A stretch of DNA of 64,000 nt from assembly GCA_021162935.1 (NCBI GenBank), contig JAGGXR010000092.1, forward strand, positions 1-64,000, written 5' to 3'. A program made the translations under genes and the position numbers. This DNA comes from Deltaproteobacteria bacterium (lineage in GTDB: Bacteria; Myxococcota_A; Polyangia; HGW-17; SLPX01). A model generated the notes under the pieces. It saw nothing but the letters and a program-made list of their open reading frames with translations, had not been told where the DNA came from and searched no databases. Numbering within the stretch: the stretch's first letter is position 1; the number at the start of each line of letters is the position of its first letter. Shown here piece by piece: positions 1-64,000 of this stretch.

Positions 1-255
1 ATCCTCCACCCTATCCCGAGCAGCCACTGGCCGTCATGACCCAGAGGCACGAGCCGAGTGCGTGAGCAGCGCACGCTGGGATTTGTGGAGGGGGCGATGG
101 GTACCCACCAATTCCTCCTCCGACTCGTACTTCAATGCCCGCCACAGCCTTTCGATGCCTCTGTGGGCTCTGGTGGATTGTGCCTGTTTGGTCAATTTGG
201 ATCGTGGTGTTGCTCAATTCTATGGTAGACTCGCGAGCAAAATGCGTGGTCGGGC
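1..255. other. Region upstream of the hydrogenase-like locus
   Basis: No gene could be supported here. One plus-strand frame is open from base 2 to the TGA at 257-259, which overlaps the next start codon, but the translation matches nothing I recognise and has no clear ribosome-binding site. It could be the tail of a gene outside the window or chance. A weak promoter-like pair, TTGGAT at about 198 and TATGGT near 222, lies before the first gene; the match to consensus is poor. Confidence 0.3.
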
Positions 256-1071
256 ATGATACTGAGAGAACTGATAGATCTGCTCAAAGCCGAGGTGATC
301 ACCGGCGAACAGCATCTCGATGATGCGTTCGAATGCGTCGGTGCGTCCGATCTGATGAGCGATGTTTTGGCCTTTGGCGCGCCGGGCATTGTCTTGTTGA
401 CCGGGCTCGCAAATGCTCAATCCATTCGGACGGCTGACATCATCGGGGCAAAGGCCATCGTTTATGTTCGGGGGAAGCGGCCCAGGCAGGAAGGGCTCGA
501 TCTGGCCCGTTCCAAGGACATTCCTGTGCTGTCTACCGCATTCTACATGTACCAGGCATGCGGGCTGCTGTACAGCAAGCACGTGGGTGGATTGGATGGG
601 GCCGAGGCCAAGCCGGATGGCGGCATGCGGTGCCAACACGATTTTTCACGGACATTTTCGATCAAGGGGCGGAATTTTGCTCGGGCCGGGGTGGCGTCGG
701 TGAGTATCAAAGAAATCCTTCGGGAACTCGGTGTGGACGCAGCGATCGTCCAGCGAGCCGCCATCGCCGCATACGAAGCCGAAATGAACGTGGTGATGTA
801 CGCAGACCATGGCAAGATGGTTTTGAGGCTGAATCCCCAGTTGATCCAAATTGCCTTGGAGGATGAGGGCCCTGGCATCGAAGATATCGAGTTGGCCATG
901 CAGCAGGGGTACTCCACGGCGTCCGATGAGATTCGGGAGATGGGGTTCGGCGCGGGTATGGGCCTGCACAATATCAAGAAGAACGCGGATCTGTTTGAAC
1001 TGACCTCGACGGTCGGAAAGGGTACTTCGTACAATATTATTCTTTATCTCAATCGGGGAGGGGAGCGATGA
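256..1071 (+). CDS. DRTGG domain fused to GHKL (anti-sigma-like) ATPase
   Basis: The 271-residue protein has an N-terminal half (about 1-115) resembling the DRTGG domain, with alternating beta strands and Gly-rich turns. Its C-terminal half (about 130-268) is a HATPase_c domain of the RsbW/SpoIIAB type: the G1-like segment DEGPGIED and a glycine-rich ATP lid with GFGAGMGLHNIKK. There is no membrane segment or phospho-acceptor histidine, so it is probably a soluble ATP-binding regulator rather than a histidine kinase. The stop overlaps the start of the hydrogenase-like gene by four bases (ATGA), which implies translational coupling. Family knowledge: such ATPases often sit beside sensory [FeFe]-hydrogenase homologues. 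The partner it regulates is not known. Confidence 0.8.
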   Translation: MILRELIDLLKAEVITGEQHLDDAFECVGASDLMSDVLAFGAPGIVLLTGLANAQSIRTADIIGAKAIVYVRGKRPRQEGLDLARSKDIPVLSTAFYMYQACGLLYSKHVGGLDGAEAKPDGGMRCQHDFSRTFSIKGRNFARAGVASVSIKEILRELGVDAAIVQRAAIAAYEAEMNVVMYADHGKMVLRLNPQLIQIALEDEGPGIEDIELAMQQGYSTASDEIREMGFGAGMGLHNIKKNADLFELTSTVGKGTSYNIILYLNRGGER

Positions 1072-2423
1072 GTCAGTATTTTCACTCTGTTCGCGTGGAC
1101 TGGGACAAGTGTGACGGCCGCAGGGCCTGCATGCGGGTCTGTCCCACCGAGGCGATTCGGGTTCGAGGGGGCAAGGCCGTCATTTTGGAGGATCGCTGCA
1201 TCGATTGCGGAGAGTGCATTAGGGCTTGTCCGAACGACGCCATCGTGGCGGCGACCGATCCCATCGGTGAGCTGAACCGGTTCAAGTATACGGTGGCCAT
1301 TCCGTCACCGGCGCTCTATGCGCAATTCGGCGGATCGATCCTGCCGGACAAGATTCTCAACGGGTTGAAGAAGATCGGCTTCGACGATGCCTACGATTTT
1401 GCCATTACCTGTGGAGACACGAGTTTGGCCATCGAGCATTTTCTTGAGGAGTACAAGGGGCCAAGACCGTTGATCTCGAATGCCTGTCCATCGGTGGTGA
1501 GCCTCATTCAGGTCAAGTATCCACAGCTCGTGGATCACATCATTCCTCTCAAACTGCCCAAGAGGTTGGCGGCCAAGGAAATCAAAGAAAAGAAATCGAA
1601 GGAACTCGGCCTCAAGCCCGAAGAGATCGGAACCTTCTATATCACCCCGTGTCCCGTCGAGATGCTTGCCATCAAGCAGCCAACCGATGACGAAGCCTGT
1701 CACCTCGACGGTGCGATTTCCATCGCCGATGTGTATGGGCCATTGCTTGCGGCCTTGGAAAGCGAAGACAAGGGCAGCTACCGAAAGAGCCTCGAGAGCG
1801 TTTGTATTCTTGGCATCGGATGGGCGGTGGCAGGAGGTATGCACAGGAGCCGCAAGATGAAGAGTGTCCTGGATGTTTCCGGGATTGCGGAGATCATCAC
1901 GACGTTTGACGACATCGAGCGGGGCAAGCTTCAAGACGTGGACTTGGTCGTGGCGTACACCTGTCCACAGGGCTGCGTAGGTGGTTCGTTGACCGTGGAG
2001 AATCGCTATGTTTCCTACAACAAGATCCTGCGACTGTTCGAGACGCTCGAAGAGGAACGGATCGAGGCCTGTCGAGACAAGAGGGAGATCCGGGAACGTT
2101 ATTTTCGCAGGTACTTTCATAGGACCAAGAAGTACGAAGCCCGCCCGATACCTGTGCTCGACCAGGACCTGGGTAAGGCCATCAAGAAGCGGGAAGAGAA
2201 GCAGAGTATCTACGACGCTTCACCCAAGATTGACTGTGGGGTCTGCGGGGCTCCGACCTGCCTGGCCTTTGCCGAGGATGTGGCTAGAGGGCAGGCGCAG
2301 CTTGCGGATTGCATCTTCAATGTGCCGGACCGATTCAGAGAATTGACCACAGAGCTGTCCCAGCTTCTCGACCGAGTCAATTTCGACTCGGGAAGCGGGC
2401 GTGATGGTTCCACGTCCGAATAG
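1068..2423 (+). CDS. Sensory-type [FeFe]-hydrogenase-like iron-sulfur protein
   Basis: This 451-residue protein has an N-terminal ferredoxin domain (Cys44, 47, 50, 54, and an incomplete first motif Cys15, 21, 25), a hydrogenase large-subunit C-terminal domain (about 75-320) and a C-terminal Fe-S motif with Cys390, 393, 398 and 415. The H-cluster loops are recognisable: NACP (Cys140), TPCP (Cys195) and CPQGC (Cys299 and Cys303). The proton-relay cysteine that precedes the first H-cluster cysteine in catalytic enzymes is Ala139, and the lysine of the second loop is missing. These changes fit sensory or low-activity groups rather than a bulk H2 producer. No HydE, HydF or HydG maturase lies in the window. 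Flanking DRTGG, GHKL ATPase and PHP genes support a signalling role, which is inference. Confidence 0.85.
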   Translation: MSQYFHSVRVDWDKCDGRRACMRVCPTEAIRVRGGKAVILEDRCIDCGECIRACPNDAIVAATDPIGELNRFKYTVAIPSPALYAQFGGSILPDKILNGLKKIGFDDAYDFAITCGDTSLAIEHFLEEYKGPRPLISNACPSVVSLIQVKYPQLVDHIIPLKLPKRLAAKEIKEKKSKELGLKPEEIGTFYITPCPVEMLAIKQPTDDEACHLDGAISIADVYGPLLAALESEDKGSYRKSLESVCILGIGWAVAGGMHRSRKMKSVLDVSGIAEIITTFDDIERGKLQDVDLVVAYTCPQGCVGGSLTVENRYVSYNKILRLFETLEEERIEACRDKREIRERYFRRYFHRTKKYEARPIPVLDQDLGKAIKKREEKQSIYDASPKIDCGVCGAPTCLAFAEDVARGQAQLADCIFNVPDRFRELTTELSQLLDRVNFDSGSGRDGSTSE

Positions 2424-2511
2424 GAACCAAAGCGGAGTGGATGCAGATTTTGCCAGGACGGAGAGGGCGCTTCATGGAAAACGCTGGTGGTAGGATGATA
2501 GGAGACGGACC

Positions 2512-2850
2512 ATGACACTGAAGGAGGTCGTTGAACGACTTGGTCTGCGCGTGTTCACATCGCAAGGAGTCGGCGATGTGGTCGTGACGGGAGGTTACAC
2601 CTGTGACCTGCTCAGTGACGTGATGGGCAATGCGGTTGCGGGGAATCTGTGGATCACGATGCAGACGCATCAGAACGTTCTGGCCGTTGCCAAGCTCAAG
2701 GACTTGGCGGGCATCATTCTGGTGTGTGGCCGCGAGCCGGACCAGGATGTCCTGCGCAAGGCAGACGATGAGGATGTTTTGATGCTGGGCACGGATGAGA
2801 GTGCATTCCGAATCTCGGGCCGCCTTTTTGCGCTGCTCGAAAAATCGTAA
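2512..2850 (+). CDS. Small DRTGG domain protein
   Basis: A 112-residue soluble protein made of a single DRTGG-type domain, similar in layout to the N-terminal half of the protein encoded at 256-1071 (compare DLLSDVMGNAVAGNLWIT here with DLMSDVLAFGAPGIVLLT there). The ATG follows an AGGAGA ribosome-binding site at good spacing. DRTGG domains are thought to sense or bind ligands and also occur with CBS domains and in phosphotransacetylase; the ligand is unknown. It lies 88 bases after the hydrogenase-like gene and is probably cotranscribed with it. A copy of the interspersed repeat starts immediately after its stop codon. Confidence 0.75.
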   Translation: MTLKEVVERLGLRVFTSQGVGDVVVTGGYTCDLLSDVMGNAVAGNLWITMQTHQNVLAVAKLKDLAGIILVCGREPDQDVLRKADDEDVLMLGTDESAFRISGRLFALLEKS

Positions 2851-3004
2851 GGAGCCTGTTCAAAATAGGGTTGCCAATTTGGGACGCCGAGGCGCCCGTC
2901 TGGCGCGAAGCGGTGAGGGCGCGGGTGATACGCAACCGAGGAGCGACAAAGCCAGGTGGGATGGATCGGCGTTCCAGATGATAGACGTATTCTGATCAGA
3001 TCCC
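2851..3004 (+). repeat. Interspersed structured repeat, copy A
   Basis: A non-coding element of about 154 bases that matches the minus strand of 48454-48633 over nearly its whole length; copy B carries an extra internal duplication. It begins GGAGCCTGTTCAAAA right after the DRTGG gene and ends near 3004, 21 bases before the PHP gene, pointing in the same direction. It contains an internal inverted repeat, CCCGTCTGGC (2896-2905) against GCCAGGTGGG (2951-2960), which pairs fully if two G-U wobbles are allowed. The terminal inverted repeat seen in copy B is decayed here. It could be a MITE-like element or a cis-acting RNA; no transposase is nearby. Confidence 0.8.
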
Positions 3005-3025
3005 TAAACCACGACGCGGACCATC

Positions 3026-3757
3026 ATGCTCAGACGTTTCAAGACTGACCTGCACGTTCACACGTGCCTTTCTCCATGTGCTGAAGTGAGGATGTCTCCT
3101 GCTCGAATCGTCACGTGGGCCAAGGCTCGTGGGATCGATGTCCTTGGGATCACGGATCACAATTCGGCAGAAAATATTCCAGCGGCTTTGGAGTCGGCAC
3201 GCAGACTTGGCTTGCAGGTCCTTCCGGGAATGGAGGTCACGTCCGTGGAGGAAGTCCATATCGTGGCCCTGTTCGATACGGGCGAAGCCGCCGAGCAGCT
3301 CCAACAGATCGTGTATGCGCACCTTCCTGGCGAAAACGACGAAGAGACGTTCGGCATGCAGGTCGTGGCCAATGCGGATGACGAGGTACTCGGTTTCAAT
3401 CAGCATCTGCTCATCGGCGCCACGACGCTTTCGGTCCATGCAATCGTCAGTGAAATCAAACGATTGGGAGGCCTTGCCGTTGCCGCCCACATCGACCGGC
3501 CGAGCTTCAGCCTGCTTGGACAGCTTGGTTTCCTGCCGGACGATTTGCCTCTCGATGCTCTGGAGATATCTTCGGCTGTTTCCTATGAGGATGCCATGCG
3601 TCGCTACGAGCCGACGCTTCCGTTGCTCCAGGTGTCGGATGCACATAAGGAGGAAGACATCGGGCATTCCTGCACCGAGTTTTTGATGGAAACGGTCAGT
3701 ATCGACGAGATGAAAAAGGCCCTGCAGGGTCGGGATGGAAGAGCCATCCTGCGATAG
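3026..3757 (+). CDS. PHP domain metal-dependent hydrolase
   Basis: The 243-residue protein has the PHP signature of metal-binding motifs: DLHVHTCLSPC near the N terminus, ITDHNSAEN at about 46-54, and later His and Asp positions including AAHIDRPS and SDAHKEE. PHP proteins are usually phosphoesterases that act on nucleotides, histidinol phosphate or polymerase-linked substrates; this small stand-alone form is commonly found beside sensory hydrogenase and DRTGG genes. Its substrate cannot be read from the sequence. No strong ribosome-binding site precedes the ATG. The following ATPase gene starts six bases after the stop, so the two are likely cotranscribed. Confidence 0.85.
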   Translation: MLRRFKTDLHVHTCLSPCAEVRMSPARIVTWAKARGIDVLGITDHNSAENIPAALESARRLGLQVLPGMEVTSVEEVHIVALFDTGEAAEQLQQIVYAHLPGENDEETFGMQVVANADDEVLGFNQHLLIGATTLSVHAIVSEIKRLGGLAVAAHIDRPSFSLLGQLGFLPDDLPLDALEISSAVSYEDAMRRYEPTLPLLQVSDAHKEEDIGHSCTEFLMETVSIDEMKKALQGRDGRAILR

Positions 3758-3763
3758 GACGAA

Positions 3764-4318
3764 ATGGAAGATCTGTCACTGCATATTCTCGATGTTATGG
3801 AAAATTCGATTCGGGCCGAGGCCGACCGGATCGAGGTTCGCATTGATGAGGATCTGGATCAGGGCATGCTCACCCTGGGGATTCGGGACAACGGCAAGGG
3901 CATGGATGCCCAGAAGTTGGCACAGGCGACGGATCCATTTTTTACGACTCGGACCACGAGACGATTTGGCTTGGGGCTATCGTTGCTCTCGCAGGCGGCG
4001 GAGGCAACCGGTGGTTCCCTTGCAGTCGAGTCGGCACCTGGAAAGGGGACCAGGGTCACGGCGATCTTTCATCGCGATCACATCGACATGAAGCCGCTGG
4101 GGGACATTCCCCAGACGTTGTTGACCCTGATCGCCGGTCGTCCGGATGTGGATTTCTTGTATTCGCACCGAATCGACGGGGAGGAATTCCTGTTCGACAC
4201 GAGAGATTTTCGGGGCGTGCCTCTTGGTTCTGCGCCGGTGCTCATGCAACTCGCGGAGCTGATGCGCGACGGACTGGCGCAGCTCAGGAGTCGTGCACAG
4301 GACATACATGGGCCGTAA
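3764..4318 (+). CDS. GHKL ATPase domain regulator
   Basis: A 184-residue protein that is essentially one HATPase_c domain plus a C-terminal extension. The N box (DVMENSIRAEAD), the G1 box (DNGKGM) and the G2 lid (FGLGLSLL) are all present, so ATP binding is likely. It lacks a DHp domain with a phospho-acceptor histidine and has no transmembrane helix. Residues from about 115 on form a separate unknown segment. This is the second GHKL protein of the locus and differs from the first, which is fused to DRTGG. It ends the sensory cluster: after it comes a 148-base gap before hutH. Confidence 0.8.
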   Translation: MEDLSLHILDVMENSIRAEADRIEVRIDEDLDQGMLTLGIRDNGKGMDAQKLAQATDPFFTTRTTRRFGLGLSLLSQAAEATGGSLAVESAPGKGTRVTAIFHRDHIDMKPLGDIPQTLLTLIAGRPDVDFLYSHRIDGEEFLFDTRDFRGVPLGSAPVLMQLAELMRDGLAQLRSRAQDIHGP

Positions 4319-4466
4319 GACCAACGAAACAGCAAGACTGGACAACTGCATGTTGTTGCTGTACATGGAAACAAATGTTTTTCATGTGTTCGTACCGGGT
4401 TCGCACGGACGGGTCGGATCACGCTGGCGATGGGTGTGATATCGCGAGAAATGAAGGAGAGAACTC

Positions 4467-5990
4467 ATGAGTATTGTTTTGGACGGAAACGAGTTGCGCA
4501 TCGAGCAGGTGGAAGCTGTTGGCCGAGGTGGAGAGATGGTGGAAATCGCCCCCGATGCATGGGAGCGGATTCGCGTTTGTCGGGCAATGCTGGAGGAGAA
4601 AATTGAAAAGCGTGAGGTCATGTATGGGGTGACAACGGGCATCGGGGAATTTTCCGAAGTGGTCCTGACCCCGGAACAGACGAGGGAGTTCCAGAAGTAC
4701 CTGGTCTACTCCCATGCGGCCGGTTGCGGCAAGCCACTTCCGGTCGATGTCGTTCGGGCGGCCATGCTGTCGCGGATCAATGTGCATTGCAACGGAAACT
4801 CCGGCCTGCGGCCGGTGGTGGATGAGACACTGCTTGCCATGTTGAACAAGGGCGTGACTCCGGTGGTGTTCGATCGGGGATCGGTTGGGGCGAGTGGCGA
4901 TCTGTCACCCATGTCCCAGGTGGCCCTCGTGGTGATGGGCGAGGGCGAGGCCTTTTACAAGGGCGAACGGCTGCCTGCCGACGAGGCCATGAAGAAGGCC
5001 GGCATTCCGACTATCGTCTTCGAGGCGCGGGATGGGCTCGCAACCATCAACGGCTCGAACGTGATCACTGGCATGGGAAGTATCTTGGTCAATGAGGCAC
5101 GGCGATGGATCCGCATGTCGGAGATCGCGGCTGCCATGAGCCTCGAAGCACTCAATGCCAACATGCTCGCCTTCGACGAGCGTCTGCACAAGGCACGTGG
5201 TTACGCCGGGGCGGTGACGAGCGCGTCGAATATCCGCAGACTTACTGAGGGCAGCGAACTACTGAAGCGGCCGGGTAAGCGGGTCCAGGACGCATATTCC
5301 CTGCGCTCCACTCCCCAGATCGTTGGTGCGATGCGGGATACCTGGACGTTCGCGCGCCAGATTTTCGAGACGGAATTGAACGGCGTGGGCGACAATCCGC
5401 TGTTTTTCCCAGAAGATGATGAAGTGGTCACCGGGGCGAACTTTCAGGGAACGCCCATGGCCTTTGCGCTCGAATTCATGGGAATCGGGATCACCACCGT
5501 CTGCGTCCTGTCGGAACGACGGCTCAATCGTCTCATGAATCCTGCACTTTCGGCAGGCCTGCCCGGGTTCCTCATCGAAGGAGGAGGCATGTTTTCCGGG
5601 TTGATGCTGACCCAATACACGGCTGGTGCGCTCGTGGCGGAGAACCGGATTCTGAGTACGCCAGCGGCTATCCAGTCGATACCCGCGGCGGCGGATCAGG
5701 AAGATTTCGTGTCTATGGGTTGGACGACCGCGGTCAAGACGCGTCAAATCCTGGATCATGCACACCAAATCTTGGGCATCGAGATGATGGCAGCAGCTCA
5801 GGCCTTTGATCTCAGGAAACCGGCTAAACCATCGGCCGCCTGCCAGGCTGCGTATGATGTGATTCGAAAGCACGTTGCGTTCATGGACGAGGATCGTCCC
5901 ACCTACAACGCCAACAACAAGATGGCTGAACTCGTGCGTGACGGGTCCATTCTCGAAGCGGTCGAGGCTGTGACCGGACCTTTGGACTGA
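4467..5990 (+). CDS. hutH: Histidine ammonia-lyase
   Basis: Catalyses non-oxidative deamination of L-histidine to urocanate and ammonia, the first step of histidine degradation. The 507-residue length is normal for the family. The Ala142-Ser143-Gly144 triplet in GSVGASGDLSPMSQ would cyclise to the MIO electrophile, and the upstream YGVTTGIGEF segment carries the conserved catalytic tyrosine. Related lyases and aminomutases of the MIO family cannot be excluded by reading alone, but hutU and hutI about 25 kb away support this assignment. A strong ribosome-binding site (GAAGGAGAG) precedes the ATG. The 148-base leader holds a short inverted repeat, ACAAC-N5-GTTGT, at 4342-4356, which could be an operator; no hut regulator is visible. 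Confidence 0.93.
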   Translation: MSIVLDGNELRIEQVEAVGRGGEMVEIAPDAWERIRVCRAMLEEKIEKREVMYGVTTGIGEFSEVVLTPEQTREFQKYLVYSHAAGCGKPLPVDVVRAAMLSRINVHCNGNSGLRPVVDETLLAMLNKGVTPVVFDRGSVGASGDLSPMSQVALVVMGEGEAFYKGERLPADEAMKKAGIPTIVFEARDGLATINGSNVITGMGSILVNEARRWIRMSEIAAAMSLEALNANMLAFDERLHKARGYAGAVTSASNIRRLTEGSELLKRPGKRVQDAYSLRSTPQIVGAMRDTWTFARQIFETELNGVGDNPLFFPEDDEVVTGANFQGTPMAFALEFMGIGITTVCVLSERRLNRLMNPALSAGLPGFLIEGGGMFSGLMLTQYTAGALVAENRILSTPAAIQSIPAAADQEDFVSMGWTTAVKTRQILDHAHQILGIEMMAAAQAFDLRKPAKPSAACQAAYDVIRKHVAFMDEDRPTYNANNKMAELVRDGSILEAVEAVTGPLD

Positions 5991-5998
5991 GTCCTTCC

Positions 5999-7069
5999 AT
6001 GTCCGACGGTCAGACGGAACGCGCCCTGACGGATGAGGCCCTTGGGGTGGTCCTGCCGCGGTTCGATTTGGGACGGGTCCGTTCCGTGCGCCGGGTTCCC
6101 CACGGCCTGATCCATGTGACCTTCAAGGTGGAGTCCGACCGTGGGGATTTCTGTCTCCAGGCGCTTCATTCGAACCTTTCGGGTCCGAGCATCCAGGCGG
6201 ATTACGAGGTGGTCACCACCCGCCTTGCCGAAGCGCATTTCCCAGCACCAAAGCTGATTGCAGATCGCGACGGGATCCTTTGGCAGGATGTAGGGGACAG
6301 AACCTGGCGTTGCATCACCTGGATCGACGGCAAGACGTTGTCGGACCGCCCCACTCCGGAACAGGCGCGTGAAGCGGCCCAGCTCCTGGGCCGGTTCTAC
6401 GAGGTGATGTTGGGTCTGGACTATCGGTTTCAGAGCACGCATCCACTGCACCGTATCGACCACCACCGGCAGGCCTTTGTGGATGCGCTGGATACTGCTC
6501 AGGGGCAGTGCGATCCCTGGTTCGAATCGGTGCAATCACTCGAGACACGGATTCTCGATGGTGTGGAACGCAATCGTTTGCCCGACGATCTTCCCATGTG
6601 GGTGGTCCATGGAGACCCGAAGTTTACCAATATTCTATTCGACGAATCCAATCGAGCCGTTGCCCTGGTGGACCTGGACACCTGCGGGCGACACACGATT
6701 CTCGTGGACATTGGCGATGCCATCCGTTCCTGGGGGCTGGCCGGTGCTGATGACGACTGTCGAGGTTTCCGCCTGGACGTGGTGGAATCGGCGTTCGATG
6801 GCTACCGTCGCGGCGGCCTCGTGCTGACGGACAGGGAAGCGGCTCTGGTGGCGTCGAGTGGTGCCCTGATTTCCTGGGAACTTGCGAGTCGGTTCGCGCG
6901 CGACGTGGTCGAGGACCGATATTTCGGGTGGGATGCATCTCGATACGAGTCGCGACGGCATCATAATCTGGCCCGTGCCGAGGCTATGGTGATTCTTGCC
7001 GAGGCCATGGAATCAGCCCTGGACGAGGTGCACGAAGCGGCTGTGCGCATGCTGGCTGGCGGTCGCTGA
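5999..7069 (+). CDS. Phosphotransferase, aminoglycoside/homoserine kinase fold
   Basis: A 356-residue soluble kinase-like protein of the APH family. The catalytic loop HGDPKFTNILFD at about 204-215 and the metal-binding VDLDTCG at about 223-229 are intact, so it is likely active. Similar proteins phosphorylate N-acetylhexosamines, homoserine, choline or antibiotics; the sequence alone does not tell which. It starts eight bases after hutH and is followed 21 bases later by a glycosyltransferase-methyltransferase gene, so a sugar substrate (as for N-acetylhexosamine 1-kinase) is the most natural guess. That is inference from neighbourhood. Confidence 0.8.
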   Translation: MSDGQTERALTDEALGVVLPRFDLGRVRSVRRVPHGLIHVTFKVESDRGDFCLQALHSNLSGPSIQADYEVVTTRLAEAHFPAPKLIADRDGILWQDVGDRTWRCITWIDGKTLSDRPTPEQAREAAQLLGRFYEVMLGLDYRFQSTHPLHRIDHHRQAFVDALDTAQGQCDPWFESVQSLETRILDGVERNRLPDDLPMWVVHGDPKFTNILFDESNRAVALVDLDTCGRHTILVDIGDAIRSWGLAGADDDCRGFRLDVVESAFDGYRRGGLVLTDREAALVASSGALISWELASRFARDVVEDRYFGWDASRYESRRHHNLARAEAMVILAEAMESALDEVHEAAVRMLAGGR

Positions 7070-7090
7070 GGGCCGGCTGAGGGAGGACCC

Positions 7091-8596
7091 ATGGGGAGAA
7101 CAGTGGCAAGCAGTGATGCGGCGCGAAGTGGGAGTCCGTCGGTTGCCGTGCTCGTGGTAGCCTACAATGCCGAGACGACTCTGGCCGCCACGCTCGATCG
7201 CATTCCAGACGAGGTGTGGGAGTTGGCTGCCGAGGTCTGTCTGTTCGACGATGCAAGTGCGGACAGGACCTACGAGGTTGGTCTCGAATACCGGAAACGC
7301 ACGGGGCGCCAGAATCTGAGTCTGTTCCAAAATCCGGTCAATCTTGGTTATGGAGGGAATCAGAAACTGGCCTACCGGTATGCCATCGGGCAGGGGCACG
7401 ACATCGGTGTCTTGTTGCATGGAGACGGTCAGTATGCGCCAGAGATTATGATGACCCTGGTGGATCCCCTGCTCGATGGAACGGCGGACGCTGTCTTGGG
7501 TTCGCGAATGCTGCGCAAGACCGATGCCATCAAGGGGGGGATGCCCCTATATAAGTTTGTGGGCAATCGCGTTCTGACCGAGTTTGCGAATTCTCTTCTG
7601 GCGGAACGATTCAGTGAGTACCACACCGGCTATCGTGCCTACGATCTGCACGCGTTGGCCGATCTGCCCTTGGAGCGGAACACCGACGACTTCCATTTCG
7701 ACACTCAGGTGATCATCCAACTCTTGGCTGCGCACAAACGCATCGTCGAGGTGCCAATTCCAACGTTCTATGGGGACGAGGAGTGCCACGTCGATGGGAT
7801 AGCCTATGCCCGCAACGTGGTCTCGTCCGTGCTGCAGTACAAGCTGCATTGTCTCGGTTTGGCGCACCGTCCCGAATACGATTTGTCTGTGCGGGACTAT
7901 CCGGCGCGCACGCATCGCTACGAATTGCATGAACGTATGGCGATGCACGTTCCACCGGGCAGTCGCGTCCTGGAGGTTGGATGCGAGGTTGGCCATCTGA
8001 CCGGACTGCTCGTGGAGCGCAACTGCGTCGTCCACGGAATCGATCCGAATCCAGGCCCCATGGCGCGATCCAAAGCGGCTGCCTGTTTCGTGGGAAATTT
8101 TCATAGGGTTGCCGAATATGCGGCGGGTCACCAATACGATCGGATCGTCCTGGCGGACGTCCTCGAGCATATCGAAGAGCCGGAAAAGCTTCTGCGCGCA
8201 TTACGCCCGCTGCTGTCCGATGGGGGGCGGATCCTGGCGAGTACGGGCAACGTGGCCCACTGGTTCGTGCGCTTCTCGCTGCTTGCAGGCCGATTCCACT
8301 ACACGCCACGGGGCATCCTGGACAGCACCCACCTTCGGCTCTACACTCCGGACAGTTTTGCCCAACTCTTGTCCGACAGCGGCTACCGGGTCGTGGAGCG
8401 GGACGTGGCCGTTCTTCCCATCGAAGAACTCCATCGCGTCCTTTCGGACGGGATCGTTGCCGATGGTCTGCGCAGGTTGGCCTATGTCGCCAGTCGTGCG
8501 ATGCCTGGGCTGATGGCCTACCAGACCATCGTGGAAGCTGAACCGGTCCCGGACCCGCTTGATGCTGTTTCCAGCCAAAAGGCGTTGCTCAAATAG
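7091..8596 (+). CDS. Glycosyltransferase family 2 fused to class I methyltransferase
   Basis: The 501-residue protein has two domains. Residues about 17-240 form a GT-A glycosyltransferase of family 2, starting with VAVLVVAYNAE and including the HGDGQYAPE metal-binding segment, similar to dolichol-phosphate mannosyltransferases but without trailing membrane helices. Residues about 280-420 form a SAM-dependent methyltransferase with motif I (VLEVGCEVGHLTGLL) and ADVLEHIEEPEKLL. Such fusions are thought to build or decorate polysaccharides or glycolipids. GAGGGAGGA precedes the ATG. The preceding kinase gene probably belongs to the same transcript. The acceptor is unknown. Confidence 0.85.
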   Translation: MGRTVASSDAARSGSPSVAVLVVAYNAETTLAATLDRIPDEVWELAAEVCLFDDASADRTYEVGLEYRKRTGRQNLSLFQNPVNLGYGGNQKLAYRYAIGQGHDIGVLLHGDGQYAPEIMMTLVDPLLDGTADAVLGSRMLRKTDAIKGGMPLYKFVGNRVLTEFANSLLAERFSEYHTGYRAYDLHALADLPLERNTDDFHFDTQVIIQLLAAHKRIVEVPIPTFYGDEECHVDGIAYARNVVSSVLQYKLHCLGLAHRPEYDLSVRDYPARTHRYELHERMAMHVPPGSRVLEVGCEVGHLTGLLVERNCVVHGIDPNPGPMARSKAAACFVGNFHRVAEYAAGHQYDRIVLADVLEHIEEPEKLLRALRPLLSDGGRILASTGNVAHWFVRFSLLAGRFHYTPRGILDSTHLRLYTPDSFAQLLSDSGYRVVERDVAVLPIEELHRVLSDGIVADGLRRLAYVASRAMPGLMAYQTIVEAEPVPDPLDAVSSQKALLK

Positions 8597-8632
8597 ATGG
8601 AATTTGTGCTGGATTGCCGCAGCCGCACTCGA

Positions 8633-10435
8633 TCATTTCGGATTGTGCATTGGTTTCAGGATGCCCAGGCCGAAGGCACGAGCCGTCGTGATGGGCAGGC
8701 CCGGACAGGTGGATCGATGGGTGCAGGTATCGCATCGAAAGCTCATGATTCGATAGTCGGTGGCAATGTGGAAGGAAACGAAAGCCTGTGGGTCGATGAC
8801 ACCATCATCATCCAGAACGGATGCTGGGATCGATTCCATTGCTGGGATGGGCTTTTGGTGCGACAGACACGGCGGCATCGCCTCAAAACGGATGACGTCC
8901 CCTTCCTGCGCGTCTCGGGGCCGAACGGCGAGGATCGAAAGCGCGCTTCGGGGATCCACGTCTTTGGACAGGAGGTCGCCAAGCAACACCCGTTCTTCGA
9001 TGAACAGGTCGACACTGGAGACTCCCGATGTCCGGCGAACACGTCCCTGGAGCTCGGATGGAAGCCGAAGAAGCGGTTCGGTCTGCTTATTGATTCCCAT
9101 GGCGAGGACGATTGTGGAGGATGTCGATTCGTTTATGTTCGATGACGGCGCCCGTTCGATTCCTCTCGTCGATTCCAGATAGCTTGCCAGTTTCAGGACC
9201 GTTTCCAGATCCTCTGCTCGGTGAAATCGAGCCATGACGATTCGTAGGCAGGTCATAGACGCCGTTGTCAGGTCATCGATGTTGTGTTCGTGCTCCCCCC
9301 AGTCTTGCATGTCCAAGATGGTATCAGTGGGAGTGCCATTGGCCTGGTTCGTTGCGTCGATGGCCGCGAGGACCTCCATAGCCTCGTCCACCTGATGAGC
9401 CTGCAACCAGATACCGGCGAACACGGATGGATGCCTGTCGATGAGATGCAGTGCTCGTTTCACTGAGTTGCGCGACACCCTGAGCCAGAGATGACGGCCG
9501 TCCTGCTCTGTGAGGAGGTCGCGGAGTCGTACGAGATGCGCGCAATATCGACGCAGGAAGCAAAAGCGGCAGCGCTGCTCGTCCTCGCAGGACATGGTGC
9601 CCCCTGAGGCGAGATGCTGGAGGTCGTCGAATCGGCCGTGGACTTCGTCGGCCAGCTTGATGGGATCCTGGATGAATCGCTCGAAACCTTCGAGCAGTTC
9701 TGGGTCCATCCGGTTGGTCCACATGACAGCTCCGGACAGAAGCCCCACGTGGATGGCTCGCTGTATGATGGGAGCCGCTTTTCTCCGGTCGAAGAGTTGG
9801 CTCGCGTCCAGGCCGCGGTCCGGATCATAGGCTCGGCCGAAGGGCACGATCTGGAGAAGATCGAATTCGCGGACCCCAAGCGACAGGTAGAAGGCAACGA
9901 TGTCAGGGAGCACCGAGACGTTCGCCTTGCAGACCACGATATCGACGCTGACGACGGGACGCCCGTCTGCAAGGGCGTTCTTCAGCCCTGCAAGACTCTG
10001 ATCGAAGCCGTTGCGGACGCCCACGATGCGGTTGAACAGGTCTCGTTGATGCGCGGGCAACGAGAAGGTGATTTCGGACAAACCTGCGTCCAGACAATCC
10101 TCCAGGAACGATTGGTACGACAGCATCCTGCCGTTGGTGACCACCTGGATCCATTGATAACCGAGGTCATGAGCCAACTCGACGATTTGGACGAATCGTG
10201 GATGGATCGTGGGTTCGCCGCCGGACAGGATGGCGCGTACTGCTTCGTTGTTGCGACCGTCTTCGAGTACCTGTCGCGCATCGTCCATGCTCAGGTATGA
10301 TCCATCTTGAGCGCCCGAGTCGTGGCAAAAGATGCAACGGTTGTTGCAGCGTCTGGTCAGACGGACCCAATGCCGTTTTTGCTGGGCGACATCCTGACGC
10401 CAGGTCTTTTCGTCTCGATTTGGCATGGCCGCCAT
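8633..10435 (-). CDS. Radical SAM protein with two extra cysteine clusters
   Basis: A 600-residue protein with the radical SAM signature Cys30-x3-Cys34-x2-Cys37 and a GGEP motif at 72-75. Two further cysteine groups follow: Cys283, 289, 292 and 298 after the core, resembling an auxiliary-cluster (SPASM-like) module, and Cys568, 571 and 577 close to the C terminus. About 270 residues between these groups match nothing I recognise. The frame stays open upstream to 10573, but that extension is basic and low-complexity, so the ATG at 10435 (or 10426) was chosen. The substrate is unknown. No small peptide precursor gene was recognised nearby. The gene converges on the glycosyltransferase gene. Confidence 0.75.
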   Translation of the reverse strand: MAAMPNRDEKTWRQDVAQQKRHWVRLTRRCNNRCIFCHDSGAQDGSYLSMDDARQVLEDGRNNEAVRAILSGGEPTIHPRFVQIVELAHDLGYQWIQVVTNGRMLSYQSFLEDCLDAGLSEITFSLPAHQRDLFNRIVGVRNGFDQSLAGLKNALADGRPVVSVDIVVCKANVSVLPDIVAFYLSLGVREFDLLQIVPFGRAYDPDRGLDASQLFDRRKAAPIIQRAIHVGLLSGAVMWTNRMDPELLEGFERFIQDPIKLADEVHGRFDDLQHLASGGTMSCEDEQRCRFCFLRRYCAHLVRLRDLLTEQDGRHLWLRVSRNSVKRALHLIDRHPSVFAGIWLQAHQVDEAMEVLAAIDATNQANGTPTDTILDMQDWGEHEHNIDDLTTASMTCLRIVMARFHRAEDLETVLKLASYLESTRGIERAPSSNINESTSSTIVLAMGINKQTEPLLRLPSELQGRVRRTSGVSSVDLFIEERVLLGDLLSKDVDPRSALSILAVRPRDAQEGDVIRFEAMPPCLSHQKPIPAMESIPASVLDDDGVIDPQAFVSFHIATDYRIMSFRCDTCTHRSTCPGLPITTARAFGLGILKPMHNPK

Positions 10436-10783
10436 TTTAACACAGGACGAGCTCGCCTTGGACTGGGATCGTGTCCGACCGGCGACCCGGCGATCGATCA
10501 CCCTGCGCCGTTCCAATGGAGAATCGCCCCATTCTTCTCCACAACCCAGACGCTCCTTGGCCTGTTTTCCCATTTTTCCCTTGTCCTTGGTCCTCCCTGC
10601 CGCTTTCTTCCATGGTTACGCTCTCAACAATCGTCACAGCGCAAAGAATTCTGTCCTTTGCTCAGATGATGAGGCGCCTTTTCTTTCCATCCAATCTGTG
10701 GCACGTTTTCGTTCGTTGGAAATCGGCTTCGGGCCACCATGGGCCGGTCCTGGATGGGACCATGGTGACGACTCGAACTTGTT
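10436..10783. other. 348-base divergent intergenic region
   Basis: This gap separates the radical SAM gene (minus) and the MscS-like gene (plus) and should hold both promoters. I found no convincing -35/-10 pair, no tRNA or known RNA signature, and no long inverted repeat. The radical SAM frame remains open on the minus strand as far as 10573, so part of the region would be coding if that gene starts further upstream. Confidence 0.4.
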
Positions 10784-12403
10784 ATGGTCGAGGCAGACGT
10801 GGAAGCTGTGTTGAGAGAGTTCTGGTACGGGGTCCAGTCTCAAAGTGCAGGGCTCGTGGCCGCGGTGGTTTTCATCGGGGCGATCATGGCGTTGTCGGTG
10901 CGGTATCGTGGCCAGGACTGGATCGATCGACTCAAGACGCCCAAAACGATTTTCTACATCTACGTGGCCGCCGTGCTCCTCGCTGTCTCGGCAAAGGTGT
11001 GGTACGGCGCTCTCTACCGGCTCCTCTATCTCACATCGGTGGTGATCCTCGTGATGGGGGTCATTGCGGTCTCGTCGGTGGCCCTGTTTGATGTGTTCCT
11101 GGGACGATACCGCAGGGTGCAGGTTCCCGCCATCGTTCGGGACGTCCTTGTGATCGTGGTGTATGCCCTGACGGTCGTGGTGGCGCTGGGGAACGCCGGG
11201 GTGAACGTGTCGTCGATCATCGCCACGTCGGCGGTGCTCACGGCCATCATTGGTTTCGCTCTGCAGGATCTGTTGTCGAGTGTCATGAGCGGCCTTGCCA
11301 TCCAGATGGAAAAACCGTTCCACGAGGGACATTGGGTCCGGTTCGGGGAGCAGACGGGCCGGGTGCTCGAGATCAATTGGCGTTCCACCAAGATCGAGAC
11401 CCTGCATCGAGACGTCGTGGTCATTCCGAACAACGTCATCACCCGCTCTCCGTTGGTAAACTTCAGTGTTCCCGATCCCGTGCATCGGCGCAGACTCAAT
11501 ATCGGATTCCGCTACGAGGCACCGCCCAACTTGGTGCGTCAGTCCATCCTCCGGGCGGTGGAATCGGTCGATGGGGTGCTGGAGCATCCAGAGCCCTACG
11601 TGGTGATCAAAGGGTATGGGGATTTTTCGATCGATTACCGGATCCATTTCTTCATCAATCAATTTGCCGCCAGGGAGCGGATCGAAGACAGTGTGTTCAC
11701 CAGGATTTGGTATCAGCTTCGTCGAGATGGACTGAGCATCCCGTTCCCCATTCAGGACATCAATGTTCGTCGGGTGGACGAGGAGCAGGTGGCCGCCGAG
11801 CAACGTCGCAGGAAATTGGCCATTGTCGATGCCCTGTCCAAAGTCGATTTTCTCAAACCTCTTGGTTCCGAGGAATTGGAACTCCTGGCCGCCGAGACGG
11901 ACAGTGAGTTCTATGGCGAGGGCGAGCGCGTGATCGAGCAGGGACGACCCGGCTCGTCGTTCTTCATCGTGGAGAACGGCGCTCTGGAGGTTCGGGTCGC
12001 CATGGAGGGGCCTGGCGGATCGTCTCAGGATGACAGCGCTGTCCAGACCGTCATGAGCGGATCAGGCCTTCGGGAGCATGTGGTTGCCCATATCGGACGG
12101 CACGACTTTTTTGGAGAGCGGTCGCTGATGACCGGAGAGGCTCGATCCGCCACGGTGGTGGCCGTGACCGACGTGGAACTCTTCGTCATTTCAAAGGATG
12201 CTTTTGCGAAGGTGATCACGTCCAACGATGCCCTCATCGAGGAGATTGGACGCCGCTTGGTCGAGCGGCAGGCGCAGACCCGCAAACAGACGCAGGCCGC
12301 CCAATCTGCCACCCACAACGCGATTGAGCAAGAGCATCAGAGCTTGGTGGGCAAGATCAGACGTTTTTTCCAGATTGGAACCACCCCAAAACCGATCAGG
12401 TAG
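10784..12403 (+). CDS. MscS-family mechanosensitive channel with cyclic-nucleotide-binding domain
   Basis: The 539-residue protein has an N-terminal set of about four hydrophobic helices (roughly 20-165). The last is the glycine- and alanine-rich MscS pore helix region around SSIIATSAVLTAIIGFALQD. A cytoplasmic MscS beta domain follows (about 175-345, with PNNVITRSPLVNFS), and then a cyclic-nucleotide-binding domain (about 370-490) with the phosphate-binding-like segment FFGERSLMTGEARSATVVA. It is thus likely an osmotic release channel gated or modulated by a nucleotide; such channels are known in bacteria. The C-terminal tail is Gln-rich. It stands alone and converges on the LamG lipoprotein gene. 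Confidence 0.88.
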   Translation: MVEADVEAVLREFWYGVQSQSAGLVAAVVFIGAIMALSVRYRGQDWIDRLKTPKTIFYIYVAAVLLAVSAKVWYGALYRLLYLTSVVILVMGVIAVSSVALFDVFLGRYRRVQVPAIVRDVLVIVVYALTVVVALGNAGVNVSSIIATSAVLTAIIGFALQDLLSSVMSGLAIQMEKPFHEGHWVRFGEQTGRVLEINWRSTKIETLHRDVVVIPNNVITRSPLVNFSVPDPVHRRRLNIGFRYEAPPNLVRQSILRAVESVDGVLEHPEPYVVIKGYGDFSIDYRIHFFINQFAARERIEDSVFTRIWYQLRRDGLSIPFPIQDINVRRVDEEQVAAEQRRRKLAIVDALSKVDFLKPLGSEELELLAAETDSEFYGEGERVIEQGRPGSSFFIVENGALEVRVAMEGPGGSSQDDSAVQTVMSGSGLREHVVAHIGRHDFFGERSLMTGEARSATVVAVTDVELFVISKDAFAKVITSNDALIEEIGRRLVERQAQTRKQTQAAQSATHNAIEQEHQSLVGKIRRFFQIGTTPKPIR

Positions 12404-12499
12404 CGTTTGGAGATCGTTTGGCAACAGCGCGGGGGATGAGTTTTTGTGATGGAACGAGAAGACGGACTCGCGAAGATTGGCGATCCGAGTCGTTGATGC

Positions 12500-12542
12500 C
12501 TACTCGCCGTATCGGTAGACAAGGTCGGCGTCTGCGTCGTCG
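12500..12542 (-). repeat. Relic duplicate of the LamG gene 3-prime end
   Basis: On the minus strand these 43 bases repeat the last 14 codons of the adjacent lipoprotein gene (12549-12591) with about five mismatches in 42 positions. The relic reads DDADADLVYRYGE followed by a stop, against YDANADPVCRYVE and stop in the gene. Spacing between the two copies is 49 bases. It looks like the remnant of a tandem duplication, or slippage, at the end of the gene. It is not a gene on its own. Confidence 0.75.
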
Positions 12543-12548
12543 TTCATT

Positions 12549-13670
12549 CTACTCGACGTATCGGCAGACAGGGTCGGCGTTTGCGTCGTAGAAACCGCCT
12601 CCGTCCGCGCAGATTTGCTCGGGGGATCGGGCTTCCGACCAGATTTTTACGTCGTCCAGGTAGCCGTCCATGAGGTCGGTCGGTTGGCCGTTGACGTTCA
12701 TGGCGCCCACCGTGTTGTAGGCCTGATGCCATGTGGGCACCACGAAGGTGGCGTCCGCGGTGGTTTGGCCAGACAGGACGCCGTCCACGTAGAGCGACAG
12801 GGTGTGAGAGGTGTAGGTGCCGGCAACGTGGTACCAGCGATCGGTCAGCAGCATCTGGTCACCGACCACGGGTTTGTCGAGTGAGCCAAGGGCGAACAAG
12901 GGATGCATGCTGTCGGACCCAAAGGTGGACCCAGCCACGCCGAGGGCATAGACGAAGTCGGTGGGGTCGCCCGTTTCGTTGCGTGCCAGGATGGCGCGCA
13001 TGTCCGTGCCGACGGGTGCGTACGAATTGAGTTGGACCCATGCCTCGATGGTCATCTCCTCGAAACCGTCCAGGGTCGATGCATCACCAGTGCCGCAGTC
13101 GCCATAGGCCGTCTGCGAAGCGTCGAAGAAACTCGACTCGCTGACGCGTCCGGGGAAGCCTGCCTGGATGCTGTGGGCGAGGCATCCGTGTCCCTTGCCG
13201 CTGTGATCTGGCACGAGGGTCGAGACCGTGTCGAGACGATACCATGCCTCAAGGTGGTCGTCCGTGTCGTTGCATTTGGTTGCGTCCAAGGTGCATTGAC
13301 TCGTGCAAAGGGCCGGTCCTTGGAGGTGGCCGGACAGGACGCAGTTGGTCGCGAAGTCGCTGCCGTCACACTCTTCTGCTTGGTTCAGCGTGCCGTTGCC
13401 GCAGAGGTGTTCCTTCATGCAGTTTGGATCGCAGCCGTCTCCGGGGTCGTTGTTTCCGTCGTCACACTCTTCGCCCAGTTCTCTAAGCCCATTTCCGCAG
13501 CTCGGTCCCGTGTCGAGTTGTGCGTCCACAGCGGCGTCCACGTTTGATGTCGAATCGTCGCTGCAGCCAGTGACACCGATTTCCCAAAACAGGACGGTCA
13601 GGCCGAGGGCGACCACAGTGGCGCCTTGTCGCCATCCGTCGTGGTCCGCGGGCATTGGGATGATGTGCAT
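12549..13670 (-). CDS. LamG-domain lipoprotein with myxobacterial cysteine-rich repeats
   Basis: A 373-residue predicted lipoprotein. The signal peptide ends in the lipobox IGVTGC (Cys36). Then come two cysteine-rich repeats of the DUF4215 type (CGNGLRELGEECDDGNN and CGNGTLNQAEECDG) and a laminin-G/concanavalin-like domain from about 155 to 350, with characteristic stretches MTIEAWVQL, WYHVAGTYT and YLDDVKIWS. It is probably anchored in the outer membrane and faces outward, possibly binding carbohydrate. The chosen ATG at 13670 excludes the two tRNA genes that the open frame would otherwise run through. The tRNA genes lie just upstream on the same strand. Confidence 0.83.
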   Translation of the reverse strand: MHIIPMPADHDGWRQGATVVALGLTVLFWEIGVTGCSDDSTSNVDAAVDAQLDTGPSCGNGLRELGEECDDGNNDPGDGCDPNCMKEHLCGNGTLNQAEECDGSDFATNCVLSGHLQGPALCTSQCTLDATKCNDTDDHLEAWYRLDTVSTLVPDHSGKGHGCLAHSIQAGFPGRVSESSFFDASQTAYGDCGTGDASTLDGFEEMTIEAWVQLNSYAPVGTDMRAILARNETGDPTDFVYALGVAGSTFGSDSMHPLFALGSLDKPVVGDQMLLTDRWYHVAGTYTSHTLSLYVDGVLSGQTTADATFVVPTWHQAYNTVGAMNVNGQPTDLMDGYLDDVKIWSEARSPEQICADGGGFYDANADPVCRYVE

Positions 13671-13729
13671 TGAAGACTTTCCCTTTCCGTGTTTTTTCGA
13701 CGAGGAGCCGATCGTTTTTTTGTTCTTTG

Positions 13730-13810
13730 TGCGAGGAGGGGGACTCGAACCCCCACGGCAATGCCGCTGGAACCTAAATCCAGTGCGTCTACCAGTTCCG
13801 CCACCCTCGC
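13730..13810 (-). tRNA. tRNA-Leu (anticodon UAG)
   Basis: The minus strand folds as a class II tRNA: acceptor GCGAGGG with TCCTCGC, a long variable arm, the T-arm sequence GGTTCGAGTCC and an anticodon loop reading ATTTAGG with anticodon TAG. The discriminator base is A. The CCA end is not encoded. It lies 31 bases downstream of tRNA-Ser on the same strand, so both are probably made from one transcript. Confidence 0.95.
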
Positions 13811-13840
13811 GAGATGGCCCTTTGTTGCACATCATGTCCA

Positions 13841-13924
<84 letters not shown>

Positions 13925-13938
13925 GAAACGTCTGTGCT

Positions 13939-13966
13939 ATTGTTTTCGTCCTTGGCTCGGAGTCAA
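13939..13966 (-). promoter_or_regulatory. Putative promoter of the tRNA-Ser/tRNA-Leu unit
   Basis: On the minus strand TTGACT (13966-13961) is followed after 16 bases by AACAAT (13944-13939), a fair sigma-70-type pair ending about 15 bases before the tRNA-Ser 5-prime end. The match was found by eye. Confidence 0.55.
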
Positions 13967-14099
13967 TGGTTTTCTGCGTGCCTGGCGGAAATGGTGGCCT
14001 GCGGTCGACCGGCCTTCCTGGAGGAGAAAGAACTCTCTCGGTCGAAGGGCCGCAGCCCTTCGGTTCGTTTGCCGATCGGTGGTGGGAAGTTTCCTTGGT

Positions 14100-15989
14100 T
14101 CAGGATGTGGCATCATCCAAGTGGGCGAGGACGTTTTTCCAGACAGCGCGAATTTCTTCGGCCACAGGACTGTCCTGTAGTTCCACCACGGTCTTTTCCT
14201 CCAGTTGGGCTTTGACCACGGATTCGTGGTAATGGATGCGTCCCAGGACCGGAAGCCCGCGCTTGGTCGCTTCCTGTTCGAGGCGATCGGACATGTCCGG
14301 GTTGAGGTCCGCCTTGTTGATGCACAACCCGGTCTTGATCTTGAAATGGTCCGTCAGTTCCGCCACCCGTTCCATGTCATGGAGACCAGAGAGGGTTGGT
14401 TCTGACACGACCACCACGAAGCTTGCTCCGGTCACAGAAGAGATGACGGGACAGCCCACTCCGGGAGGTCCGTCCACGAGCACCAGGCTGCGGCCTTCGA
14501 TGGCCGCCATTGCCTTGGCCTGGGTTCGTACCACGGATACGAGTTTGCCGCTGTTTTCTTCGGCGATGCCCAGTCTGGCGTGGACCATTGGGCCGTGACG
14601 GGTTTGCGAAACGAACCACTGGCCGTTTTGGCGTGGTACGAGTCGGGCCGCATCGACCGGGCAGACATCGACGCATACACCGCAGCCCTCACAGGATGTC
14701 TGGTCCACCCGATAGGTTTGACCGTCGTCGATGGGGACGATGGCGTCGAACCGGCAGTGCTCGAAGCACAGACCACAGCCCGTGCAGGCCTGTTCATCGA
14801 TGATCGCGCCTTCTCCTCCCGAGAAGGACCACGTGTCTTGTGCCGTGGGTTTCACGACCAAATAGAGGTCAGCGGCGTCCACGTCGCAATCGGCGACCAC
14901 GGCCTTGTTTTCTGACAGGGCGAAAAACGAAGACAGGATGCTCGTCTTTCCCGTGCCTCCCTTGCCGCTGATAACCACGACTTCTTGGACGCCTTGGGGC
15001 TTTTCGATCCGTTGGGCAGGCGGCGTCTTTTCCTTGGAACGGTCGTATCCCGTTGTGGAGAGGTCCGGCTTGGGCGGCACGTGTGACCGTCGATTGCTCG
15101 TTGTGGCCATCGTCGCCATCCGGTCAAACAGCGTCATGAAGTGTCGGCCGGACTCGACGAACACCTCCGAGGCGAGCCTCCCTCGTGAGTAGGCCTCCGC
15201 TAAAGCACGCTGGTAGGGAATTTCGGCGAGGATGGGAATCTGTTCCTGGTCGCAATATTCGTGGACCCGCCGATCGCCGAGGTCTGCACGGTTGATCACG
15301 ACCCCGAAGGGAAGGTGGAGGGTTCGGACCATCTCCACGGCGAGTCTCAGATCATTGAGGCCGAAGGGCGTCGGTTCGGTGACCAGGGTGACGATGTCTG
15401 CGTCTCGGATGGCCTCGATGACCGGGCAGGAGGTGCCGGGCGGAGCGTCTATAATGACGATTTCGCTTTGGCTCGGGTCGGCAACGTCTTTCAATGCTGC
15501 CTTGATGACCGGGACGGCCATTGTTTCGCCGATGTCGAGTCGTCCCTGGATGAGATGGGTCTGCACCTGGGCCTGTGTGTTTTCAGCCAAATGGAGTGGC
15601 CTGCTCTTGCCTGCTTCGATGAGGCCGAGGCGACGATCCTTTTCGACGAGTGCTCCGGACGGACAGGCGAGGCTGCAGGCCCCACATCCGTGGCAGAGTT
15701 GAGGAAACACCACCAACTTGTCCGGCAGGGCGAGTAACGCCGAGTATCGACAGGATTTGGCGCAGGCCTGGGCGTGGGTGCAACGGCTGTCATCCACTTC
15801 GGGTACTGGGACCGTGGCCGGCCAATCTCTGTCGATGGTGGGATTGAGAAAGATGTGTCCGTTGGGTTCTTCCACGTCCGTGTCCACGTACGTGACCGTT
15901 CGTCCCGAGGCGGCGAGGACCATGGCAAGGTTGGTCGAGACAGTGGTTTTGCCCGTGCCACCTTTTCCGCTCGCAATGGCAATTTTCAT
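14100..15989 (-). CDS. Tandem fusion of two MinD-like ATPases, each with ferredoxin insert
   Basis: The 629-residue protein contains two copies of a MinD/Mrp-family P-loop ATPase that carries an inserted two-cluster ferredoxin module. Copy 1 begins at the N terminus with the deviant Walker A SGKGGTGKTT and has a ferredoxin insert around 68-115, including HGCGACSLACP. Copy 2 starts near residue 340 with SGKGGTGKTS and has inserts with CTGCGLCFEHC and CEGCGVCVDVCP. Each copy also has a DxPPGxxCPV segment. In most genomes these are two adjacent genes; here they are joined by a charged linker of about 45 residues. The proteins are thought to bind or deliver Fe-S clusters. A NifX-like gene lies 97 bases upstream on the same strand. 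Confidence 0.87.
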   Translation of the reverse strand: MKIAIASGKGGTGKTTVSTNLAMVLAASGRTVTYVDTDVEEPNGHIFLNPTIDRDWPATVPVPEVDDSRCTHAQACAKSCRYSALLALPDKLVVFPQLCHGCGACSLACPSGALVEKDRRLGLIEAGKSRPLHLAENTQAQVQTHLIQGRLDIGETMAVPVIKAALKDVADPSQSEIVIIDAPPGTSCPVIEAIRDADIVTLVTEPTPFGLNDLRLAVEMVRTLHLPFGVVINRADLGDRRVHEYCDQEQIPILAEIPYQRALAEAYSRGRLASEVFVESGRHFMTLFDRMATMATTSNRRSHVPPKPDLSTTGYDRSKEKTPPAQRIEKPQGVQEVVVISGKGGTGKTSILSSFFALSENKAVVADCDVDAADLYLVVKPTAQDTWSFSGGEGAIIDEQACTGCGLCFEHCRFDAIVPIDDGQTYRVDQTSCEGCGVCVDVCPVDAARLVPRQNGQWFVSQTRHGPMVHARLGIAEENSGKLVSVVRTQAKAMAAIEGRSLVLVDGPPGVGCPVISSVTGASFVVVVSEPTLSGLHDMERVAELTDHFKIKTGLCINKADLNPDMSDRLEQEATKRGLPVLGRIHYHESVVKAQLEEKTVVELQDSPVAEEIRAVWKNVLAHLDDATS

Positions 15990-16086
15990 GATGAACCTCG
16001 TTGTTTTCGTCGTGCGTCTTTGTCAGATACGCACAGATCCGGTTTTCATGGAATTGGGTGCGGTACTCGCTGGGCGATCCAGAGGA

Positions 16087-16443
16087 TCAGTGGCTCGGCA
16101 GGCTGTCGGGACCATCCACCAGAGGGTACTGGCCGGCAAGATAGTTTTGGACGGCTTCACGGACCGTTTCGTTGATTTGACTGGCGATTTGGACGCCTGC
16201 CGCCTGGAGGGATGTGAAGGCGTTTGGGCCCACGTGGCCGGTCAGTAGCACGTTTGCTCCTGCGTCGATGACCGCCTGGGCGGCACTGACACCAGCCCCG
16301 TGTTCGGCCTGGCCTGCCTTGTTGGCGATGGCCTGCCATGAATCCGTTTCCGTGTCGTGGAGGATGAACCATTCCGCGCGGCCGAAACGTTCGTCCACGC
16401 GCGCATCCGGGTCTTGGCCTTGGGCCGTGATCATGATCTTCAT
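16087..16443 (-). CDS. NifX/NafY-like dinitrogenase iron-molybdenum cofactor-binding protein
   Basis: A 118-residue small soluble protein of the dinitrogenase Fe-Mo cofactor family (NifX, NifB C terminus, MTH1175 type). It starts MKIMITAQG, has the FGRAEWFILHDTET segment and the GAGVSAAQAVIDAGANVLLTGHVGPNAF region typical of the fold. No nitrogenase genes are seen, so a role in metal-cluster carriage outside nitrogen fixation is likelier. It precedes the MinD-ferredoxin fusion gene on the same strand, an arrangement common in anaerobes. GGAGG lies upstream of the chosen ATG; the open frame extends further upstream but there is no evidence that it is used. Confidence 0.88.
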   Translation of the reverse strand: MKIMITAQGQDPDARVDERFGRAEWFILHDTETDSWQAIANKAGQAEHGAGVSAAQAVIDAGANVLLTGHVGPNAFTSLQAAGVQIASQINETVREAVQNYLAGQYPLVDGPDSLPSH

Positions 16444-16498
16444 GTGTTGCCTCCGACTGGCGGTTGCGTTTGGCCCCGTCTGGGACCGACAGAAAAGT

Positions 16499-16526
16499 AA
16501 TATATGCCTAATTCGAGGTGAGGCAA
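16499..16526 (-). promoter_or_regulatory. Putative promoter for the NifX-like/MinD operon
   Basis: On the minus strand TTGCCT (16526-16521) and TATATT (16504-16499) are separated by 16 bases, in the AT-rich part of the divergent gap. The -10 box matches five of six consensus positions. The leader would be about 50 bases. Confidence 0.55.
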
Positions 16527-16654
16527 GGTGGAAACGAGGCCTAGCCGCCTTTTTTTTGTTGCATCCTCGTGATGTTGACGCCATCACCTCTTCGACCATA
16601 GATGACGCAGGGCCTGAGCTGTCGGCGATGCAGCCCTGGTGATGGAGAGGATCC

Positions 16655-17905
16655 ATGGGACAACGAACGGAATTCGATTTCGAGCATTTTTTGAAGCAGG
16701 TTCGGGACTTGGTTGCTGGGCCGTTGTTGGATGCGGAGGCAGACATCGAGATGCAGGACAGAGTTCCCGATGATTTGACAGAGGTCATGGCGGAGTTGGG
16801 CCTGTTTGGCCTGACGCTACCGATCGGATATGGCGGGTTGGGCCTGTCAGCACAGCAGAGTGCCTTGGTCATGGAGCAGATCGGCAGGGTCCATTCCGCC
16901 GTTCGCGGACTGCTCGCGGCGAGCAATGGGATCGTGGGCAAGACCATCGAGCGGCACGGTACCGAAGCGCAGCGTCGTTCTTATCTGCCAGGGCTTGCCG
17001 CCGGGACCATTCGCAGCGCGTTGGCCGCGACCGAGCCGCAAGCAGGATCGGATCTGACCCTCATGGAAACAGAAGCCCGCAGGGTCGAGTTTGGATACGA
17101 GTTGAGCGGCCGGAAGTACTTGGTCACGAACGGGGATCGGGCGGATGTTCTGGTGGTTCTGGCCCAAACCGATCGGGTTGCCGGCCGAAGGGGGCTCTCG
17201 GCTTTCCTCGTGGATGCTGCCAGTGAGGCCGTCACGGTCGAGGTCGTCCAGCCAAGCATGGCCCCAGGAGGGTACCATCTGGCCGAGTTGCGGTTCTCCC
17301 GTTGTCTGGTTTCGGCCGGGTCCATTCTCGGGCAGCCCGGTCAGGGACTCGACGTGCTCCGTTCCGGTCTGGTCTGGGGGCGGTTGCTTCTTGCCGCCGG
17401 GGCGGTTGGAATGTCGACGCGCCTCGTCGAGGAGGCTGCTCGTCACGCAGCATCGAGGGTCCAGGGGGGTAAGCCCATCGGCTTGCATCAGACCGTGGCG
17501 AATATGCTGGCGGACATGGCGATCGAAACGGCGTCGGTCCGTCATCTGGTTCGACACACCGGCCTCGTGATGGACCGCGAGTTCAGCGGTCGAGACGGAG
17601 ACAATGGTCGCGATCGGGTCGACGGGAATTCAGGAGTCAAGTCAGTGGTGGAGGCACCAAGCGGGGCAGTCGCCTCGTCGATCGCCAAGGTGGCAGCCAG
17701 CGAAGCCGCCTGCCGGGTGGCGGATTCGGCGCTTCAGGTATGCGGTGGCCGGGCGTACCTGGCAGGACATCCAGTGGAGCGCATGTACCGGGAGGCCAGG
17801 CTGCTGCGCCTTGCGGAAGGGACCAGTGAGATGCATCGGCTGTCTTTGGGTCGTGCCCTGATGGCCCATTCCGAGGGGATTACCCCGTTCGTCGATGGTT
17901 TGTGA
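16655..17905 (+). CDS. Acyl-CoA dehydrogenase family protein
   Basis: A 416-residue flavoprotein of the acyl-CoA dehydrogenase family, expected to oxidise an acyl-CoA to the 2-enoyl-CoA with electron transfer flavoprotein as acceptor. The N-terminal helical domain, the central beta domain (ALAATEPQAGSDLTL) and the C-terminal four-helix domain are all present. The LAEGTSEMHR segment carries the position of the catalytic glutamate used by short- and medium-chain enzymes. A polar insert of roughly 20-25 residues, rich in Gly and Asp (about residues 310-335), interrupts the C-terminal domain before the helix preceding SKVAASEAA-like sequence, and is unusual. No ETF or other beta-oxidation genes are nearby. 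GGAGAGGATCC precedes the ATG. Confidence 0.88.
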   Translation: MGQRTEFDFEHFLKQVRDLVAGPLLDAEADIEMQDRVPDDLTEVMAELGLFGLTLPIGYGGLGLSAQQSALVMEQIGRVHSAVRGLLAASNGIVGKTIERHGTEAQRRSYLPGLAAGTIRSALAATEPQAGSDLTLMETEARRVEFGYELSGRKYLVTNGDRADVLVVLAQTDRVAGRRGLSAFLVDAASEAVTVEVVQPSMAPGGYHLAELRFSRCLVSAGSILGQPGQGLDVLRSGLVWGRLLLAAGAVGMSTRLVEEAARHAASRVQGGKPIGLHQTVANMLADMAIETASVRHLVRHTGLVMDREFSGRDGDNGRDRVDGNSGVKSVVEAPSGAVASSIAKVAASEAACRVADSALQVCGGRAYLAGHPVERMYREARLLRLAEGTSEMHRLSLGRALMAHSEGITPFVDGL

Positions 17906-17998
17906 TCCGTGGTCCTGTCCTTCTTGGCCTTGGGGCGTCAGGTGATGTCGCCCATTCGCGCAGGAACGACGGGCCATTTTTCGGTGTCGGCTGGTTGG

Positions 17999-18027
17999 TT
18001 GACAAGGGCAGGACACCTGCCTACTCT
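17999..18027 (+). promoter_or_regulatory. Putative pyrG promoter
   Basis: TTGACA at 17999-18004 is a perfect -35 box; after 17 bases TACTCT (18022-18027) is a weak -10. The initiation region would lie about 30 bases before the pyrG ATG. A small inverted repeat, GGCAG-N5-CTGCC, sits in the spacer. Confidence 0.5.
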
Positions 18028-18065
18028 GCCCACGAGTTCGGTGAGGGCCGGATGGAAGAGGTGTC

Positions 18066-19676
18066 ATGAGTCGCAAGAAGCCGCACAAGTTTATCTTTGT
18101 CACAGGTGGGGTCGTTTCGTCTCTGGGCAAGGGCCTGACGAGTGCGTCCATCGGAGCCCTGCTGCAGAGCCGTGGCCTGACGGTGACGATTCAGAAACTC
18201 GATCCATACATCAACGTGGATCCCGGAACCATGAATCCCATCCAGCACGGTGAGGTGTTCGTCACCGACGACGGCGCCGAGACAGACCTGGATTTGGGCC
18301 ACTACGAGCGGTTTCTGGATCGGTCCATGTCGCGTTTGAACAATACGACCACGGGTCAGATTTACCATTCGGTGATCAACAAAGAGCGAAAAGGGGAGTA
18401 TTTGGGCGGTACGGTCCAGGTGATTCCACACATCACCGACGAGATTAAGGCCACGATTCGCAGGGCGGCGCAGGACGTGGACCTGCTCATCGTGGAGGTG
18501 GGCGGTACGGTCGGCGACATCGAGGGCCTGCCGTTCCTTGAAGCCATCAGGCAGTTGATGATGGAAGAGGGCAGCGAGAACGCTCTGTCGGTGCACCTGA
18601 CCCTCATCCCATACATCGCTGCGGCAGGCGAGTTGAAGTCGAAGCCCACGCAGCACAGCGTGCAGAAGCTGCGTGAGATCGGCATCCAGCCCGAGGTGCT
18701 CGTCTGTCGGTGCGAACGGGATGTTCCAATCGAATTGAAGAAGAAAATTTCGTTGTTCACGAATGTTCCGGTGGATTCGGTGTTTACGGCAAGGGATGCG
18801 TCGTGCATCTACGAAGTGCCCGTGCTCCTGCACGAGGAGGGACTCGATCGCAAGGTGACCGACCTGCTCAACATTTGGTCGGCGGACCCCAAGATCGACG
18901 GTTGGAAGCGCGTAGTGGCAAGCATCACCAGCCCGTCGCGCCACGTCAAGATTGCCGTCGTGGGCAAGTACGTCCATTTGGTGGAGTCCTACAAGAGCCT
19001 CAACGAGGCGCTGTCCCATGGTGGCATCGACAACGACTGCCACGTGGATATCGAGTATGTGGATTCTGAGGAGATCGAGAAGCAGGGTGCCGAAGCATTC
19101 CTTTCAGACGTCGATGGCATCCTTGTACCGGGAGGGTTTGGCAAGCGGGGCACGGAAGGAAAGATCCAGGCCATTACCTATGCCCGCGATCACAAGGTCC
19201 CGTTTTTCGGCATCTGTCTCGGGATGCAGATGGCAGTGGTCGAATTCGCCAGGAATGTAGCCGGCCTGGCCGGAGCGAATAGTACGGAGTTCGATCCCGA
19301 GACGACCTACCCTGTGATCGATCTCATGCCCGAGCAGAGGGGGGTCACCGAATATGGTGCCACTATGCGGCTCGGGGCTTGGGAATGCAAGCTGGACCCA
19401 GCCAGCATCGCGGGTAAAATATACGGTCGGGCGCTCATTGCTGAGCGGCATCGCCACCGATATGAGTTCAACAACGACTATCGGGAGAAGCTGCAGGAGG
19501 CAGGATTGCGTCTGTCGGGAACGTCACCCGACGGAAAACTCGTCGAAATGATCGAGTTGACGGACCATCCTTATTTCGTGGCCTGCCAGTTTCATCCCGA
19601 GTTCAAGAGTCGTCCCATGGCCCCGCATCCGCTGTTTTCCGGTTTCATCCGGGCGGCCGTTCAGCGCGGCGGCTGA
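18066..19676 (+). CDS. pyrG: CTP synthase
   Basis: Converts UTP to CTP with ATP and glutamine. The 536-residue protein has the N-terminal amidoligase domain ([28 protein letters not shown]) and a C-terminal class I glutamine amidotransferase domain with the nucleophile Cys384 in [10 protein letters not shown] and a catalytic His/Glu pair in [10 protein letters not shown]. Length and motifs are normal. AAGAGG precedes the ATG. rsfS follows after 28 bases and rlmH after that, so a housekeeping transcript is likely. Confidence 0.97.
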
Positions 19677-19704
19677 AGTTTCGTGATAGAGAAGGAGTGA
19701 GCAC

Positions 19705-20142
19705 GTGAGCACCAAGGAACAGTCGAGTCGTCGCGAGGAGGGCATGCAGCTTGCCCGTGCAGCCGTGTCGGCTGCTTCGGAACGCAAGGACTACGACATG
19801 GTGTTGCTGGACGTGTCGGGCAAGTGCTCCTACACCGACTTTATCCTGATCGTTGCGGTCGAGTCTGACCGGCAGGTGGATGCGGTGGCCGACCGGATCC
19901 GTCGGGCCTGTGTGGAAGTGGGAGGGCATGCCCTGGGCGTGGAAGGTGTTGGAAGTGGCGGTTGGGTCCTTATCGACTTTGGAGATCTCGTGGTCCACAC
20001 GTTTCGAGAGGACGCGAAGTCCTTCTATGATATCGAGGGCCTCTGGTCCGACGCCGCCAGGGTGGACCTGGATGGATTCAAGGCACCGCTGGACGATTCG
20101 CGTCCACGGTCGTCCTCCGACCAACTTGCGGTGACCGACTAG
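19705..20142 (+). CDS. rsfS: Ribosomal silencing factor
   Basis: A 145-residue RsfS/Iojap protein, which binds ribosomal protein L14 and blocks subunit joining when nutrients are scarce. The core SYTDFILIVAVESDRQVDAVADRI and GSGGWVLIDFGDLVVHTF is typical. A GAAGGAG ribosome-binding site seven bases before GTG fixes a GTG start. The C-terminal tail of about 25 polar residues is longer than the minimal family core. It lies between pyrG and rlmH; pairing of rsfS with rlmH is widespread in bacteria. Confidence 0.95.
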   Translation: MSTKEQSSRREEGMQLARAAVSAASERKDYDMVLLDVSGKCSYTDFILIVAVESDRQVDAVADRIRRACVEVGGHALGVEGVGSGGWVLIDFGDLVVHTFREDAKSFYDIEGLWSDAARVDLDGFKAPLDDSRPRSSSDQLAVTD

Positions 20143-20171
20143 GTGGTAACCATCGCGGCGGGGTGTCGAGG

Positions 20172-20594
20172 ATGAAACTCCTCATTTTGGGGGTCGGCCG
20201 GATCAAAGACCGCGCCATCGAGGGGCTGGTTTCCGATTACTTGAAGCGGATTCGGTGTCATCTTCCCATCGAACTGCGCAGCGTGCGCCGCACCGAAGAC
20301 CTGCTGCGCCACGTGCCTTCTGGTTGGGAGGTCGTGGCCCTCGATGAACGAGGACGGCAGGTCACATCCATGGGATTTTCCCACATCATCGAAGAACGGA
20401 TGCAGCATGGGCGATCGGGTATCGTCTTTCTGGTCGGGCCTGCCGAAGGGCTTGGAGATCTGGTGCAGAAGGCCGATTGGTCTTTGGCACTTTCCCAGAT
20501 GACCCTTCCCCATCGCTTGGTGTATCTCGTTTTGGCGGAACAACTCTATCGTGCGTTGAGCATCATCAGGGGAGAGCCGTATCACAAGGCCTGA
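20172..20594 (+). CDS. rlmH: 23S rRNA (pseudouridine1915-N3)-methyltransferase
   Basis: RlmH (SPOUT superfamily) methylates pseudouridine 1915 in helix 69 of 23S rRNA using SAM. The 140-residue protein is slightly shorter than the usual 155. It retains the SAM-binding knot: FLVGPAEGLG, WSLALSQMTLPHRLVYLVLAEQLYRALSIIRGEPYHK. The ATG at 20172 matches the usual MKL start and has GGGGTG upstream; a GTG at 20163 would add three residues. It converges on the kinase gene at 20663. Confidence 0.94.
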   Translation: MKLLILGVGRIKDRAIEGLVSDYLKRIRCHLPIELRSVRRTEDLLRHVPSGWEVVALDERGRQVTSMGFSHIIEERMQHGRSGIVFLVGPAEGLGDLVQKADWSLALSQMTLPHRLVYLVLAEQLYRALSIIRGEPYHKA

Positions 20595-20622
20595 GGAGGC
20601 TGATCAGTCGTTCTGTGTTTTG

Positions 20623-20652
20623 TCATGTCGCCCATTGGTTGCGGCGCCATGA
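20623..20652. terminator. Possible bidirectional terminator hairpin
   Basis: TCATGTCGCC and GGCGCCATGA form an imperfect inverted repeat with a 10-base loop, with one internal mismatch, in the 68-base gap between convergent rlmH and the nucleoside kinase gene. A clear U-tract is missing on both sides, so it is only a candidate. Confidence 0.35.
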
Positions 20653-20662
20653 TAGGGGGCCG

Positions 20663-22348
20663 TCAGTAACGGAAGATGGATTCGCCGACGAATTCGCGCA
20701 GGATGGAGTTCGACGGAACCGAGTCGCGGAACACGGGGACGATGAGGCGGAGGAAACGCAGGAGTCGGTAGGCCTCCACGAAGGCTGGGTCGTCCTGGGA
20801 AACTTCGAGGAGGTATCGTTGGGCGTATGGTTTCAGGACCGCGTGTTCGTAGACGAGCGCCGAGTTGAACATGACGTCCGCCTGTTCCTGATACGGAAAG
20901 ATGTTCTGGTTTTCTCCCCGCCGGACCGAAGGCCAACGGTGGATGGTTTCTGCCGCGCTGTAACCGCGGTATCGCCGATCGCGAACGATGCGACGCAGCA
21001 GTCTGGTGTCTGACGTGAAGATTCGATTGTGGTCGTCGATGCACATTTGAGTCAGGGCGGAGATGTAGATCTTGAACTTTGCCGGTGATGGAATGCCTTT
21101 GGTGAGCTTTTCGTTCAGGCCGTGGATGCCTTCGATGACGAGGACCTGATCGGGTTCGAGGCGCATGGGGCGCCATTGATCCTTGGGTTTGGGGCGGCCT
21201 GCGTGGAAGTCGAAGGTGGGCGACAGGACCTGCTTGCCGGTCATGAGATCCACCAAGACCTGTTGGAGGAGATCCAGGTCGATGGCATCGATGCTCTCGA
21301 AGTCGTAGTTCCCGTCCTTGTCTTTAGGCGTTCTATTGCGCTCCACGAAAAAGTCATCCGTGGACAGGGCGACGGGGCGTACCCCGTTGACACGGAGCTG
21401 CACGCCGAGACGTTTGGAAAAGGTCGTCTTGCCGGACGATGAGGGCCCGGCGATGAGGACGAGTCGGATGTCGTGCTTGCGGGAGCAGATTTCGTCGGCA
21501 ATGGATACGATCTTTTTTTCGTGGAAACCATCTGCCGCCAGGATCAGGTTGTCGATGTTGCCGTTCAGGTTGCAGTCGTTGAGTTCACCAATGTTCGAGA
21601 TTCCGAGAATTTGGTTCCATTGCCTGGATTCCTGGTAGGTGGCGAAGAGTTTGGGTTGTGGCTTGAGTCGACCGACGACGTCGGATTCGCCCCGACGGGC
21701 AAATCGAAGGACCAGGCCCTGTGAGTATGGTTCGATGCGAAAAGTCGTGATCACTCCGGTCGAGTAGGCGACGGGCGTGTGGAACAGGTCGAAGAACTCG
21801 CCACACCAGACCACTCGGAGCTTTGGTTCCCAATGGTTGGTGAGCAGGTGCACCTTTCCGTCGTAGCCGGATGCGGAAAAGAGCTTTCTCGCTTCGATGA
21901 CACTGAGGGAGCGCACTCTGAACGGGAGGTCTTCGTTGACGATTTGATGTATCTGGCGGTTCAGCGCATCAATGGTTTCCGCCCCGATGGACTGTTCGGA
22001 TCGGTCGTAGAAGTAGTAGCCGTCTCCAAGGGTCTGGCTCAACACGAGACGGAGATTCGGGGCGACGCGACGGGCTGCCTCGTAGAGCATGAGGCATGCG
22101 CTCCGGCGATAGACATCCCAACCGAGGCGATCCGACCGCGTTACTGGTTCCACGTGGGCGTCGGTTCTGAGAGGGTACGAGCGGCCGTAGACGCGGTTGT
22201 TCACTACGGCTGCCAGGTACCGACTCTGGTCCGGGCCACCATGCATGTCCAAGAATTCGTGGAGTTCGTGGTTCCGGGGAAACTGATACTTCTTTCCCTC
22301 GAAGACGACGTTGATGTATTCGCGTTCGAAACTTGGTTTTTCAGTCAT
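20663..22348 (-). CDS. Uridine kinase-like nucleoside kinase with TGS/ThrRS-type N terminus
   Basis: The 561-residue protein ends with a phosphoribulokinase/uridine kinase domain (about 290-500): Walker A GPSSSGKTTF with Lys307, ALSTDDFFVERN, and the DLLQQVLVDLMTGK region. The N-terminal 270 residues resemble the TGS domain and second additional domain of threonyl-tRNA synthetase (LYEAARRV and GDGYYFYD segments), an architecture known in putative nucleoside kinases of clostridia and others. It lacks the ThrRS catalytic core, so it is not a tRNA synthetase. It is expected to phosphorylate uridine, cytidine or a related substrate. It follows the S41 protease gene by six bases and probably shares its transcript. 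Confidence 0.88.
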   Translation of the reverse strand: MTEKPSFEREYINVVFEGKKYQFPRNHELHEFLDMHGGPDQSRYLAAVVNNRVYGRSYPLRTDAHVEPVTRSDRLGWDVYRRSACLMLYEAARRVAPNLRLVLSQTLGDGYYFYDRSEQSIGAETIDALNRQIHQIVNEDLPFRVRSLSVIEARKLFSASGYDGKVHLLTNHWEPKLRVVWCGEFFDLFHTPVAYSTGVITTFRIEPYSQGLVLRFARRGESDVVGRLKPQPKLFATYQESRQWNQILGISNIGELNDCNLNGNIDNLILAADGFHEKKIVSIADEICSRKHDIRLVLIAGPSSSGKTTFSKRLGVQLRVNGVRPVALSTDDFFVERNRTPKDKDGNYDFESIDAIDLDLLQQVLVDLMTGKQVLSPTFDFHAGRPKPKDQWRPMRLEPDQVLVIEGIHGLNEKLTKGIPSPAKFKIYISALTQMCIDDHNRIFTSDTRLLRRIVRDRRYRGYSAAETIHRWPSVRRGENQNIFPYQEQADVMFNSALVYEHAVLKPYAQRYLLEVSQDDPAFVEAYRLLRFLRLIVPVFRDSVPSNSILREFVGESIFRY

Positions 22349-22354
22349 GCGCAG

Positions 22355-23596
22355 TCATCGCTCCTGCTTGGTTACGGGCCTCGTCGCGGTCAGCCGCCCC
22401 TGTAAAGCGGCGAGCGCGAAGGCCATCCATCGATCTTTTCGGTATCGTGGTGGGAGTCCTGTCATGGGCGGTTGGACCCCAGCGGTCGTCACGAACAGGT
22501 CCGGCCGGACGCCGATTCGATCGATATTCCTGCCGGAAGGAATGTCATAGCGTCCCACCGTCAATTTCAAGATGGCCCCGGATCGAAGTCGGAGCAACTC
22601 CTGGAAGGTGCCCTTTCCGTAGGTCTTGGTGCCCACCAGGATGGCACGGCGGTTGTCTCGGAGGGCTGCCGCCACGAGTTCCGCTGAAGAGGCGGTCTTT
22701 CGATCGACGAGGACTGCCATTGGGATCTGTGGCAACGTGCCGGCGCGGTGGGCCTTGAGTGTCTCGATGCGGCGTCTCGACCGTCGAATGAGGAGGATGC
22801 CGGACCTGACGAACAGGTCCGCGACAGCGAGGCCCTCGGAGAGCATGCCCCCAGGATTGCTCCGGAGGTCGAGGATGAGTCCCTTGAGCAGTTTGGGGTG
22901 ACTGAGCGCATCGACGCCCTTGCGGACCTGGATGGCGCAGCCAGGGGTGAACGTGGAGATCCTCAGGTAGCCGTACCCAGGAATGATGCTGCTCCAGGAG
23001 ACGGTGCGCCGGTGTTCGAGGATTCGGTTCACCGTGATCGTGGAACCCCGGTGGGTTCTTGTGAATTGGATGACCACCGGGCTGCCCACTTTTCCGTGGA
23101 GTCGACGTTCGGCCTCGCCGACGTCCTTTGGGTGCACACCATCGATTTTGATGATGACGTCGCCGTGGCGAAGCCCGGCCCGTTGCGCGGGTCCGCCAGC
23201 GGTCACGCGAGCAATGATCACCCCGTTGGCCCTTCGAACTACGGTGGCGCCGATGCCTCCGTAGACACCCGTGGTCAGATTGCGGATGCGATCGTAGAAT
23301 TCCTTGGGGAAAAAGCGATTGTGGGGCCCCAAGAATTGGAGCATTCCGGTAATGGCTTGATAGATGAGTCGTCGTTGCGGGACCGGTCGGACGAAATCCT
23401 TGTCGATGTGGTAGAGCACTTCGGCGAATTCGGAGAGGCTGTCATAGGGCTCGACCCGATCGTGCGCCGCAGCTGGGCGTCGCGCGGATCCAGCCACGAA
23501 ACCGGCCGCACCGGCGAGGAAGACGGCGACGAGCCAGCCGATGGGGGATCTGCTGCGGCGTCTGTCACTGGGGGCCATGTCGTTACGCACCTGCAT
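22355..23596 (-). CDS. C-terminal processing protease, S41 family
   Basis: A 413-residue periplasmic protease of the CtpA/Prc type. An N-terminal signal anchor (about 18-37) precedes a helical segment, a PDZ domain (about 112-190, with GIGATVVRRANG and GLRHGDVIIKIDG) and the S41 catalytic core. The catalytic Ser-Lys pair is visible as Ser303 (in KTASSAEL) and Lys328 (in TYGKGTFQ), 25 residues apart as in Prc, and the usual Gln follows at 332. It should cleave C-terminal regions of periplasmic or envelope proteins. It is preceded six bases upstream by the Ser/Thr kinase gene; a shared operon suggests, but does not prove, a regulatory link. Confidence 0.92.
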   Translation of the reverse strand: MQVRNDMAPSDRRRSRSPIGWLVAVFLAGAAGFVAGSARRPAAAHDRVEPYDSLSEFAEVLYHIDKDFVRPVPQRRLIYQAITGMLQFLGPHNRFFPKEFYDRIRNLTTGVYGGIGATVVRRANGVIIARVTAGGPAQRAGLRHGDVIIKIDGVHPKDVGEAERRLHGKVGSPVVIQFTRTHRGSTITVNRILEHRRTVSWSSIIPGYGYLRISTFTPGCAIQVRKGVDALSHPKLLKGLILDLRSNPGGMLSEGLAVADLFVRSGILLIRRSRRRIETLKAHRAGTLPQIPMAVLVDRKTASSAELVAAALRDNRRAILVGTKTYGKGTFQELLRLRSGAILKLTVGRYDIPSGRNIDRIGVRPDLFVTTAGVQPPMTGLPPRYRKDRWMAFALAALQGRLTATRPVTKQER

Positions 23597-23602
23597 GGAT
23601 TC

Positions 23603-25033
23603 CTAGAGGGGGTCCGCATCATGTTGTTCGAGAACGCCCCGAAGAACCTCGAGGATACGAGCCGGTGCCGTCGATTTTTCGATGACATCGGCTGCCCCCA
23701 CGTCCTTGAAGAGCCTCAGATGCAGCGGGTTTGGTTTGTTCATCATGACGATGAGGGCAACTCGTTTGTCATCGGGACGGTCTGCGAGGATGGTACAGAG
23801 TTCGAGGGCGTCCAGCCCTGGGGTGTCTTCATCGGCGATGACCACGTCCGCATCCGTCTCGTCGATGAGTTGGAGTGCCATTTTGCCATCCATGGCTGTC
23901 ATGACGGTCGAATCCTGGTAGGCCAGACTGACCGATCGGGCTGTCTTGGCCGCCAAGATGGCGTCCCCATCCACTACGACCACCCGAAGCGGATGATCGA
24001 TATGTGAGAACTGTGCCGACCAGCTCCTTGGATGGATGGTCAGGAGGTCGTCGATTATTTCATTGCAGGTAGGGTATCGATTCGCCGGTTCCTTGGCCAT
24101 GGCGCGTGCAATGACTTTGTCCACCGCCTTTGGCAGGTCGGATCGGTGTTCGGCCGCTGAGGGAGGAGGCTGGTTGAGATGCGCATCGAGCACGTCGGCC
24201 ACATTGTCTTTGTCGAAAGGAGGAACCCCGATGAGGAGCTCGAACAAAATGGCACCCAGCGAATAGATGTCACAGAGATGGGCGTGTTCAGTCGGTACGT
24301 TGGCGGATCGGACTCGCTCGGGTGCGAGGTACATGGGCGTCCCATCGATTTCGAGGGTCCTGGCGCGGACCGGTGCCGCCGGCCGGACCAGGCCGAAGTC
24401 CGCGACTGCTACGCGATACTCTTGAGACAGGAGAATATTCGCTGGCTTCAGGTCTCGATGGATGATGCCTTCGTCATGGATTGCCTGCACGCCGCGACAG
24501 ACTTGGGTCATGATGCCGATGGCCTCGTCGATGTGGGTCCATTCGGAGGCTGCTTTCCGACGGTCGATGAGATCCGCCAGGCTCTCTCCGTCCACGTATT
24601 CCATGACGAAATACGGTTGGGTCTCATAGGTCCCGAATGAGTAGATCTGCACCACGTTCTGATGACGGATTTTGGCCATGGCCACGGCTTCACGTTGGAA
24701 CCGCTCCACGAGATCGGGTTCGCTCTGGTACTGCCAGGCCAAGAGTTTGAGGGCGACCTTTCGTTTCAGGGACAGGTCCTCGGCCAGATAGACGGTGCCC
24801 ATGGAACCGGCGCCCAGCACGTAGAGGATGCGAAACACGTCTCCCACGACCAGGCCTGGTTTTAGGCCCTGGTCCTGCGACGATTCCTTCGACACCGGTT
24901 CCTGCGTGGGCGGCAGGGTGGAACGATGCCTTTTCGTTCTGGGCATCGTGTCCGGTGTCCGCTCAGGGGCAGGGGGAAACGTGTCGATGGTTCGACTGGT
25001 TTTGTCGCTTTTCTTGTTGTCTCGTTTCGCCAT
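23603..25033 (-). CDS. Ser/Thr protein kinase with C-terminal receiver-like domain
   Basis: The 476-residue protein has a basic, disordered N terminus (1-60), a Hanks-type kinase domain (about 65-335) and a response-regulator-like domain (about 349-470). The kinase is intact: GAGSMGTVY, Lys96, Glu115 region, HRDLKPAN with Asp194 and DFG with Asp212. The receiver retains a phospho-acceptor-like Asp401 in VVIADEDTPGLDALEL. There is no membrane helix, so unlike PknB it is cytosolic. Kinase-receiver fusions are frequent in Myxococcota. It is transcribed divergently from the antiporter gene and begins the operon kinase, S41 protease, nucleoside kinase. Confidence 0.92.
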   Translation of the reverse strand: MAKRDNKKSDKTSRTIDTFPPAPERTPDTMPRTKRHRSTLPPTQEPVSKESSQDQGLKPGLVVGDVFRILYVLGAGSMGTVYLAEDLSLKRKVALKLLAWQYQSEPDLVERFQREAVAMAKIRHQNVVQIYSFGTYETQPYFVMEYVDGESLADLIDRRKAASEWTHIDEAIGIMTQVCRGVQAIHDEGIIHRDLKPANILLSQEYRVAVADFGLVRPAAPVRARTLEIDGTPMYLAPERVRSANVPTEHAHLCDIYSLGAILFELLIGVPPFDKDNVADVLDAHLNQPPPSAAEHRSDLPKAVDKVIARAMAKEPANRYPTCNEIIDDLLTIHPRSWSAQFSHIDHPLRVVVVDGDAILAAKTARSVSLAYQDSTVMTAMDGKMALQLIDETDADVVIADEDTPGLDALELCTILADRPDDKRVALIVMMNKPNPLHLRLFKDVGAADVIEKSTAPARILEVLRGVLEQHDADPL

Positions 25034-25170
25034 GGTACTCTGTGGTCAGAAGTGTATCTGTTGGCGGCTCGTTTTCCAACCTTCTTGTGGGATGGGGCGG
25101 CGGGTTTTCCGGTGGATTTTTGGAGGTGGTGTCGTATGGTACCGCCCTGCTCTTCGCGCGAGAATCACGT

Positions 25171-26862
25171 TTGAGCCACAACGAGGTTGTCTTGGACCTG
25201 CTGACACACATCCACGCGCCGGTTCTGCTCCTGATTGGGCTGGCGATTTTTTTCGGTACCATGGGGGCCAGAATTTTCCAATGGCTCAGGATTCCTCAGG
25301 TCGTGGGCTACATCGTCATCGGGTTGCTCGTGGGGCGCTCCGGACTCAAGTTACTGAATCAACAGACGATTGCCAGCCTCCAACCGTTCAATTTCTTTGC
25401 CCTCGGTGTGATCGGATTCATGATCGGAGGCGAACTCCATCGTGATGTTTTCAAGAAGTACGGCAAGCAGTTCATGGTCGTGCTGCTGTCCGAAGGGCTC
25501 GGCGCCTTCTTCGTGGTGGGGGTAACCACGGCCCTGATAGCCCTGGTTGCCACGGGGGATGCGAAGCTGGCGGTTGCCCTTGGCATGGTCCTTGGTGCGA
25601 TTTCGTCGGCCACGGCTCCGGCCGCGACCGTGGACGTGCTGTGGGAATACAAGAGTCGCGGGCCCTTGACCACCACGGTTTTCGCCATCGTGGCCCTCGA
25701 CGACGGGCTGGCCCTCATCCTGTATGCCGTGGCGGCGAGTTTTGCTGCTGGTTTGGTGGGGCAGGGGGGGCACAGCATTTGGCATTCCCTGGCAGTCAGT
25801 GGCTATGAAATCGTGGGAGCAGTGGCGCTCGGTGTGGTGGCTGGGGTCCTGCTGAATGCGACGCTGCGGTGGTCGAGGGAGCCGGACAAGGCGCTGACCT
25901 TCATCATTGGAACTCTGGCCGGCATCCTGGGCGTGGCGATCGTGGCGAAGGTGGACCTCATCCTTGCTGCCATGGCTTTGGGGGTGACCATTGGAAACTT
26001 GGCTCCCAGGCGGTCGCGAGCCAGTTTCGATATCATCGAGCGGTTCGCGCCTCCCATTTACGTGCTGTTCTTCGTGGTGGTGGGTGCGAGGCTCAATGTA
26101 TCGGGCATGCCTGCCTGGATGGCCGTCTTGGCGGTTGCCTACGTCATAGGTCGGAGTGCGGGGAAAATGGGTGGTGCCTATCTGGGGGCGAGGTGGTCCA
26201 AGACCACGGATGTTGTTCGAAAGTACCTTGGTCTCTGCCTGTTCAGCCAGGCGGGCGTCGCCATTGGGTTGGCGATTCTGGCGAGTATCCGTTTTCCTGC
26301 GCCCATGGGAGACGCGATCATCATCATCGTGACCACCACGACTTTTTTGGTGCAGATCATCGGGCCACCGTCGGTCAAGGTGGCCATCCAGAAGGCGGGT
26401 GAAGTGGGCCTGAACATCACCGAAGAGGATCTGATACGTCAATATCGGGCGTCGGACTTGATGGACCCCGAGGCGCCCACCTTCAAGGCGGGTACGCCTC
26501 TTGCGGAAATTTTGGCCACGATTGCCACCACCGATGCCACTGCCTATCCGGTGGTGGACGGAGAAGATAAGCTGCTGGGCATGATCACCCTCTCGGACCT
26601 CAAGACGCTCTTCAGCATGGAAGGCTTGGGTGGCTGGTTGGTGGCGTACGATCTTATGCGCTCAGTTCCGGATTTGGTGACCGCTGATACGGCGGCAGAG
26701 GAGGTCATGACGAGGATGAAGGAACAGCAACTCGATTATCTCGTGGTGGTGGAATCACTGGAGAGCCAACGTTGTGTCGGGATGGTCGAAGGCGCGGCTG
26801 TGTCGAGACGCCTCTCCCACGAGGTCATCCGTCGACGTCGGCTGGCCGAGGAAGCGGCGTGA
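25171..26862 (+). CDS. CPA2-family sodium (potassium)/proton antiporter with CBS domains
   Basis: About 563 residues. The N-terminal 390 residues form a multi-helix Na+/H+ exchanger domain (about 11-13 membrane segments, beginning APVLLLIGLAIFFG) with the conserved ALDDGLALILYAVAA segment carrying the Asp pair. The C-terminal part (about 425-560) holds a CBS pair (AYPVVDGEDKLLGMITLSDLK, LDYLVVVESL), which may bind adenine nucleotides. The start is uncertain: the TTG at 25171 sits just ahead of the conserved part, while a GTG at 25129 and an ATG at 24955 are in frame but overlap poor context or the divergent kinase gene. The downstream membrane protein gene overlaps its stop by one base. Confidence 0.85.
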   Translation: MSHNEVVLDLLTHIHAPVLLLIGLAIFFGTMGARIFQWLRIPQVVGYIVIGLLVGRSGLKLLNQQTIASLQPFNFFALGVIGFMIGGELHRDVFKKYGKQFMVVLLSEGLGAFFVVGVTTALIALVATGDAKLAVALGMVLGAISSATAPAATVDVLWEYKSRGPLTTTVFAIVALDDGLALILYAVAASFAAGLVGQGGHSIWHSLAVSGYEIVGAVALGVVAGVLLNATLRWSREPDKALTFIIGTLAGILGVAIVAKVDLILAAMALGVTIGNLAPRRSRASFDIIERFAPPIYVLFFVVVGARLNVSGMPAWMAVLAVAYVIGRSAGKMGGAYLGARWSKTTDVVRKYLGLCLFSQAGVAIGLAILASIRFPAPMGDAIIIIVTTTTFLVQIIGPPSVKVAIQKAGEVGLNITEEDLIRQYRASDLMDPEAPTFKAGTPLAEILATIATTDATAYPVVDGEDKLLGMITLSDLKTLFSMEGLGGWLVAYDLMRSVPDLVTADTAAEEVMTRMKEQQLDYLVVVESLESQRCVGMVEGAAVSRRLSHEVIRRRRLAEEAA

Positions 26863-28178
26863 TGCACGATGCACCTGCCGGTCCTCGTACAGTTGGAGGA
26901 ATCTCGGCGCGGATTATTCCCCTGCCGGTCCACCCTGCCTGGAAGGTGGAATCGGTTCGTCGTCGTCGTCCGCTGGTGTGGCTTGTTTCGACTTTGATCG
27001 CTGTTCTCGTGGGCGGCCTCGTTGGCCTGCTGTTCGGCATCATCGGCGATCGGGACGCCCTGTCCGTCTTGGCTGCACCAGGTCTGCTGGGGCCTTTTTC
27101 GTTTCTGGCAATCGTGATTGTGGCGGCCCTGTTTTTGAAGTGGCGGGCCAAGAGACTCAAGGGTTCCGTCCAGGAGGATCGGATCGACTTGGTTCCCACG
27201 TCGTCGGCTCGATTTCTGCTTCGGTCCGATTCAGTGCATCTCGAAGCGGCCGATGTGTCTGATGTGGTGGTCATGGATCGTCCCTCTGGACGCGAGTTGG
27301 TCCTCGTCTCCCATGAGACGTTTATCCGATTGCCCCTGGGTCGGGTTTTCGGATTTCGCCTCGAGTCGTTTCTTCGCTCCGTTCCCGGGCCTGGATCGGA
27401 GCGAGCACTCGAAGTCCTGGCTTCTCTGTCCGATGCGGAGCGAGCGGCGGCCACCGTCGGGGACGGTAGTGCCGAGTCCATGCGGCGAGCGGTCGGAATC
27501 TGTTCCACCATGGGCTGCTGGAGTCTGGCGGATAAGGGGCTTTCGGCGCTGTTGGATATGCTGCCGATTCGTGACGTGATTGAGGATCTGTGGCGGGTGG
27601 AACGGATGCATCTTGCGTACATGGGGCTCTATCGATTCCTCGATCGATTGATGGCGCACGAAGCGGTCTTTGCGCATGACGAAGATCTGCGCGGCCGCAT
27701 TTTCGCCGACTGGATTCGGATCAACCTGGCATTCGGATTTCATCGGGTTGCCGATGCGTTTCTGCGGCGCCTGTTGGACGACGACCTTGCGGTGGGCGAA
27801 CTTCCGCTGGATCGGTGGAAGTTTGCCAGACAGTCCGGCCCAACGGTGCGGGCTCGCACCTTTGGTTTCCTGTCCCAAGGACGCTGTCGTATCGAAGAAG
27901 GGGCCGTCGCGTTTGTGGACGGCAGAAAGTTGGACCTGGGCATTTTGGCAGCGGTGATGCCCCATCTGGGATTCGTCGGCGTTCGATCGGTGAGCCTCTA
28001 CGATGTGTGGGGGCAACGACACGATGTCCAGTCCGGTCAGGTCACGGGTGCTCTCGAAGATTGGGTCGTGGCCTTGCGGCTGGCGGCCCCGCACCTGTTG
28101 GAACTGCATGACCAGTGGGCTTGGTCCGTGGGCAGTCGGCGCCTCGTGCGTCGTTTCGGTCGTTTGCTCGCTGCCTGA
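26862..28178 (+). CDS. Membrane protein of unknown function
   Basis: A 438-residue protein whose ATG overlaps the antiporter TGA (TGATG), implying translational coupling. Two hydrophobic helices near the N terminus (about residues 37-62 and 72-95) are followed by a long soluble domain of 340 residues that I do not recognise. It starts with a beta-rich, PH-like stretch (RIDLVPTSSARFLL, ELVLVSHETFIRLPLGRV) and continues as a helical region. Coupling to a CPA2 antiporter suggests an accessory or regulatory role, which is inference. Confidence 0.75.
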   Translation: MHDAPAGPRTVGGISARIIPLPVHPAWKVESVRRRRPLVWLVSTLIAVLVGGLVGLLFGIIGDRDALSVLAAPGLLGPFSFLAIVIVAALFLKWRAKRLKGSVQEDRIDLVPTSSARFLLRSDSVHLEAADVSDVVVMDRPSGRELVLVSHETFIRLPLGRVFGFRLESFLRSVPGPGSERALEVLASLSDAERAAATVGDGSAESMRRAVGICSTMGCWSLADKGLSALLDMLPIRDVIEDLWRVERMHLAYMGLYRFLDRLMAHEAVFAHDEDLRGRIFADWIRINLAFGFHRVADAFLRRLLDDDLAVGELPLDRWKFARQSGPTVRARTFGFLSQGRCRIEEGAVAFVDGRKLDLGILAAVMPHLGFVGVRSVSLYDVWGQRHDVQSGQVTGALEDWVVALRLAAPHLLELHDQWAWSVGSRRLVRRFGRLLAA

Positions 28179-28349
28179 TGGGAAGGCGTGAAGGGCATTT
28201 TTCCGTGGGCGTTCGGTGGTGTCTCTTGGGTGCGTGATCGTATTTGTTGCCGGAAGGTTCCTGCCTGGCTATTTCGCAAGAGTGGAAAAATCTTGTGGGC
28301 GCGTTGCGATTCGGATTATCAATGATAGGCGTGGTCGTCGATCTGCGGT

Positions 28350-28394
28350 GATGGATCGGCGTTCCAGATGGCAGATTGATTCTGACCAGCCTCC
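28350..28394 (+). repeat. Interspersed structured repeat, right-end fragment (copy C)
   Basis: These 45 bases match the last part of copies A and B (GATGGATCGGCGTTC followed by AGATGGCAGATT and CTGACCAGCCTCC). The rest of the element is absent. It lies 15 bases before the ATG of the next plus-strand gene. The similarity to copy B continues loosely for about eight bases beyond CAGCCTCC. Confidence 0.75.
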
Positions 28395-28409
28395 TCATGC
28401 TGGCCGAGG

Positions 28410-29072
28410 ATGGATGAGGAGCAGGAGTTGGTACAGGTGACGACAGCCGTGAACCATCAGGAGTCCAGGGAGGAATCTGTGCCGGTGCCCCTCTCGAAGA
28501 GGATCGAAGGACGTGTGTCTCCGGTCAGGCAGGGCCTGTTGGTGACGTTGAGTGGTTGGGCTGCCTTGTGCTCATTTGTTGTTTGGCTCCTTTGGTTGAT
28601 GGGTATCAGGAGAACGGGTCGGCTCATGGCCACCGGAGATTTGGTGACCTACGAAGAGGAGTTCGTCCTGTTCGGTCTGACCGTGCGTCGGGTCAGCGAA
28701 CGGTTTTCTCCGCGCTCCATTGGCGCCTTCAGCCTCGTGCAGGAGCGTCCCATGTTTCCTGTTTTGTTCGGTGCTGCTGGTGTCCTTGTGGGCGGCACAT
28801 GGGGTTTGCTCTCCATGGTCGAAGGCGTGGCAGGGCACAGCACGAATCTGTTTTTCTTGGGGCTCCTCGTTCTGGTCGGAGCTTTGCTCTGCGATTTTGT
28901 CCTGTTTTGGGTCGCCGGCCGCTTCGGCCAATTGAGGAGCACCGTGGTGGTGCATATCCAGAATCGGATGATTTCCCTTGGCCGCGTCCGTCATTCAGAA
29001 GCTCTCGAACTGGCCCGTTCTTTCGGTTTGGCCTTGGGCGCGTCGGAGTATGCTTCTCCGTCCGTGGGATAG
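28410..29072 (+). CDS. Membrane protein of unknown function
   Basis: A 220-residue protein with a polar N terminus and three hydrophobic stretches (about 45-66, 113-133 and 145-168) around a segment that looks like a bacterial PH-type strand set (RMATGDLVTYEEEFVLFGLTV). I do not recognise the family. The ATG at 28410 has GCCGAGG upstream; a GTG at 28437 with AGGAG nine bases before it is an equally good alternative. The partial repeat copy C ends 15 bases upstream and may form part of the leader. It converges on def. Confidence 0.65.
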   Translation: MDEEQELVQVTTAVNHQESREESVPVPLSKRIEGRVSPVRQGLLVTLSGWAALCSFVVWLLWLMGIRRTGRLMATGDLVTYEEEFVLFGLTVRRVSERFSPRSIGAFSLVQERPMFPVLFGAAGVLVGGTWGLLSMVEGVAGHSTNLFFLGLLVLVGALLCDFVLFWVAGRFGQLRSTVVVHIQNRMISLGRVRHSEALELARSFGLALGASEYASPSVG

Positions 29073-29178
29073 TCTTCGATTTTGTGCCTGGTCACATCTG
29101 CAGGTGTTCAAGGCTTGGGGATTGTAGGTGCGGGGTTGTTTCGATCGATCGGGAATCCCAGTGGGACCAGCCGGTCGT

Positions 29179-29694
29179 TCAGTGTGTTTTGGCTTCCGCC
29201 TTGCGCATTCTTCGGTCGATGAGCTTTCGTTTGAGCTTGCCCACGTGGTCGATGATGAGGCGGCCGTTGAGGTGATCCGTTTCGTGTTGGATGGCTCTGG
29301 ACACGATGCCTTCGCCCGTAAACTCCACGGATTCGTTGTCGAGGTTTGTGGCGCGGACCGTACAGCGAGTCGCTCTGGTAATGGGAACGAAGATGCCCGG
29401 AAAACTGAGGCAGCCCTCATCGCCTTCTTCACTTCCCTCGTATGAGATAATTTCTGGATTGACGAGGACGATGGCGTCGGCCTTGGAGTCGTTGTCGATC
29501 AACATGCCGTCGAGCAGAAAGAGGCGAATCGGTTTTCCGATCTGGATGCTGGCCAGTCCGGCTCCTTGGGTCGCGTACATGGTCTCTTTCATGTCGTCCA
29601 CGAGCCGACGGATGTTGTCGGTGATCGCTTCGACTGGTTGTGACACCTGCCGGAGTCTTGGATCCGGATAGATGACTATGGGCAGCACAGCCAT
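29179..29694 (-). CDS. def: Peptide deformylase
   Basis: Removes the formyl group from N-terminal formyl-methionine of new proteins. The 171-residue enzyme has the three family motifs: GAGLASIQIG (45-54), EGCLSFPG with metal ligand Cys95, and QHETDHLNG with the HExxH pair (137-145). AAGGAGG eight bases before the ATG fixes the start. The methionyl-tRNA formyltransferase gene usually found beside def is not here. It lies downstream of hutI on the same strand after a 286-base gap, so it likely has its own promoter. Confidence 0.96.
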   Translation of the reverse strand: MAVLPIVIYPDPRLRQVSQPVEAITDNIRRLVDDMKETMYATQGAGLASIQIGKPIRLFLLDGMLIDNDSKADAIVLVNPEIISYEGSEEGDEGCLSFPGIFVPITRATRCTVRATNLDNESVEFTGEGIVSRAIQHETDHLNGRLIIDHVGKLKRKLIDRRMRKAEAKTH

Positions 29695-29980
29695 TTTATG
29701 CCTCCTTGCTGTTTGGGATCGCAGGTTCACCGCACGGAAGTTGTGGCAATAACCGACGATTCCTTTCCTCATGGGGGATAGCACTTCATGGGCAGGGGAG
29801 CAATCGTATTTGGGCAAATAGGGCCCTGCGGCCCCCTCCCCGAGCACGGCGGGGCACAATGCCCGCCGGAGAGTCGTACTTCCCCTGTTTCCGACCGAAG
29901 AAGACGTGCCCACCTGACGAAGGAGCCTGATAACAGACAGAATAACACAAAACGGCGAGGCTGCGTCCGACTTTTTTTTT
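29695..29980. other. 286-base gap between hutI and def
   Basis: No gene is supported. It contains an A-tract on the minus strand just after hutI and two GC-rich inverted repeats, one being GGCGGGGCACAATGCCCGCC near 29849-29868. The hairpins may end hutI transcription or lie in the def leader; no U-tract follows them. Confidence 0.4.
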
Positions 29981-31630
29981 TCAAGGAAACGACGTCTTGT
30001 TTTGCGAGGACGACGGAGGAAATGAACGAGGTCGTCGTGGGAGAACGAGCCCTGATTTGATGAGGCGATCCAGGCTGTCGTGTGCAAGATAAGAGGGAAT
30101 GGCAGCAGGCCCAGGTGCGTCGAACATGGCCAAGTCTGCTCGGGCTCCGACCGCGAGGCGACCGATGTCGTTGCGACCGATTGCCTGTGCCGAGAACCGG
30201 GTGACTGCGAGCCAGGCCTCGGGAACCGACATGCCCATCTGTGTGCAGGCAACGGACATCATAAGGGGGAGGCTCTCCGTCATGGACGTGCCTGGATTCA
30301 GGTCGGTTCCAAGGGCCACGGTTACGCCGGCATCGCACAGACGACGGGCATTAGGAAAGCGACCACCCACGGTCAGGGCTGCTCCGGGCAGAAGGACGGC
30401 AACGGTTTGTGACTGGGCCAGGGCTTCGATTCCTGTATCCGTGATCGCTTCGAGGTGATCGGCGCTCAAGGCACCCATGCGTGCGGCCAGGGCCGCAGCC
30501 CCCGAGTCTGTGAATTGCTCCGCATGGACGTGGATTCCAAGTCCAGCATCGAGGGCCACTGCGAAGATCGTTTTGGCCTCGTCGAGGCTGAAGGCGCCTT
30601 GTTCACAAAAGACGTCCACCGCGTCACAGAGACCCCGTGATGCCGCTTGAGGCAGGATGTGGTCCACGATCAGGCGAAGATAGTCCCCGCGGGCGTTTTC
30701 GTACTCAGGAGGAACGACGTGCGCCGCAAGCAGGGTCGTCGAGATGTCCATCGCGTGGATGCGTCCGAGCCTGTTGAGCAGCTCCAGGAGCCGCAGTTCC
30801 CCGTCCTGGTCGAGACTGTAGCCGCTCTTTGCCTCGATGGTGGTGGTGCCCCATGCGGCCAGTCGGTCGAGCCGCTGCCAGGTCAGGGCCATGAGTTCTT
30901 CGTCATCACAGGCCCGCGTGGCCCGCATGGTGGAGCGGATGCCACCGCCTGCCTTACTGATGGCCAGGTAGTCTGCACCTTCGGCCCGCATGGCGAATTC
31001 ATTGGATCGGTCGCCTGCAAAGATGGGATGTGTGTGCGGGTCCACGAGGCCGGGGGTGAGCCCACGTCCTTCCAAATGCACGACGGTGGGAGCATGGACC
31101 GAGGGTTGCGCGTCCGTTTGCTTCGGGTGGTTCGTGCGCAGATAGCGATCCTCGATGACGGCTGTGTCATCGATGTCCACGATGCGGCCTGCTCTGACGG
31201 CGAGACCGATATGTTCGCGTTCATCCATGAGGCGCCGTGCTCGTTCGAAGGCACGACTCGTCGGATCGGCCCCCTGGGGCGTCGAGTCGTCCGGGCCGTT
31301 GCACGTGATGGCCCAGCCTGCATCCACGAGGACGAGATCGGGCCGAATCGGAGCATCAGGTGAAACGAGTCCCGCGACGTCGGCCAGGCGAGGAGCGGAC
31401 AACCGGTCGGACCAATGGTCAGTGCAGGTGATGGTCACGGACCGACCCTGCTGGGTGATCTCCGCCGACAGGGCCGCCCAAGGCGGCGGGAACGTCGGGC
31501 CGCTCTGGGATTGGAGGACATCAGTTCGCAGGTGCTTCATTGGGACGGTGGCTCTGGACCCGTCCGTGAACCGGAGCGCCAGGGCCGTGCCCTGGTCTCG
31601 TAGTTCAATTTCTGAGATGGCGTTCGTCAT
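29981..31630 (-). CDS. hutI: Imidazolonepropionase with extra N-terminal domain
   Basis: Hydrolyses 4-imidazolone-5-propanoate to N-formimino-L-glutamate, the third step of histidine degradation. Residues about 97-549 form the amidohydrolase: the metal pair PHTHPIFAG (His199 and His201), EAKSGYSL, HVHAEQF, SADHLE and GTDLNPGTS are all intact. The first 95 residues are extra. They look like a gamma-butyrobetaine hydroxylase-like N-terminal (DUF971) domain, with two DG/Dx...LR half-repeats such as LRFTDGSRATVPMKHLR. The ATG at 31630 starts exactly before this domain, so it is not an artefact of a long frame. hutU lies 71 bases upstream. The full protein is about 140 residues longer than usual HutI. 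Confidence 0.93.
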   Translation of the reverse strand: MTNAISEIELRDQGTALALRFTDGSRATVPMKHLRTDVLQSQSGPTFPPPWAALSAEITQQGRSVTITCTDHWSDRLSAPRLADVAGLVSPDAPIRPDLVLVDAGWAITCNGPDDSTPQGADPTSRAFERARRLMDEREHIGLAVRAGRIVDIDDTAVIEDRYLRTNHPKQTDAQPSVHAPTVVHLEGRGLTPGLVDPHTHPIFAGDRSNEFAMRAEGADYLAISKAGGGIRSTMRATRACDDEELMALTWQRLDRLAAWGTTTIEAKSGYSLDQDGELRLLELLNRLGRIHAMDISTTLLAAHVVPPEYENARGDYLRLIVDHILPQAASRGLCDAVDVFCEQGAFSLDEAKTIFAVALDAGLGIHVHAEQFTDSGAAALAARMGALSADHLEAITDTGIEALAQSQTVAVLLPGAALTVGGRFPNARRLCDAGVTVALGTDLNPGTSMTESLPLMMSVACTQMGMSVPEAWLAVTRFSAQAIGRNDIGRLAVGARADLAMFDAPGPAAIPSYLAHDSLDRLIKSGLVLPRRPRSFPPSSSQNKTSFP

Positions 31631-31701
31631 GGGTCGGATTTCCGGAAAGTGGGGTGGGCAGGCAGACCGTCCTGCCCGCGTTGGACATGGGTGTCGAATA
31701 T

Positions 31702-33387
31702 CTATCTGTCGGGCCAGAGCCCCTGATGGGGGATGGCCACCCCTTTGGCTTTGGCGCATTCGAGCGCCTCCTCGTAGCCTGCGTCCACGTGGCGCATGAC
31801 GCCTGTTCCCGGGTCGTTCGTCAGGACGCGCTCGAGACGCTTGTCCGCCTCCTCGGTTCCATCGGCAACGATGACCATGCCCGCATGGAGCGAGTATCCG
31901 ATGCCCACGCCGCCGCCGTGATGCACGGACACCCAGGTGGCGCCCGAGACCGCGTTGAGCAGGGCGTTGAGGATGGGCCAGTCTGCAATGGCGTCCGATC
32001 CGTCCTTCATGCTTTCTGTCTCACGATTCGGGCTCGCCACGGATCCGGCATCCAGGTGGTCTCGGCCTATGACGATGGGTGCCTTCAATTCGCCACTGCG
32101 CACCATTTCGTTGAATCGGCGGCCCACCCGGTTACGGTCTCCGTATCCGAGCCAGCAGATACGGGAGGGTAGGCCTTGGAATTCGACACGTTCCTCAGCG
32201 AGCTTGATCCAGCGGGCCAGCGCTTTGTCGTGGGGCATAAGTTCGAGCAGGGCTCGGTCCGTCGCCAGAATGTCTTCGCTGTCCCCCGATAGGGCGGCCC
32301 AGCGGAAGGGCCCTTTGCCTTCGCAGAACAGAGGACGGATGTAGGCGGGGACGAACCCGGGGAAGTCGAAGGCATTTTCGACGCCAACAATCTTGGCCTG
32401 GCCTCGGATGTTGTTGCCATAGTCGAAGACGTGGCTGCCGGTCTTTTGGAAGGCGAGCATGGCCCGGACGTGATCGGCGATGGAAGCGCGGGCGCGTCGG
32501 ACGTACTCATCGGGATCTTCTTTTCGAAGGGTTGCTGCCTCTTCCAGGTCGAGACCGGACGGTACGTATCCGTTGAGCGGGTCGTGGGCGGACGTCTGGT
32601 CGGTCACCAAATCTGGAGAGATGCCTCGGCGGACGAGTTCAGGGTAGACGTCTGCTGCATTGGCGCAGAGCCCGATGCTGAGGGGCGTACCCTCGTCGAT
32701 GGCCTTGCGCACGCGGGCCAGGGCGCTGTCCAGGTCAGGCGCCTCTTCGTCGAGGTAACGGGTCTCTAGGCGGCGTTGGATACGATGTTGGTCCACTTCG
32801 ATCCCCAAAAAGACGCCGTTGTTCATGGTGACCGACAGAGGCTGCGCGCCTCCCATGCCGCCCAGTCCGGCCGAGAGTACGAACTTTCCAGACAGGTCCT
32901 TGTCGGGGCCGAAGTGTTTCCTGGCGGCTGCAGCAAGTGTTTCGTAGGTTCCCTGGAGGATGCCCTGGGTGCCGATGTAGATCCACGATCCAGCGGTCAT
33001 TTGTCCGTACATGGTCAGTCCCATGCCTTCGAGTTTCCAGAATTCGTCCCAGGTGGCCCAGGCCGGCACGAGCAATGAGTTCGCGATAAGGACGCGCGGT
33101 GCATCTGGGTGGGTCTTGAAGATGCCCACGGCCTTGCCCGACTGAACCAGGAGCGTTTCGTCGTTTCCGAGTCGCTTGAGGCTCTCGACGATGACGTCGA
33201 AGGCCTCCCAGTTTCTGGCGGCCTTGCCCGTGCCTCCATAGATGATGAGTTCGTCTGGTTTTTCGGCCACGGCTGGATCCAGGTTGTTCATGAGCATACG
33301 CATGGCGGCTTCCTGGAGCCAGCTCTTGCATGTGATATCGGTTCCTCGCGGGGCCTTGACCAATCTGGGTTTTCCTTGTGGTGCCAT
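31702..33387 (-). CDS. hutU: Urocanate hydratase
   Basis: Converts urocanate to 4-imidazolone-5-propanoate using tightly bound NAD+, the second step of histidine degradation. The 561-residue protein is full length and shows the family stretches [29 protein letters not shown] (dinucleotide binding), YGNNIRGQA and [17 protein letters not shown] precedes the ATG. A hairpin directly upstream of that site may affect translation. hutI is downstream, pyrF upstream on the same strand. Confidence 0.96.
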
Positions 33388-33403
33388 GATGTCTCCTCAC
33401 TGT

Positions 33404-33443
33404 CGGGACGGATTGTCCCGGATTCGAGGGCCCGAAGGGCCTT
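33404..33443 (-). promoter_or_regulatory. Two hairpins between pyrF and hutU
   Basis: In the 66-base gap between pyrF and hutU, a GGCCC-TTC-GGGCC hairpin (core within 33427-33443) lies about ten bases after the pyrF stop. A second perfect inverted repeat, CGGGAC-N5-GTCCCG (33404-33420), ends just before the hutU ribosome-binding site. The first may stop or process the transcript; the second may act as an operator or RNA switch. There is no U-tract. Confidence 0.4.
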
Positions 33444-33453
33444 GTTCGTGTTG

Positions 33454-34215
33454 CTATCGTATTTCGTTGAAGACGCTGCTGATTTCCTCTGTGATGCGGT
33501 CTGCCGCTCCTGCCGGATCGTCGGAGTCGCGAATAGGTCGGCCCACCACCAAGACGTTTGCGCCCCATGCGGTCGCCTGTGCAGGCGTGGCCACGCGAGC
33601 CTGGTCGTCTCGCTTCGCTTCTCCCCAGGCCGGCCGAATGCCCGGAACCACGAGGGTTGTGTCCGGGTGTTGCGTCCTGAGCATCTGCACCTCTTTGGGG
33701 GAACAGACCAGACCGTGGCAACCCGCTCGTATTGCCGATTCCGCTCGGAGGCGGACCAATTCTTCGATGGGACGTTCGATCCCGACTCGACTCAATTCCT
33801 TCTGGTCCAGGCTCGTCAAAACGGTGACCCCGAGGACCTTGAGTTCGGGATGATGGGATGCCCCTTCCACGCAGGCCTGCACGATGGTCGGCCCATCGCC
33901 CGTGTGGACCGTCAGGTACGAGACATGGAGATCGCCGACCCGCTGGGCTGCCCGGCGGACCGTGGCCGGAATGTCGTGGAGCTTCAGGTCCAGGAAGATT
34001 TCGTAGTCCATGTCGACCAGTTTTTTGATCAGGGTCGGGCCCGCTGCGGCAAAGAGTTCGAGTCCGACTTTGAACAGACCGACGTGTCCGGCGAGTCGGC
34101 GGGCCAGTTCCAGGGCCTGCTCTTGGCCGGGAACGTCCAGAGCTACGGCCAACTTTGTGCGGCCCCGATTCCCTCGTTGGAGGGACTGCCTGGTGGATTC
34201 CGTCTGATTCGTCAT
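33454..34215 (-). CDS. pyrF: Orotidine 5-phosphate decarboxylase
   Basis: Decarboxylates OMP to UMP in pyrimidine synthesis. The 253-residue TIM-barrel protein shows the signature FLDLKLHDIPATV with the catalytic Lys/Asp cluster, and the phosphate-binding ends VVPGIRPAWG and LVVGRPI. The open frame runs further upstream, but the ATG at 34215 with GCGAGG fits the family. It lies between a peptidase gene and hutU on the same strand, an unusual neighbourhood for pyrF. No other pyr gene is here except pyrG at 18 kb. Confidence 0.95.
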   Translation of the reverse strand: MTNQTESTRQSLQRGNRGRTKLAVALDVPGQEQALELARRLAGHVGLFKVGLELFAAAGPTLIKKLVDMDYEIFLDLKLHDIPATVRRAAQRVGDLHVSYLTVHTGDGPTIVQACVEGASHHPELKVLGVTVLTSLDQKELSRVGIERPIEELVRLRAESAIRAGCHGLVCSPKEVQMLRTQHPDTTLVVPGIRPAWGEAKRDDQARVATPAQATAWGANVLVVGRPIRDSDDPAGAADRITEEISSVFNEIR

Positions 34216-34276
34216 GGCGTCCTCGCCGGGTCTTGCCCCGAAACAATTCATCTGGGCGCGATCCTGGATTCGTTGT

Positions 34277-36298
34277 CTACTTGTGGTGGTGGAGTCCTGG
34301 GATTTTGCACATGCCTCGTGGGGTTGGTTTCCTGCCACCCGGGCATTTGGCCTTGCGGTGATGGGGGCGACGGGGTTTCGTCGAAACCTTGGCCGTCAGA
34401 CCGGAGAGTTGGTTCGCCACCGCGAGCAGTCGGCGGACCCGCCGTTCGGAGACGGCGTAGTCGAGTCCCTTGTATCCGATTCGTTGGGCGACTTCGTCTG
34501 CGTTCCACCGGTTGCCGTATCTCCACAAGGTCTTGAGGTAGGGGCCAACCTGTTTGTTTTCGTACCAGTTCGGGCCGAACTTCTTGCGCAGATGTTCGGT
34601 GAGTGTATCGGCGAGCACGAAGGCCCTTGCGTAATCGGCGGCGTAGAAAAATGGGTCCACGTCGAAGAGGTACCTCTGGGCGTCGTCTTTGGTGAGCGAA
34701 TAGCCGTATGCCTTCGAAAAAAGCCTTCTGTAGAGCTTCTTTCGGTCCGAGATCGGGCCTGAGTAGACACCGCGCCAAACCGAGGGATTGGCTCCGTGCA
34801 GGGCGCTTTCGTAGACCAATTTGGCCCATCCGTAGCGACGGTAGAGGTACATGTCCCAGGCGAGTTGGTGCCGAATGACAGAGCCCATGTTTTTGTCGCT
34901 CATCAGAGGCACCCGTCTGCGACGGAAGAACTTTGCGGGCAGGATCATGCCCATTTGTTCCGCGACGAGGAACCAGGGTTTTTGTCGAAGCATCCGAATC
35001 ACATCGGCCTTCTTGGGTGGACGTCGATTTCTGTCTGCCACGAATTTGCGATAGCGACGCAGCCACACCGGGTCGGCCCAGACTCGGGCGAACAGCTCAG
35101 CGAATCCTTCGGTCGCCGATGCGCTGCCGAGTTGCTGGAACTCGAATGATCGTTCCGTGGTCCATGCGTAATGGAGCGCGTGGCCTCCTTCGTGGAACAG
35201 GGTGGCCCAGCTCATGATGCCACCCGAGGGCTTGACGCTCACTCGGATATCGGAAGGAACGGAGATGGGAAAGCATGCCGCTCGTGGGTGTTTTTTCGGA
35301 TACATGGCGTCGTCGATCAGGATCTGGGTGCCTGCTGCTGTCCTGAGATCCAAACCGATGCCTTTGAGGAAGTACTTGAATGTAGGAACCATCAATTCGC
35401 GGGGCAGGAACTTTTCGGTCTCGGCGGCCCGCATGAGCCGTGCATGGTCCTTGCGTGAAAACTTGGACATGGGGATGCCCAGGCTCTCCTTGACCACTTG
35501 AGCCAACAGTTGGTGGTGGAGGGCGTCGGTTGCCTGGACGAAACGCCATCCCTTGTGGAGCAGGTCCAAAATGTTCGTCTGACGGATCTGCTCAGAGAGA
35601 CTGAAGTAAGAATCATATCCCATCCATTGGGCGAGTTGGTGGGCCTTGTTGTATTTTTCGAGGAGCACGGGGTTGAGTTTCGTCCGGATGACGTCGGCCT
35701 GAGCCTTTCGGATGGCCGTGCGTCTGGCCGCATCCTTTTCCTGGGAGAGAAGGACATCCAGATTTCGGAAGGCGACCGGATGCCTGATCCAGGACAGTGT
35801 CACCGTGGCGTTTGCTTCGATGTTCGTGAGTTCGTCCTCGAATCGAGCGGTCTTGCGTCCGATGTACTCGGTGGCCATGAAGTCCCGAAGGAACGTGGCC
35901 GCCCGCTTCTTTGCTGCAACGGCGGGACCTGTCAGATGGGCGATGTAGGCGCCGATTTGGGCCAGGGACTTTCTGCTCAGGAATAATTTCCTGCCGACGT
36001 ACGTGGAGGCCAGCATGCTGCGTTCGCCACGGGTTCGAGAATGCCAGTCCATCAGTGCTTGGACTTCGGTGAGTGCGCGGGCGACCTGTCGGTACCATGT
36101 GATTTTTCGTTCGGATGCCGCCTGTTGCTTGTGGACCACGACCACCGGGGCCGGCTGGGTCGTATTTTGGGCCTTCGGTTCGTGGACGATGCTCGTGGGA
36201 GCCGGCATACGGCAGGTTTGTGTCTTGGCGCAACCCTGCCCGAGTCCTGCAGTGATCAACAACGCCGCAACGGCTATGCGTATCGTGGTGCTCATCAT
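34277..36298 (-). CDS. Exported M3-like metallopeptidase
   Basis: A 673-residue zinc peptidase of the M3/M2-like oligopeptidase type. The zinc motif is HEGGH (His369, Glu370, His373), followed by a third ligand Glu397 in SATEGFAE, the expected spacing. The N terminus is a signal peptide ending in LGQGC (Cys23), an imperfect lipobox; a lipoprotein or a soluble periplasmic enzyme is likely. A Pro-rich linker follows. The C terminus is basic (KPRRPHHRKAKCPGGRKP). Two adjacent ATGs are preceded by AGGAGG nine bases before the first. It probably trims oligopeptides in the envelope. Confidence 0.85.
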   Translation of the reverse strand: MMSTTIRIAVAALLITAGLGQGCAKTQTCRMPAPTSIVHEPKAQNTTQPAPVVVVHKQQAASERKITWYRQVARALTEVQALMDWHSRTRGERSMLASTYVGRKLFLSRKSLAQIGAYIAHLTGPAVAAKKRAATFLRDFMATEYIGRKTARFEDELTNIEANATVTLSWIRHPVAFRNLDVLLSQEKDAARRTAIRKAQADVIRTKLNPVLLEKYNKAHQLAQWMGYDSYFSLSEQIRQTNILDLLHKGWRFVQATDALHHQLLAQVVKESLGIPMSKFSRKDHARLMRAAETEKFLPRELMVPTFKYFLKGIGLDLRTAAGTQILIDDAMYPKKHPRAACFPISVPSDIRVSVKPSGGIMSWATLFHEGGHALHYAWTTERSFEFQQLGSASATEGFAELFARVWADPVWLRRYRKFVADRNRRPPKKADVIRMLRQKPWFLVAEQMGMILPAKFFRRRRVPLMSDKNMGSVIRHQLAWDMYLYRRYGWAKLVYESALHGANPSVWRGVYSGPISDRKKLYRRLFSKAYGYSLTKDDAQRYLFDVDPFFYAADYARAFVLADTLTEHLRKKFGPNWYENKQVGPYLKTLWRYGNRWNADEVAQRIGYKGLDYAVSERRVRRLLAVANQLSGLTAKVSTKPRRPHHRKAKCPGGRKPTPRGMCKIPGLHHHK

Positions 36299-36420
36299 GT
36301 GTAACCGCCTCCTGATCATGGCCGCGTCGATGAGGGCATCGACCGTTTGTGTCGCATGATAATAAGGAGCAACGGTTTGTCTACTGTTTCAGCCGTTTGG
36401 TCGGAAAGGGAAGGGCGTGG

Positions 36421-36438
36421 TGGCGGAAGGAGCCGCCA
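36421..36438. terminator. Small hairpin in the gap after the beta-CASP gene
   Basis: TGGCGG-N6-CCGCCA is a perfect six-pair inverted repeat between the beta-CASP hydrolase stop and the start of the next minus-strand gene. It lacks a U-tract, so a terminator function is only possible. Confidence 0.25.
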
Positions 36439-36495
36439 GGTGCAACGAGGAGAGTACGGCGTTCCGAGAGAGAATGTATATGGTCGTCTCGTCGA

Positions 36496-37872
36496 CTACA
36501 GGTCTATGATTTGGCCTCTGGACGGGATCTCCACGGACATTTTGCGTTCAGTGAGCGCTTCTGCCAAGGACTTCTGTGAATCGATTTCTCCGTGGACCAG
36601 AAAGACTTTTTTGATGTTTGGTCCAGCGAGCTTGGCGTAGTTGATGAGCGCTTTTCTGCCTGCATGGGCGGAGAATCCGTCGAGCACCTGGACCGCCGCG
36701 TTCAGGTCCCGCATGACACCGAAGATTTTGATCTGAGACCTGCGTTCCGCGATGCGTCGACCCAGGGTGTGTTGGGCCTGGTACCCGACGATCACCACGG
36801 TGTTGTTGTGGGACTCGATGGAGTTCCGCAGGTGATGGACGATACGGCCCGCCTCGCACATGCCCGATGCCGAAATGATGACCAGGGGGCCCGGGGTGGT
36901 GTTCAAGGCCATGGATTCCTGGACGGACTGCACGTAACGCAGCGACTCGAATCCGAACGGGTCTGCGCCTTCGAGGAATTCAAGGGTCTCATAGTCGTAA
37001 CATTCCGGATGGTTACGGAAGACCTGGGTCAGGTTGACGGCGAGCGGGCTGTCCACGTAGGTGGGGATGGGCTCGATGGTCCCGGCCTTGACCAGTTCGC
37101 TCAAGGCATAGACCACCTCTTGGGTGCGTTCTAGGGCGAAACTCGGGATGATCACCTTTCCCTTCCGCTTCACCGCCTCGTTGATGATACGGGCGAGTTC
37201 TTCGTGGATGGATTCGATGGGGCCGTGTTCCCGATTTCCATAGGTGCTTTCCATGATGAGAAAGTCGACCTGTGCGGGAATTTCTGGATCACGAAGGATC
37301 GGCAGGTGTCGCCTGCCGATATCACCAGAAAACAGGATGCGCTGTCCTTCTGCCTCAATCAGGATACTCGCGCTGCCCAAGACGTGGCCTGCATCGTGGA
37401 ACGTCACCCGCACACCCGGGATGGGTTCGAAGGACTGCCAGTAATTGTAGGTGACAAATTGGCCCAGGGCCTTTACCGCATCCCGTTCCTTATAAATAGG
37501 CTCGATCGGCTCCCAGTCCGGGTCGTTGCCGAACTTTCGATTCAGGTATTTCGCGTCGTGCTCTTGGATCCTTCCCGAGTCACGCAGCATGAAAGCGCAC
37601 AGGTCCCTTGTTGCGGGCGTGGTGTAGATAGGGCCTTTGTAGCCCTTTCGGACGAGGCTCGGGATGTTGCCGCTGTGGTCGATGTGGGCGTGGGTCAACA
37701 GGACGGCATCCACATCCAGGGCCCAGGACGGCAGGTGTCGGTTCCGTTCGCGAGATTCTTGTCTGCGACCCTGGAACATGCCGCAGTCCACCAAGAGATT
37801 GCCTTGTTTCGTTTCGAGTCCGAACATGGATCCGGTCACTGTTTGGGCCGCTCCGAGGAAGAAGATTCTCAC
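36496..37872 (-). CDS. Metallo-beta-lactamase/beta-CASP hydrolase (RNA-processing type)
   Basis: A 458-residue protein with an MBL fold (THAHIDHSG, HDAGHVLGSA, FSGDIGR) and a beta-CASP insertion (about 245-365, VIIPSFALERTQEV), ending in the RMM-beta-CASP region with SAHAG and VHGE. It is related to CPSF73/Ysh1-like ribonucleases found in many bacteria, so RNA cleavage is the likely activity. GGAGGT six bases before GTG at 37872 fixes a GTG start; the frame extends 15 codons further, but the protein then would begin before the conserved RIFFLGAAQTVTGS. It lies downstream of the tRNA-Asp terminator. Confidence 0.92.
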   Translation of the reverse strand: MRIFFLGAAQTVTGSMFGLETKQGNLLVDCGMFQGRRQESRERNRHLPSWALDVDAVLLTHAHIDHSGNIPSLVRKGYKGPIYTTPATRDLCAFMLRDSGRIQEHDAKYLNRKFGNDPDWEPIEPIYKERDAVKALGQFVTYNYWQSFEPIPGVRVTFHDAGHVLGSASILIEAEGQRILFSGDIGRRHLPILRDPEIPAQVDFLIMESTYGNREHGPIESIHEELARIINEAVKRKGKVIIPSFALERTQEVVYALSELVKAGTIEPIPTYVDSPLAVNLTQVFRNHPECYDYETLEFLEGADPFGFESLRYVQSVQESMALNTTPGPLVIISASGMCEAGRIVHHLRNSIESHNNTVVIVGYQAQHTLGRRIAERRSQIKIFGVMRDLNAAVQVLDGFSAHAGRKALINYAKLAGPNIKKVFLVHGEIDSQKSLAEALTERKMSVEIPSRGQIIDL

Positions 37873-37944
37873 GACTGACCTCCATTTTCCGGTATTGCCC
37901 CAGTCAAATTGTTTCATACCATGGGATGGGAAAGGCCAAAAACG

Positions 37945-37979
37945 AAAAAAAGCGATACCTGATGTGTTCAGATATCGCT
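37945..37979 (-). terminator. Rho-independent terminator of the tRNA-Val/tRNA-Asp operon
   Basis: On the minus strand AGCGATATCTG pairs with CAGGTATCGCT over 11 base pairs (one G-U) with a 7-base loop, followed directly by seven T residues. It starts five bases after tRNA-Asp. This is the clearest terminator in the window. Confidence 0.93.
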
Positions 37980-37983
37980 CAAG

Positions 37984-38057
<74 letters not shown>

Positions 38058-38102
38058 AAAAGGTGTTCACACACCTCGTTGTTACCAACATCTCACTATC
38101 CA

Positions 38103-38174
38103 TGGGCGGAACAGGACTCGAACCTGCGACACCCGGCTTGTAAGGCCGATGCTCTACCACTGAGCTACCCGCCC
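38103..38174 (-). tRNA. tRNA-Val (anticodon UAC)
   Basis: A class I tRNA on the minus strand starting GGGCGGGTAGCTCAGTGG, with acceptor strand TCCGCCC and discriminator A. The anticodon loop CTTACAA carries anticodon TAC. CCA is not encoded. tRNA-Asp follows after 45 bases on the same strand. Confidence 0.95.
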
Positions 38175-38244
38175 GCCCGGTCGGGCCTCAAGGACTCGGT
38201 GTCACGAACCTGTTTAGGTGCGAGCCCTTGCCTGTTAGACGCAG

Positions 38245-38273
38245 CTTTTAGTCGTGGGATGTTTGTTTGTCAA
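38245..38273 (-). promoter_or_regulatory. Promoter of the tRNA-Val/tRNA-Asp operon
   Basis: On the minus strand a perfect -35 box TTGACA (38273-38268), a 17-base spacer and TAAAAG (38250-38245) as -10. The start point would be about 65 bases before tRNA-Val. The position between coaE (plus) and the tRNAs (minus) and the strong -35 make it convincing. Confidence 0.75.
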
Positions 38274-38477
38274 GGGTAAAAAAGTCGGCCGTGCATGCAT
38301 CGCCTCCTCCGGGGCGGATTATGTCCCAAGGCGTCGTGGAGCGTCGATGGACGGCCCCGACTCGACTTGGTACTTCTTGCTTGGAGGCGCTTCGGTGGGT
38401 ATCTTTGCTGCAGTCGTCCGAAATGTCGGATGGTTCGGATTGATGGCGAGTGCGGACTCGAAGTTGACGGATGTGGC

Positions 38478-39122
38478 ATGGGTGATCTGGTCGTAGTTGG
38501 TTTGACCGGGGGCATTGGATCCGGTAAGTCCACGGTGGCTGCGATGCTGGCGCGGCGAGGTTGTGTCGTGGTGGATGCGGATGGGATCGTGTCGGATCTC
38601 CTTGACCGGGATGGTGATGTGGCGGGTCAGGTCATGCGGTCGTTTCATCTGGGTCGGCAAGACGGAGGTCTGGATCGCCGTCGGTTGGCGCAGATCGTGT
38701 TCGAAAGTGAGTGGGCCAGGAACCGGATCGAGATGATCCTCCACCCGAAGGTGGCCGCCGTTGCTGCAGTCAGGATCGAGGACGCTCGCCGTGCAGGTTT
38801 GTCCGTGGCGGTCTATGACGTGCCGTTGTTGATTGAGACCAGGACTGATCGCCATGTGGACGTGGTCGTCGTGGTCACCGCGGCGTTGTCTGTGCGTCTG
38901 GAGCGACTGACCTCGCGTGGCATGGATGAGGCTGAGGCGCGACGGCGTATGGACGCCCAACTCAGCGATGCCGAACGTTGCGCCCATGCGGATTTTATCG
39001 TGGTCAATGATGGTGGGCTTGGCCAGTTGGAACAGCGGGTCGACGGCTTGTGGCATCAGTTGACCGCGTGGCGCGGCCGGTCGACGCCGCAACGGAAAGA
39101 CGGGCGTGGCGAGCGGTCGTGA
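38478..39122 (+). CDS. coaE: Dephospho-CoA kinase
   Basis: Phosphorylates dephospho-CoA to CoA with ATP, the last step of CoA synthesis. The 214-residue protein has the P-loop GLTGGIGSGKST at about 7-18, DADGIVSDLL, the FESEWARNRIEMILHPKV region and YDVPLLIET, all characteristic. The long open frame upstream is not conserved, so the ATG at 38478 was chosen; its ribosome-binding site is weak. The C terminus (beyond about 195) is a short basic tail. Confidence 0.93.
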   Translation: MGDLVVVGLTGGIGSGKSTVAAMLARRGCVVVDADGIVSDLLDRDGDVAGQVMRSFHLGRQDGGLDRRRLAQIVFESEWARNRIEMILHPKVAAVAAVRIEDARRAGLSVAVYDVPLLIETRTDRHVDVVVVVTAALSVRLERLTSRGMDEAEARRRMDAQLSDAERCAHADFIVVNDGGLGQLEQRVDGLWHQLTAWRGRSTPQRKDGRGERS

Positions 39123-39208
39123 CGGTGGAAGGGGCATTGGGGGGCGTGAACGGGCCGAGACTGATGCACGGAAGAAGCTGACGAATCCAACAGTGAGGAA
39201 ATGATCCC

Positions 39209-40312
39209 ATGGAAGTCATCCTTGTTACAGGTAGTGAGCGGTTCTTGTCGCGGTGGGTACTCAAGACATTGCTCGCCGAACATGCTTCGGCCGTTTTGTA
39301 CCTCCTGGCTCACCCCGATTATGTGGTCAGCACCCAGCAGTTCGTGGACCAGCTCCCCGACGAACAGAAGGTTCGCTGTCGGGTCCTGTCGGGGGCGGTC
39401 CTTTTCATGAACCTGGGCTTGACGAGTGACCAGTATCGCAAGTTGTCTCGCGAATTGACCCACGTATTTCATCTTTCAGACGAATGGAACAAAGCAAAGG
39501 GCGGCAGAGCCCTATTTCGGCATAACACAGAAGGGACCCGTGAGGTTTTGGAACTGGCTGGCACCTGTAAGAACCTGGAGCGTTTCTGCCATCTGTCGAC
39601 GGTGCTCGTTTCCGGCACGAGGACAGGAGTCGTGATGGAGGATGAGCTGGATGTGGGGCAGGGTTTTGGGGATGCGTATCAGAAGTCCAAGTTCCAAGCG
39701 GAAAAACTCGTTTCGCGATGGATGAGGCGTCTGCCTGTCACGGTCGTTCGGTCCGGGCTGATCGTGGGACATTCCAAGACAGGAGACCTGGACGCCGACG
39801 AGCCAGCCTTCCAACTGATTGCGCGGCTCATTCATCCACCTCGGGGAATCGTGACGCTCCCCAACGGTGGAAGGGCTCCATTCCATTTGGTTCCGGTGGA
39901 CTACTTGGCTCGGGCCTTGGTCCAGCTCGCTTTCGATGAGCAGGGGACAAGTCGTGTCTTTCATCTCACCGATCCGGCACCGGTAGCCGCCAAGCGGTTT
40001 CTCGACGTGGTTGCAAGCAAGATGCATCGCGATGGGGATGTCCGTCTCATTCCCGCGGCGGTGGCACGGGTGTTGCTTCGGAGCGGGTGGCTCGATCGGG
40101 TCGTTGGTGTCGGTCCAGTTTTCGGAATGTCATATCTCGAGCGGATGGTCTTCTACAACTGCCAGAATGCGTTGAGCGTCTTGTGGCTACAAGGCCTGCG
40201 TCAAGAGGGGTTCGATGCCTATGCCGAGGTCCTCGTCCGTGCCGTTCGGGACCGGTCCTCTCGTGGAGGCGGTCGTTCCTCGTCGCCTCAGGTCACAGAC
40301 CCTCTTGCCTGA
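39209..40312 (+). CDS. SDR-type reductase resembling thioester/fatty acyl reductases
   Basis: A 367-residue extended SDR-like protein closest in layout to the NAD_binding_4 family (male sterility/thioester reductase type): FCHLSTVLVSG with the catalytic Ser region, YQKSKFQAEKL with the Tyr-x3-Lys pair, and TVVRSGLIVGHSKTGDL. The nucleotide-binding turn reads VTGSERFLSRWVL instead of the usual TGxTGFLG, having lost two glycines, so cofactor binding may be altered. It could reduce a thioester or act on a lipid. It has no adjacent carrier-protein gene. GTGAGGA lies ahead of the ATG. Confidence 0.75.
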   Translation: MEVILVTGSERFLSRWVLKTLLAEHASAVLYLLAHPDYVVSTQQFVDQLPDEQKVRCRVLSGAVLFMNLGLTSDQYRKLSRELTHVFHLSDEWNKAKGGRALFRHNTEGTREVLELAGTCKNLERFCHLSTVLVSGTRTGVVMEDELDVGQGFGDAYQKSKFQAEKLVSRWMRRLPVTVVRSGLIVGHSKTGDLDADEPAFQLIARLIHPPRGIVTLPNGGRAPFHLVPVDYLARALVQLAFDEQGTSRVFHLTDPAPVAAKRFLDVVASKMHRDGDVRLIPAAVARVLLRSGWLDRVVGVGPVFGMSYLERMVFYNCQNALSVLWLQGLRQEGFDAYAEVLVRAVRDRSSRGGGRSSSPQVTDPLA

Positions 40313-40318
40313 GCCGAC

Positions 40319-42535
40319 CTATTGAATTTCCACGAGGCCTTCAGAAAGCATGTTCCACAGAGTCCGGACCGTTTCCAGTCGGGACATGCCGGAGATGACC
40401 AGAATTTCATCCACCGTCAGGTTGCCGTCGATCCTCGTGAGCAGGAACGCTGCTCGATGATCGATTCCTGATGTGGTCAAAGCTTCAGGTGTCGCCACAA
40501 CGATGGGAATAGCGTCCACCCCTCCGATTCTCGTCAAGAATCTGTCGGTCAGAGCTGATTGGTTTTGCTTGATGAGTGCCTCGAGATCCGGGTTGGCTCC
40601 CAGGAGTTCTTCCATCTGGCGGCAGAGGCTCAGGGATTCCTCGAATTTCCCGCTGGCATAGAGTTCTGCGGCCTGCTGCAGTTGTTGCGGCACATCCGGC
40701 ACTTCGGCATTTTGGTCTTTGAGATTGCGCCACGCTTCTCGTTCCAGCGTGGGCTGCTCGTCGAAGTCACTGCCGAAATCTTCATTGAGTGAGTCCAACG
40801 AATCCTGGGAGTCGTCTACAGGTATTTCCAGGGAGGTCACCACATGTTCGATGGAGTCGCCCGAAACTTGGAGATGATCCACTCTGCCGATGGTCGGCGC
40901 ATTGTCGTCGAAGTCCGTTCGGGGCGGCGCGGAGACGTTCTCGCCGGTGGCGTGCGTGGGTTCGTTGTCGCCGCCTTCTGTCTGTTCCGGCGCGGCTGAT
41001 TTGGAGGCGGATTTGGCGTCGAAGCTGGCTTTGTCGATGGTGGGGGCATCGTCGAAGTCCAGGTTGCCTTCTATGTCCCGTTCTGGTGTGTCTTGCGACG
41101 TTTTGGAGATGCGGTCTTTCTTCTTGTGGAGCCTGGTGGTCGTGGCGGCGTCGAAGCTGACTTTGTCGATGGTGGGGACATCGTCGAAGTCCAGGTTGCC
41201 TTGTATGTCCCGTTCTGGTGCGTCTTGCGACGTTTTGGAGATGCTGTCTTTCTTCTTGTGGAGCCCGGTGGTCGTTGCGGCGTCGAAGCTGGCTTTGTCG
41301 ATAGTGGGGGCATCGTCGAAGTCATTGTTCGATGCGGCTTGTGATGGGGCAAATTGGTCGTTGCGATCCACGAGAAGCTTGTTCGTTGTTGCTGCATCGA
41401 ATTCGACCTTGCCGATAGTGGGGGCATCGTCGAATTGGACCATGTGGCCGACGGACAGACGAGAAAGGTCGCCAGTTGGTTCTTCGTCGTCTGAAACGGG
41501 AGAGCCGGGAACCCGAGGAGACTGGATTGTGCCGTTGGAATTCTGGTGGACTGGGTGTCCGTTCGTTTCCGCTCCCTGCGACGGATGTACTATTTCAGGG
41601 ACCGGCATTCCCTCCAGCGTCATGGCGGTTCCCACGCGTTCCATATCCACGTACCCGGACGTGAGTAGATTCGAAGGCGACAGAGCCGATGGCTTCGAGT
41701 GAGCCTCGGACACGGCTTTTCCGAAGGCGGTTGCCGGGGCGGGCGATTCATTTGGCAACCGAGCGACCGTGGGAGCATCGTCGTCGAATCCCGATGCGTC
41801 CGTCCGAGACGATCGCGCATTCTCGGATTCAGCCGTTGGCTCGATGTCTTTTCGTGATGGCCTTGTAGCCGTCATCTGAATGTGGGATTGGTCGTCCGTT
41901 TTCGATTCAACTGGAGCCCGTGACGTGGTTACCTCATCGAGGTTTTCGTCGTCGAACGCGTTTCCGAGGTCTTCATCATCCAGATCATCGTCGCCGTCGA
42001 GATCAAGAGGCTCATCGCCGTCCGACGTTTGCTCCTGTTCCAGCTTCGTCGACTCGAATAGGTGGCCTGTCAGGACCATGCCCGAGTCTCCAGGGGGAAG
42101 GGCGTCCAACTCCATGGTTTGAGGTCGGTCACTGTCGGCAGTCAGGGCCTCGATGTCGATGGATTGTTCGTCCTGCCCGGGTAACTCGGCCTCCAATTCA
42201 ATGGCGGATTCGGTTTCCCCCGAGTCGCCAGGAGTTTGTTTCGGCTCGGTTTCTTCGACACCATCGAGCGACTCCGGTTCCTTGTCCATGTTCGCGAAAA
42301 GATTCGGGATGGGATCCGGTATTGAAACGTGCATGCCTGCGGACTTGGCCTTGAGGGCAATGATGTTCGCGTCCAGGAATGCAATGGCTTCTGTGATTGC
42401 CGTTGCGCCCGGTGCCGCTTCGGCTGCTCGAATGAGCTTGAAACGGACCTGATCGAAATGTCCCTTGCGATATTGACGGAACGCCTCCTCGACGAATGCG
42501 CGTGCTTCATCGGAGAGTTTTGCGATGTCGTCCAT
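40319..42535 (-). CDS. Acidic repeat scaffold with C-terminal RIDG domain
   Basis: A 738-residue acidic protein with three parts. Residues 1-65 are helical, TPR-like. Residues about 70-590 are low-complexity and carry seven short motifs of the form D-D/E-x-P-T-[I/V/L] (for example FDDAPTIDK, DAPTVARL, DEQPTLER); four of the later ones belong to units of 38-48 residues, two of them nearly identical 44-residue units. Residues about 625-738 are helical again and end in a roughly 42-residue domain with TRIDGNLTVDEI. The same domain occurs at the N terminus of the J-domain protein at 44732-46297. The Thr motifs could be kinase or FHA targets, which is a guess. The ATG at 42535 has GAAGG ten bases upstream. 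I do not recognise a family for the whole protein. Confidence 0.8.
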   Translation of the reverse strand: MDDIAKLSDEARAFVEEAFRQYRKGHFDQVRFKLIRAAEAAPGATAITEAIAFLDANIIALKAKSAGMHVSIPDPIPNLFANMDKEPESLDGVEETEPKQTPGDSGETESAIELEAELPGQDEQSIDIEALTADSDRPQTMELDALPPGDSGMVLTGHLFESTKLEQEQTSDGDEPLDLDGDDDLDDEDLGNAFDDENLDEVTTSRAPVESKTDDQSHIQMTATRPSRKDIEPTAESENARSSRTDASGFDDDAPTVARLPNESPAPATAFGKAVSEAHSKPSALSPSNLLTSGYVDMERVGTAMTLEGMPVPEIVHPSQGAETNGHPVHQNSNGTIQSPRVPGSPVSDDEEPTGDLSRLSVGHMVQFDDAPTIGKVEFDAATTNKLLVDRNDQFAPSQAASNNDFDDAPTIDKASFDAATTTGLHKKKDSISKTSQDAPERDIQGNLDFDDVPTIDKVSFDAATTTRLHKKKDRISKTSQDTPERDIEGNLDFDDAPTIDKASFDAKSASKSAAPEQTEGGDNEPTHATGENVSAPPRTDFDDNAPTIGRVDHLQVSGDSIEHVVTSLEIPVDDSQDSLDSLNEDFGSDFDEQPTLEREAWRNLKDQNAEVPDVPQQLQQAAELYASGKFEESLSLCRQMEELLGANPDLEALIKQNQSALTDRFLTRIGGVDAIPIVVATPEALTTSGIDHRAAFLLTRIDGNLTVDEILVISGMSRLETVRTLWNMLSEGLVEIQ
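40910..41434 (-). repeat. In-frame repeats in the scaffold gene
   Basis: Tandem in-frame repeats on the minus strand, each unit beginning with the FDDxPTI codons at 41434, 41320, 41188, 41056 and 40912. Two adjacent units are exactly 132 bases (44 codons) and nearly identical, including LHKKKD and ISKTSQD segments; the outer ones are 38 and 48 codons and diverged. Recent duplication of the central unit is likely. Confidence 0.85.
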
Positions 42536-42730
42536 CAAAATTTAGCCTTCCGAAACCGGCTGTCCGGCCCTTCCCTGCGTGTGTCGGCGCAAGAAAACGA
42601 TTGGCTTCTGTGTTGGGACGCCGCTGCAACCCGTGCGTCGGCGTCGAACAACAGGTTCATTCGTTCGCTGTGCGCTTCATTCCTTTTTTGCCTTTCGGGT
42701 GCGTCGCCGCACTCGGTGTAACGAACCTCC

Positions 42731-44557
42731 TCATAACGCAGTCTTGGCAGCGACACCCTTGAACATGTTCAATGTTCTCGTCAGAGAGTCGCGAAGTTCC
42801 GAAACGCCTTCCGGCTGGTCTTGGTCCAATGCAGCCTTGCATTGATCGATGAGTTCGTTGGCTCGTTGCAGTGTCTGTTTGCCGAAAGGACTGCCAGCAA
42901 TGGCTTTTTCCACCGTCGCCATGAGTCGTTCGAGATCTCTCATCATTGTTTTCAACTCGGAAAGGGATTGTTCCACGCCATCTTCTTTGCGTTTCTCCAT
43001 GAGATACTGCTGGCTCTCCTGGAGCATTTCTTCAATTTCGTTCTCGGTCAGACCAGACGTGGCAGTCACGGTGATGGACTGTTTCTTGCCCGTTTCCACG
43101 TTCTTTGCCGAGACGCTGACGATGCCGTCGGCGCTGATGGAGAAGGTGACGTCGATTTCCACCTCGCCCTTCTTAGCTTTTCGGAGACCGGTCAGGATGA
43201 ATTCGCCGAGAAGTTCATTTTGGTCGGCATCGTCATGTTTCCCCTGGAGGACCAGGATGCGAACCGATGTCTGGTTGTCCCGGATCGTGGTGAAGGGATG
43301 CGTTGCAGAGGTCGGTACGGTGGTGTTTTGTTCGATGACCTTGTGGAACTTTTCGCCCACGACCATGATGCCAAGGGCGTGAGGTGTCACGTCGAGGAGC
43401 AGGATGTCGCTCGACTCGTCCATGAGGGCGTGGCCTTGAATGGCCGCACCCAGGGCGACGACTTCGTCTGGATGCACGCCCTTGGATGGTTCTCGTCCGA
43501 AGAAGGTTGCAACGGCCTCCTGCACCTTGGGCATTCTCGTCATGCCGCCCACCAGGATGACCTCGTCGATTTCTGACTGGTTGATGTTGTTCATTTCAAG
43601 GGTCTGCTGACATATTTGAACCGTGCGATCCACGAGATCCATGGTGAGTTCTTCGAGTTTTTCCCGAGTCACTCGTCGCTGGAGATGCAGCGATTCGGAC
43701 CGTCCCGTGGAAATGATGAACGGCAGGTTGATTTCCGTCTCCGTGACCGAACTGAGTTCGCATTTTGCCTTTTCAGCCACGTCCTTGAGGCGCTGCAGGG
43801 CCATCTTGTCTTTCCGGAGATCGATCTTGTGTTCCTTGGCAAAGCCGAAGACGAGCCAGTCGATGATGCGACGGTCGAAGTCTTCTCCTCCCAGGAAGGT
43901 GTCGCCCGATGTGCAGACCACGTCGAAGACGCCTTCACCCATGTCCAAGATGGAAATGTCGAAGGTCCCTCCGCCGAGATCGTAGACAGCGATCCTCTGC
44001 TCCAGTTTCTTGCCGAATCCATACGCAAGCGCCGCCGCAGTAGGCTCATTGATGATGCGGATGACATCCAGGCCAGCGATTTTACCGGCGTCTTTGGTGG
44101 CCTGTCGTTGGTTGTCGTTGAAGTACGCCGGAACCGTCACGACGGCTTTGCCCACGGAGTCTCCGAGGTAGTCTTCAGCCACGGTCTTCATATCTTGGAG
44201 GACCTGTGCGGATGCCTCGGGAATGGAGTAGACCCTGCCGCGAAGTTGAATTCGAACATCACCGTGCGGCCCTTCGACGATTTTATACGGCACGGTTTCC
44301 AAGGCCGACTTGACCTCCGGCGATGTCCATTTCCGGCCGATCAGTCTCTTGGCCGCGAACACGGTATTTTCGGCATTCGTAACAGCCTGTCTTTTTGCAA
44401 TGTGCCCGACGAGTCTGCGTCCGTTTTCGGCAATCGCCACGATGGAAGGGGTTGTCTTGTAGCCTCCACGGTTCTGGATGACTGTGGGAGTTCCCCCTTC
44501 GACGATGGCAACGCAGGAGTTGGTCGTTCCCAGGTCGATACCAATAACAGGTTCCAT
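42731..44557 (-). CDS. DnaK paralogue (Hsp70)
   Basis: A 608-residue Hsp70-family chaperone. The ATPase domain is complete: GIDLGTTNSCVAI at the N terminus, DLGGGTFDISILD, INEPTAAALAYGFG and VGGMTRMPKVQ. The substrate domain and a short lid follow. It is about 30 residues shorter than housekeeping DnaK, lacks the usual C-terminal EEVD-like acidic tail and has no grpE beside it. It therefore looks like an extra DnaK, of which myxobacteria have many. It lies between a J-domain/TPR gene and the repeat-scaffold gene on the same strand, so all three may act together. AAGGA precedes the ATG at 44557. Confidence 0.9.
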   Translation of the reverse strand: MEPVIGIDLGTTNSCVAIVEGGTPTVIQNRGGYKTTPSIVAIAENGRRLVGHIAKRQAVTNAENTVFAAKRLIGRKWTSPEVKSALETVPYKIVEGPHGDVRIQLRGRVYSIPEASAQVLQDMKTVAEDYLGDSVGKAVVTVPAYFNDNQRQATKDAGKIAGLDVIRIINEPTAAALAYGFGKKLEQRIAVYDLGGGTFDISILDMGEGVFDVVCTSGDTFLGGEDFDRRIIDWLVFGFAKEHKIDLRKDKMALQRLKDVAEKAKCELSSVTETEINLPFIISTGRSESLHLQRRVTREKLEELTMDLVDRTVQICQQTLEMNNINQSEIDEVILVGGMTRMPKVQEAVATFFGREPSKGVHPDEVVALGAAIQGHALMDESSDILLLDVTPHALGIMVVGEKFHKVIEQNTTVPTSATHPFTTIRDNQTSVRILVLQGKHDDADQNELLGEFILTGLRKAKKGEVEIDVTFSISADGIVSVSAKNVETGKKQSITVTATSGLTENEIEEMLQESQQYLMEKRKEDGVEQSLSELKTMMRDLERLMATVEKAIAGSPFGKQTLQRANELIDQCKAALDQDQPEGVSELRDSLTRTLNMFKGVAAKTAL

Positions 44558-44731
44558 GTTGCATCCTTCTGAGTTCAGGGCTCGATCGAGAATCATATTA
44601 ACGGGACGGTCCAGGCTGTTCACTGGAACCGGTCACCCTTCGGGGGCGTCCGAGGACCGTTGCCTTCATTCCTTCGTCACCAGAGAATCTCCATGTTCTT
44701 GGTGCGATGGGTTCGTATTCGATACAAGGCC

Positions 44732-46297
44732 CTAGGTGCGTTTGCGCACGTCTTTGAGCAAGGTCTTGGCCAATTCATTGTCTGGGTCTCGGTTCAAGGC
44801 TGCTTCCAGTTCCCGCCTCGCATTCTTGTTCATGCCTGCTGCCGTGAAAACTTGAGCCAGAGCGATCCGCGCTGCGGCGTTTTCTGGCTCCAAACCAACG
44901 GCCTTTGTAGCATATTCTTGTGCCCGTCGCAATTCACCAGTCATGGTGAGGGTACTTGCCGCCTTGCATAAATAATCGGCCTGTGGGTCATGGTCTGCCG
45001 CTTTGGAGTAGAGTTTGGCAGCCATCTCCCAGCGCCCTACGGATTCATGGAAACGAGCCTGTTTGTAGTAACGACTGGCCATCAAGCCTTGTGCTCGAGA
45101 CGAGGCCAACTCGTATTTTTGACGATACTGTTCGTTTTTGGGATCGAAGGTCACGGCCAGCTTCAAGCTGGTCGCCGCCCCAACGAAGTTTTTGTCCAGG
45201 AGTTTGCGAATGCCTTCTTCGTAGAACGTTGCCGCTCGCTGTTTTCGCCCATGGACGAAATCTTGAACAATCTTGTTTGTCTGGGTCGGCCGCTTTCCTG
45301 CGCTCGCCTGGCGTGTCCTAGGCGTGGGACTCGCGGGGGGGCGTGTCGGCTTCTTCGTTTGGGGATCGAATTCTCCCAAGACCGATCCGAGCGCCTGCAG
45401 ACGCAGGCGAGACCGACGCTTGTGGTATGGTCTGGGCCTCCGGGGCGTTTGGCTGTCGGTGGTCGTCCTTTGTTGGGGCGGTTTGCGGTCGTCAGCCGGT
45501 GTCGGCTCACCGTCCTGTTCGAGTGCTTCGGCAACCGATGGGTTGTGGGTCAGGATCTCCTCTTCATGGACCATGGCTTCTTCGATCTGTTCTTTGAGAG
45601 CCTGGTCCTCTGCGAGACTTTCGTCATAGGCCTGCCGCCGCTCCCCTTCCAATAGGAAATCGCGGACCTCGGTGAGGTATCTGAAAATTTCCTCCAGTTT
45701 GATCCGATAGGATCCGAGTTCCTTCCCGTAGAACCGATCTGGGTGGAACTTGAGGGATCGTCGTTTGTAGGCCCGTTGGATCTGCTTGTCATCCGCGTCC
45801 TGGGCGATACCAAGGAGTTGGTAGAAGTTGAGCCGATCGAGGTCCTCGTAAAACTGGTCGATGGCCCGGCGTCGTTCGTCACTGAGATCCACGGATGCGT
45901 CGTCACTGGTTCCCTTGCTGTCACTGTTCCCGCCCGAAGCGCTCGTTGTACTGTGGGGCAAGGGCCGATGGATAGTTTCGATGGCTTGATTTGTGGCCTG
46001 ATGGCCCGACGGACGAGTTGTTTGTTCGCTGGCCGGTTGCGGATGTTTGACAGGGCCTGCTTCGTTTCGTGCCGCTGTTGGAGGATCGAGCTGGATGAGT
46101 TCCAGGTCGTTGAGATGGCGCAGGATTTCTTGGGTGCGGTCACGGCCGAGCCCCGTGATGGAACACAACTCGTCGATGGTCAGGACCCCGTCGATGCGTG
46201 ACCACACGAAGCCTTCTTCTGGGGTGAGGTTCGCTCCGGTCACGTCTGCGGTCGGTGCAGGCCTCGGCACTGTGTCGTTCTGTGCCGGTTCACCCAT
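44732..46297 (-). CDS. J-domain/TPR co-chaperone-like protein with RIDG domain
   Basis: The 521-residue protein has a small helical domain at about 25-70 (GFVWSRIDGVLTIDELCSITG), a Pro/Thr-rich linker, a J domain at about 152-226 with the HPD motif at 185-187, a basic disordered middle (about 265-345) and TPR-type helical repeats from about 350 to the end. The first domain clearly matches the C-terminal end of the 738-residue scaffold encoded downstream. The J domain would stimulate the adjacent DnaK paralogue. AAAGGAG precedes the ATG. A perfect dyad lies 73 bases upstream in the divergent promoter region. Confidence 0.88.
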   Translation of the reverse strand: MGEPAQNDTVPRPAPTADVTGANLTPEEGFVWSRIDGVLTIDELCSITGLGRDRTQEILRHLNDLELIQLDPPTAARNEAGPVKHPQPASEQTTRPSGHQATNQAIETIHRPLPHSTTSASGGNSDSKGTSDDASVDLSDERRRAIDQFYEDLDRLNFYQLLGIAQDADDKQIQRAYKRRSLKFHPDRFYGKELGSYRIKLEEIFRYLTEVRDFLLEGERRQAYDESLAEDQALKEQIEEAMVHEEEILTHNPSVAEALEQDGEPTPADDRKPPQQRTTTDSQTPRRPRPYHKRRSRLRLQALGSVLGEFDPQTKKPTRPPASPTPRTRQASAGKRPTQTNKIVQDFVHGRKQRAATFYEEGIRKLLDKNFVGAATSLKLAVTFDPKNEQYRQKYELASSRAQGLMASRYYKQARFHESVGRWEMAAKLYSKAADHDPQADYLCKAASTLTMTGELRRAQEYATKAVGLEPENAAARIALAQVFTAAGMNKNARRELEAALNRDPDNELAKTLLKDVRKRT

Positions 46298-46369
46298 TGC
46301 TGCAAGCTCCTTTGGGATACGAGCCGTTCAAAAAACGGGGTGCAAGTGTTTAGAACGTATGGTATCCGA

Positions 46370-46387
46370 TTGCAACTTTCGTTGCAA
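46370..46387. promoter_or_regulatory. Perfect dyad TTGCAAC-N4-GTTGCAA
   Basis: TTGCAACTTTCGTTGCAA is a perfect inverted repeat with seven-base arms in the 221-base gap between the divergent J-domain gene and the membrane protein gene. On the minus strand TTGCAA followed by TAAACA after 17 bases is a weak promoter that would overlap one arm. It could be an operator for a local regulator; none is encoded nearby. Confidence 0.55.
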
Positions 46388-46518
46388 CCTTGGACGAAGT
46401 GGTGTTGCCCTGGATGTGACGGTGACAGGGTCGGGTTGCAGGGGCAGGTGACAGAGGCCCATCATCCAGCAAGGACGGCCACGGTTGCCCGCTTTTTTTG
46501 ACGAGCAGGGAGGCTTGG

Positions 46519-47286
46519 ATGGCCAATAAGACAGGGAGCAAGAAGACGGGGAAGAAGGGAATGGCGGGTCGAGCCTCTGGTGGGAAAGGAGGGCGGCCGG
46601 GACTCTTGTTGTATGTTCTGCCCATTTTGCTGGGGGCCGCCGGGTGGGCCGCTGGGCTCCTGGGGCCGATTGCCTGGCTGCCCGCAGCGTTCTTTGGTGC
46701 GGCTTTGTTCGGGGTGCATTACCCTGTCGAACTGCGTCGGGTGTGCGACCAGCATCGAACCGTGGCCCAGCAGGTTTCCGGTGCCTGGTCGGGCATTGGC
46801 CGATTTCCCGCGGCAGAGATTGCTGCTGCGTCGTTGTTGGTGCTTTGGGCCGTGCTGCTGGCAATGAGTCGCGTGCGGTATCCGGATCCTTCTCTGGCGT
46901 CGGCTTCGGCCTGTGGCCTGTGGACGGTGCTCGGAATGGTGGCGCGGGCTGGATGGATCGCTTGGCGTCGGGGGAGCCCGTGGGTGCCCCCGGATCCGAA
47001 GGTCGTGGACCAGGCGGTCAAGGCGCTTCGTGGCAAGCAGGGTAGGGATTTGAGTCGGCGAGGCACCATGGTGTTGGCCGTGGTCGCCCTTCAGGCGGCG
47101 GGTGGCCAGGTGCTCTTGGCTGGTGCCTACGGTCACGTCATTTTCGAATTCGAGTTGGATCAGTGGATCGGGTCTGTTCTGTTGGCCGGATCAGGGATCG
47201 AGTTGGTGCTCCTTCTGATGCGGTATCGTCTCCAGCCGGTCGTGGATCGTGTCACCTCGATGCAGCAGATCCTCAAGCCATCCTGA
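46519..47286 (+). CDS. Membrane protein of unknown function
   Basis: A 255-residue integral membrane protein with a basic N terminus and about five or six hydrophobic helices (roughly 28-50, 55-72, 100-120, 130-150, 185-205, 215-235). A soluble loop with conserved-looking WVPPDPKVVDQAVKALRGKQG lies between the fourth and fifth. No family is recognised. GGGAGG lies six bases before the ATG. It is divergent from the J-domain gene and convergent with folE2. Confidence 0.65.
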   Translation: MANKTGSKKTGKKGMAGRASGGKGGRPGLLLYVLPILLGAAGWAAGLLGPIAWLPAAFFGAALFGVHYPVELRRVCDQHRTVAQQVSGAWSGIGRFPAAEIAAASLLVLWAVLLAMSRVRYPDPSLASASACGLWTVLGMVARAGWIAWRRGSPWVPPDPKVVDQAVKALRGKQGRDLSRRGTMVLAVVALQAAGGQVLLAGAYGHVIFEFELDQWIGSVLLAGSGIELVLLLMRYRLQPVVDRVTSMQQILKPS

Positions 47287-47339
47287 GCGTTGCGAACGGG
47301 TTGACCGCCGACGGATACTTGGCACGCTTCATCGTTCCA

Positions 47340-47353
47340 GCGGAGGCCTCCGC
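47340..47353. other. 14-base perfect palindrome between convergent genes
   Basis: GCGGAGGCCTCCGC is fully self-complementary and lies in the 83-base gap between the membrane protein gene and folE2. As RNA it could not form a normal hairpin loop without opening central pairs. Its role is unclear. Confidence 0.4.
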
Positions 47354-47369
47354 CGCTTGGTGACCGTGA

Positions 47370-48185
47370 CTACTTGCAGGGTTTCTTTGTCTTGTTCCGT
47401 TCTATGAACGCATAGGCATTATGGGTGTGGATGGATTCGTAGTTTTCCGCTTCGACGGAGAAGAAGGTGATGTTGTCGTCGGCCAGGAAGGCGGCCGCAA
47501 TGTCCCGAACGAGATCTTCGACGAACACCGGGTTGTCGTAGGCCTTTTCCGTGACGTACTTTTCGTCCATTCGCTTGAGCACCGAGTAGATCTCACAGGA
47601 GGCAGCCGACTCCACCAATGAGACGATGTCCTCGATCCAGACCATTTTGTTGAATCGGACCGCCACGCGGACATGTCCTCGTTGGTTGTGAGCGCCTCGG
47701 TCCGAGATTTCCTTGGAACAGGGACAGAGGGTCGTCACTGGCACGGTGACCTCGACGCCGATGTCCACGGGTGACGATGCGCTGCCCAGGAAGCGACATT
47801 GATAGGCCACCATGCCCTCGATTTGGGAGACGGGGGCCGTCTTTTTGATAAAATAGGGGAAGGAAATGTCCAGGTGGGCTTCTTTGGCGTTGAGTCGCTT
47901 TTTGAGTTCCCGCAAGAGAAAGGGGATCGTGTGCACCGTGATGGGTTCACAATTTTCGTTCAGGAGTTCCAGGAATCGGCTCATGTGTGTGCCCTTGAAG
48001 TGGTGGGGCAGGCTGACCGACATGGTGATCGTGGCAACGGTATCCTGAACGCCCTGGTTTCGGTCCAGGACCTTGATGGGAAATTGGACACGTTTGACTC
48101 CAACACGGTCGATGTCGATGAGTCGATGGTCCGTTTGATTCTGGACGTCGGCAAGTGGTGGGGCCGGCGGGATTCGTGCGGTCAT
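47370..48185 (-). CDS. folE2: GTP cyclohydrolase FolE2 (type IB)
   Basis: Converts GTP to 7,8-dihydroneopterin triphosphate, the first step of folate and queuosine synthesis, without the strict zinc requirement of FolE. The 271-residue protein begins with the family-typical DVQN...IDIDRVGVKRVQFPI region and contains the signature TTLCPCSKEISDRGAHNQRGHV. The start at 48185 fits the family; the frame runs on to 48332 without conserved sequence. GGAG lies just upstream. No other folate gene is in the window. Confidence 0.95.
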   Translation of the reverse strand: MTARIPPAPPLADVQNQTDHRLIDIDRVGVKRVQFPIKVLDRNQGVQDTVATITMSVSLPHHFKGTHMSRFLELLNENCEPITVHTIPFLLRELKKRLNAKEAHLDISFPYFIKKTAPVSQIEGMVAYQCRFLGSASSPVDIGVEVTVPVTTLCPCSKEISDRGAHNQRGHVRVAVRFNKMVWIEDIVSLVESAASCEIYSVLKRMDEKYVTEKAYDNPVFVEDLVRDIAAAFLADDNITFFSVEAENYESIHTHNAYAFIERNKTKKPCK

Positions 48186-48452
48186 GGTTCTCCATGGTGG
48201 TTTCGAGTCGTGCTCGGCCCAATGCTCGATCCGGACCGGAGCATGGCCATGTATAGTCCTGACGGCTGGTTTTGCAAGGTAGACGAAGCGATTTTTTTGG
48301 CCGGTTGCTCTTTTTGTGGATCGTATTTGCATCGTGGCCTCAGTGTGTCGTGGTCGTCTCGTTGTTCCGAATAGGGAGTTCCTGGAGGGCGAAGATCAAC
48401 AAAAGGCATCTTTCCACCGAGGAGCATTCACGTTAGAATGGGTCTCAGCACA
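48186..48452. other. Leader region upstream of folE2
   Basis: About 270 bases between repeat copy B and folE2. The folE2 frame is open through half of it. I saw no conserved riboswitch core and no strong promoter pair. It is presumed to carry the folE2 promoter. Confidence 0.35.
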
Positions 48453-48453
48453 A

Positions 48454-48633
48454 GGAGGCTGGTCAGAATAAATCTGCCATCTAGAACGCCGATCCATCCC
48501 GTCTGGCTTTGTCGCTCCTCGGTTGCGTACCACCCGGTACGGGTTGCGTACCACCCGGTACGTGCCCTCGTCGCTTCGTGCCAGACGGGCGCCTCGACGC
48601 CCCAAATTGGCAACTTTGTTTTGAACAGCCTCC
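48454..48633 (-). repeat. Interspersed structured repeat, copy B
   Basis: The most complete copy, 180 bases, in minus-strand orientation facing folE2. It is bounded by a perfect terminal inverted repeat, GGAGGCTG and CAGCCTCC (nine pairs if the next A-T pair is counted). Inside is a perfect 10-pair inverted repeat, CCCGTCTGGC (48593-48584) with GCCAGACGGG (48507-48498), and two tandem 21-base units each containing CGTACC-GGGT-GGTACG hairpins. Compared with copy A (2851-3004) it carries the extra tandem unit. No reading frame or transposase is present. It looks like a MITE-like mobile element or a structured RNA. Confidence 0.85.
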
Positions 48634-48717
48634 TAAACGCCGTGTGCTGTGCGTATAATTGGAATAATGATTACTTCGGCGGATATGTGGCAGCTCATGC
48701 GCAGGAGAAATAAGCTC

Positions 48718-50802
48718 ATGAAACGAAGAGGACAATGGTTGTGGGGCGTCGGTGTCGTGATGGCGTGGGTTTTGACCCCGTCGGCGGCCAGAGCCGGAAG
48801 TTGGAAACGCCTGGGCGGGCGGGTTCGGAAGGTGTCCAAGACAGCCGTCGCCAAGAAGATGCGGGCCGATGGTCTGAAACATCCGGGCGACCTGCTCAAC
48901 CACCGTTACTTGGTGCGGTTGGCGATTTCAGCCACAGGGCGTGGACCTGCCAACCATAGTGAGGTCGTGGTTCGGTTTCAGGGATTGCCCAAGAAGGTGC
49001 TGGCCAAGGCCTGGTCCGGCGGTCGCGCCAAGAACAGAGCACAGCTTGGAGGATATTCTACCTGCAAGTTGCCCAAGGTGCACGGTCCCGTCCATTCGGT
49101 GGGGCGGGTCTGTGGAACCAAGTACAACGGCATGGGGTTCGTGGATGTGACGAATGTCTTCACAGAGCGGAACATCCTGTTCACCCATGATCCCACGAGG
49201 CCCAAGAAGGGAAATACGATCGTATGGTTCGCATCGGATACGCCGCAGCGCAAACTTTGGTACTACGTCCTGCCAGGGGCGCGTGGGGTGGCTTTTGGAT
49301 TCGGTCGGATTCGAGCGAATCAGTACGAATTGCCGATGGGCCCCGTGGGGGAACCGTCGGTTCCGCCTCCACCCGATGCCGATACGCACCACTCCGGCGG
49401 TTCGGGGACCGTGTCGTTCGGGAATCAGCAGCCGAGTCGCGTCGTGCCTCCGGTGGGGCGGACGCCCATCGGTCAGGCACCAACCCGGTCCGTGGTGGTG
49501 CCGGTGCCCAGGCGGACCGCAGCGCAGGCTGTGGCGGGGTGGAATGCGGCGGGGTCGCCCAGACAGCTCGATCGTCGGCTCATCGAGCGTAGGATGCGTG
49601 CGGACGGGGTTCGGGCGCCCAATCTTTTGTTGGCTCATCCGTACGTCGTGCGTCTGTCCATTTCCTCCATGTCGGGCTATGCGGAAGTGGAACTCAAGGG
49701 AATGCGTCGGGCTGCGCGCGCTTTCGGAAACGCCTGGGTGTCCCCCAAAGAAAGGTCGCGGGTCGAATTCGGGCGTGCTGGTCGTTGTCGGCGTCGGAAA
49801 GGCACGGGCTGGCCTGCTTGGGCCCATTGGTGTCCCATTCATTTCAATGGGCTGGGCTGGCGGGATCTGACTGGTTCGTGGAATGGTGGCAGGTTGCTGG
49901 TGACTTTCGGTCCGGTCGAAGGAGCCGCCTCGGGGCTCGTGGTTTGGGCGGCGTATGCGAGGCCTCAGTCGAATTTGGCCTATCGGGTTCGTTGGTATGG
50001 AGGAAAAGGGGTGGCACGGGTGGTCCAGTTTTCTTCTTTGTCTGGTGGGCAGCCAGGCGCTCGTCCTCCGGCACAGAAGCGGGTACCGCAGACCGTAGAC
50101 CCTTGGGGCGGGCCAAGGCGGACGACTCCGCGGGTCTGGAAGCCGATTCGGGCCCCTCTTACGACGTGGCCTCTGTGGCGGGTGCTTGGGCGGATGCAGG
50201 CCGATCGCGTGGTGGGGAGCCGGGCGTTGGTCGCCTATCCCTATGTGGTGCGGATCGCGTTGCGCCGCACGGGGGGCGGGACCGGGCGCCGTTCCGAGAT
50301 TGGGTTCTGGTTCAAGTCACCGGTCGCCCTTGCCCTTGGCTTCGGTCAGGCGGACAGTCCTGAGATGGGGCGCGCCCAGATTGGGACGCTTCGATCCTGC
50401 CGGGCTGGTCGGTATCGGTTCTTGCCAAGGGGGTGGCGCACCTGTCCGTTGCAGTTCAATAACCTTGGCTGGCGGAACCTGACGTCGGCGGTTCGGAATC
50501 GAAAGAAAATTCTGATCATCAACCAGCCGGCTCGGGCCTATCGAGCGAACACGATTTTGTACCTGGCTTTTGCGTCCGATCCTGGTCCGATTCTTGTGCG
50601 TCGATACCGTCGTGCCGGTGCCTATACCCTCGGAGTCGGCCGTCTGCAGGTGATGCGCGTCCGGGTGGCTTCGCGATCCGTGCAGCAGCCCCAGCGACAA
50701 CCTCATCCTGACCCGGTTCAACCTCGCGACACGTATCCTGGAGAAGGACCTGGACCGAGTGGTCCGCCTTCTGGTGATCCGGCTGGTCCTCCCGTTTACT
50801 GA
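48718..50802 (+). CDS. Exported protein with three copies of an unknown 150-160-residue domain
   Basis: A 694-residue protein with a signal peptide (cleavage likely after ARA at about 26) and three repeats of one domain at about 45-205, 290-445 and 490-650. Each has the order: K/R-R/K-M-x-A-D, hydrophobic strands with YVVRLxIS-like text, a Cys-containing middle, a short F/Y-N-G/N-[MLG]-G-[FW]-x-[DN]-[VL]-T motif (KYNGMGFVDVTNV, HFNGLGWRDLTGS, QFNNLGWRNLTSA) and a beta-rich tail. Linkers are Pro/Gln rich. I do not recognise the domain. The protein is basic and probably acts in the envelope or outside the cell. AGGAG precedes the ATG at 48718. It converges on the zinc-ribbon gene. Confidence 0.8.
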   Translation: MKRRGQWLWGVGVVMAWVLTPSAARAGSWKRLGGRVRKVSKTAVAKKMRADGLKHPGDLLNHRYLVRLAISATGRGPANHSEVVVRFQGLPKKVLAKAWSGGRAKNRAQLGGYSTCKLPKVHGPVHSVGRVCGTKYNGMGFVDVTNVFTERNILFTHDPTRPKKGNTIVWFASDTPQRKLWYYVLPGARGVAFGFGRIRANQYELPMGPVGEPSVPPPPDADTHHSGGSGTVSFGNQQPSRVVPPVGRTPIGQAPTRSVVVPVPRRTAAQAVAGWNAAGSPRQLDRRLIERRMRADGVRAPNLLLAHPYVVRLSISSMSGYAEVELKGMRRAARAFGNAWVSPKERSRVEFGRAGRCRRRKGTGWPAWAHWCPIHFNGLGWRDLTGSWNGGRLLVTFGPVEGAASGLVVWAAYARPQSNLAYRVRWYGGKGVARVVQFSSLSGGQPGARPPAQKRVPQTVDPWGGPRRTTPRVWKPIRAPLTTWPLWRVLGRMQADRVVGSRALVAYPYVVRIALRRTGGGTGRRSEIGFWFKSPVALALGFGQADSPEMGRAQIGTLRSCRAGRYRFLPRGWRTCPLQFNNLGWRNLTSAVRNRKKILIINQPARAYRANTILYLAFASDPGPILVRRYRRAGAYTLGVGRLQVMRVRVASRSVQQPQRQPHPDPVQPRDTYPGEGPGPSGPPSGDPAGPPVY

Positions 50803-51057
50803 TCAGTCCTTGCAGGGATGATCGAAGGGGTTGTACGGCTTGGTGTTGTCCAGCATGTATTCCTTGTTGTATTTTTTGAGGCAATCTTTGCAGATTCGAG
50901 ACAATTTCTTTGTCTCGACCCGAAGGACACAGTAGGTCGCCCCCACTCGTTTTCCGCAGAATTGACAGATGTGGATATCGTCTTCATCTTCGGGTCGCAC
51001 GGGGCGGGCTTCTCCAGAAAGTGGTTTGGGCGCTGATGGTTCCTTGTCTTCTGCCAC
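50803..51057 (-). CDS. Small zinc-ribbon protein
   Basis: An 84-residue protein with two CxxC-type pairs: CQFC at about 31-34 and a second pair with Cys spacing CKDC at about 56-59, the pattern of a zinc ribbon. An acidic N terminus and the ending CKD complete it. No family name can be given. The start is a GTG with a weak ribosome-binding site; the reading frame is clearly the one with the Cys motifs. It abuts the end of the preceding exported-protein gene. Confidence 0.65.
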   Translation of the reverse strand: MAEDKEPSAPKPLSGEARPVRPEDEDDIHICQFCGKRVGATYCVLRVETKKLSRICKDCLKKYNKEYMLDNTKPYNPFDHPCKD

Positions 51058-51198
51058 GATGTCACCAACATGTGAATGTGTGTTGCAATAGCGGCTGTCA
51101 GAGTGGTCAGGATTTTTGTATTGTCAAGTCACAATTTTTTGGGGTCAGGTGCGGTGGCCGACGCGTCTCGATGGAGGAAGATACCTGGCCAGTCCGTG

Positions 51199-51228
51199 TT
51201 GTTGTTCGAGGCAGCGTTGTGATATCAT
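51199..51228 (+). promoter_or_regulatory. Putative promoter of the beta-helix lipoprotein gene
   Basis: TTGTTG (51199-51204) and TATCAT (51223-51228) are separated by 18 bases, about 38 bases before the chosen start codon. The -10 matches five of six positions. Confidence 0.5.
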
Positions 51229-51265
51229 GCTAGAGTGTTTTCATGGCGTAGGAGGCGTGTGGAAA

Positions 51266-53308
51266 ATGGCGGAATATGGCGTTGGACGGAGTCCGATACG
51301 ACGGACTTTCGTTGTTCGATTGGTGGGAATCTCAGGGACGATTGCTGTGGGTCTTTTTTTGCTTGCAGGCTGTACGGTGAAGTTCGGGACGGTTCCTAGC
51401 AGCGACGATGGAGGCTCGGGGGACGCTCGATTTGGTTGCGGCAACGGTGTGCTCGACGTAGGAGAGATGTGCGATGGGACGGACTTTGGTGGTCAGGACT
51501 GTCAGAGCGCCGTGCACATGGCCGACGGCCGTCTGCAATGCACGGACGACTGCCTACTCGACCTGTCCGACTGTCATGCCTGTGGGAATGGAAAGATGGA
51601 AGGAAGCGAAACCTGTGACGACGAAAACAGGGTGGACGGAGACGGTTGCTCGGCCGATTGTGCCGCCGAGCCTGGTTGGACATGTCGAGGCGAGCCGAGC
51701 CAATGCGAGGAGACCTGCGGCAATGACGTGATCGATGAAGGGGAAAACTGTGACGATGGGAATCACGTGGGCGGCGATGGATGTGGCCTGGACTGTCGCG
51801 TCGAAGATGGTTGGCAATGCGGCGACGACCAGAACGGTTCGGTAGGCGCCTGTTCCCCGATTTGTGGAGACGGCATGTTGGTGGGCGGCGAAAATTGCGA
51901 CGATGGAAACAGGGTCAGTGGAGACGGCTGTTCGGAGGATTGCGTGGTGGAGCCGTATTTTCACTGCACCGGAACGCCGAGCCAGTGCGTCTGTCGGGTG
52001 TATGTGTCGCATGCCGTCACGTTTTCCCCCGACGGATTGACCTGGGGCACGGCCGAAGGTTCGATCCAGGCGGGCCTGGATCGAGCTGCACAGGTTGGTG
52101 CTCCTTGTCAGATTTGGGTGGCGGGTGGCACCTATCGTGCGTATCGAGTGACTGCGTCGGATACGATCGAGTTGATTGACGGTGTGGAGCTGTACGGCGG
52201 CTTTTCCGGTGACGAGATCCACTTGGATGAGCGGGATTGGGAGGCGAATGAGACGATTGTGGAGGGCCGGCAGACCAACGACGCCACCGAGGCCGTCAAC
52301 ACGATTTTCACCGCGAACGGAGTGACGAGTCGAATCGATGGATTGACTATCACCGAGGCGCGGTATGGAGAAAATGGTGGCGGGCTCAAGGCCACGGACG
52401 CAACTTTGGACGTGGTCCATTGCCATTTTTTGCACAACCGCAACTATGGCGGAGGTGCCGGAGCCTATGTCCAAGGCGGCACGGCGCGTTTCGAAGATTG
52501 TACGTTCGCGACGAATCAGACGGGTTTGTTTCAGGGTGGTGACGGCGGTGGCCTGTGGGCGTCTGGGACGGTGACCGTGAAAGACTGCGTTTTCAACGCG
52601 AACCATGCGTCGCATCAGGGCGGGGCCCTCTATGCGAACGGCGGTCTGACGGTGGAAGGGTGCACGTTCCAGGGGAACGATGGGCCTTTTGGTTGTGCGC
52701 TGTCCCTTGATGGATCCTCGGGAGTCACGGTGTTGCGCAGCCGTTTCGTGGATAATTCCTACCACGGTCATTTTGGGGCCGTTGGTGGAGGTTTATTCGC
52801 CAAAGGTGGAAAAGTGGCCATCTCGGACAGCCTTTTTTTGGGCAACGAGGTGGAGACGGGCCCGGTGGCAGCCGGGGAGGACAACGCCCTGATTTCCTTT
52901 GTGAACTGCACCATGGCGGGGAATCGGGCGAGGAATTCGGATGGCTTTTTGCTCGGGGGCCAGACCTGGCATTTTCAAGGTGTCGCCTCCTTTTCGGTGA
53001 CAAACAGCATTTCCTGGTCGAACGACGTCCCTGGCTTCGGGAATCCAAGCCAGACGACGGTCCGGTACAGTGATGTGGAAGGTGGGTTTGCAGGGACTGC
53101 CGTGTTGAGTGATGATCCGATGTTCGATACGAGCCTTCCGAACTATTCTTTGGCGCTAGGATCGCCCTGTATCGACGCAGGGGACGGCGACGTTGCCTCG
53201 GGAAGTGACCTGGATGGCACGGCGCGGTACGACGATCCGAACCAGCCGAATACCGGTGTGGGCCAGCCTCCCTACGTCGACATGGGGGCCTTCGAATATC
53301 ATCCTTGA
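51266..53308 (+). CDS. Cysteine-rich-repeat lipoprotein with parallel beta-helix domain
   Basis: A 680-residue predicted lipoprotein. A signal peptide ends at the lipobox FLLAGC (Cys36). Four myxobacterial-type cysteine-rich repeats follow (about 56-245, each with CGN/DG...CDDGN...GDGC), then a right-handed parallel beta-helix of about 400 residues with many short Gly/Asn turns (GGGAGAYVQGG, FEDCTF, VEGCTFQGN). Such proteins are surface-exposed and may bind or cleave polysaccharide. No catalytic residues can be assigned. GGAGG about ten bases before the ATG at 51266 supports this start. Confidence 0.85.
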   Translation: MAEYGVGRSPIRRTFVVRLVGISGTIAVGLFLLAGCTVKFGTVPSSDDGGSGDARFGCGNGVLDVGEMCDGTDFGGQDCQSAVHMADGRLQCTDDCLLDLSDCHACGNGKMEGSETCDDENRVDGDGCSADCAAEPGWTCRGEPSQCEETCGNDVIDEGENCDDGNHVGGDGCGLDCRVEDGWQCGDDQNGSVGACSPICGDGMLVGGENCDDGNRVSGDGCSEDCVVEPYFHCTGTPSQCVCRVYVSHAVTFSPDGLTWGTAEGSIQAGLDRAAQVGAPCQIWVAGGTYRAYRVTASDTIELIDGVELYGGFSGDEIHLDERDWEANETIVEGRQTNDATEAVNTIFTANGVTSRIDGLTITEARYGENGGGLKATDATLDVVHCHFLHNRNYGGGAGAYVQGGTARFEDCTFATNQTGLFQGGDGGGLWASGTVTVKDCVFNANHASHQGGALYANGGLTVEGCTFQGNDGPFGCALSLDGSSGVTVLRSRFVDNSYHGHFGAVGGGLFAKGGKVAISDSLFLGNEVETGPVAAGEDNALISFVNCTMAGNRARNSDGFLLGGQTWHFQGVASFSVTNSISWSNDVPGFGNPSQTTVRYSDVEGGFAGTAVLSDDPMFDTSLPNYSLALGSPCIDAGDGDVASGSDLDGTARYDDPNQPNTGVGQPPYVDMGAFEYHP

Positions 53309-53373
53309 GCCTACTGGTATCCTGTGGCAACAAAGAGGGGAAATCGTCCATTTTGCGTTGGGAGCGTGATGTG

Positions 53374-56166
53374 ATGGAGTCGAGACGTCGAGTCGAAGTC
53401 TGGAGCCTTGCCGTGGCCGTGGGATTGTTCGCAGCAGGTCCGTTGGCCCGTTCGGGGCCACCGCCTGGAGCGGCTGCAGATGAAGGGCGGGGCTACCTGC
53501 CCCAGGATCTCCCCTTGTCGTCCACGCCCAGGCGTCCGTGGGAGGACGTCGAGGGCCCGGTGTCCGGGCCGCTCGTGAGGCGGGTCCGTCGGGTTCGGCG
53601 TCTCCATAAGGGAGTCGAGCGTCAAGGGGTGGCTGGTTTTTTGACGGGCAAGAGCATCTATGTCAGCCCCGGCCATGGGTGGTACTGGACGGGATCGTCG
53701 TGGACGACCCAGCGGGGAAACTCGTACGGATTGGTCGAAGATCTTTCGAATGCCGAGGCGGTCGATCAATTTCTCGTGGAGTATCTCATGCGGGCAGGGG
53801 CCTACGTGGTGCCGGTCCGCGAGATCGACATGACCGACGCCCTGGTCATCTGTGATAACGATGACCAGGGGTCGCAGGATTGCACCTTCGAAGAACAGGG
53901 GGACTCGACGCTGTTTTCCGATTCCACTCTGGCGGGCTGGGGGCCGATTTCTCTCCCGATAATGGGGCAGACGAATCCGTTCGACCTGGGAACCAATCGG
54001 CTTCTTGCCACGGACAGCGAGCAGACGGCTCAGTTTCTGTGGGTACTGAACGTACCCAGGAGCGATTACTATAATGTGTACGTGAGCTATTCGTCCTATT
54101 CCATGCGGGCGCCGGACGCCCATTACGTCGTGCGTCATGCAGGAGGTGAGACCCATTTTCGGGTGGACCAGCGCCACCACGGCGGCAATTGGGTGCTTGT
54201 GGGACGGTTTTATTTCGAGGCCGGGAAGGATGAGGACCTGGGCGCCGTGGTCCTGGCGAACGACTCCGATTCGGCTGCGCAGGGCACCCAGGTTTCCGCA
54301 GACGCCGTGCGTCTCGGTGGTGGCATGGGCCTCATCGATCGCGGTGGCGGTTCGTCTGGGCATCCACGTTACGAGGAGTGCTGTCGCTACCACGCCCAGT
54401 TCGGGGGCGCTCCATCTTCGGTCTACGATTCCTCGTCAGGTGACGACCATACCGATGACGTGTCCTGTCGGTCCAGGATGGCCGCTTGGATGCATGAGGA
54501 TGGCGAAGACGCCATTTACTTTTCCTGGCACACGAACGCAGGGGGCGGAACGGGAACGTCGATTTTTGTGTACGGGCCCGATGGACCGGGCCAATGCACG
54601 AATCCGACACCCACGCCCGGAAGCCAGGAACTCGCGGACACGATTCTGGCGGAGGTGGTCGGAGACATTCGGACGGACTGGGATCCGGCCTGGACCAATC
54701 GTGGCAGGCACTGCGCCTGGTTCGGGGAACTGAATCCTTCGCACAACGACGAGATGCCCGCAACGTTGATGGAACTGGCCTTCCACGACCTGCCGGCAGA
54801 CGTTGCGGATCTCGACGAGCCGGCCTTTCGCCGTTTGGCCGCCCGGGCGGTTTATCAAGGGATGGTCAAGTACTTCGCCAATCGTGACGGTGTGCCGCCC
54901 AAACTGCTGCCCGAACCCCCCACGTCGGTCGCCGTGACCCACACCGGACCCTGTTCCGTCGAGGTGTCCTGGGCGCCGCCCGATCCGGATCCGGCGGGTG
55001 GTGATCCGCCCCAGACGTACCTCGTGTACGTGAGTCATGGCAGGCGTGGGTTCGGCGACCCCATCGATACCGAGGGGGCCACGTCGATTCCTTTAGAAGA
55101 TTTACAGCCCGGCGTCGTCTATTCTGTGCAGGTCACGGCGGCGAACGAGGGCGGCGAATCTCTTCCGACCCGGATCCTCGTGGTGCGGCCCGGCGGCTGG
55201 CCGGCCGCCGTGCCGGTGCTCGTCGTCCAGGGGTTCGGTAGACTGGATGCCTCGCAATTGCTCGTCCGACACGAGAGTTCGGCGTTGGGAGATGTGGATC
55301 GCATGATCATTGCTCGCATGAACGACGGCAGTTACGCCCTGCGACACGCAGCGGGTTTCGCCTTGGCTCAGGTCGCCTTCGATTCCTGCGAAGACCGGGC
55401 GCTTTCCCGATTGAGTCTCGATGGGTACCAGGTCGTGGATCTGGTGGTGGGGCGCGGTGCGGACATTGGGGTTGCAATTCGTCGCGAGGTGCGTGACGCG
55501 TTGGCCGATTTCGTGTCTCACGGCGGTACCGTCCTTCTGTCCGGATCACGCTTCGCCTCGGAGATGGCGGCGGGGGATGCAGCGGATCAGCACTTCATTT
55601 CGGACGTGCTCGGGTTGCAGGTGACCGCTGGCGCTGCCGAGTATCAGGTCGCCGGCGCGCAGTGGCTGGAGGGCATGTGGGCTCTCGAAGATGGAACAGG
55701 CTCTGTTGGGAGCTATGATTCGAACGCGGGAGACGAGATTCGACCTGCAGCGGGTGGTGTGACCGTGGCCGACTTTTCCGGAAGCAGCCGATCGGCCGGC
55801 GTGGACAGCGACGTCTCCGGTGGAAGGACCGTGGCGTTGGCATTTCCCATCGAGGAGGTTTCGGACCCCCAGGCACGAAGCCGGCTCTTGGCCGATATTG
55901 CGGTCTATTTGGAGGTGCCCATTTCCGGGTCGGACCAATGTGAGGGGCCGGATGCCTCGATCGGGGACGGCGGCGAGGAATTCGACGGCGGGCCGGACGG
56001 CGCAACGTCGGATGCAGCGACGCCTTGTCGACACTGTCCTTGCGGGGCGGGAGGCTGTTCCTGCAGGTCTGAGCCATCGACACCAGACGTCTGGTGGTTG
56101 TGGTTGGCATTTTTTGCTCTGTTGGTATACACAGGGGCCCACGTCGAAAGACGGCATGGACGCTGA
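53374..56166 (+). CDS. Secreted N-acetylmuramoyl-L-alanine amidase with golvesin, Fn3 and MYXO-CTERM modules
   Basis: A 930-residue exported protein. After the signal peptide it has an Amidase_3-like fold split by an insert. The first part (about 90-155, YVSPGHGWYW with a zinc-ligand His) precedes a golvesin-type domain (about 180-318, with the NDSDSAAQGTQVSADAVRLGG ending). The amidase then resumes (about 335-500, WHTNAGGGTG with the second His, and LMELAFHD with the Glu). A fibronectin type III domain (about 520-615) and a flavodoxin-like or xanthan-lyase-like domain (about 620-850) follow. The end, CPCGAGGCSC then a hydrophobic helix and ERRHGR, is a MYXO-CTERM-like sorting tail. It should hydrolyse peptidoglycan cross-bridging amide bonds at the cell surface. 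Confidence 0.85.
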   Translation: MESRRRVEVWSLAVAVGLFAAGPLARSGPPPGAAADEGRGYLPQDLPLSSTPRRPWEDVEGPVSGPLVRRVRRVRRLHKGVERQGVAGFLTGKSIYVSPGHGWYWTGSSWTTQRGNSYGLVEDLSNAEAVDQFLVEYLMRAGAYVVPVREIDMTDALVICDNDDQGSQDCTFEEQGDSTLFSDSTLAGWGPISLPIMGQTNPFDLGTNRLLATDSEQTAQFLWVLNVPRSDYYNVYVSYSSYSMRAPDAHYVVRHAGGETHFRVDQRHHGGNWVLVGRFYFEAGKDEDLGAVVLANDSDSAAQGTQVSADAVRLGGGMGLIDRGGGSSGHPRYEECCRYHAQFGGAPSSVYDSSSGDDHTDDVSCRSRMAAWMHEDGEDAIYFSWHTNAGGGTGTSIFVYGPDGPGQCTNPTPTPGSQELADTILAEVVGDIRTDWDPAWTNRGRHCAWFGELNPSHNDEMPATLMELAFHDLPADVADLDEPAFRRLAARAVYQGMVKYFANRDGVPPKLLPEPPTSVAVTHTGPCSVEVSWAPPDPDPAGGDPPQTYLVYVSHGRRGFGDPIDTEGATSIPLEDLQPGVVYSVQVTAANEGGESLPTRILVVRPGGWPAAVPVLVVQGFGRLDASQLLVRHESSALGDVDRMIIARMNDGSYALRHAAGFALAQVAFDSCEDRALSRLSLDGYQVVDLVVGRGADIGVAIRREVRDALADFVSHGGTVLLSGSRFASEMAAGDAADQHFISDVLGLQVTAGAAEYQVAGAQWLEGMWALEDGTGSVGSYDSNAGDEIRPAAGGVTVADFSGSSRSAGVDSDVSGGRTVALAFPIEEVSDPQARSRLLADIAVYLEVPISGSDQCEGPDASIGDGGEEFDGGPDGATSDAATPCRHCPCGAGGCSCRSEPSTPDVWWLWLAFFALLVYTGAHVERRHGR

Positions 56167-56228
56167 GTTGGGAATAACTCGTGGCCGACCATGCTTGAAT
56201 GGGGCACGACACATGAGAGGAAGGAGCC

Positions 56229-56771
56229 ATGAAACGAGCAGCGGGTACGATTCTTTTCGCCGTTTTCTTGTTGACGGGTAGGTTGGCGTTTGGACAGGCC
56301 ATCGTCGTGGTCGATTCGGAGCGAGTACACAAGAAGTCCCGTGAGGGCAGGAAGGTGCTCAAGAAAATCGACCGCATCAAGGCTGCCAAGCAGCGGGTCA
56401 TCGATCGCAAAAAGAAGGCGCTCAAGGCGGAATACGACGGGATTATGAAAGCGGCGAAACAGCTTGCTGCGTCCAAGGCGTTGCTGAAGGCTTCCATCTA
56501 TAAGCAGAAGCAGGACAAGCTGCAGCAGCGGTACATGCAGTGGGGCGGCAAGATGCAGCAGTGGCAGTATTACGCCATGCAGCAGCAGCAGAGGCTCAGC
56601 GCAAAGGCATCGAAGCTGCTGGCCGTTTTCCGCACGAAACTTCAGGCCAAGATCGAAGCGTTGGCGCAGCTCAAAGGCTACACGCTCGTGGTGGACAAGT
56701 CCGCCGTCTGGTACGCCAAGAACACCATTGACATTACGGATCAGGTGATCAAGCTGATCGACGGTCGATAA
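56229..56771 (+). CDS. OmpH/Skp-like periplasmic chaperone
   Basis: A 180-residue protein with a signal peptide (cleavage near AFG-QA at about 22) and the Skp-type pattern: an N-terminal strand VVVDSERV, a long coiled-coil with many Lys and Gln (about 40-150), and a C-terminal strand LVVDKSAVWYAK. In Skp these strands form a trimer core and the helices cradle outer-membrane proteins. AGGAAGGAG precedes the ATG. The gene usually sits beside bamA or lpxD; here it lies among secreted proteins. Confidence 0.88.
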   Translation: MKRAAGTILFAVFLLTGRLAFGQAIVVVDSERVHKKSREGRKVLKKIDRIKAAKQRVIDRKKKALKAEYDGIMKAAKQLAASKALLKASIYKQKQDKLQQRYMQWGGKMQQWQYYAMQQQQRLSAKASKLLAVFRTKLQAKIEALAQLKGYTLVVDKSAVWYAKNTIDITDQVIKLIDGR

Positions 56772-56808
56772 CCATTTTTTGGTGTTTCCTGTGCATGGTT
56801 CGATCTGG

Positions 56809-58467
56809 ATGAGGACACAAGGAGTCATCGTGGTGGCTCTTGGTGTGGCTCTCGGTGGCTGCGGACGCAAGAGGGTCCATCTGGATAGTCCTTCTTCCCG
56901 GGACGCCCAGGTCGTGACCGTGATGGTCCCAAGGGACGCAGGTCTTTCCTACCCCAAAGCAATTCACGAAAAGGAGCCGGACGATTCTCCTTCGCAGGCA
57001 GTGAACGTGCCCGTTGGGCGGGCCGTGATGGGGTTCGTCGGGAAACCCATCGAAAAAGGGAAGGGGGATCGGGATTTTTTTCGTTTTCACGTGCCCGAAG
57101 GCCAATGGGTGTTATGGGCCCATGTGACCGGAGTCCCTGGATTGCGTGTGGTCTTGGAGGTACGGGAGGGGAAGGGATACGGTCGTCTGACCAAAGTGAC
57201 GGCGGGTCGCATGGGTCAGGGCGTCACCCTGCCGAATCTGACACTGTCTTCGGGGACGTACTATTTTCAGGTGCGGGAACGATGGATGGGATCCAAGCGT
57301 CATTGGGATTTGAAACATCCATATTTTTTGACGTGGAAATTGTCCTCCACGGGACCTGGTCAGGAGCGGGAACCGAACGATCACGAGTATGAGGCCATGG
57401 ATGTGGTCCTGGGGCATGACGTATCCGGGTATCTGGGACGATACCAGGATCGCGACTGGTACAAGGTGTCCTTCGGCGGATTGTCCAGGCAGACCACGAT
57501 CAAGGTGGCCCTCGACGGGGTCCCCTCCGTGCGGGCTGAAGTGGCGCTGTTCGATGCCCATCGTCGACTGTTGGCCAGCAGACGGGGCGGGCGGGGTCGC
57601 GCGGTGGTGTTTCGGAATCTGGCACTCGATCGGACCGATGGCTACTTCTACGTTCGCGTCAGAGCCGTTGCCGGCTTCAGCACGGAAGCTCAGTATGAAC
57701 TGCGGGTGGAAGCAGACGGTTCGGGGCCCGGTTCCGAGCGGGAACCCAATGATTCCGTGTCCGCGGCCATGCGTCTGTCAGGGGACAACGGCGATGTGGC
57801 TGGTGTCATCGAGAGTGTGCAGGATCAGGATACGTTTCGATTCGACGTGGCTCATGCAAAGACGCTTAGGGTCGAGGTGGTCCCTGATGAGCAACTCGAC
57901 GTGGAGGTGGCACTCCTCGATGCAAAGGGGCGTGGGAAGGTGAAGGCGAACGCCGGGCGTCGAGGATATCACGAGATTTTGTCCAACGTGCGTTTGTCGA
58001 GGGGCGCCAGTTTCGTTCGGGTCTCCTCGGCGCGGCGGCACCTTGCCCATAGTGCGGCCTACCATCTCAAGTGGCGGATCGTGTCGGTGGAAAAAGGAGA
58101 CGAGGTGGAGCCGAATGATTCGGTGGGCCGGGCGACCCACATTCGCCTCGGTGTTTCGGCTCGGGGGTTCATCTATCCTCCTGGGGATGTCGACTATTAC
58201 TGGTTCGCAGTGCCTGGGCCCATCGGTGGAACGGTTCGCATTCGGGCATCGGTCCAGGGGATTCCCAAGGTGCGTCTGCACCTGACTCTGCTCGATGGTA
58301 TGAAGAACATTTTGGGAGAGGATTCGAAGCTGGCGGCTCCGGGTCGGCGTCAGGTCGAAATCAATCTGCACATGGGCAAGAGATATTATCTACGCCTGGC
58401 GGGCGAGAGCAAGCGTCGCTCGAATTCGGTGGACAGTTACGATCTGGAACTGACCCGAGTATGGTAA
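56809..58467 (+). CDS. Lipoprotein with four pre-peptidase C-terminal (PPC) domains
   Basis: A 552-residue predicted lipoprotein; Cys18 follows the signal helix in LGGC. Four PPC-type repeats follow, each beginning with an E-x-E-P-[ND]-D motif (EKEPDDSPSQAVN, EREPNDHEYEAMD, EREPNDSVSAAMR, EVEPNDSVGRATH) and containing D-x-D-x-[FWY]-[FY] strands. PPC domains usually flank secreted proteases; no peptidase domain is present, so this may be a stand-alone surface binder. The ATG at 56809 lacks a good ribosome-binding site; a TTG at 56779 is in frame. Confidence 0.83.
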   Translation: MRTQGVIVVALGVALGGCGRKRVHLDSPSSRDAQVVTVMVPRDAGLSYPKAIHEKEPDDSPSQAVNVPVGRAVMGFVGKPIEKGKGDRDFFRFHVPEGQWVLWAHVTGVPGLRVVLEVREGKGYGRLTKVTAGRMGQGVTLPNLTLSSGTYYFQVRERWMGSKRHWDLKHPYFLTWKLSSTGPGQEREPNDHEYEAMDVVLGHDVSGYLGRYQDRDWYKVSFGGLSRQTTIKVALDGVPSVRAEVALFDAHRRLLASRRGGRGRAVVFRNLALDRTDGYFYVRVRAVAGFSTEAQYELRVEADGSGPGSEREPNDSVSAAMRLSGDNGDVAGVIESVQDQDTFRFDVAHAKTLRVEVVPDEQLDVEVALLDAKGRGKVKANAGRRGYHEILSNVRLSRGASFVRVSSARRHLAHSAAYHLKWRIVSVEKGDEVEPNDSVGRATHIRLGVSARGFIYPPGDVDYYWFAVPGPIGGTVRIRASVQGIPKVRLHLTLLDGMKNILGEDSKLAAPGRRQVEINLHMGKRYYLRLAGESKRRSNSVDSYDLELTRVW

Positions 58468-58625
58468 TTCGGTCTGCCATATTTGCGTCAGGGCGGACAT
58501 GTGGTAAGAGTACGCCTCTTGGATGGTTGGTCGATGGAGCCTTGCGGAACATCGATAGGTCTCCTTGGTAAACATGAAGCCGGTTGGCAGAAACATGATC
58601 GTTGTGAGAGGAGAGGTCCGGACTG

Positions 58626-59045
58626 ATGCAGTCTGAAATGGAGATTATGTTTCCGGGTGGAAAGAAAGTAGACGCCTATTACAATGGGTTCCTGGTCAAA
58701 ACGGATCAGCCCGTGGGCGAGGGCGGCGAGGCGAGTGCACCGGAACCGTACACCTTGTTCTTGGCTTCGATTGGCACCTGCGTAGGGATCTACGTCAAGT
58801 CGTTTTGTGATCATCGAGGCATTCCGACCGACCGGGTTCGGGTCGTCCAGAGAATGAGATATGACGTGGATCTGAGGCGCCTGGCGCAGGTGGAGATCCT
58901 CGTGCATGTGCCACCGGAGTTTCCCAAGAAGTATCGGGCGGCCATCGCTCGGGCCGCGGGTCAATGCGCCGTCAAGCGGGCCATGTTCGACCCACCGGAG
59001 TTCCTGGTGGAAACCCGTGTGGCCTCAGTGGAAAACAGAGCCTGA
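58626..59045 (+). CDS. OsmC-family protein
   Basis: A 139-residue OsmC/Ohr-type protein. The redox cysteines are likely Cys in LASIGTCVGIYVKSF (about 58) and CAVKRA (about 119). OsmC and Ohr reduce organic hydroperoxides; YhfA-like members have other roles. There is a Gly/Glu-rich stretch before the first Cys helix. AGGAGAGG precedes the ATG. It lies between the PPC lipoprotein and purA with no clear operon partner. Confidence 0.85.
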   Translation: MQSEMEIMFPGGKKVDAYYNGFLVKTDQPVGEGGEASAPEPYTLFLASIGTCVGIYVKSFCDHRGIPTDRVRVVQRMRYDVDLRRLAQVEILVHVPPEFPKKYRAAIARAAGQCAVKRAMFDPPEFLVETRVASVENRA

Positions 59046-59218
59046 CGGCGGCGCTGTGTGGCTTCGGTTTCCCTTTGACACCCATGACAAGATCGGCCAT
59101 TGTAGGCGCGCCTCGAAGAAACGAGCTTCTTTCTGAAAAACCGGTACACTTTATAGAGATGTTCATTGTTCGAGTCGTTTCGGAATGTTGTGTGGATCCT
59201 GACGAGCGGTGAGGTGCC

Positions 59219-60490
59219 ATGCCGGGAACGGTTGTAGTCGGCCTCCAGTGGGGAGACGAAGGTAAGGGGAAGGTCGTCGACGTCCTTGCCGAGAACGCCG
59301 ATTTCGTTGTTCGTTTTGCGGGCGGGGCGAATGCCGGCCATACGCTCGTGGTTGAAGGGCGCCGGCTCGTTTTTCATCTTTTGCCCAGTGGGTTGCTGCG
59401 CGCCAAGACCACCTGTTTGTTGGGGGCGGGCATGGTCCTTTGTCCCGAGACGCTCGTCGAAGAGATGGAGCGTGCCCAGGAATTGGGCATCGACCTTGCG
59501 GGGCGCCTCGTGATCAGCGCGCGCGCCCATGTGGTTACCGAGTATCACAAAGTGATAGACGGCCTTCGTGAGCAGAATGAGGGGGCCATCGGTACGACTT
59601 TGAGAGGAATAGGCCCAGCCTATGAGGATAGGGCGAGTCGACGCGGTCTCCAGATAGGAGCGTTGGGTAGTCAGAAGACGGTGGAATTCGCGCTTCGCGG
59701 CATGTACGAAAGAGCCCTTCGAGAGGGGGCGTCCAGGTCCGAACTGGTCGAGCCCGATGAATTGGCCACTCGGTATCGGGATTATGCCGAGCGGCTTCAA
59801 CCCTATTTGGGCGATGTGTCGTCCTTGGTGCATCGGGGGCTGGTCGAAGGTCGTCAGGTGCTCTTCGAAGGGGCCCAAGGGACGCTGTTGGACCTTGGTT
59901 TTGGGAGCTATCCTTACGTGACGTCTTCGCAGACGTTGTCTGCGGCCGCTTGTACGGGCGTTGGTGTCGGGCCGGGAGCGGTTTCTTCGGTGGTCGGAGT
60001 ATTGAAGGTTTACACGACTCGGGTCGGCCTTGGACCGTTTCCTACCGAGGCGTCGGGAGCGGAGGTGGAGCGTTTGCGACGCAGAGGAGCGGAATTCGGT
60101 GCCACCACGGGAAGACCTCGTCGCTGCGGATGGCTCGATCTGCCAGCGCTGCGGTACGCCGTGCGGGTAAACGGAGTGACGGAATTATTTCTGACCAAAC
60201 TGGATGTCTTGTCGGGGTTGGAGCAGATCCCTGTGTCAGTGGGATATCATGTGGAGGGGAGGCTGGTCCAGGAGGTGCCCTGTGCTCCGGTGGATCTCGA
60301 CCAGGTCGAACCGATGTATGAATCGCTTCCTGGGTGGGCTGATTTCCCTGATGATCCGAGATCGTTTCGGGATCTTCCAGAAGCGGCTGTGGAGTACGTG
60401 CGGCGCATCGAAAGGGAAACCGGAGTCCCGGTGCGGTTCGTATCGGTGGGGCCGGACAGACGCCAGGTCGTGGCGGTTTCGCCCCAATGA
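59219..60490 (+). CDS. purA: Adenylosuccinate synthase
   Basis: Joins IMP and aspartate with GTP to give adenylosuccinate, the first committed AMP step. The 423-residue protein has the N-terminal GTP-binding stretch VVGLQWGDEGKGKVVD, NAGHTL, the RGIGPAYEDRASRRGLQIG region, LFEGAQGTLLDLGFGSYPYVTSS and GRPRRCGWLD, all intact. Length is normal. GAGGT precedes the ATG. It stands alone, apart from the purine pathway. Confidence 0.97.
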   Translation: MPGTVVVGLQWGDEGKGKVVDVLAENADFVVRFAGGANAGHTLVVEGRRLVFHLLPSGLLRAKTTCLLGAGMVLCPETLVEEMERAQELGIDLAGRLVISARAHVVTEYHKVIDGLREQNEGAIGTTLRGIGPAYEDRASRRGLQIGALGSQKTVEFALRGMYERALREGASRSELVEPDELATRYRDYAERLQPYLGDVSSLVHRGLVEGRQVLFEGAQGTLLDLGFGSYPYVTSSQTLSAAACTGVGVGPGAVSSVVGVLKVYTTRVGLGPFPTEASGAEVERLRRRGAEFGATTGRPRRCGWLDLPALRYAVRVNGVTELFLTKLDVLSGLEQIPVSVGYHVEGRLVQEVPCAPVDLDQVEPMYESLPGWADFPDDPRSFRDLPEAAVEYVRRIERETGVPVRFVSVGPDRRQVVAVSPQ

Positions 60491-60590
60491 CGCGGTTCCT
60501 GCTGTGTCTAATTGGCTGTGAGCAACAACGGCCGTTCGTTGAATTTGACAAAGACATGAAAAAAAAAGTACAAACAATGGAACACATCTA

Positions 60591-60619
60591 TTGCAGTACA
60601 AACTAAAAATTATTAATAT
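60591..60619 (+). promoter_or_regulatory. Promoter of the AgmX-like gene
   Basis: TTGCAG (60591-60596), a 17-base spacer and TAATAT (60614-60619). It lies in a strongly AT-rich stretch that stands out from its GC-rich surroundings. The start point would be about 60 bases before the ATG. One of the best sigma-70-type matches in the window. Confidence 0.7.
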
Positions 60620-60688
60620 ATCAGGCCGTTTGGCGGAAACAAACATGGCCCGAGTCGTGCGAGGGCAACATCGGCAAGCGAGGATTTC

Positions 60689-62611
60689 ATGAGAATCGTC
60701 TGTGAAAACTGTTCAACGAAGTACTCCATTGCGGATGAGAAGGTCCGCGGGAAGGTCTTCAAGATCCGATGCAAGAAGTGCGGTCACATCATTGTGGTCA
60801 AGGGAGCCCCTGAGCAACCAGCTTCCGCTGCCGGTGGTGCCAATGTCTTTGACGACAAGGAAACTCGGGTCTTCGACTATTCGGGGTTCGAAGGGGAAGA
60901 AAATCCCGGGGGCGGCGCAGAGGAGCCCATTTGGCACGTGGTGATCGACAAGGAGCAGGTGGGCCCCCTGACCGGGGAACAGGTGCGGCAGAAATTCGCC
61001 GGTGGGGAGATCGATACGGATACGTACGTCTGGCGCGAAGGATTTGCCGACTGGGTTCGCCTGGGGGCCGTGGATGAGTTTGCCGATCTCGAAGGAGCCA
61101 CCGTGGCGGCGGAGTCCCCGTTCGGGAATTTTGGTGCGGCAGGAGCGGCAGAAGCCGCACCCTCGGAATCCGAGCCATCCGCTCAAGCTGACGGAGATCT
61201 TTTCGGAGCAGCAGCTCAGCCGGAGCCCGAGGCTGCACCGGCTGCCGGTGGTCTGTTCGGAGGGGGAGGTCCCCAGGCGCAGCCAGCCGGTGGCGGATTG
61301 TTCGATGCCCAGCAAGCCGCGCCTCGTGCGGCGGAAGCCGATGCCGGCGCTGGTCTTTTTGGCGCTGCTGTTGCTCAGCAAGCTCCTGCCGCTGGTGGTG
61401 GCTCGTTCGGCGCCCCGGCCGCGACGGCTCAGGACCGTGGGGCCCTGTTTCCAGACGAGGAGGATGACGATCAGCAGCAGCCTGCCATGACCGGACAGCG
61501 GAATGAAAATTCTGTGTTGTTTTCGCTTTCCAATTTGCAGGCTTTGGCCACTGGTGGCCCCAAGAAGTCGGCAAACGTGGGGCTGTCGTCGCCCGCCAGC
61601 GCGTCACCTTCGCCGGCCAATAAGCCGTCGGGAGGTTCAGGGCTGCTGGATATTAGGGCTATGGCGGCATCGACCCTCGGCAACTCCGGTGGAGGAGGGG
61701 GCCTTGGCGGAGGCATGAATGACGCCATCGCCATGCCGAGCGCTTTCGCTGGGCCGATCGCCGCTCCAGTGCTCATGCCTGTTGCTTCGGATCGGCCCCG
61801 GTGGCTCATTCCTGCCATGATCATGGGAGGCGTTCTTTTGGTGGCCGTGATCGTCCTTGGTGTGATCGTGGTGATGCGCATGGGCCACAAACCGGCACCC
61901 AAACAGGTGGTCGTGGCGCAAAAGAACGAATCCGACATGGGAGTGGATCACAGGACCGAGGCCATGACGGCTGCCAATCTTGACATGGTCGGCATGGAAG
62001 CCGATTCAGGGATGGCCGGCATGGACGCCATGGCTCCGTCTGGCGACATGGGGACGGCATCGGGTGGCGCCTCGGCTCCAGCGAGTCGTGTGGAACCCAA
62101 GAGTCGCAATGCAGGACGGCGTCACGGTCGATCACGAGGTGGCAGAAGCCGTGCCCGGAACACGGGCTTCCATTCGGCTCGTTCGACAGGAAGCTTTGGG
62201 GTGCCGGGGACCACGAGAAGTACGCCACGGTTTTCGAGACATGGTGGCGGCAGTGACCCTCTGGCGGCTTTGTTGAGTCGGGCGGCGAGGCCGAGGCATA
62301 CAGCGGCGACAAGCCGACCTTCGGCGCCGTCCATCTCGAAGCAGTCGTTGAACCGGTCGGATATCAAGAGCGGGATCAACAGGGTAAAGAGCAGTGTCCG
62401 ACGCTGCTACGACAAGTACAAGGTTCCGGGTATGATTCGCGTCGGGGTGACTGTCAAAGGTTCGTCGGGACGCGTCAGTTCCGCATCGATTCGGGGAAAG
62501 TTTTCAGGCACCCCAACGGGGCGGTGTGTGGCACGCGCCGTTCGTCGTGCGCACTTCGCGAAGTTTGCACGATCGAGTCAGAGCTTTACCTATCCGTTCA
62601 TTCTGCGATAG
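60689..62611 (+). CDS. AgmX/PglI-like protein: zinc ribbon, GYF, membrane helix, C-terminal AgmX domain
   Basis: A 640-residue protein. It starts with an MJ0042-type zinc ribbon (Cys5, 8, 28 and 31), followed by a GYF_2 domain (about 80-130), a long Ala/Gly/Gln-rich disordered region (about 135-365), one transmembrane helix (about 371-398), an acidic then basic linker, and a C-terminal beta domain (about 555-640) with the pattern IKSGINRVKSSVRRCYDKYK and YPFILR. This order matches AgmX and related gliding-motility proteins of myxobacteria, where the C-terminal domain sits in the periplasm and may bind outer-envelope components. A role in motility or envelope coupling here is inference. Confidence 0.85.
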   Translation: MRIVCENCSTKYSIADEKVRGKVFKIRCKKCGHIIVVKGAPEQPASAAGGANVFDDKETRVFDYSGFEGEENPGGGAEEPIWHVVIDKEQVGPLTGEQVRQKFAGGEIDTDTYVWREGFADWVRLGAVDEFADLEGATVAAESPFGNFGAAGAAEAAPSESEPSAQADGDLFGAAAQPEPEAAPAAGGLFGGGGPQAQPAGGGLFDAQQAAPRAAEADAGAGLFGAAVAQQAPAAGGGSFGAPAATAQDRGALFPDEEDDDQQQPAMTGQRNENSVLFSLSNLQALATGGPKKSANVGLSSPASASPSPANKPSGGSGLLDIRAMAASTLGNSGGGGGLGGGMNDAIAMPSAFAGPIAAPVLMPVASDRPRWLIPAMIMGGVLLVAVIVLGVIVVMRMGHKPAPKQVVVAQKNESDMGVDHRTEAMTAANLDMVGMEADSGMAGMDAMAPSGDMGTASGGASAPASRVEPKSRNAGRRHGRSRGGRSRARNTGFHSARSTGSFGVPGTTRSTPRFSRHGGGSDPLAALLSRAARPRHTAATSRPSAPSISKQSLNRSDIKSGINRVKSSVRRCYDKYKVPGMIRVGVTVKGSSGRVSSASIRGKFSGTPTGRCVARAVRRAHFAKFARSSQSFTYPFILR

Positions 62612-62636
62612 TTTCGCTCGTCCACGTCACTTCTTC

Positions 62637-62665
62637 TTGACAAACACTTGAGCTGTCTCATTAAA
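62637..62665 (+). promoter_or_regulatory. Putative promoter of the acidic small protein gene
   Basis: A perfect -35 box TTGACA (62637-62642) with a weak -10, ATTAAA (62660-62665), after 17 bases. It ends about 45 bases before the ATG at 62711. Confidence 0.45.
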
Positions 62666-62710
62666 CTTGCGATGCCTCTGTGGCGGTCCCTTTGTGGTAG
62701 GAGTGCGATC

Positions 62711-63187
62711 ATGCCAAATCTGGAAGTGGGAACCCTGGAAGATCACCTGAGTGACGATGAAATTCGAGAATTGTTAGCGGCTCTCGAACGGGCCGGGATC
62801 GAAGGCTTTGCTGAGGGGGACAAGTCGGGCAGCGGATCCGTTGGAGAAACCGTGGACGAGGATGCCGTGACCGAGTTCATGGATCGCCTCGAGGGGCACG
62901 ACGTGGCGGCGGACCTCTATTTGCCAGTGGAATTCGATGGACGGATCGATGCCGCAGATCGACGGATCGGGAGTCTGATGGGTTTGCTTGATGTGCTCGA
63001 AGAGATCGCCGACGATCTCGAGATCGAAGACAGCGATGATCCGGTGGAGTCGGAAGACGACGACGACGTCATGTATGCGACGGAGATGGAAATCCTCGAT
63101 GCTCGGCTTCGGGTCATCTGGCACGCCATGTTCGAAGGGGCTCATACGGCTTTGGAACATGGTCTGAGTCTGGTTGTGATTCATTGA
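62711..63187 (+). CDS. Small acidic protein of unknown function
   Basis: A 158-residue, strongly acidic soluble protein with two helical segments and a cluster of Asp and Glu at about 118-135. No family is recognised. TAGGAG seven bases before the ATG at 62711 supports this start; a TTG at 62648 lies in frame further upstream. It is followed 85 bases later by a membrane protein gene cut by the window end. Confidence 0.6.
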   Translation: MPNLEVGTLEDHLSDDEIRELLAALERAGIEGFAEGDKSGSGSVGETVDEDAVTEFMDRLEGHDVAADLYLPVEFDGRIDAADRRIGSLMGLLDVLEEIADDLEIEDSDDPVESEDDDDVMYATEMEILDARLRVIWHAMFEGAHTALEHGLSLVVIH

Positions 63188-63272
63188 TGAATTTGGTCGA
63201 AATGACCGTTCCTGGAACCGAAACGCTCAAAGTTCTGTGGTGACGAGTCTTTCGGGGAGTACCGCCTGATCC

Positions 63273-64000
63273 TTGGAATTCGCATTGGAAGTCGGGCTGT
63301 GGGTCGTCCTGCTGAACAGCCTCTTTGTCGCCTGGACCATCTATCGCCGAAGCGGTAGGGCGGAGTTTGGTTATGTCCTGTTGCTTGCTGGCAACGGGCT
63401 GCTTGCCGGGTATCTCCTTGGTGCGGATGTGGCGAATTCCGTCTGGGCCGTGATCAGCATCGGGGTTTTCGTCTTCACTGTGATGGTGCCTCCCTGGGTC
63501 GCCAAGATGGTGGAGCGGGCCGTGTATCGCGACCAGATCCATCGTGCTTTGAGACTGCATACCCTCCAGGCTCTTTTGCAGCCAGGCCGCAACTGGGCTG
63601 ATTCTCGCGAAATGCTGACGCGTTTCGGCCTGATCCAGTCGGGGCGGTCGCAGGATGTCGTGGACGAGTTGCTGCGGCTTCGAACGGAGGTGCCCAAAGA
63701 CGACCAGGTTGCCGTGGATGCGCAGGTTGTCCACACGCTGACCATGGCTCGTCGGTGGGAAGACGCTATCAAGTACTTCGAGGCGCACCTTCCTTTCGAC
63801 CTGCTGGCATTCGACGTGTTGTTGGCGGCTCGGATGATCAGGGCCTACGGAGAAGTGGGGCAATGTGAAGGGCTGCTTCATGCCATGGAGCTGCTCGAAG
63901 ACAGCCCTGCAGCGGATTCCTCGTCTGAGGTTCTTTCACAGGCGAGGCTCATGTTCTTGGCCTTCTGCGGCAAGCAGGAAGAGGTCGAGGAACTGCTTCG
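63273..64000 (+). CDS. N-terminal part of a membrane protein with helical repeats (cut by window end)
   Basis: The open frame runs from a TTG at 63273, or TTG at 63285, to the end of the window, at least 242 codons, with a stop just upstream at 63267. Two or three hydrophobic helices lie in the first 90 residues (LWVVLLNSLFVAW, YVLLLAGNGLLAGYLL, VWAVISIGVFVFTVMV). The rest is helical with a TPR-like rhythm. The C terminus is missing, so it could be a rhomboid-type or other membrane protein; no family can be named. The start is uncertain. Confidence 0.6.
   Translation, partial: MEFALEVGLWVVLLNSLFVAWTIYRRSGRAEFGYVLLLAGNGLLAGYLLGADVANSVWAVISIGVFVFTVMVPPWVAKMVERAVYRDQIHRALRLHTLQALLQPGRNWADSREMLTRFGLIQSGRSQDVVDELLRLRTEVPKDDQVAVDAQVVHTLTMARRWEDAIKYFEAHLPFDLLAFDVLLAARMIRAYGEVGQCEGLLHAMELLEDSPAADSSSEVLSQARLMFLAFCGKQEEVEELL

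Follow-up and report, generated by a model that had tools for sequence, protein, structure and literature searches.

A mobile-looking palindromic element of about 158 bp in several bacterial phyla, with signs of constraint on one folded strand

Bacteria commonly contain small palindromic repeats, and we know of no account of how most of them move. In a table of the properties of bacterial MITEs most have TA at their termini, and the YPAL/RU-2 repeats of Yersinia are given there as about 168 bp long, with duplications of 3 to 26 bp and with internal inverted repeats (PMC2229807). Duplications of the type TWA have been described for PIF/Harbinger elements (PMC4482050). The repeat analysed here was originally predicted to be dispersed and non-coding, to be bounded by terminal inverted repeats and to lack a transposase, and this has been borne out: it is short (154-180 bp), carries terminal inverted repeats and a target-site duplication, and contains no transposase gene, which are features by which MITEs are recognised. 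Most probably, it is a MITE-like non-autonomous element of about 158 bp without genes, which is moved by a transposase acting in trans and whose folded single strand is constrained.

Copies in the window and in its source genome

The window, which is the whole stretch of DNA that was analysed (64,000 nucleotides), contains exactly two full copies according to a covariance model trained on 28 elements, 27 of which are from other genomes. Copy B is located on the minus strand at 48454-48633 (E 9e-26) and copy A on the plus strand at 2851-3004 (E 2e-23). Copy B has the ends GGAGGCTG...CAGCCTCC and, in minus-strand reading, a TTA target triplet on its 5' side (48634-48636) and on its 3' side a TTG (48451-48453), which has one mismatch to TTA. 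Its length of 180 bp exceeds the 159-bp consensus of the source genome by one 21-bp unit, two of these units (CGTACCGGGTGGTACGCAACC; 48521-48562, minus strand) being arranged in tandem at the hairpin tip where most copies have a single one. Copy A comprises 154 bp and has a decayed right end with GATCCC replacing GCCTCC. It is located between the two TAA triplets of its target duplication (2848-2850 and 3005-3007, plus strand), the first of which doubles as stop codon of the upstream ORF 2512-2850, which has a weak match to DRTGG. Fragment C (28350-28394, plus strand) consists only of the right arm and the right end, GATGGATCGGCG...CAGCCTCC, and is followed by TCA. The terminal repeat is found four times in the window compared to 0.44 occurrences expected, and none of the shuffles gave four. 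Copy B on the minus strand is 86-92% complementary to copies A and C on the plus strand. These matches, both inverted and direct, and the covariance model confirm that the minus strand of copy B resembles the plus strand at 2851-3004 and that its end recurs at 28350-28394. The repeat had been placed at 48453-48634; it is real, but each of these limits is one base too wide. In the same window, tandem repeats with a spacing of 114-132 bp are present at 40998-41434 inside ORF 40319-42538 (minus strand) and are unrelated to the element.

The prediction that two copies and a fragment indicate many in the genome also held, because the source genome contains at least 45 matches to copy B, a lower bound as 40 of the 82 candidates from the search were scored, and the end motif is present at 148 sites compared to 18 for a reversed control pattern. 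Thus, the element is neither restricted to two copies nor part of a known RNA or gene: in Rfam it has no match at the gathering threshold and nothing up to an E-value of 5. Because there is no Rfam model, genome annotations presumably miss it. The copies have a mean identity of 92% to the consensus, and therefore the family looks older and relaxed in this genome. Shortened copies with internal deletions or a missing half are frequent: some are palindromes that measure about 41-43 bp and are built from both ends, and others are half elements (L024, L027) starting with GG immediately after TTA or TAA. One copy (L200 on contig C102, about 1830-2024) contains a GGATGGATCGGCGTTCCA-like segment in about seven tandem repeats. 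One mini-palindrome of about 41 bp (L194, contig C48) is located directly upstream of an apparent tRNA gene. Another copy (L277, C130:15500-15658) has GGCTCGCGCAAGAATAAG-type ends like copies in G001, a genome of the same family, and possibly represents a second, older subfamily.

Distribution, target sites and gene context

A pattern scan of species genomes resulted in at least 115 stretches, and those listed include Myxococcales, Bradymonadales, Deltaproteobacteria/Desulfobacterales, Acidobacteria, Gammaproteobacteria (among them Sedimenticola and Wenzhouxiangella) and one Calditrichota. Relatives of 156-162 bp, and thus of near-constant length, are present in Myxococcota, Desulfobacterota, Acidobacteriota and Gammaproteobacteria; the Calditrichota stretch (L163) contains the core without delimited full outer ends. 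Within the phylum of the window, taken to be Myxococcota, the presence is patchy, with the element in 40 of 141 genomes and 37 of 110 genera, and the profile depends on the method, as three genomes (G018, G020, G026) are negative by BLAST and positive with the covariance model. One plasmid, that of Desulfosarcina sp. BuS5, carries the element. It was not found in the phages and viral contigs searched, and the family consensus has no match in E. coli genomes. In G028 the copies show about 99% identity, and in G039 the majority of the 48 ends fit the end pattern exactly, which implies recent spread in these two genomes. For a gene pair in Acidobacterium (L165 compared to L161), the orthologous pair in another Acidobacterium is devoid of the element, although at an identity of only 65% the exact empty site is unreadable. 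Two left-half elements of G039 (L209 and L211, contigs C60 and C164) are broken at the same point and continue with a common CCCGTATCGGTCACCGG before their flanks diverge. A Desulfobacterales contig (L134) contains a distinct repeat-like stretch at about 845-955, which begins with GAGACCTTTGCAAAACGCCCC and is located near an element end.

The original prediction proposed to look for flanking direct repeats, and these were found as target-site duplications. In 94 elements outside the source genome, whose ends had been placed without use of the flanks, 47 have an exact 3-bp TWA duplication, TTA/TTA in 24 and TAA/TAA in 23 cases. Identical triplets of any kind flank 49 of the 94 elements compared to a mean of 20.9 (maximum 33) after permutation, while the next triplets outward are identical in just two of the 94 at each further-out offset. 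Many full copies in the source genome likewise have TAA on both sides or TTA on both sides. Because TTA and TAA are equally frequent, the element is not oriented with respect to its target. Three lineages with other ends have CTA...TAG flanks, meaning that CTAG or TA is duplicated instead of TWA.

All three elements of the window had been noted to point toward the start of a gene, which is literally true for these three; the gene after copy A is a PHP-domain gene and the one after copy B is folE2, and the protein encoded after fragment C has no match in a Pfam search. It is, however, not a trait of the family, as all four arrangements occur in the about 75 intergenic copies counted. All other copies were assigned to the interior of a long ORF or to an edge, and some of these long ORFs will be spurious given a simple ORF caller and GC-rich DNA. 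In the source genome the intergenic copies are arranged as >E> in five, <E> in four, <E< in three and >E< in two cases, and in the other genomes as >E< in 21, >E> in 16, <E< in 13 and <E> in 11 cases, adding up to 21 >E> versus 16 <E< overall. Outside the source genome flanking stops are commoner than flanking starts. A TAA stop codon is abutted by 14 of 61 intergenic copies compared to 8.2% of the intergenic TWA sites being stops, a modest excess that may reflect tolerance of insertions at these sites. The same excess would fit non-mobile regulatory or terminator hairpins selected by the host, but this reading is hardly credible: it is contradicted by the target duplications, by near-identical dispersed copies, by the patchy presence, and by the orthologous gene pair without element.

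The palindrome and its folded strand

The entire element is one long imperfect palindrome, in which outer inverted repeats surround a conserved core hairpin. In an alignment of 28 elements, consisting of representatives below 80% identity and one copy from the source genome, the core reads GAGGCGCCCG at the left and CGGGATGGATCGGCG at the right. Its near-invariance is partly selected for, because the core anchors also served as search pattern, but relatives found by BLAST have this core as well. The outer repeats in this alignment are lineage-specific, with GGAGGCTGTTCAAAAT in the source genome, GGGYYCGC..AARAATAAGTT in most others, and GGCGGCCGGCCACAA in G029, and in further genomes of the phylum a similar core occurs with ends of other types. 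Thus, the core is conserved between phyla and the ends change. The hairpin is supported by covariation, because 34 of the 49 consensus pairs have changed on both sides in a compensatory way, all measures exceed those of 500 out of 500 shuffles, and the signal is lost in controls with slid partners. The original prediction was therefore right about an element with end repeats but missed the hairpin spanning the whole element, the core shared between phyla, and the constraint on one strand.

The two strands of a perfect palindrome fold in the same way, and any difference between the strands must therefore be caused by imperfections of the palindrome. With the top strand defined by the core, G.T mismatches outnumber A.C mismatches in the aligned outer repeats (28 versus 7), in distinct mismatch events (86 versus 41) and in clusters (20 versus 5). 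Counting by cluster is fairer, because the elements share ancestry and copy counts are not independent. Within genomes other than the source genome, stem variants produced G.T in 58 cases and A.C in 25. In the source genome the balance is 19 to 19, which suggests that the constraint is relaxed there. In 109 of 109 copies the more stable fold is that of the top strand, and considering the variable outer arms alone it still folds better in 34 of 36 clusters. In addition, the inner internal loop contains two tandem GA/GA mismatches around a pair that alternates between G-C and C-G; both GA mismatch pairs are present in 15 of the 28 elements, and some other lineages have ordinary pairs at these positions. 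The strand asymmetry supports a role of the folded strand in the movement or the survival of the element.

An ordinary IS5-type MITE, whose fold is incidental and whose parent IS has been lost or is missing from the draft assemblies, seems a somewhat unlikely solution, as it would leave the strand asymmetry even in the variable outer arms unexplained, and because a core conserved between phyla together with varying ends is the opposite of the usual MITE pattern. It would agree with the TWA duplication and the GG...CC ends, and multi-copy IS are often dropped from metagenome assemblies. The top strand might also act as RNA, its folded transcripts being the mobile or functional form of a retro-mobilised element or of a transposon-borne stable RNA. 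The tolerance of G.U-type pairs and avoidance of A.C on one strand, the conservation of the tandem G.A motif with a covarying pair in between, and the near-constant length are consistent with such a scenario. However, a relation to Rfam families is missing, the orientation to neighbouring genes is variable (21 >E> versus 16 <E<), and DNA energy parameters yield the identical strand preference, so that RNA and single-stranded DNA are not distinguishable on this basis; we regard a role at the RNA level as very unlikely.

The mobiliser and comparison with known systems

In the MITE-like reading that we favour, a transposase supplied in trans would cut the ends of the element, and insertion with a 3-bp stagger would generate the TWA duplication. 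From this duplication (PMC4482050) and the GG...CC ends we infer that the enzyme might be of the DDE type and most like those of the PIF-Harbinger/IS5 type. The folded top strand, be it a cruciform, single-stranded DNA or RNA, would be a requirement of the machinery or of the survival of the element, and slippage across the hairpin would leave deletion derivatives, which is how we interpret those observed. The lineages with CTA...TAG flanks speak against this account, and so does the constraint on the folding of one strand, which an ordinary MITE recognised as double-stranded DNA would not need, as well as the absence of DDE_Tnp_1 from two genomes rich in copies, G028 and G029, where no match was obtained at an E-value of 0.001. 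The source genome has nine DDE_Tnp_1 matches, next to which no inverted repeats resembling the element ends were seen, and no match to DDE_Tnp_1_2 (PF13586). A cognate transposase was not found either: a gene-bearing element with matching ends was not seen in the source genome, G028 and G039, although draft assemblies may lose such copies; for the source genome this is based on about twenty of the 148 ends, which were either unpaired or close to another end. The single ends in G028 and G039 are deletion derivatives, solo ends or contig ends. One candidate pair of ends at a distance of 1.2 kb (G028, contig C63) spans an ordinary long ORF, and it was rejected because its translations, judged by eye, do not contain a recognisable transposase.

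Alternatively, a RAYT (HUH, Y1) encoded elsewhere in the genome could move the hairpin in the form of single-stranded DNA, as in REPIN systems. The long hairpin, the one-strand constraint and the conserved mismatches would be in accordance with this, as would the lack of any cognate element with matching ends among those seen and the single Y1 gene of the source genome, and with 29 RAYT-type matches a role in G028 is possible. However, a 3-bp duplication is not expected from HUH insertion. In addition, the presence of RAYT is not correlated with that of the element, as the Y1 protein of the source genome has no match in G039, which is rich in copies, and a merely weak match in G038, whereas G032, whose assembly is 100% complete, has six Y1 matches and no element. 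Next to the Y1 genes inspected in G029, G005 and the source genome lies another repeat, of the AATCAACC..GG type, and a full element core was not seen within 1.5 kb of the fetched Y1 loci. We therefore rejected RAYT as the mobiliser of the family and consider a REPIN-like system quite unlikely. The single RAYT/Y1 transposase gene of the source genome encodes 324 aa (L058, C97:1956-5213, ORF 898-1872 on the minus strand) and is flanked by short repeats with ACCAACCTGGG / TCAACCTGGG, as its homologues in G029 and G005 are by AATCAACCCCGGTGCGG-type repeats. It is a separate REP-RAYT system together with these repeats, and TCAACCTGGG is absent from the window.

A more far-reaching and only tentative reading is a phylum-crossing mobile element that has a conserved strand-specific hairpin, folded as single-stranded DNA or RNA and containing the tandem G.A mismatches, and ends that are exchangeable between lineages, and whose mobiliser is neither a cognate IS nor a RAYT. 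If true, such a mobiliser would constitute a third way to move small palindromes. The family is large and of near-constant size, is found in several phyla, has spread recently and shows measurable selection on one folded strand, and thus the mover of small palindromes becomes testable by comparing element-rich with element-free genomes. The family itself can be called new only provisionally: a description of the element was not found in the openly licensed literature searched, and the seven papers containing an 11-base string from the core all treat unrelated subjects according to their titles and abstracts.

Among the known systems, the bacterial MITEs (Correia/NEMIS, RUP, ERIC, Nezha) are similar in being short and gene-less with terminal inverted repeats, target duplications and many intergenic copies. 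They differ from the present element in that its target is TWA, its core is conserved across phyla while its ends vary, and a parent sharing its ends was not seen. YPAL/RU-2 of Yersinia resembles it in length, palindromic structure, intergenic location, target duplications and the lack of TA at the termini but is set apart by description, because the duplication of the present element is a 3-bp TWA and its repeats reach the very ends. REP/REPIN sequences with their RAYT (PMC3116915, PMC3733652) share the hairpin units, the absence of a gene and a mobiliser presumably acting in trans; unlike these, the present element has a target duplication and does not track RAYT, and the flanks of the inspected RAYT genes bear another repeat. 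Compared by description, the PIF/Harbinger MITEs of the Tourist type have the same 3-bp TWA duplication, but they belong to eukaryotes and thus to another domain of life.
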